From Candidatus Woesearchaeota archaeon (lineage in GTDB: Archaea; Nanobdellota; Nanobdellia; Woesearchaeales; UBA525), in assembly GCA_013331575.1 (NCBI GenBank), contig DUGD01000066.1:1-19561 (forward strand): 19,561 nucleotides of DNA, given 5' to 3'. Below, in pieces: positions 1-19,561 of the stretch. How positions within the stretch are numbered: position 1 is the first letter of the stretch; each line of letters starts with the position of its first letter. Below the pieces are notes generated by a model that had not been told where the DNA came from, ran no database searches, and saw only the letters and a list, made by a program, of their open reading frames with translations. The position numbers and the translations under genes are program-made.

Positions 1-111
1 CCACGAGACCGAGACGGCATCAGCCCTCGGTCGTACCAATCCCTGCGGAAGCACACATCCTCCGTGGCAGCGCGAAGCGAGACGTTCAACGCCACCACAC
101 ACGACAGAACG

Positions 112-119
112 TTTATAAA
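112..119 (+). promoter_or_regulatory. TATA box for the phosphofructokinase gene
   Basis: TTTATAAA is the same box seen before many genes in this window. It predicts transcription start near 142. It lies inside the open frame that continues to the left edge, so it argues that the real coding start is downstream (GTG at 178). Confidence 0.6.
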
Positions 120-177
120 CCCTATTGCAGAGGAAAAAAGGACGCCACTTGCGAACCGAGAAGGCGAAGAGAAGACG

Positions 178-1851
178 GTGAGAGTAGTGGATCGTACTGC
201 GCGTAACAATTCCCTCTTTGAAGAACGCGTGCGAACGCTCACCCCGCCAGCATGCCATGCCTTCCTGCAAGAGGGCGTGAAAGAGAACAGAGCCCAATCA
301 GCAATACGGCCGGTCTCATTCATCCCCGCGGGGAATCTCGGCACCGACCCGAACATCAGAGTGTCATTCTCGCACCTGAATGCCGAGACACTCCAAGCGA
401 ACGGCCCGGCGCAAGCATCGACACGCACATTGCGCGTGGCAGCGCTGTTCTCCGGCGGGCCAGCAGCCGGTGGCCACAACGTCATCGCAGGTCTTGCGCA
501 CGCACTGCGAGGACATACGCTCCTCGGCGTGCGCAACGGCCCCGGCGGCCTCCTCAAAGGCGATCTTTTCGAGATCAATGACGCTGACATAACACACGCG
601 ATGAACACAGGAGGGTTCGACCTGCTCGGCACAGACAGGACGAAAATAAAAAGACCTGAGCAGCTCGCACTCGTCGCCACCGTCATCGCGGAGCATCGAT
701 TGGATGCGATAGTCATCATCGGCGGCGACGATAGCAACACGAACGCCGCCATCATCGCAGAATACCTCGCGAAAGAAAGAGTGGCGTGCAGCATCATCAG
801 CGTACCGAAGACCATGGACGGCGACGTGCAAGTCGCCGATCTCTTACCATGCCCGTTCGGCTATGACACAGCGTGCCGCATCTACGCAGAACTCGTAGGA
901 AACATCCTGCAAGACACTCCATCATCGCACAAGTACTGGCACTTCATCAAGCTCATGGGACGCACCGCAAGCCAAGTCGTCCTCGAAGTCGCGCTCCAGA
1001 CGCAACCGCCCATCGCGCTCATCAGCGAAGAGGTGCAGGCACGACAACAATCATTACGCGACATCATCGATTCCATCGCGAAGACAGTGATCGATCGCGC
1101 ATCGCGCGGCATACACTACGGCGTCGTTGTCGTCCCCGAAGGACTCCTCGAGTTCGTGCCGGAGCTGCAGGCGCTCATCGAAGAGATAGACGAGTTCTTC
1201 GGGCGCGAAGAGGAGCAGATACTCGCGATGGAGATCAAAACGAGAAGACGATACTTCGAGGATCACCTGCGGACCAAAGCGCTCTTTCAGAGCCTCCCGG
1301 ACTACATCGAAGAGATGCTCATTGCTGACAGGGATGCTCACGGCAACTTGCAAGTAGCGCAGATACCGACCGAACGGCTCCTCGCCGAGATGGTCAAGGG
1401 ACGCGTCAAAGAGCTTGCGCCGAACGAGAAGTTCGCGACCCAGACGCACAGCTTCGGCTACGAAGGACGATGCGGCGTGCCGACGCTCTTCGACGCGATG
1501 TTCTGCTACAACCTAGGCCTCACCGCAGGCAGCCTCGTAATCGCAGGGAAGACCGGTTACATGGCGGCGTTCACCGACCTCACTACGGGAGGGATACCGC
1601 TCGGGTTACCGCTCAAGAGCCTGCTCTCCGAAGAGGAGCGCGAAGGCAAGAAGGAGTACGTCATCAAAAAAGCGCTCGTACGCCTCGACTCTCCAGCATT
1701 CAAGTTCTTCGAAGCGAACCGAGAAGCCTGGGCAAAAGAGGACTGCTTCAACTCACCAGGGCCGCGGCAACTCTGGGGCCCGACCGCAAACCAGCTGCCG
1801 AAGACGGTGGTGCTCAACCAAGGGTACAAGAGCGAACGATTCGACATCTGA
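178..1851 (+). CDS. pfp: PPi-dependent phosphofructokinase (long-form PfkA family)
   Basis: Interconverts fructose 6-phosphate and fructose 1,6-bisphosphate, probably with pyrophosphate rather than ATP as donor. Residue numbers below are counted from a GTG at 64. The nucleotide loop (LFSGGPAAGGHN) is near 128-139. GGDDS at 220-224 has the second Asp associated with PPi use. PKTMDGD at 248-254 carries the catalytic Asp, and MGR at 298-300 contacts the sugar phosphate. Start choice: the frame is open to the window edge, but a TATA box at 112-119 and the family-like segment NNSLFEERV suggest GTG at 178, giving 557 residues, close to spirochaete/plant-type PPi-PFK length. GTG at 64 (595 residues) is the alternative. 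The long class with an additional C-terminal region is typical of PPi enzymes. Cytosolic glycolysis/gluconeogenesis. The donor assignment is inference from the motif; the family is sure. Confidence 0.9.
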   Translation: MRVVDRTARNNSLFEERVRTLTPPACHAFLQEGVKENRAQSAIRPVSFIPAGNLGTDPNIRVSFSHLNAETLQANGPAQASTRTLRVAALFSGGPAAGGHNVIAGLAHALRGHTLLGVRNGPGGLLKGDLFEINDADITHAMNTGGFDLLGTDRTKIKRPEQLALVATVIAEHRLDAIVIIGGDDSNTNAAIIAEYLAKERVACSIISVPKTMDGDVQVADLLPCPFGYDTACRIYAELVGNILQDTPSSHKYWHFIKLMGRTASQVVLEVALQTQPPIALISEEVQARQQSLRDIIDSIAKTVIDRASRGIHYGVVVVPEGLLEFVPELQALIEEIDEFFGREEEQILAMEIKTRRRYFEDHLRTKALFQSLPDYIEEMLIADRDAHGNLQVAQIPTERLLAEMVKGRVKELAPNEKFATQTHSFGYEGRCGVPTLFDAMFCYNLGLTAGSLVIAGKTGYMAAFTDLTTGGIPLGLPLKSLLSEEEREGKKEYVIKKALVRLDSPAFKFFEANREAWAKEDCFNSPGPRQLWGPTANQLPKTVVLNQGYKSERFDI

Positions 1852-1898
1852 GAGATTCTGAGCGAACAACAGAGGATAACTATCAGTAATAAGCTATG

Positions 1899-1996
1899 GC
1901 GCTGCCTTGGCGTAAAGCCGAGGCCCGAATTTGCGAGGCGTAAGCCGACGCAACCATGAGGGCCGAGACAATTCACTTGCGTATTCGCCGCAGCGC
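1899..1996 (+). ncRNA. Structured RNA candidate, copy 1
   Basis: Outer helix P1 pairs 1899-1905 with 1990-1996 (GCGCTGC/GCAGCGC). After a CTT bulge (1906-1908) it continues as GGCG 1909-1912 with CGCC 1986-1989. TAAA follows, then linker GCCGA, then P2 1922-1926/1960-1964 (GGCCC/GGGCC). P2 encloses hairpin TTGCG/CGCAA (1931-1935/1949-1953) and GGC-GTAA-GCC with a GNRA-type loop. GAGAC follows P2 directly, and GTAT precedes CGCC. The same core and spacing recur at 16835-16951 with compensatory changes. Strand is not proven; plus is preferred because the unpaired core is purine-rich. No clear promoter precedes it, so it may be a 3' UTR element of the phosphofructokinase transcript. The family is not recognised. 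Confidence 0.6.
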
Positions 1997-2028
1997 GGTC
2001 ACTCACATTCCCGCGCGCGTCTTCCCTA

Positions 2029-2074
2029 GAATTCCGCAGAATTCGGGAACCGCGAGTCTATGACTCGCTCGTTC
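2029..2074. repeat. Two adjacent hairpins in non-coding DNA
   Basis: GAATTC-CGCA-GAATTC (2029-2044) can fold with a 6-bp stem. GCGAGTC-TAT-GACTCGC (2052-2068) forms a perfect 7-bp stem, extended by GAAC 2047-2050 with GTTC 2071-2074 across a small internal loop. No reading frame fits this stretch. They could be part of a longer non-coding transcript or of the 3' end of the upstream gene. Confidence 0.5.
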
Positions 2075-2104
2075 TACGAAGCCGCAGCGCAGTGGAACGA
2101 ACCG

Positions 2105-2263
2105 AACGATGAGAAGTAGTTGACGACTAATCTTGCCGCAGCACAAACGACGAACGAGAAGATGCAGTTGACGACTATACAATCCAATCATACCCGCCAC
2201 AGCATCCGTAGTCAAGCGATACCATATCAACAACGACGAACAAGAAGTAGTAGTTGACGACTA
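2105..2263. repeat. Three copies of a TTGACGACTA-ended repeat
   Basis: Copies end at 2129, 2177 and 2263. The second (2147-2177) and third (2233-2263) are both 31 nt: ACGACGAAC, then AGAAG, then AGTTGACGACTA with few mismatches. The first (about 2105-2129) is a shortened form. The end has weak dyad symmetry (TAGT-TGACG-ACTA). Spacings are 48 and 86 nt, so it is not a CRISPR. The remaining non-coding bases from 1852 to 2310 hold nothing else I can name. Confidence 0.6.
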
Positions 2264-2310
2264 GAGAAACACATATGCGTTGTATCGGGTAGACGTATCA
2301 ATCACTGATG

Positions 2311-2345
2311 AGACGAAGAAGAAAAGAAACAGAAAGAAAAAAGAG
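2311..2345 (-). terminator. Poly-T terminator after the secreted-protein gene
   Basis: On the minus strand a T-rich, pyrimidine-only tract follows the stop at 2352, matching intrinsic archaeal termination, which needs T tracts rather than hairpins. Confidence 0.55.
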
Positions 2346-2351
2346 AACGGT

Positions 2352-3407
2352 CTACCACAATCGCTGCGCGACAAGCCTATCGCGGACCTCAGGATAGATC
2401 ATGCCATCATAGATAGCCTCGAAGAGCCCCGGCGTCTTGCGGAAATTACCCTGCTCATTCTGCCAATAGCTACGCACCGCATCCTCACGGTCCAGCGCGT
2501 TGATAACGACCGCTTGATCGAGCCGCGTGAAGTCACGGCAAGGGACGTACGGCCGTTCATCGCAACCAGCATTATCATCGCGTAGCACGGTGAACTCAAG
2601 GCCGTTACGGCGTTCACGCGTCAACTCGACACGGATAGTGCGGTCGGGGCCATTCTTGAAGTACGAGACATCTGCCGAGTCATACCCGGGCGGTGGCGGA
2701 ATGGCGAAACTCTCCACAACAGAAAGCGGCGTCGCGAAGTTACGATATGCGTACGGCGCATCCCAGGCCCACGACCCCCACCAACCATACGTTCCAAAGA
2801 GCGGTGCTCCCCAACGCGCATGGTGTCGCCAATCCCAATACGGCCTATTATGCGGCGTACCAGGACGATTGTGGTCACCACGTGGCCTCGCCGGAATAAA
2901 GACGGAAGGGCGACGATCGCGCGGACGATAATTATTGTTATGCCCCGGTCCCGGATCAGGTAATTGATCCCGCGGTCCGGCACGAGGACCATCGCGTGGT
3001 CGCGCATCACGAGGCGATACCCCTCTTGGCGGTGCAGGATTATGCTGCGGCTCATGCCGTGGAGCATCCACACGAGGCGGGTTAGCGCGCTGCGGGGCAG
3101 GTTGATACCGCGGTTCGGAGCGCGGTGCGTCTACGCGCCGCGGCGCTTCGGCACGCGATGGCGCAGGCCTGCTCTCGGAGCGAAGCGGTTGAGCGGGCTG
3201 ATAAGACCGTGGTGCCTCCATACGTTGCGGAGCGGGTTGGTACGCGGGCATTGACGGCGGTCGCGGCGCGTCAGAACGCGTCTCTGCCGCACGCGGCGCA
3301 TCGCCGCGGCGTTCTCCGCTTGCAGGCATGCCAGCGACGTTCGATGATGCGAGCAGTGCGCTGCTTATGAGAATCGGTTTCCACCACTTACGTAAGGGTT
3401 CATACAT
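2352..3407 (-). CDS. Secreted Pro/Arg-rich low-complexity protein
   Basis: 351 residues. Residues 1-30 look like a Sec signal peptide (basic KWWK, then a hydrophobic stretch ending near VAGMPASGE). Residues ~35-165 are a Pro/Arg/Ala-rich region with degenerate repeats such as EAPR, VDAPR and YQPAPQR, probably disordered. A Trp/Gly/Tyr-rich patch (WDWRHHARWG, YGWWGSWAW) follows, then a globular-looking C-terminal part of ~130 residues with two Cys about eight apart (CDERPYVPC), possibly a disulfide. Start chosen at ATG 3407 because GAGGTGAG lies just upstream and a TATA box at 3445-3455 fits; a TTG six codons upstream is less likely. Likely extracellular or cell-surface. I do not recognise a family. 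It has its own promoter and terminator, so it is probably monocistronic. Confidence 0.75.
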   Translation of the reverse strand: MYEPLRKWWKPILISSALLASSNVAGMPASGERRGDAPRAAETRSDAPRPPSMPAYQPAPQRMEAPRSYQPAQPLRSESRPAPSRAEAPRRVDAPRSEPRYQPAPQRANPPRVDAPRHEPQHNPAPPRGVSPRDARPRDGPRAGPRDQLPDPGPGHNNNYRPRDRRPSVFIPARPRGDHNRPGTPHNRPYWDWRHHARWGAPLFGTYGWWGSWAWDAPYAYRNFATPLSVVESFAIPPPPGYDSADVSYFKNGPDRTIRVELTRERRNGLEFTVLRDDNAGCDERPYVPCRDFTRLDQAVVINALDREDAVRSYWQNEQGNFRKTPGLFEAIYDGMIYPEVRDRLVAQRLW

Positions 3408-3444
3408 GGGACTCACCTCACCCAAAAGAACAATGATACCATCA

Positions 3445-3455
3445 CCTATAAACTT
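3445..3455 (-). promoter_or_regulatory. TATA box for the secreted-protein gene
   Basis: Minus strand reads AAGTTTATAGG, predicting transcription start near 3425 and a leader of about 18 nt that carries the GAGGTGAG ribosome site. One copy of the 26-bp direct repeat starts 2 bp upstream. Confidence 0.6.
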
Positions 3456-3456
3456 T

Positions 3457-3482
3457 GTGGAGAATCTATCACTAAACGGGAA
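3457..3482. repeat. 26-bp direct repeat, copy A
   Basis: Identical to 4248-4273. It begins GTGGAGAATC and ends ACTAAACGGGAA. It abuts the promoter of the secreted-protein gene. The two copies bracket a segment holding one gene. Confidence 0.85.
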
Positions 3483-3526
3483 TCACAGGCAGAGAGAATG
3501 GGAGATACATATCAATCCCATACCAT

Positions 3527-3558
3527 AAACAAAAAAAGAATAAAGGGAAAACAAAGGA
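3527..3558 (-). terminator. Poly-T terminator
   Basis: Minus strand has a T7 run (3531-3537) within a pyrimidine-rich tract just after the stop at 3561. Confidence 0.5.
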
Positions 3559-3560
3559 CA

Positions 3561-3968
3561 TTACGTTCTTGTAACGGTTTTCTTGCCAAAGAGCTTACCG
3601 GGTTCGTGATAGGTGATATCGAGTGAACCGCAAGCAAAAATCATATTATGTCGCGTAACTGTACGCGTTTCTCGCACAAGTGCACCATCTGGAGTGTAGA
3701 CACGCTGACCATGCCCGACCTGCTCCATTTGCAACGCAGAATAGGCGCTCCTGCTAACATCGGCAAAATACTTGTTCTTAACTACAACCGTATCATCGTT
3801 CATGCCATACGTTGATTCTATATCGAATGGCTCTCTGATGCCCACATCGCGCCACATACCGTGCTCCGTTCGGGTCGCGCCTTCGTGGGCCATTCGCATC
3901 TCATCAGCAGTCAATTTGACACCGATCATCTCTTGTGCACGTAATCTCAGGTTTTCAAGTAAACTCAT
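3561..3968 (-). CDS. Uncharacterised 135-residue protein
   Basis: The protein begins MSLLENLRLRAQEMIG and ends GKLFGKKTVTRT. It has no signal peptide or membrane segment and looks soluble, with an amphipathic N-terminus and a likely beta-rich C-terminal half (VVVKNKYFAD, RVYTPDGALVRETRTVTRHN, LDITYHEPG). I do not recognise it. The frame stays open upstream to 4064, but ATG at 3968 is chosen because GAGGTG lies 5 nt before it and a perfect TATA box sits at 4006-4013, inside that longer frame. The gene lies alone between two copies of a 26-bp direct repeat, with its own promoter and poly-T terminator, so it may be a recently inserted cassette. Confidence 0.75.
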   Translation of the reverse strand: MSLLENLRLRAQEMIGVKLTADEMRMAHEGATRTEHGMWRDVGIREPFDIESTYGMNDDTVVVKNKYFADVSRSAYSALQMEQVGHGQRVYTPDGALVRETRTVTRHNMIFACGSLDITYHEPGKLFGKKTVTRT

Positions 3969-4005
3969 AATTACACCTCTATTAACCACTAGTAAGTAGT
4001 ACTTA

Positions 4006-4013
4006 TTTATAAA
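4006..4013 (-). promoter_or_regulatory. TATA box for the 135-residue protein gene
   Basis: TTTATAAA within minus-strand CCTTTATAAATAAG. Predicted start near 3983, then GAGGTG (3974-3979) and ATG 3968. The 268 bases from 4065 to 4332 hold no gene; they contain the second direct repeat and an 11-bp tandem duplication GAGAAGATACG (4180-4190, 4195-4205). Confidence 0.7.
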
Positions 4014-4247
4014 GGTTTGCACGCACCACAACTGCCGACACGCACAAAAAGAACTCAACGACAAGGATACGACAGTCTGAGCGTGTTCAAACCTACAACA
4101 TAGAGCGAATTGCTACGCACAAAAGCGACTAATTCACCAGCAGTATACCTGCATTGAGAATCGTCGCGAAACTCACCTAGAGAAGATACGGCATGAGAAG
4201 ATACGCTGCAACTCTTGATTGTCTATGAAATAGAACGATAGCGAGAA

Positions 4248-4273
4248 GTGGAGAATCTATCACTAAACGGGAA
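4248..4273. repeat. 26-bp direct repeat, copy B
   Basis: Perfect match to 3457-3482, same orientation, 791 bp apart. It lies in non-coding DNA between the unknown gene's upstream region and the end of the methyltransferase-like gene. Confidence 0.85.
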
Positions 4274-4332
4274 CATTGAACTATGACACTCTACTACGAA
4301 TGTGCCAAGAAAGAAGAGCGCAACACACTATT

Positions 4333-5055
4333 TCAACGAGCGACATCCGTTATGACGAGCCAACGCTCCTTGTCCTGAATGCCGTTGGTAGGAGAGGGTG
4401 TTGTTCCATTGAATCGGGCAGAGAGCCGTCGCAATGCTTTATACGCGAAATAATCCGGTTCAGTAATACCATTCGCGGAGAAGAACTCACTCTTGTATTG
4501 TGCTATAACAGTCAGTTTCGCACGCGGTATGACTGCCGACCATGCATCGACAGTTCTATCTAACGCGGAAGATAGAAACGGACGTTTTTTGTTCCAAAAC
4601 AGCGTTGTCTTCGATGGTGGACTCGCATAGTGATCAGTGAAGAACTCTGCGAAATCATCGCCCTTCAACGTCGTTCCTATTATCATATCATCAAGCGGGT
4701 GGTTCGCCACAATAGCATCATATCTTTGAGGTAATGAGGCATTTTCCAGCGTAGCCATGACTGGATGGATCGTAGCATCAGGAAGAAGAACACTATACGC
4801 CGCACACGTTTTTTCAAGAGAATCTTTATGCGGTTCAACAACATACATCGTTCCAGCCCACCCAATTTGGCGCAGGCCGCGGCCTATCTTATCCGTGCCT
4901 CCCGGCGCGACCTCGACAATGACTCCATCTTTCTTGAAATCGAGCGATTGGAGCACCCGTGCCCAGATATCACCTATGTAGGCATTCCAGTAATCTTTTT
5001 GCTCAGACGTAGAACCGGCATTCGATCCTCGCAAGTAAGTCAGCGGTGCCATCAT
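4333..5055 (-). CDS. Class I SAM methyltransferase-like protein
   Basis: 240 residues with a Rossmann-type methyltransferase core. Motif I is IVEVAPGGTDKIG (46-58). The acidic end of strand 2 is VVEPHKD (72-78; E74 would bind the ribose hydroxyls). YDAIVANHPLDD (112-123) sits at motif IV, where many N- or nucleic-acid methylases have NPP[YF]; NHPLDD is unusual. The segment KTTLFWNKKRPFL and the C-terminal AYKALRRLSARFNG region are not recognised. Substrate unknown. A start at ATG 5055 (or the adjacent ATG 5052) fits a TATA box at 5085-5092 with a leader of under 10 nt. No clear neighbour function. It could also be an inactive SAM-fold protein. Confidence 0.7.
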   Translation of the reverse strand: MMAPLTYLRGSNAGSTSEQKDYWNAYIGDIWARVLQSLDFKKDGVIVEVAPGGTDKIGRGLRQIGWAGTMYVVEPHKDSLEKTCAAYSVLLPDATIHPVMATLENASLPQRYDAIVANHPLDDMIIGTTLKGDDFAEFFTDHYASPPSKTTLFWNKKRPFLSSALDRTVDAWSAVIPRAKLTVIAQYKSEFFSANGITEPDYFAYKALRRLSARFNGTTPSPTNGIQDKERWLVITDVAR

Positions 5056-5084
5056 GCATTCAGCACAGCAGGTAAACTCAACAG

Positions 5085-5092
5085 TTTAAATA
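5085..5092 (-). promoter_or_regulatory. TATA box for the methyltransferase-like gene
   Basis: Minus strand TATTTAAA, about 30 nt before ATG 5055. The 163 bases from 5056 to 5218 otherwise hold no recognisable feature, and no clear poly-T tract follows hpt. Confidence 0.55.
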
Positions 5093-5218
5093 TTCTTTGC
5101 TAAATCACCACTCATAAGGGGTAATTATTACCTGGCAAGGACATCCACGAGACAGCGACAACTCAAGAACACACTTCGCCATACAGCTTCCAAGTATGGT
5201 CGCATCTCGCAACATCGC

Positions 5219-5764
5219 TCATCGATAGATGCAGATGTCGCGCAGGTCACGGTACTGCCCATTGAAATCGAGGCCGTACCCAATAACAAAGAGGTCGTCA
5301 ACAGTGAACGCGCAGAAATCGGGCCGGAGGCCACGAAGGCCGTCAAGACGCCTGCTCGGCTTGTCGAGGAGCGAGCAGATACGCACCGATGACGCGCCAG
5401 CATGCCGCAGTTGTTCGGTTACCGCCGCCATCGTGCGCCCTGTATCAATTATGTCCTCGATGACGAGCACATCCGCGCCTCGGATCTCTCCATCGACGCC
5501 GCTCACCTGCACCACCCCTGTGCTGCTCGTACCGACATAACTCTTAGCAGTGATATCATAATTAACCACGTCGGCGCCTCTGTTTGCTAGCCGCTCTCGC
5601 AAGTCCCTTGAGAAATAGGATGCGCCCTCTAACACAGTCAGACTGGTGATCTTTTTTCCGGAGTACTGTGTCGCGATGTCCGCGGCGAGTTCATTGATCC
5701 TCTGCCGGATCACATCCTCGCCTAGCAATACTGGGAACTTCGCAGAAGGAAGAGGCAATATCAT
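5219..5764 (-). CDS. hpt: Hypoxanthine(-guanine) phosphoribosyltransferase
   Basis: Salvages hypoxanthine/guanine with PRPP to IMP/GMP in the cytosol. 181 residues, normal for the bacterial-type Hpt family. The PRPP motif VLVIEDIIDTGRTM is at 99-112 with the paired acidic residues E103-D104 and D107. LLDKPSRR, the base-binding Lys region, follows. The C-terminal block DDLFVIGYGLDFNGQYRDL is the conserved closing motif. Start: ATG 5764 overlaps the TGA of the upstream gene as ATGA, implying translational coupling; a GTG two codons earlier is possible. No promoter of its own is seen, so it is probably transcribed from the tRNA-Gly promoter at 6211. Bacterial-like sequence style suggests an old transfer, but this is inference. 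Confidence 0.93.
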   Translation of the reverse strand: MILPLPSAKFPVLLGEDVIRQRINELAADIATQYSGKKITSLTVLEGASYFSRDLRERLANRGADVVNYDITAKSYVGTSSTGVVQVSGVDGEIRGADVLVIEDIIDTGRTMAAVTEQLRHAGASSVRICSLLDKPSRRLDGLRGLRPDFCAFTVDDLFVIGYGLDFNGQYRDLRDICIYR

Positions 5765-6096
5765 TCGCACTCACCATCGCTGTGCGGCATCGTCCGTGCA
5801 TAGTTCCAATTCAGCTTGTGGCACAGCCTCAATTTCGGACCGCCGTCGTTGGCAGTAATTTCGTAAACCACAGATTCAACACACTCAGTTTTTGTTGTCG
5901 CTAATCGATAAACATGATGATAGATAACCCCTCGTCCGACCACGTCAGTGAGGACTTCAGGATATTCAACCCTTGCCATCCCTTCAGAGGAAGCTATATT
6001 TAGAAGAATTCCTTCTCCCCAGCAACCCCTGCCATGCTCGATACGACGCCGTTCTGTGCTCCGCACAATGCCGCAGATAGTGATATCTTTTGGCAT
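5761..6096 (-). CDS. Uncharacterised 111-residue protein between tRNA-Gly and hpt
   Basis: Begins MPKDITICGIVRSTERRR and has a Cys at both ends of a mixed alpha/beta-looking sequence (HGRGCWGEG in the first part, LCHKLNWN and GECE at the end). No membrane segment. Not recognised. ATG 6096 has GGAAGAG about 6 nt upstream; ATG 6111 is in frame and starts 1 nt after the tRNA discriminator base. The stop overlaps the hpt start (ATGA). Because no TATA box fits between the tRNA and this gene, it is probably read as a tRNA-mRNA transcript. Confidence 0.65.
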   Translation of the reverse strand: MPKDITICGIVRSTERRRIEHGRGCWGEGILLNIASSEGMARVEYPEVLTDVVGRGVIYHHVYRLATTKTECVESVVYEITANDGGPKLRLCHKLNWNYARTMPHSDGECE

Positions 6097-6112
6097 TTTT
6101 GTCTCTTCCATA

Positions 6113-6183
6113 TACGGCTGCCGGGGTTCGAACCCGGGACATAAGCTTGGGAAGCTCAGATGTTACCACTACACTACAGCCGT
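6113..6183 (-). tRNA. tRNA-Gly (anticodon CCC)
   Basis: The full cloverleaf is visible. Acceptor ACGGCTG pairs with CAGCCGT. D-stem is GTGT/ACAT. Anticodon stem TGAGC/GCTTA holds loop TTCCCAA with anticodon CCC. T-stem CCGGG/CCCGG has loop TTCGAAC. Discriminator A; CCA is not encoded. No intron. The first pair is A-T. Upstream TATA-like box at 6211-6217. Confidence 0.93.
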
Positions 6184-6210
6184 GCGTTCTTCAGTCAACG
6201 CGAGGAGTTT

Positions 6211-6217
6211 CTTAAAG
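6211..6217 (-). promoter_or_regulatory. TATA-like box for tRNA-Gly transcription unit
   Basis: Minus strand ACCTTTAAGAAA; its centre is about 26 nt before a start near 6188, just ahead of the tRNA 5' end at 6183. It probably also serves the small gene and hpt. Confidence 0.55.
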
Positions 6218-6308
6218 GTTTCTGCAAACCACCACGCAACGGTTCCTGCTGCGGCGAGAGTGGTATTGTCGAAGGCGATGTAATCTCCGAGTTATGGGAA
6301 CGCAATGT

Positions 6309-6341
6309 ACGACGCTAAAGCCCCGCCAAGGCGGCAGTCGT
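6309..6341. other. GC-rich hairpin between tRNA-Gly and lemA
   Basis: ACGAC (6309-6313) pairs with GTCGT (6337-6341), enclosing CCGCC-AA-GGCGG (6323-6334). It follows the poly-T tract after lemA on the minus strand. The inner motif GCCCCGCCARGGCGG recurs at 12891-12905. Confidence 0.45.
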
Positions 6342-6357
6342 CACGATAGGGAATGGC

Positions 6358-6386
6358 AAAGAAAAAGAAAAGTAAAAACGGAAAAA
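6358..6386 (-). terminator. Poly-T terminator after lemA
   Basis: Minus strand after the stop has several T4-T5 runs separated by single C/A/G bases, a typical archaeal T-tract terminator. Confidence 0.6.
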
Positions 6387-6387
6387 T

Positions 6388-6954
6388 TCAGAACTCGACC
6401 TTGACGTCTTTCTTGTCCGCTTCGGACACCTTGAACATCTCGGCAGGGGTGAGTTTCATCCATCCGGCGATGATCATGTCCGGGAAGCTCTGCTGCTTGA
6501 TGTTGAAGTTGTTGACGCTGTCGTTGTAGAACTCACGGCGGTCCGCAAGCTCGTTCTCGATGCTGCTGATGCGCGTCTGGAGCTGCGCGAAGCTCTCGTT
6601 CGCCTTCAGGTTCGGGTAGTTCTCCGCGACCGCGAAGATGGTCTTGAGCGCGGCGCTTATCTGGCCGTCCGCTTTCGCTTTCGCGTCGTTGGTCTTCGCC
6701 GAGAGGAGCGCGGTGCGGGCCTTGGTGAGCTCTTCAAGCACCGTCTTCTCATGCTTCAAGTATCCTTTGACCGACGCGATGAGTTTCGGCAGTTCGTCCG
6801 AACGCTGCTTGAGCAGCACGTCGATATTCGCCCACGATTTCTGGATGTTGTTGCGCAATTGCACGAAACCGTTGTAGATGCCGATGCCGTAGCCGATGAT
6901 GGCGATCGCCACCAGGAGCACGGCGAGCACGACGATGATCAATATCCCTAACAT
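6388..6954 (-). CDS. lemA: LemA family membrane protein
   Basis: 188 residues. One N-terminal transmembrane helix (LGILIIVVLAVLLVAIAIIGYG, ~2-23) is followed by a long helical domain. Family hallmarks are visible: QLRNNIQKSWANIDVLLKQR, RSDELPKLIASVKGY, NYPNLKANESFAQLQTRI, and YNDSVNNFNIKQQSFPDMI. Full length for LemA. Function in bacteria and archaea is not settled; it is often paired with membrane partners. Start at ATG 6954 is preferred because GAGGTG lies just before it; a GTG four codons upstream overlaps that site. It is 77 nt downstream of the GIDE-domain gene on the same strand, with no strong TATA box between, so the two are probably one operon. Confidence 0.92.
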   Translation of the reverse strand: MLGILIIVVLAVLLVAIAIIGYGIGIYNGFVQLRNNIQKSWANIDVLLKQRSDELPKLIASVKGYLKHEKTVLEELTKARTALLSAKTNDAKAKADGQISAALKTIFAVAENYPNLKANESFAQLQTRISSIENELADRREFYNDSVNNFNIKQQSFPDMIIAGWMKLTPAEMFKVSEADKKDVKVEF

Positions 6955-7031
6955 AATGCACCTCACGTAGTATTTTGGTTTATGACGGATCTCTCCCCAT
7001 CAACGATAGTTGTATCAACAATAACTACTTC

Positions 7032-7778
7032 TTAAAGTATGCCGAAAAATGCGAAGATGAGAAAGAGGCAGATGATCGCGAGCGCGCCGCCGCCTATCCA
7101 GCCGCCGAAGACCATGTACCTGAGCCATGCGAGCAGTTCTTTCTCGCTCTTCGTCGATATCATGTAGACGTTGTCACCATCGCCGTTCTGTATCATGATG
7201 GTATCGGCGTTGATCGCGGATGATTTCACGTGCGGGTTCTTGCCCGCATAGCCCATCACATACACCTGTTGTTTGTCGATGAGCAAGTGCTCGCGGTAGC
7301 GCATGGTCTTGTTCGCCCCGAGGAACCCTTCGAAATCCATACCGTTGTCATTCAGGTACGCGACGATGCGTTTGTCAGGGTCTTTGCCCCAGCTCGAGTT
7401 GAACTCGAACGTCTGCGGCACATCGATCTCGGCACCTTTCGGATCGACAAGCACCTTGCCAGTATCATCTTCGAGATAGAACGGGTTTTCAGACACCGCG
7501 GATTTTATCTCCACCCACCTACTATGCTTGCCTTGGCGGCGGTACTCCTCGATCGTGCAACGATAATACGCGCATTTCGTACCGGAGAACGGTGCGATGA
7601 GCGATTTTTTTCCGATCAACACCTCGCCAACGATCTCGGCCTGACCCATCGCGATGCTACGGATTTTCGAGGTGGGGATGCTTTCGATAAGCTGGAGCTT
7701 CTTGCGTGCGCCAAAAGCGCGGAAGAAAAAATAGAGTCCGGCGAAGAAGCCGACGACAGCCCAGACGATGTCCGACAT
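7032..7778 (-). CDS. GIDE-domain membrane protein (LemA partner)
   Basis: 248 residues. N-terminal helix (IVWAVVGFFAGLYFFFRAFG) and C-terminal helix (GGALAIICLFLIFAFFG) flank a soluble GIDE-like region. That region has the typical layout GQAEIVGEVLIGKKSLIAPFSGTKCAYYRCTIEE near 40-75 and YREHLLIDKQQVYVMGYA near 160-178. In eukaryotes this domain occurs in the mitochondrial E3 ligase MULAN; prokaryotic members lack the RING, as here. It commonly neighbours lemA, which is seen here too. Role unknown; perhaps membrane stress or scaffolding (inference). Start at ATG 7778: AGGCGG lies 5 nt upstream and TTTATAAA at 7801-7808 puts the transcript start at about the ATG; the frame runs 14 codons further upstream through the TATA box. 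Confidence 0.85.
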   Translation of the reverse strand: MSDIVWAVVGFFAGLYFFFRAFGARKKLQLIESIPTSKIRSIAMGQAEIVGEVLIGKKSLIAPFSGTKCAYYRCTIEEYRRQGKHSRWVEIKSAVSENPFYLEDDTGKVLVDPKGAEIDVPQTFEFNSSWGKDPDKRIVAYLNDNGMDFEGFLGANKTMRYREHLLIDKQQVYVMGYAGKNPHVKSSAINADTIMIQNGDGDNVYMISTKSEKELLAWLRYMVFGGWIGGGALAIICLFLIFAFFGIL

Positions 7779-7800
7779 ACAACCGCCTGAGAGCCAGTTA

Positions 7801-7808
7801 TTTATAAA
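7801..7808 (-). promoter_or_regulatory. TATA box for the GIDE-lemA operon
   Basis: TTTATAAA, centre about 26 nt from ATG 7778, implying a leaderless or nearly leaderless transcript. Divergent from the rps15 promoter at 7846. Confidence 0.65.
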
Positions 7809-7845
7809 TATGTATAACAACAGTTATTGGAATCGCACCATCACC

Positions 7846-7853
7846 TTTTTAAA
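7846..7853 (+). promoter_or_regulatory. TATA box and long leader of rps15
   Basis: TTTTTAAA predicts a start near 7878. This leaves about 108 nt of leader before ATG 7984, long for this window, where most genes are leaderless or have short leaders. The leader ends with GGAGG (7973-7977). Confidence 0.5.
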
Positions 7854-7983
7854 CCGGCCTCGATTCACCAGTCTCAACGCAGAGAGATGCGCTGGTCCGA
7901 ACAACGATTCGGGTAGCTCGCGCATACTGGACGCAAGATCATCTGAATCTTTGCTCCAACCATCATCTGCATGGAGGAACATT

Positions 7984-8439
7984 ATGGCAAGAATGCACAG
8001 CCACGCAAGAGGCCAGAGCCGCTCGACCAAGCCGAGTGCGCCGACAAAACCGACATGGCTCGCACAGAGCGCGAAGGAGACTGAACTTCTCGTCGTGAAA
8101 TACGCGAAGGATGGCAAGAGCCCGAGCCAGATCGGCCTGCACCTGCGCGATGAGTACGGCATCCCGAGCGTCAAGCTCGTCACCGGCAAGTCGGTCGCAC
8201 AGATCCTCAAGGAGAAGACTCTGCAGACGGAGATCCCTGAGGACGTCATGGCACTCGTCACCAAGGTCGTGAAGATCAAGAAGCACCAGGACGAGAACAA
8301 GAAGGATATGACCGCCATCCGCGGCCTGCGCCTGACCGAGTCCAAGATCAACCGCCTGGTCAAGTACTACAAGACCACGGGCAGATTGCCGGCGGACTGG
8401 TCCTACGACCCCGACCGCATCAAGCTCTACGTCGAGTAG
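7984..8439 (+). CDS. rps15: 30S ribosomal protein uS15 (archaeal type)
   Basis: Binds the central domain of 16S rRNA and is a primary 30S assembly protein. 151 residues, the usual archaeal/eukaryotic length with the N-terminal extension (MARMHSHARGQS). The characteristic segments are visible: PTWLAQSAKETELLVVKYAKDG, SPSQIGLHLRDEYGIPSVK, KKHQDENKKDMTAIRGL, SKINRLVKYYKTTGRLP and the C-terminal YDPDRIKLYVE. Start at ATG 7984 is certain: GGAGG lies 6 nt upstream and family alignment begins MARMHS; the open frame extends 72 codons upstream only by chance. Single gene with its own promoter and T-tract terminator. Confidence 0.97.
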   Translation: MARMHSHARGQSRSTKPSAPTKPTWLAQSAKETELLVVKYAKDGKSPSQIGLHLRDEYGIPSVKLVTGKSVAQILKEKTLQTEIPEDVMALVTKVVKIKKHQDENKKDMTAIRGLRLTESKINRLVKYYKTTGRLPADWSYDPDRIKLYVE

Positions 8440-8451
8440 ACGTACAGAAAA

Positions 8452-8490
8452 TTTTCTTTTTTACTCTTTTTCATTTTCTTTGTTCTTCTT
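8452..8490 (+). terminator. Poly-T terminator after rps15
   Basis: Repeated T4-T6 runs follow the rps15 stop and run into the last codons of the convergent gene ending at 8471. The reverse strand is A-rich here and would not terminate. Confidence 0.6.
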
Positions 8491-9127
8491 CGTGCACAGA
8501 TGCGCGCAAGTGTTCGTAGTGATCCAAGAGCGGTCCGAGATGCTCCTCTCTCATACGGAACAAGTCATCATAAGAGGTTATGCCGATATCCGATGCATCC
8601 AACCCTTCGCGGAAGATAACATAGGGGAGTAGCTCACGCTCCGTACCGACTATCACAGGATTGGGCAGCGGATTGACAAGTAGAGAACCTCCTTCGTAGA
8701 ACACTCTTCCGAATACATGCGTGTGGAATGCCCGTCCGAGAAGGAAATCCTCGTGGAACGTCTCGACGAAAGCAGTCGGATGCCCCTGCGCAGCCATCAA
8801 ACCGCGGAAGAGGAGTCCGTAATCTGAGCACGTCGGATATGCGCCGTCGCGCAGTACGCCATCCAAGTTCCGCTTGCAGAAGATGGAACGCTTTAACCGT
8901 TCATTTCCATCGACAACGATAGGTGCAGTGGCTCGCGGCACATACCCCGCGATCAAGGGCAGCGTGGAGATGTATTTGCAGGTTTTGTGGATAGAGAGCA
9001 ACGGGTCAGGTAACCCTGCGATCACAGGATTTTTCATGACTGTCGATTGCGCACGTGTCGTGTGCTCGCGGACCCGGTCGGTGAACTGCGTCTGGGACCC
9101 CTGCGCGAGATAATCCTTGGCATTCAT
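8471..9127 (-). CDS. Transglutaminase-like cysteine protease fold protein
   Basis: 218 residues. The second half has the transglutaminase/arylamine-like core: YPTCSDYGLLFRGLMAAQGHPTAFVET (nucleophile C100) and a His segment FHTHVFGRVFYEGGSLLVNPLPN (H135 or H137, then N152 where family members usually have Asp). The first ~60 residues resemble the helical pre-domain of these proteins (RVREHTTRAQS, PLLSIHKTCKYIS). No signal peptide is seen, so it probably acts in the cytosol. It may hydrolyse or cross-link peptides; substrate unknown. ATG 9127 is chosen because the TATA box at 9150-9157 puts the transcript start at that base. An in-frame start seven codons upstream lies inside the promoter spacer. 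Confidence 0.75.
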   Translation of the reverse strand: MNAKDYLAQGSQTQFTDRVREHTTRAQSTVMKNPVIAGLPDPLLSIHKTCKYISTLPLIAGYVPRATAPIVVDGNERLKRSIFCKRNLDGVLRDGAYPTCSDYGLLFRGLMAAQGHPTAFVETFHEDFLLGRAFHTHVFGRVFYEGGSLLVNPLPNPVIVGTERELLPYVIFREGLDASDIGITSYDDLFRMREEHLGPLLDHYEHLRASVHEEEQRK

Positions 9128-9149
9128 GCACGATACATAGATACCCAAC

Positions 9150-9157
9150 TATATAAA
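9150..9157 (-). promoter_or_regulatory. TATA box for the transglutaminase-like gene
   Basis: Minus strand TTTATATA centred about 26 nt before ATG 9127, predicting a leaderless mRNA. Confidence 0.65.
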
Positions 9158-9201
9158 GTCTTCTTTTGTAACTTCTATAAAGTAGTAAAAATATAGAAAA
9201 C

Positions 9202-9209
9202 TTTATAAA
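9202..9209 (+). promoter_or_regulatory. TATA box for the three-gene unit 9279-10760
   Basis: TTTATAAA in CTTTATAAATG, predicted start near 9231. A second weaker box-like sequence (TTCTATAAAG) lies about 30 bp upstream. Confidence 0.6.
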
Positions 9210-9210
9210 T

Positions 9211-9250
9211 GTGCGATCCCATACAGAGCGATAGGGGGATGATATCGCAC
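9211..9250 (+). promoter_or_regulatory. Inverted repeat spanning the predicted transcription start
   Basis: GTGCGATCCC (9211-9220) faces GGGGGATGAT then ATCGCAC (9244-9250). The 7-bp arms GTGCGAT/ATCGCAC are perfect and the inner CCC/GGG can extend them. It starts directly after the TATA box, so a repressor bound here would block transcription; it could also act as an mRNA hairpin. Confidence 0.45.
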
Positions 9251-9278
9251 CGCTGCGAAAAAGACCTCTCAACCGACC

Positions 9279-9680
9279 ATGACACCGCACAACAAGACGA
9301 CGAGCATCGACTTCACCAAATATCTCGCGCGTGTTGGAGCTATGACCGGATGCGATGTCGCCCAGTACCACCCCAATCCGATTGATTTCTGGTACAGCAC
9401 CGGACACGATCCCATCGATCCGACCGGCGCGCAGGAGCTCGCGGTGGAGAGATACAACCAGCTTTGCAGCACAAGAAGCGACATACCACCGCACAAGCTC
9501 GAAGGCATCATCTATGACGCCATCCGGCTAACGGGCGCGAAGAGAATCCGCGTCACCACAAAAGCGATCGAGCGCGGCACGCAAGGCCACAAGTACATCA
9601 GCGTCTGGTACCACTTGCAACCCGAGCAGCAAACAGGATGCGCGATAACCAGCACCGCAACGCAGACCACCCTGCCATAA
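9279..9680 (+). CDS. Uncharacterised 133-residue protein
   Basis: Soluble-looking protein with no signal peptide or membrane helix. It contains TGCDVAQYHPNPIDFWYSTGHDP, rich in aromatic and His/Asp residues, and a later ITGAKRIRVTTKAIERG-like basic part. Not recognised. ATG 9279 gives a leader of about 48 nt with no strong ribosome site. Codon use resembles its neighbours. It is followed after 77 nt by a signal peptidase gene on the same strand; the gap is strikingly C/A-rich and poor in G, with no TATA box, so the genes are probably co-transcribed. Confidence 0.6.
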   Translation: MTPHNKTTSIDFTKYLARVGAMTGCDVAQYHPNPIDFWYSTGHDPIDPTGAQELAVERYNQLCSTRSDIPPHKLEGIIYDAIRLTGAKRIRVTTKAIERGTQGHKYISVWYHLQPEQQTGCAITSTATQTTLP

Positions 9681-9757
9681 ACACAAATCCGCCGCACAGC
9701 TCAGCAAACACACAGCCAACACCGCAAAACAACACCATACATCAACAAGGCATCACC

Positions 9758-10297
9758 ATGTACGCAAGCAAACTCCTCACAATCATGACCGTTTTCGCGA
9801 TCGGCATCGCCGCAGGACTCTTCCTCGCGGGCGGTGTAGGAGCGAACGACTGGCAAGACGGCACGGGTGGAGATAGCACACTCATACCCGGGGACCTCTC
9901 GGCATTCAACCCGTTCATCGGCGTCACGCCGAAAGAGAGCCCCCGCGACCGCATCCCGGAGAGAGCCATCGCAGTCTACAACGACCGCGTCGTGCTCGAC
10001 ATGCAAGAGGTAGAATGGGCCACATTCACCGATACGCACAGCATGGAACCAGTCATCTTCAAAGGCGCGAACGCCCTCGAGATACGCCCGAAGAGCGAGG
10101 ACGACATCAAGGTCGGCGACATCGCGAGCTACAAAAGCGAGTACTCAGAAGGAACCATCATCCACCGCGTGGTCTACAAAGGCGTCGATGAGAGCGGCAC
10201 CTACTTCATCTTCAAAGGCGATAACTTACCGACAAGCGATCCCGGTCGCGTTCGCTTTAGCCAAATACAGCGCGTTGTTGTGGGATTGATTTACTAG
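9758..10297 (+). CDS. Signal peptidase I-like protein (S26B)
   Basis: 179 residues. N-terminal transmembrane anchor (LLTIMTVFAIGIAAGLFLAGG, ~6-26), then a spacer, then the S26 catalytic domain. The nucleophile is S95 in THSMEP. H136 in TIIHRVV takes the place of the bacterial Lys, as in archaeal/ER-type enzymes. GDNLPTSDPGRV (154-165) supplies the conserved Asp region. The domain ends QRVVVGLIY with no C-terminal helix. It would cleave signal peptides outside the membrane. ATG 9758 starts the anchor directly; an in-frame start at 9638 would add 40 polar residues and overlap the upstream gene. This protein has an unusually long linker (~25-85) between anchor and catalytic site, so a specialised substrate is possible. 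Confidence 0.88.
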   Translation: MYASKLLTIMTVFAIGIAAGLFLAGGVGANDWQDGTGGDSTLIPGDLSAFNPFIGVTPKESPRDRIPERAIAVYNDRVVLDMQEVEWATFTDTHSMEPVIFKGANALEIRPKSEDDIKVGDIASYKSEYSEGTIIHRVVYKGVDESGTYFIFKGDNLPTSDPGRVRFSQIQRVVVGLIY

Positions 10298-10307
10298 AGG
10301 AACGACC

Positions 10308-10760
10308 ATGAATATGATACGATTCGCCAAAGACTACGCCGCAACCGTCCGTGCGAACAAAGTGCTCGCGATAGGTTACGGACTACTCGCCACGTCGATA
10401 GCACTCGGGGCGCAGAACGTCTACAACACGAGGAAGTTGGAATCGGCGGTAGTCTTCGCAGGCACACCACTCATCGGTTTGACCGCAGGAGGCGCGTTCA
10501 CGCTACGCACTATCCGACGGACGCGCGCGCATATCGAGAGGCACGGCACCATCGATGAACGCTTCCAGAACAGGGTGAGCACATTCTATTGCGGCGCCGC
10601 GGGAGTTGAGTACGTTGCCAAAGAGTACGGATTGGACGATATTTTGACATCTGACATCCTTAAGAGGACGACCATCGCGGATTGCGCGAAGACATGGGCG
10701 ATACCAGCGGCGGCGATTACTGCCGCTCAGTCATACAATCTTTACAATCTTCTACGATAA
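10308..10760 (+). CDS. Small membrane protein, unknown function
   Basis: 150 residues. Two or three membrane segments: KVLAIGYGLLATSIALGA (~19-36), SAVVFAGTPLIGLTAGGAF (~46-64) and possibly a weak C-terminal one (TWAIPAAAITAAQSYNLY). A basic linker (RTIRRTRAHIERHG) follows the second. Not recognised. The start is 10 nt after the signal peptidase stop, with GAGGAACGACC just upstream, so it is the last gene of that unit. A role with the peptidase is suggested only by position. Confidence 0.7.
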   Translation: MNMIRFAKDYAATVRANKVLAIGYGLLATSIALGAQNVYNTRKLESAVVFAGTPLIGLTAGGAFTLRTIRRTRAHIERHGTIDERFQNRVSTFYCGAAGVEYVAKEYGLDDILTSDILKRTTIADCAKTWAIPAAAITAAQSYNLYNLLR

Positions 10761-10776
10761 CCAGTTTCGGCAAATC

Positions 10777-10784
10777 TTTTTATA
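10777..10784 (+). promoter_or_regulatory. TATA box for map
   Basis: TTTTTATA, centre 26 nt before ATG 10807: predicted leaderless mRNA. GAGGT at 10801 is too close to act as a normal ribosome site. Confidence 0.6.
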
Positions 10785-10806
10785 CCGACCGCCAGCGCAA
10801 GAGGTA

Positions 10807-11730
10807 ATGCATCGCGATATCGAGTTGGTACCGGACAAAGATGCGCTCCTATCATACCGCAAGGCGGGACGGGTCGCATCACAGGCGCTCGCGCACGGCG
10901 CGAAGCAAGTCAAGCCCGGCGTCTCCATGCGCGAGGTGCTCGATAGCGTCGAAGAGCTCATCATCAAACGCGGCTGCGGCATCGCATTCCCCGCGCAATC
11001 ATCAGTGAACAAGATAGCAGCGCACTTCTGTCCGACCGACACCGACGACATCATCTACGACGACGGCATGGTCATCAAGATCGACGTCGGAGCCCATCAC
11101 GATGGCTATATCGGCGATAACGCCGTGACGATCGACTTAGGAGGGCAGCATCAGGACCTCATCCATGCGGCACGTGACGCGCTCGCGGCGATGGAACGCA
11201 CACTCAAGCCCGGCTGTACGCAAAACGACGTCGGCAACGCCATCAACAACGCCATCACCGCCCACGGCATGCTACCCATCCGCAACCTGAGCGGCCATGG
11301 CGTCGCGCGATTCCAGATACACACCGAACCGAGCATGCCGAACTTCCCAACGAACGAACGCTTCGCGCTTGTAGAGAACCAAGTGGTGGCGGTCGAACCT
11401 TTCGCGACGAACGGTACCGCAGGGCTCATCTACAACGGTTCCAATCCGACCGTCTTCACGCTCGGTGCGATACGGCCTTTGCGGACGCAATACGGACGCG
11501 ACACGCTCTCGCTCGCGCAGAAGTACAACGGCCTGCCGTTCACCACGAGATGGCTCACGCGCAAGCTCGGCAGCAAAGCGCTCCTCGGTCTCGCAGATCT
11601 GCGCCGCGCAGGGATGCTCAACGAATATCCTCCGCTGCCAGAGAAGAGCGGCGGTCTGGTCGCGCAGTTCGAGAACACGTTCCTCATCACGAAAGACGGC
11701 TGCAAAGTGCTGACGCGCGACGACGATTGA
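10807..11730 (+). CDS. map: Methionine aminopeptidase, type II
   Basis: Removes the initiator Met from new proteins in the cytosol. 307 residues, typical of archaeal type II enzymes. All metal ligands can be placed: D93 (IKIDVG), D104 (IGDNAVT), H164 (LSGHGVARF), E197 (VVAVEPFA), E289 (FENTFLIT). Substrate-binding H73 (KIAAHF) and H172 (IHTEP) are present too. The ~60-residue insert that marks type II (GLIYNGSN through KYNGLPFTTRWLTRK) lies between the two Glu ligands. ATG 10807 follows the TATA box at the leaderless distance. Monocistronic by its own promoter. Confidence 0.97.
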   Translation: MHRDIELVPDKDALLSYRKAGRVASQALAHGAKQVKPGVSMREVLDSVEELIIKRGCGIAFPAQSSVNKIAAHFCPTDTDDIIYDDGMVIKIDVGAHHDGYIGDNAVTIDLGGQHQDLIHAARDALAAMERTLKPGCTQNDVGNAINNAITAHGMLPIRNLSGHGVARFQIHTEPSMPNFPTNERFALVENQVVAVEPFATNGTAGLIYNGSNPTVFTLGAIRPLRTQYGRDTLSLAQKYNGLPFTTRWLTRKLGSKALLGLADLRRAGMLNEYPPLPEKSGGLVAQFENTFLITKDGCKVLTRDDD

Positions 11731-11756
11731 TCGGCGATGCGGAATCCGATACGAAA

Positions 11757-11766
11757 TTCTTATAAG
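11757..11766 (+). promoter_or_regulatory. TATA box for the HAD phosphatase gene
   Basis: TTCTTATAAG, predicted start near 11788; the short leader carries GAGGGCGGTGG before ATG 11810. Confidence 0.55.
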
Positions 11767-11809
11767 AGAACACCTCGCTCCCAGCATGGAAGGGTGAGGG
11801 CGGTGGACG

Positions 11810-12547
11810 ATGAACGCATCTAATGCTCCTCTCGAGGCAGTCATTTTCGACATGGACGGCACAAGCCTCGACACTCCGCACGCTCAGTACTCCTGGCTCA
11901 AGCAGACGGCGCAGCGATACGGCGGCCTCGATCCATTCCCCGCGTTCGGCGCCGGGTTTCTCGAGATGTACAACGACTGGCTCACACGCAAGAAGATGCC
12001 TGGCCTGTATGAGATGATCGGTGTCGACTACACGGGCAACCGCGATGCCATCCATCGCGATTACGATCTCTTCAACCAGACGCATCCTATCGAGCTCATC
12101 CCCGGAATGCCTGAGTGCATCAAGCAATTCAAAGATTTTGGATTCAAGCTCGGTGTAAACACCACGAAGAACATGAAGAGCATAAGCGCACCGCTTGCGC
12201 GATACGGCCTCACAGATCTCTTCGACGCGTATGTTACTGCTGACGATATTCTTGCACAAGCAGAGAGGACTGGACTCCCGCACACCGAATTCGCCAAACC
12301 GCACGGCTACTCGGCAGAACTCATACTCCGAAAGCTCGACGTTGCACAAGAGAATGCAGCCGCGATCGAGGACGATACTATCGGCGTAACGACCTATCGC
12401 AATGGCAGCGCACAACCGCGCGTCATCGGAGTGACATGGGGTTTCGAACCGGATGGAAAGCGCCTGCTCGACGCGGGAGCGGATATTGTAGCTCATACCA
12501 CAGGCGAACTTATCACGGCTATAATGCTGCGCGCGCACCGCAGATAG
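11810..12547 (+). CDS. HAD-superfamily phosphatase (phosphoglycolate phosphatase-like)
   Basis: 245 residues. Motif I is FDMDGT (nucleophile D14, general acid D16). Motif II is the Thr of LGVNTTK. Motif III is the Lys of AKPHGYSAELIL. Motif IV is IEDDTIGV. A helical C1 cap (about residues 25-95) sits between motifs I and II. GMPECIKQFKDFGFKLGVNT is the usual pre-motif II helix-strand. Likely dephosphorylates a small phosphorylated metabolite such as phosphoglycolate or a sugar phosphate; substrate cannot be read from sequence. Unusual detail: motif I has DGTSLDT where Gly/Leu-Val-Asp is common. Single gene; converges with the small zinc-ribbon gene 26 nt away. Confidence 0.88.
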   Translation: MNASNAPLEAVIFDMDGTSLDTPHAQYSWLKQTAQRYGGLDPFPAFGAGFLEMYNDWLTRKKMPGLYEMIGVDYTGNRDAIHRDYDLFNQTHPIELIPGMPECIKQFKDFGFKLGVNTTKNMKSISAPLARYGLTDLFDAYVTADDILAQAERTGLPHTEFAKPHGYSAELILRKLDVAQENAAAIEDDTIGVTTYRNGSAQPRVIGVTWGFEPDGKRLLDAGADIVAHTTGELITAIMLRAHRR

Positions 12548-12573
12548 CTCCAGAACCATAACTCTATTCATAG

Positions 12574-12744
12574 TCACGCTTTGCGCATGAAGACTATGTG
12601 CTCATAGTTGCAGGACGGGCACGCACCGATCTTATAGAGCGACCCGAGATACCACGCGTCGCGAAGCGGTATCTTCTGAGGGGTCTTGCACGAAGCACAG
12701 ATACCATCGATCCCCCCACGGTTATTCTCCTCTCGCATGAGCAT
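12574..12744 (-). CDS. 56-residue zinc-ribbon protein
   Basis: Very short gene with two CxxC knuckles: CASC (~16-19) and CPSC (~44-47), 24 residues apart, in a sequence beginning MLMREENNRGG and ending HIVFMRKA. The spacing fits a four-Cys zinc ribbon. It could bind nucleic acid or be a subunit of an RNA- or transcription-related complex; no family is named. ATG 12744 sits one base from the transcript start predicted by the TATA box at 12768-12775, so it is probably leaderless; ATG 12738 is the alternative. The coding evidence is the cysteine pattern, the promoter distance and the lack of another gene here. It converges with the HAD gene. Confidence 0.75.
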   Translation of the reverse strand: MLMREENNRGGIDGICASCKTPQKIPLRDAWYLGSLYKIGACPSCNYEHIVFMRKA

Positions 12745-12767
12745 GCGCCGATTGCGCTCAACAGGGG

Positions 12768-12775
12768 TTTATATA
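12768..12775 (-). promoter_or_regulatory. TATA box for the zinc-ribbon gene
   Basis: Minus strand TATATAAA, centre about 27 nt from ATG 12744. On the plus strand the same box is too close to the ATG at 12780 to serve it. The 246 bases from 12745 to 12990 hold only promoters and a hairpin. Confidence 0.6.
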
Positions 12776-12890
12776 GATTATGACGGTGGAGTATAACATC
12801 GAAACGTTACGCAGGATCAGAGCGTGGACGTCACACGACACGCGGATGCGACACCGCCACCCATACGGAACCCGAAGAGGACGCGTGAAC

Positions 12891-12905
12891 GCCCCGCCAG
12901 GGCGG
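12891..12905. repeat. Short GC palindrome related to one at 6320-6334
   Basis: GCCCCGCCAGGGCGG differs from the copy at 6320-6334 by one base (A to G in the loop). CCGCC/GGCGG can pair. Both copies are non-coding. Confidence 0.4.
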
Positions 12906-12949
12906 AACGCACCACAAAAGCACATTGATGAAAACTTCCTATCAAAAAC

Positions 12950-12957
12950 TTTAAATA
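12950..12957 (+). promoter_or_regulatory. TATA box for the six-gene operon 12991-16750
   Basis: TTTAAATA predicts a start near 12979, followed by GGGGGAA (12981-12987) and GTG 12991. This spacing decides the start codon of the first gene. Confidence 0.65.
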
Positions 12958-12990
12958 GACTGCGTGACTCGGCGAGTATCGGGGGAATTT

Positions 12991-13452
12991 GTGGCAAAGA
13001 TAAGTATCGATACACCGCTTGCGGAGGTCACGCTGCGAAAATACGAGAAGCCGAGCGATCTCTCGCGACGCGAGCTCGTGCGCAAGTTGTGTTTATCGCT
13101 CGGGCTACTCCAGCCGGGCGATTCCCGCGACGTCATAGTCGATGTGCTCCAAGTCATGCTGGAGGCCGATGACGAGCTCACATCGACGGAAGTCGAGAGC
13201 CGCGTGATCGAGAAGAGAAAATCGTCGGGGCTCGAGCTCCTCGGCATCGCGCCATCCAACATCCGACGGCAACTCCTGCGGCTACGCGACATCTTCATCA
13301 TCGAGAAGGTGAAGAACAACTATCGGTTACGCGAACGCGCCACGTTGCGCACCATCTTCGAGGAGAATATCGAGAAGTACTACTTGGCATCTATCATCGG
13401 ACGCGTGAAGGAATACATCGACGAAGCAGATAAGGCGTTCCTGCATCGGTAA
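12991..13452 (+). CDS. Winged-helix DNA-binding protein
   Basis: 153 residues, first gene of the operon. The N-terminal block KISIDTPLAEVTLRKYEKP...RRELVRKLCLSLGLLQPGDSRD precedes a helix-turn-helix-like region (DVIVDVLQVMLEADDELTSTEVESRVIEKR) and a winged part (IAPSNIRRQLLRLRDIFIIEKVKNNYRLRE). The C-terminal helix is NIEKYYLASIIGRVKEYIDEADKAFL. I remember similar sequences as conserved hypothetical proteins in DPANN archaea, but cannot verify that here. Likely a transcription regulator or a nucleic-acid-binding factor. GTG 12991 is preferred over GTG 12964 because GGGGGAA lies 3 nt upstream and the earlier codon would precede the predicted transcript start. Confidence 0.75.
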   Translation: MAKISIDTPLAEVTLRKYEKPSDLSRRELVRKLCLSLGLLQPGDSRDVIVDVLQVMLEADDELTSTEVESRVIEKRKSSGLELLGIAPSNIRRQLLRLRDIFIIEKVKNNYRLRERATLRTIFEENIEKYYLASIIGRVKEYIDEADKAFLHR

Positions 13453-13483
13453 TGCACGCAGTCGCAGAAGGCACAGGAGGCCC

Positions 13484-14074
13484 ATGGACAATATCTACCC
13501 TCCAGTTTACCCCCCGAGCGAGGACTCTGCATTTTTGGCATCATTTGTACGCAAGCTCGCGCGCGGCAAGACGGTCGACATAGGGACTGGTAGCGGTACG
13601 CAAGCATTCGCCGCAGCCGAGAACAACTCCGCAGAGTCCATCACCGCGGTCGACATCAATCCCGCCGCGGTCGCTCACGTGCGCGCGAAGATACGACAGG
13701 GAGAGCTCGACGGGACCATCGCCAAAGGCCGGATGACAATGATCGAGAGCGATATGTTCGCGCACCTCGAAGGAGAGCTGTTCGACACCATCATCTGCAA
13801 TCCACCGTACCTTCCAGATGACGATAGGGCGCGCGACATCGCGCTCGACGGCGGACCCGCCGGGTACGAATGGACCGAAAGGTTCCTCGAGGAATCGATG
13901 ACACATCTTGTGCCTAACGGACAGATACTCATGCTGTTCTCGAACCTCACCAACAAGGATCGCGTAGACGGAACGCTGCGCAGGCTCGGATTTGCCCACG
14001 AAATACTCGGAGAGATGGTTGTCGGCATGTTCGAACGGCTCTACGTGTACCGCATCTGGAGGAATACGCGATGA
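13484..14074 (+). CDS. HemK/PrmC-like (Mtq2-type) N5-glutamine methyltransferase
   Basis: 196 residues, the short archaeal/eukaryotic form lacking the N-terminal domain of bacterial PrmC. YPPSEDSAFL near 9-18 is the family start motif. Motif I is VDIGTGSGTQ (31-40), acidic VDINP (56-60), and the catalytic NPPY is at 106-109, followed by LPDDD. Family members methylate the GGQ glutamine of class I release factor, in archaea and eukaryotes with Trm112. Substrate by family knowledge, not shown here. ATG 13484 has AGGAGG 6 nt upstream, 31 nt after the upstream stop; its TGA overlaps the next ATG. Confidence 0.93.
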   Translation: MDNIYPPVYPPSEDSAFLASFVRKLARGKTVDIGTGSGTQAFAAAENNSAESITAVDINPAAVAHVRAKIRQGELDGTIAKGRMTMIESDMFAHLEGELFDTIICNPPYLPDDDRARDIALDGGPAGYEWTERFLEESMTHLVPNGQILMLFSNLTNKDRVDGTLRRLGFAHEILGEMVVGMFERLYVYRIWRNTR

Positions 14075-14880
14075 CGCGTCCACAGGCGCGCAAGCGCACC
14101 GATACGGTAAACGACGAGAAGAAAAATATTGCGCTCAACAAGAAGCAACCGCTCACACGGCAAGCTCCATCGAAGAGAGGAGAGAAAGGACCGCTACGCG
14201 ACAACAAACAAGAGGAGAACACCGACGGCAGGAGGCCGCGATTCGACATCACGGACAAGACGTATCTCGCCCGCGGCAAACGGGGTATCGCATACACCGC
14301 GAAGCTCGGCAAGAGGACGGTGCTAGTAAAGGAACGCAACCCGGAGTCTGTCGTTGACACTGTCGCGCACGAGGCGCAGATGCTCGCACTCGTCAACACA
14401 CGCGGCGTAGGACCGCTGTTCATCGCGCACCAGGACGGCGCACTCATACGGGAGTTCGTTGACGGCGAAGAGATGGAATCATGGATTCCTCACGCCACGG
14501 CCAAGAGCATAAAGCTCGCGCTCCTCGAAGTGCTGCGGCAGTGCCGCGCGATGGACCTGCTCGGTGTGGACAAGCTCGAGATGACCCACCCCCACAAGCA
14601 CGTGCTCATCACGCACGGCGGTCCGCGTAGCGATGGCTCGCGTAGCGACAGTCATCGTAATGTGGTCATGATAGACTTCGACCGCGCGCGCAGGACGGCA
14701 CGGCCGAAGAACGTGACGCAGGTATGCCAATGGATAAGCGGAGGGCGTATGCGTACGCTCATCGAGCCGAAAGGCATCTCGATCGATCGCGCTGCGATGC
14801 TCGCGCACGCCAAAGCGTACAAACTGCATTACGACGCGCAATCGTACGAACGCATCCTGGCGGCGGTGCGCGATGCGTAA
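14071..14880 (+). CDS. COG2112-like small protein kinase with basic N-terminal tail
   Basis: 269 residues. Residues 1-57 are basic, polar and probably disordered. The kinase fold follows: glycine loop ARGKRGIAY (67-75), ATP lysine K87 (VLVKER), helix C Glu E101 (AHEAQML), hinge-like IREFVDGEEMESW (126-138), and metal Asp D202 in MIDFDRARR, where DFG is expected. The catalytic loop reads MTHPHKHVLI (171-180) instead of HxDxxxxN, so the usual catalytic Asp is absent; this agrees with the COG2112 group as I know it (H/N-P-x-KHV). An internal near-duplication (RSDGSRSDS) follows it. Likely a cytosolic Ser/Thr kinase or ATPase of the Bud32/RIO type. ATGA overlap with the methyltransferase gene implies coupling. 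Confidence 0.8.
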   Translation: MTRPQARKRTDTVNDEKKNIALNKKQPLTRQAPSKRGEKGPLRDNKQEENTDGRRPRFDITDKTYLARGKRGIAYTAKLGKRTVLVKERNPESVVDTVAHEAQMLALVNTRGVGPLFIAHQDGALIREFVDGEEMESWIPHATAKSIKLALLEVLRQCRAMDLLGVDKLEMTHPHKHVLITHGGPRSDGSRSDSHRNVVMIDFDRARRTARPKNVTQVCQWISGGRMRTLIEPKGISIDRAAMLAHAKAYKLHYDAQSYERILAAVRDA

Positions 14881-15448
14881 CCTCGCAGCACCCATACGGC
14901 AGTACGCGAAGCAAACGAACAACACAGGCGATACTCGAGCAGGATTCCCATCGGCGATGCGTTCCCGACGAGTGATACTGCGCCCCATCACCATCGATGA
15001 CGCTGGCGCATGGAAGCGATTCAACAACGCGATCACTCGCCGCAATCCGGCATGGCCTATCGTGCCGAGCATGCTCTACGCGAAGAATGAGCTGCTCCAC
15101 TACGATCTGATGCGTGAGCGAGGAACCAGGACCGTGTACGCCGTTGTGGAACGCTCGAGCGGAACTGTCATCGGAGATTTCCACCTCAAACGGTTCGATC
15201 ACGCAAAGAGAAGGGTGGAATTCGGCCACGCGCTCCACCCACGCGTCTGGGGCAGCGGCACAACATATGAAGTGCTGAACGCCGTGCGCAACGCAAGCCG
15301 GCGGATCGGCTACACGCTCTGGGCGAAAGTAGAATCGGCGAACATCCGATCATGGAAATCGCTCGAGAAATTCGGCGCCACGTTCTGCGGGGAACGCACG
15401 ACGACGCTCTGCGGAAGGCGCATGAAGATGCGCTACTACGAACTATGA
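14873..15448 (+). CDS. GNAT-family N-acetyltransferase (RimJ/RimL-like)
   Basis: 191 residues. The domain begins RSRRVILRPITIDDAGAWKRF (~30-50), as in RimJ/RimL-type proteins. The acetyl-CoA loop HPRVWGSGTTYEVLNAV (122-138) has the R-x-x-G-x-G/T pattern, and ESANIRSWKSLEKFGATFCG near the end is the conserved N-x-x-S-x-x-x-x-E-K-x-G motif. Acetylates the N-terminus of a protein or a small amine; target unknown. ATG 14873 overlaps the kinase stop by 8 nt; ATG 14957 starts nearer the domain and is an alternative, since the first 28 residues look unconserved. Confidence 0.88.
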   Translation: MRNLAAPIRQYAKQTNNTGDTRAGFPSAMRSRRVILRPITIDDAGAWKRFNNAITRRNPAWPIVPSMLYAKNELLHYDLMRERGTRTVYAVVERSSGTVIGDFHLKRFDHAKRRVEFGHALHPRVWGSGTTYEVLNAVRNASRRIGYTLWAKVESANIRSWKSLEKFGATFCGERTTTLCGRRMKMRYYEL

Positions 15449-15500
15449 ACCATGAACAACAATCCTACACCGATACCAATCCACGCCGAGATGATACGAT

Positions 15501-15959
15501 ATGACGACGCCATTCCAAGAACGAGTATACGACTTGCTGCGCCACGTGCCGCGAGGCAAAGTAACGACATACGCCGATCTCGCGCACGCACTCGGGATGA
15601 ACTGCCCACGCGCGATAGGACAAGCCATGCGCCGTAACCCGTATGCACCAGAGGTGCCATGCCACCGGGTGGTGCGCAGCGACGGGACCATAGGAGGATT
15701 CATGGGAGAGACGAACGGTGCCGCCATCTCCCGCAAACGATCGATGCTCGCGGCTGAAGGAGTGGAAGTCGTGCGAGGCAAAGTGGTCGCGTTTCCGCAA
15801 CGGCACCACACATTCACCGCAACGAATGCCGCACCGAACCATACGACACGACATCATACCGGGCCGAAAATCGATAACGGGCACAATGAGAGCAGAGAAC
15901 GACAGCGTGGAGGACAACGCGGCAGAGAAAGACCGGGATCACACACGAGGAGCATATGA
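15501..15959 (+). CDS. ogt: O6-alkylguanine-DNA alkyltransferase (MGMT/ATase domain)
   Basis: 152 residues. The catalytic domain occupies residues ~1-100: FQERVYDLLRHVPRGKVTTYADLAHALG, then the recognition helix NCPRAIGQAMRRNPY (34-48), active-site Cys C54 in PCHRVV, and GFMGE. Transfers alkyl groups from O6-alkylguanine in DNA to the Cys in one suicide step. The Cys is present, so this is not an inactive ATL. The usual N-terminal domain is absent, and a His/Asn/Arg-rich tail of about 50 residues (from FPQRHHTF) is not part of the family. It reads through to overlap the next gene by ATGA. Weak ribosome site before 15501. Confidence 0.9.
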   Translation: MTTPFQERVYDLLRHVPRGKVTTYADLAHALGMNCPRAIGQAMRRNPYAPEVPCHRVVRSDGTIGGFMGETNGAAISRKRSMLAAEGVEVVRGKVVAFPQRHHTFTATNAAPNHTTRHHTGPKIDNGHNESRERQRGGQRGRERPGSHTRSI

Positions 15960-16750
15960 GCGCGAACATGAACCTATACAGCCACAGATGCCTCGGGTTC
16001 GGCCACCCTGAGAACAGCATGCACGCGCTACGCGACGCGCTCGAATCAGGCATCGAAGGCATAGAGATAGATATCCGCCTCACGAAAGACAGGAAATGGG
16101 TGGTGCTGCACAACCCGTTCTTCGCCGATGAGAGACGCAACGTCGAACGCGTGCACATGAAGACGTACGGCCAGATACGACGCGAAGTGACATTGCTCGA
16201 TACGATGCTCGCGTACATCGCTGCGCGAAGCGAAAGGATGAAACGCAAAACGATACTCATCGACGTCAAGGATGTCGGAGAAGAACGGCAGATAGCACGC
16301 ATGCTCGCATCGTACGACCTCACTGCCGACGCGGTGGTGATCGCATGGGAACCGGAAGTGCTACGTCGCATCAGGAGCATCGACCCATCTATACGCACAG
16401 GGCTATCATACATACCCATCCACTCGACGCTCACATTCCTGCAAGGAGAGTTGAAGACGCCGATAGGCAGGCACAAGGCGGTCCTCACATTCAACAAAGA
16501 GCATAGTTTCGACGCACGGCACAGCGAAGGACACTCGAAACAACATTACCTCGCGACACTACCAGAATTTCCAGTAACATCCATCCAGGTGTACGCCCCA
16601 TTATGCAGCGCAAAACTCGTCCGTCTGGCACACAAAAGAGGCATGAAGGTCATCGCGTTCACGGTGAACAACCGCGTACTTGCGGCATTGCTCAAGCGCA
16701 GAGGCGTCGATGGCATCCTGACCAACGACCCCAAGAAGTTCTTGAAATAA
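15956..16750 (+). CDS. Glycerophosphodiester phosphodiesterase family protein
   Basis: 264 residues, GDPD TIM-barrel. Motifs seen: SHR (H10-R11), HPENS (18-21), EIDIR with metal ligands E37 and D39, and VLHNPFF with general acid H52 (the usual HDP is HNP here). ILIDVKD supplies the conserved Lys. The end FTVNNRVLAALLKRRGVDGILTNDPKKFL is the typical C-terminal strand-helix. No signal peptide, so cytosolic; would cleave glycerophosphodiesters to glycerol phosphate plus alcohol. ATG 15956 overlaps the alkyltransferase stop and has GAGGAG upstream. Last gene of the operon. Confidence 0.92.
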   Translation: MSANMNLYSHRCLGFGHPENSMHALRDALESGIEGIEIDIRLTKDRKWVVLHNPFFADERRNVERVHMKTYGQIRREVTLLDTMLAYIAARSERMKRKTILIDVKDVGEERQIARMLASYDLTADAVVIAWEPEVLRRIRSIDPSIRTGLSYIPIHSTLTFLQGELKTPIGRHKAVLTFNKEHSFDARHSEGHSKQHYLATLPEFPVTSIQVYAPLCSAKLVRLAHKRGMKVIAFTVNNRVLAALLKRRGVDGILTNDPKKFLK

Positions 16751-16834
16751 CGAGGAGCACCACGCGTAGCATCGGGGCGCAGGTATTCTATACAAAGATA
16801 TCACGCTAAGAAGCTCTACGGCAGAACGCCACGA

Positions 16835-16951
16835 CGATGCTGCCTTGGCGCAAACCCGCGGGCGCCGTGTCGGGTACGGCCCGCAGGCCGGGGGCCCCGA
16901 CGGCAACACGGCGCCCGAGACCGGTCCGCGAGTATATCCGCCGCTGCATCG
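16835..16951 (+). ncRNA. Structured RNA candidate, copy 2
   Basis: Homologous in core and spacing to 1899-1996. P1 pairs 16835-16840 with 16946-16951 (CGATGC/GCATCG), then a T:T mismatch and GC/GC, then CTT bulge 16844-16846, then GGCG 16847-16850 with CGCC 16939-16942. CAAA and linker CCCGC follow. P2 is 11 perfect pairs, 16860-16870 with 16906-16916, capped by CGGG/CCCG and hairpin CGGCC-CGCA-GGCCG. GAGAC (16917-16921) directly follows P2, and GTAT lies at 16932-16935. Located in the 407-base gap between the convergent GDPD and tfb genes. A weak TATA-like box (TTCTATAC, ~16787) may drive it. The rest of this gap holds only the tfb terminator. Confidence 0.6.
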
Positions 16952-17129
16952 GAAAACGACGCAGGAATACAGTGTAATAGACAGTGTACGCGCAGCAAGA
17001 AACACCAACACATCAATGCATCGACATCGCACATATTGCGCTCAACAAGAACGGTCGTATAGAGAAACGACAACCCGGGATACGATGAGAACAGAAGAGA
17101 ATAACACACCGCATAGCACGAAGGTAACA

Positions 17130-17157
17130 CGAAAAAAACAGAACGACAAAAAGAGGA
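17130..17157 (-). terminator. Poly-T terminator after tfb
   Basis: Minus strand has T5 and T7 runs directly after the tfb stop. Confidence 0.6.
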
Positions 17158-18081
17158 CTATTCGCCCTTCTTCTTCTTGATCTTCTTTATCTCCTTCTCG
17201 AGCTCGAGCTCGGAGAGCAGCTCCTTGTAGCGGTTACGGATAGTGACTTCGGTCACGCCCGCCACATCCGCGACCTCGCGCTGCGTCCGCTTCTCACCGT
17301 TGATGAGCGCGGCAACATAGAGCGCGGCCGCAGCGATACCAGTCGGACCACGACCCGACGTGAGCTCGATATCCTGCGCCGACTCGATGATCTCGACGGA
17401 TTTCGACTGCGTCTCAGCAGTGAGGTTCAGGGCGCTTGCAAAGCGCGCGATATAATCCGCAGGGTTACTCGGCAAAATCTTGATACCGAGCTCGCGCGTG
17501 ATGAAACGGTACGTGCGTCCTATCTCCTTCTTCTCGATACCGGATGCTTCGGAGAGCTCATCGAGCGTACGGGGCACGTCATGGCGGCGGCACGCCGCGT
17601 AGAGCGCGCCAGCAACGACCGATTCCATGCTACGGCCGCGCACGAGGCCCTTCTGGACAGCGAGCGTGTAGATACGGCTCGCCTCCTCTTCGACCGAACG
17701 CGGCAGCTTGAGGAACGAACTGACACGCTTGAGTTCCGCGAGCGCGAGTTTCAGGTTGCGCTCGATGGCAGTGCTGATGCGCTGCTGCCATTTACGCAAG
17801 CGGAAGAACTTGTTCTTGGATTTCGCGCCGAGCGCATAGAGGTCGCCTTTTCGGCCGACATCCGTGCCGAGACCCTGGTCGAACTGCGTGTACGACATAG
17901 GCGCGCCGGTACGGCGCTTCCTTGCCGCGGCATCGCTATCGAACTCGCGCCATTCCTGGTCGAAATCGACGAGCTTATCCTCGACGACCAGGCCGCAATC
18001 ACGGCAGATGACTTCACCCTTGTCGGTGTTGAACCAGAGGTTCATCCCACCACATTCTGGGCACTTCTTGACGAATGACAT
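17158..18081 (-). CDS. tfb: Transcription initiation factor B (TFB/TFIIB)
   Basis: Recruits RNA polymerase to TBP-bound promoters. 307 residues, normal length. N-terminal zinc ribbon with C7, C10, C26, C29 (CPECGG, CRDCG), then the B-reader/linker region DFDQEWREFDSDAAARKRRTGAPMSYTQFDQGLGTDVG. Two cyclin repeats follow: LALAELKRVSSFLKLPRSVEEEASRIY (first) and YIARFASALNLTAETQSKSVEIIESA (second). An HTH-like segment for BRE contact is REVADVAGVTEVTIRNRYKELL. The end is Lys/Glu-rich (EKEIKKIKKKKGE). Start: ATG 18081 with GGGGGG 5-12 nt upstream; the frame continues 17 codons further but family alignment starts at MSF. Its leader is about 55 nt, longer than most here. Confidence 0.97.
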   Translation of the reverse strand: MSFVKKCPECGGMNLWFNTDKGEVICRDCGLVVEDKLVDFDQEWREFDSDAAARKRRTGAPMSYTQFDQGLGTDVGRKGDLYALGAKSKNKFFRLRKWQQRISTAIERNLKLALAELKRVSSFLKLPRSVEEEASRIYTLAVQKGLVRGRSMESVVAGALYAACRRHDVPRTLDELSEASGIEKKEIGRTYRFITRELGIKILPSNPADYIARFASALNLTAETQSKSVEIIESAQDIELTSGRGPTGIAAAALYVAALINGEKRTQREVADVAGVTEVTIRNRYKELLSELELEKEIKKIKKKKGE

Positions 18082-18157
18082 GTAACTCCCCCCTTTCGTC
18101 GTCTGGCGTCCGTGCGCAGGTGGCTGCGTCACGGCTCATGCGCCTCACGGCGGTAAT

Positions 18158-18165
18158 CTTATAAA
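18158..18165 (-). promoter_or_regulatory. TATA box for tfb
   Basis: Minus strand TTTATAAG in AGTTTATAAGATT; predicted start near 18136. A second AT-rich box (CTTAAATAC, plus strand ~18182) lies nearby with no gene at the right distance. Confidence 0.6.
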
Positions 18166-18273
18166 CTTTGTGCGACACCTACTTAAATACTTTTCGCAAT
18201 TCTTCGTCGATAGCGTCAAAACGGCCTGTAACGCGCGGAATCGCGCATCTCGAGGCCGGCAACGATACGAAAG

Positions 18274-18281
18274 TTTATAAA
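18274..18281 (+). promoter_or_regulatory. TATA box for the pilin-like gene
   Basis: TTTATAAA; centre 26 nt before ATG 18304, so a leaderless mRNA is predicted. This chooses ATG 18304 over the in-frame GTG 18295. Confidence 0.7.
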
Positions 18282-18303
18282 CAAAATCTCCTCGGTGGGC
18301 ACC

Positions 18304-18741
18304 ATGGGTGGGCGTGGGCAGAACTGGTCACTGGACCTAATAATAGGGATTGTCATCTTCCTTCTCGCAGTCGGCGTCATCTACTCGATCCTCGCGAGCA
18401 AGAACCGTGAGGACACGACACCGCTACGCACCGACAGCGAGATCATCGCGACGAAACTGACCACGCCAGAGACATCGACAAGCCTCGACATCCTCGTCGC
18501 CGCAGACAACCAACTCGATATCGAGAAGCTCAAGAGTCTCACAACCGCCGATTACGCGAAACTCAAACAGGACCTCGGAGTGCAAAACGACTTCTGCATC
18601 TACCTCCAGGATGAAGAGGGCAATGTCCTCTATATTGAAGGAGCGGACGGCAATTACACCGGCATCGGACCCGGTAGCCCCGACCTCAACTTGAGCGGTG
18701 TGCCCTGTGGTTGCCCGAAAGAGAACCCGGACTGCAACTAG
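18304..18741 (+). CDS. Type IV pilin-like protein with class III signal peptide
   Basis: 145 residues. MGGRG is followed by QNWSLDLIIGIVIFLLAVGVI: a short basic leader with Gly before a Gln and a hydrophobic helix, as in archaeal prepilins cut by a PibD/FlaK-like or EppA-like peptidase. It departs from the class III consensus QxSxE: the Ser is one position late and the acidic residue is Asp. After the helix, a soluble part includes TPETSTSLDILVAADNQLD and a short Cys motif at the end (CGCPKENPDC), with an earlier single Cys (FCIY), so disulfides are possible. Surface-exposed after assembly or anchored as a membrane protein. Role unknown. Confidence 0.75.
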   Translation: MGGRGQNWSLDLIIGIVIFLLAVGVIYSILASKNREDTTPLRTDSEIIATKLTTPETSTSLDILVAADNQLDIEKLKSLTTADYAKLKQDLGVQNDFCIYLQDEEGNVLYIEGADGNYTGIGPGSPDLNLSGVPCGCPKENPDCN

Positions 18742-18793
18742 CGATGCGCCGCCATAAGAGGCAGAACCATCGACAGTCACTGGCCGCAGAAAC

Positions 18794-18801
18794 CTTTATA
18801 G
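18794..18801 (+). promoter_or_regulatory. TATA box for the polytopic membrane protein gene
   Basis: CTTTATAG; centre about 27 nt before ATG 18825. This supports the shorter protein over the frame that starts within the upstream gene. Confidence 0.6.
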
Positions 18802-18824
18802 CGCACCGCACGAGCGCAAGACAT

Positions 18825-19259
18825 ATGCTCCTCATCATCGCGACAACATTCGTGCTCTACAGCGCATTCTTTATCGGATGGCAAGTGTCGCGCAGCGTCC
18901 CCGACGAAGTCCCCCGCGCGACCAGATACGTCGACAACGCGATAGATGCACTCCTCATCATCACAATCGGCACGGCCATATACACCACCGGCAACGCGTG
19001 GCTTGCGATAGGAATCTCGGCCGCGATCATAGCGCTACGAGCCATCACCCATATCGACGCACTACGAGCGCCGCTCTCAGGCATCGCTTGCGGAGTAGCG
19101 CTCTACAACGCCGCGATAACACCGGTGATACTCTGCCTGGTGCTCAATTACCTGATAGGCACGCGAGCGAAAAAATCGAAGTCTCTTTTCTTCGCGAGCA
19201 TCGCCCAACCAGCGCTCGCGATAATCACCGCTGCGATAGCGATATACGCGTTCAATTGA
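18825..19259 (+). CDS. Polytopic membrane protein, unknown function
   Basis: 144 residues, mostly hydrophobic. Four to five likely helices: LLIIATTFVLYSAFFIGW (~2-19), DALLIITIGTAIYTTG (~41-56), AWLAIGISAAIIALRAI (~58-74), LSGIACGVALYNAAITPVILCLVLNYL (~83-109) and PALAIITAAIAIYAF (~128-143). A basic loop (TRAKKSKS) precedes the last, suggesting a cytosolic side. Not recognised. Predicted leaderless from ATG 18825; the open frame continues upstream to 18711, overlapping the pilin-like gene. It may be functionally linked with the pilin-like neighbour, but only by position. Confidence 0.75.
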   Translation: MLLIIATTFVLYSAFFIGWQVSRSVPDEVPRATRYVDNAIDALLIITIGTAIYTTGNAWLAIGISAAIIALRAITHIDALRAPLSGIACGVALYNAAITPVILCLVLNYLIGTRAKKSKSLFFASIAQPALAIITAAIAIYAFN

Positions 19260-19282
19260 CGAGTTCCACGCCGACGCGCGGG

Positions 19283-19468
19283 GTTGAAAATATCCGCCAG
19301 CTTGGAGCAAAGGAATCTAGGATTCCTTGCTCCAGGATTCGCTTCCCTACGAATCCTCGGAGGTAATCGGCCTCCAGCAGAACAGAGCGGGAGACTGTAT
19401 GCACCGAAAGCCGATTACCGGATGCACAGCAGTGCATCGCTGGCGCGAGCGGTAGCGAGATTTTCAAC
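19283..19468. ncRNA. Multi-hairpin structured RNA candidate
   Basis: Outer stem is GTTGAAAAT 19283-19291 with ATTTTCAAC 19460-19468 (9 perfect pairs). Next is CGCCAGC 19295-19301 with GCTGGCG 19439-19445 (7). Inside are four hairpins: 19303-19334 (8+6 pairs, one bulged A), 19335-19356 (7 pairs), 19362-19419 (GGTAATCGG/CCGATTACC, 9 pairs, large internal part) and 19421-19438 (GATGCAC-AGCA-GTGCATC). No coding frame explains this. Strand unknown: the TATTTAAA box at 19489-19496 could serve a minus transcript starting near 19466 or the tRNA on the plus strand. I do not recognise it as RNase P or SRP RNA. A palindromic mobile fragment with 9-bp inverted ends is the main alternative. Confidence 0.55.
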
Positions 19469-19488
19469 GCCGCCTACATGACGCAAGC

Positions 19489-19496
19489 TATTTAAA
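19489..19496 (+). promoter_or_regulatory. TATA box before tRNA-Arg
   Basis: TATTTAAA, centre about 31 nt before the tRNA 5' end; near-palindromic, so it may also work for a minus-strand RNA. Confidence 0.55.
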
Positions 19497-19523
19497 GGAA
19501 GGGCGGTTCTTGCAAGCAACGTT

Positions 19524-19561
19524 GCCCCCATAGGCTAACGGATAGACTACTAGGTTGCGGT
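19524..19561 (+). tRNA. tRNA-Arg (anticodon GCG), 5' part, cut by the window end
   Basis: Acceptor GCCCCCA, TA, D-arm GGCT...GACT with loop AACGGATA (GG and the A20 typical of tRNA-Arg), anticodon stem CTAGG and loop TTGCGGT. The D-stem has a C:A mismatch and two G:T pairs, which is weak. The 3' half is outside the window. Confidence 0.8.

Follow-up and report, generated by a model that had tools for sequence, protein, structure and literature searches.

Conserved shape, variable sequence and high copy number are properties of folded DNA such as the REP/BIME elements, which are mobilised by Y1/RAYT transposases, and the integron attC sites. Covariation is widely taken as the best evidence for functional RNA, which tolerates G.U pairs and not A.C pairs, and terminal inverted repeats with a flush target-site duplication of fixed length are the signature left when a DDE-type enzyme transposes DNA. 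The bcr1–bcr18 repeats of the Bacillus cereus group are chromosome-wide intergenic repeats, of which bcr1–bcr3 are MITE-like, while bcr10 and bcr18 have conserved secondary structures and about half of their copies are transcribed, according to the cited passages of PMC3446304. ERIC, Correia/NEMIS, CIR, and other small bacterial MITEs are non-coding units of about 100–200 bp with terminal inverted repeats, target duplications, and folded transcripts; in the cited part of the review (PMC2229807), they mostly have TA ends and simple long stems. During replication, template switching can create and repair perfect hairpins by multibase events, and the resulting compensatory changes restore perfect stems without wobble intermediates, as proposed for RNA genes in the cited passages of PMC8794818. 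Hairpins maintained in this way reflect a mutational process, whereas the copies described here form an element family.

The window analysed is a stretch of 19,561 nucleotides (contig DUGD01000066.1) from a Woesearchaeota archaeon, in which a first-pass annotation had noticed a structured element in two copies. We consider, with a probability of about three in four, that this element is a copy of a small, non-coding, non-autonomous, MITE-like mobile DNA element that is dispersed across the intergenic regions of one Woesearchaeota family and, sporadically, across the order. The direct support consists of many copies, their intergenic position (by a rough gene caller), their patchy distribution, and flush 9-bp duplications in the two subtypes that could be tested. 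The family shares with MITEs its short length, absence of a coding gene, terminal inverted repeats, fixed-length duplication, and presence at many unrelated places. It differs from REP/RAYT in that no Y1 transposase match was found in its own genome and target duplications are present, and from integron cassette arrays in that the window copies lie about 15 kb apart. In contrast to the TA ends and simple stems of the reviewed bacterial MITEs, it has 9-bp duplications, GGC ends, a CTT-bulged two-armed stem, and an archaeal host. The bcr repeats, likened here by the description in the cited passages, are bacterial; in the Woesearchaeota element, the closing helix changes independently of the core. 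It is set apart from the known small MITEs and bcr repeats by its bulged fold with two arms, by its occurrence in an archaeon, and by a closing helix that is not linked to the core. Searches of an open-licence library turned up no publication describing an element of this kind from Woesearchaeota, and it seems to be an undescribed mobile family of uncultured archaea.

Both window copies were present as first described when the sequence was read directly: a closing helix (P1), a CTT bulge, a GGCG/CGCC helix (P1b), a linker, P2, GAGAC, and then a variable P3. Scores are given for the models R1 (built from the 12 copies of alignment A1), R2, and R3 (the subtype C model); the training rows of R2 took in both window copies, so their R2 scores are not independent of training. 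Copy 1, of subtype A, occupies positions 1896–1999 of the forward strand by the model boundaries (93.0 bits with R1 and 79.8 bits with R2). Its P1 5' arm (1899–1905) pairs with 1990–1996, both on direct reading and in the model, and is followed by the CTT bulge (1906–1908), which is kept in nearly all copies, and by the P1b 5' arm GGCG (1909–1912), whose partner is CGCC at 1986–1989. The linker from P1b to P2 (TAAAGCCGA, 1913–1921) begins with TAAA. P2 with its variable inner hairpin spans 1922–1964, GGCCC at 1922–1926 pairing with GGGCC at 1960–1964, and the GAGAC on its 3' side (1965–1969) is the hallmark of subtype A. The short variable P3 region and the GTAT segment before CGCC take up 1970–1985, and the 3' arms of P1b and P1 lie at 1986–1996.

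Copy 2, also of subtype A and on the forward strand, lies at 16834–16952 (57.1 bits with R1 and 51.2 bits with R2). Its P1 pairs 16835–16843 with 16943–16951 with a single T.T mismatch (16841/16945), followed by the CTT bulge at 16844–16846, P1b (GGCG 16847–16850 with CGCC 16939–16942), P2 (GGGCG 16860–16864 with CGCCC 16912–16916), and GAGAC at 16917–16921. A probable degenerate third copy was found on the reverse strand at 6243–6340 (R2, 20.2 bits, E 0.0011; R3, 16.6 bits, E 0.014), 48 nt past the stop of a predicted reverse-strand gene (6388–6954); P1, CTT, and P1b are discernible in it, and the interior is not. A tRNA gene (6113–6183, reverse strand, 63 bits) lies just downstream of it. 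The folding energy was modest for copy 1 (z −2.42) and unremarkable for copy 2 (z −0.08). By eye, P2 of subtype A contains a candidate k-turn. A short motif like GAAGTAGTTGACGACTA occurs at window positions 2100–2270 and recurs in the intergenic DNA downstream of many copies in the same genome.

The first-pass annotation knew no named family with this layout, and this held: the window and seven loci of subtypes A, B, and C gave no Rfam match to such a family at its threshold, nothing matched over either window copy at E ≤ 5, and the only match above the gathering threshold in the window was the tRNA. Box C/D and H/ACA RNAs, the hammerhead, and riboswitches do not seem to fit this layout either. 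In the own genome (G000, 75% complete), a pattern search with CTTGGCGNAAANCC (at most two mismatches) gave 187 matches against 103 for the reversed pattern, and many of the 30 that were read had the full layout. R1 gave at least 136 matches at E ≤ 1 and at least 130 at E ≤ 0.01 there, with 150 of 1211 first-look candidates scored, and R2 gave at least 59 matches at E ≤ 0.01 in G002 (same genus, 95% complete), with 150 of 532 candidates scored.

A search of related archaeal genomes, which had been proposed as a check, yielded homologs that keep the proposed pairs. R1 at E ≤ 0.01 matched eight of 144 genomes: the own genome, G002 and G003 of the same genus, G004, G006, G007, and G008 of the same family, and G038; no R1 match was found in G001 or G005. 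Under stricter filters, which may miss weak matches, R2 matched seven and R3 nine of 371 genomes, the R3 matches spanning six families in the numbering of the genome collection. The window TFIIB is 92–94% identical (best segment) to that of its three best-matching named genomes, all Candidatus Woesearchaeota, and two of the 80 loci from these genomes matched R3 (L121, 85.6 bits; L165, 60.6 bits). In the virus collection, one exact pattern match (L326), lacking P1 and lying within a coding stretch, was judged to be due to chance.

In the 12 copies of A1, P1 is followed by a 5'-side CTT bulge and then by a 4-bp P1b (GGCG/CGCC, also GGAG/CTCC and others). The linker contains YAAANCC and leads to P2, which has variable extra hairpins; after P2 come GAGAC, the short and variable P3, and a segment resembling TAT, and the 3' arms of P1b and P1 complete the layout. 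Subtype A is the form in the window. Subtype B has CCAGAC-P2-GTCGCA and mostly TTGTTGTGGC/GCCACAACAA as P1; subtype C, the form found outside the family of the host, has YCAG-P2 with a conserved GATTYATGCA top and then GACGCA. The CTT-bulged stem is common to all subtypes and the models cross-detect: R3 gives window copy 1 24.1 bits, and alignment A2, made from 104 distinct copies retrieved from the own genome, includes some B and C copies. The core measures about 100–160 bp, and whole subtype-B units 144–248 bp. G004 carries a miniature form, a nearly invariant 29-nt bulged hairpin within a palindrome of 9–13 bp, whose sequence is different in each of the 10 copies matched (L360–L368 and L371).

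Several copies carry additional modules. Some copies (L008, L042, L051, L078, L053:2810-2919, and L197:2530-2629) hold a module of about 40 bases in the CTT bulge, made up of AGTCACTYCGTTCCT and a hairpin; the beginning of this module is reverse-complementary to the P3 of some subtype C copies. Extra perfect hairpins were seen between GATTC and ATGCA atop P2 (L165, L205:15383-15534, L309, L315:1373-1527, and L317:184-338), and similar ones recur in subtype B and in subtype A P2, a pattern resembling an exchange of modules.

The outermost helix of subtype B forms an inverted repeat (GGCTCTTAGGCAA...TTGCCTAAGAGCC) that is directly flanked on its outer sides by direct repeats. For eight core-bearing subtype-B copies, flank identity was 0.75 at length 9 compared with 0.21–0.29 at all other lengths from 4 to 15, and the mismatched-pair control at length 9 had a mean of 0.26 and a maximum of 0.44. 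The individual copies matched at 9, 7, 6, 7, 9, 2, 5, and 9 of 9 bases; a further core-bearing copy outside the eight (L342), which escaped the recognition pattern, matched at 4 of 9. Elements with subtype-B ends and another interior reached 0.52 at length 9 (control 0.28; n = 14, with L337 and L359 each counted twice for alternative left ends), and at least 7 of 9 bases were duplicated for 12 of 17 elements in a second count of partly the same elements. The subtype C copies of G038 have GGCWYAGTAGAAA terminal inverted repeats, and four of 15 showed clear repeats at one register: L314 and L321 at 9/9, and L316 and L319 at 8/9, the latter two set flush by eye (the end-finding mis-set L316:4978 and left one L317 copy unset). 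Among the 189 copies with 120 bases of flank, direct repeats of at least 9 bases between the flanks were found for 13 against 3.0 expected from mismatched pairs. The duplications in subtypes B and C thus indicate that the family moves as DNA, like a MITE. Flanking direct repeats in subtype A were at about background level, although L196 has one of 11 bases. Neither terminal inverted repeats nor target duplications were recognisable for the window copies, which are taken to be mobile by their homology to subtypes B and C.

The search for the moving enzyme covered three Pfam families. Y1_Tnp (PF01797) matched in two of 10 genomes (G006 and G008) and had no match in G000, G002, G003, or G038. DDE_Tnp_1 matched in three of 23 genomes (G006, G010, and G038) and RVT_1 in three of 10, with one match each in G006, G007, and G038; neither family had a match in G000 or G002. 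The element ends were not found at the transposase loci of G006, G010, and G038 or at one reverse-transcriptase locus, except for one element with an unrelated interior near the G006 transposase locus. The lack of a match to these three families in G000 or G002 and the absence of excess flank repeats in subtype A count against the reading as a transposed DNA element. A SINE-like element copied via RNA by a reverse transcriptase would fit the element-bearing genomes G038, G006, and G007, which encode such an enzyme; we regard it as extremely improbable, as the duplication length is fixed at 9 and RVT_1 had no match in the own genome or in the 95% complete G002.

The first-pass annotation had taken paired change around a conserved core as a sign of RNA-level selection. 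The paired changes are real: on direct reading, C1900:G1995 of copy 1 is T16838:A16948 in copy 2, and G1899:C1996 is A16837:T16949. The compensatory changes expected of a functional structured RNA are present in the alignments. Pairing holds in 94.7% of 227 cells in A1 and in 95.6% of 1917 cells in A2, with double changes at 12 and 17 of the 20 pairs, respectively. The covariation score of A2 is 0.572, compared with 0.159 ± 0.008 for shuffles and a maximum of 0.113 on sliding; having been fitted to the structure, A2 is biased in its favour. The conclusion drawn from the paired changes is not supported, as the pairing is nearly pure Watson-Crick with G.T little ahead of A.C, the double changes are clustered, and two subtypes transpose as DNA.

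G.T and A.C pairs numbered 38 and 48 in A2, 20 and 17 in A3, and 15 and 6 in A5 (mainly subtype C, across families); these alignments were fitted to models, so that pair counts lean toward structure and G.U. By helix, the A2 counts of G.T and A.C were 15 and 9 in P1, 1 and 1 in outer P1b, 13 and 3 in P2, 8 and 16 in P3, and 1 and 19 in the innermost P1b pair. P1, outer P1b, and P2 together have 29 G.T against 13 A.C, a count that omits the poorly aligned P3 and the innermost P1b pair. A control of 28 tRNAs from loci of the own and related genomes had 64 G.T and 0 A.C, and this control is generous because the tRNA finder itself favours G.U. The counts for P2 and subtype C show a mild RNA-like lean.

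Between nearest-neighbour copies, double changes at adjacent pairs of one helix were in excess, with 35 in P1 (23.9 expected) and 36 in P2 (23.8 expected), and no linkage of double changes between P1 and P2 was found. For 46 copy pairs that are 70–80% alike, 95 double changes kept pairing, 22 single changes kept it, and 40 broke it; for 11 copy pairs more than 80% alike, 8 kept and 10 broke it, and pairing is thus not perfectly kept between close copies. The wobble counts, the block changes, and the unlinking of P1 from the core indicate that the covariation is mostly not an RNA signal. As the complementarity of the arms looks more like DNA copying, paired changes alone do not show a functional RNA. 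The unpaired motifs CTT and GATTYATGCA are conserved across families and are not accounted for by arm copying; they may serve the transposing enzyme, a host protein, or an RNA function. A multiplied family of trans-acting small RNA genes would explain a fold and core conserved in many copies; it is very improbable given the independent change of P1, the scarcity of wobble pairs, and the target duplications, which point to DNA movement.

P1, the helix on which the argument for RNA selection had leaned, is not inherited with the core. For core identities of 0.80–0.85 (20 copy pairs), the outer five P1 bases were 52% identical and P2 85%; at 0.75–0.80 (40 copy pairs), the values were 48% and 71%, and at 0.40–0.60 the outer P1 was 48% identical, the copy pairs not being independent in any of these classes. 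The exception is a group of four copies more than 0.9 alike, which does share P1. In G004, cores were 90% identical and the outer nine arm bases 40% (45 pairs). A perfect P1 of 7, 8, or 9 bp was found in 69 of 104 copies and a longer one in two. Because the arms match within each copy and yet are not inherited with the core, P1 would be acquired at insertion or rewritten later by arm-to-arm copying.

One way to acquire P1 is that the core inserts into the centre of pre-existing host palindromes or hairpins, so that P1 is prior host sequence. This would account for a self-complementary P1 unlinked to the core and would suit copies that often lie shortly after stop codons. It is disfavoured and, in our view, quite improbable, because hairpins with stems of at least 9 are rare outside the fetched copies (seven in 48 kb of intergenic DNA, at least four of them inside further copies); short palindromes with loops of 0–2 numbered 21 against 9.8 in shuffles, some counted twice, and such sites are thus not wholly absent. 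A rather unlikely variant of the transposed DNA element is that insertion writes a reverse-complement copy of the target flank, each new copy building its own P1 from host sequence, which would explain why P1 nearly always pairs and is not inherited with the core. If true, it would be a new mode of insertion and a general source of covariation without RNA selection. For the MITE-like element as a whole, a putative transposase, presumably of DDE type, would act in trans, and the arms may be kept complementary by copying one from the other, in the case of P1 either at insertion or afterwards by template switching in replication.

According to our own rough gene caller, on which all context counts depend, 103 of the 104 own-genome copies lie outside predicted genes, and no predicted gene was found inside an element. 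For the 98 copies with both neighbours, the orientations relative to the element were ++ for 37, +- for 28, -- for 22, and -+ for 11. Window copy 1 follows a sense phosphofructokinase-family gene (64–1851) and copy 2 a sense GDPD-family gene (15956–16750), both in convergent gaps. At two G002 loci, the element is flanked by the same gene pair as in the own genome and has the same orientation, and for one of these loci the best match among the 104 is likewise the own copy at that place; only element-bearing stretches entered this comparison, so shared places are over-represented.

These positions bear on a reading in which the element would be a 3'-UTR RNA element, a transcribed fold just past stop codons that would set mRNA stability or 3'-end formation, perhaps via a protein, with mobility as its mere means of spread. 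Between co-directional genes, sense copies outnumber antisense ones by 37 to 22 (p 0.067), and by 16 to 6 among the top 40 by score (p 0.052). Convergent gaps outnumber divergent ones by 28 to 11 (p 0.009), and of the 28 copies in convergent gaps, 18 lie closer to the sense stop (p 0.19), as do 10 of 12 among the top 40 (p 0.039). The placement of both window copies, the conserved unpaired motifs, and the 13 G.T against 3 A.C in P2 would suit the same reading. However, the bias is nil in the lower-scoring 64 copies (21/16 and 8/16), 22 copies lie antisense to the genes on both sides, G002 shares few of the positions, the overall wobble signature is unlike that of tRNA, and MITEs in general may be best tolerated in such gaps. 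We therefore hold a 3'-UTR function as the basis of the family to be rather unlikely. An RNA role added to the mobile DNA element, with an effect on neighbouring mRNAs, is possible in view of the weak post-stop sense preference, the mild P2 G.T excess, and the conserved unpaired motifs.

With more than 100 copies in one genome, the family shows overwhelming covariation while wobble, block changes, and P1–core unlinking point to maintenance at the DNA level, and it is a natural case for separating RNA selection from DNA-level causes of covariation. Another element family combines these ends (GGCTCTTAGGCAAA) with a different folded interior (L089:1663-1827, L327:1717-1879, and L373–L379 of G006). 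These ends have 161 matches in G006, and elements bearing them have 9-bp duplications; among the matches listed, which are part of the 161, there was no partner transposase bearing such ends. Many of the matches listed lie near contig starts, and the mobile family may thus hamper the assembly of uncultured archaea.
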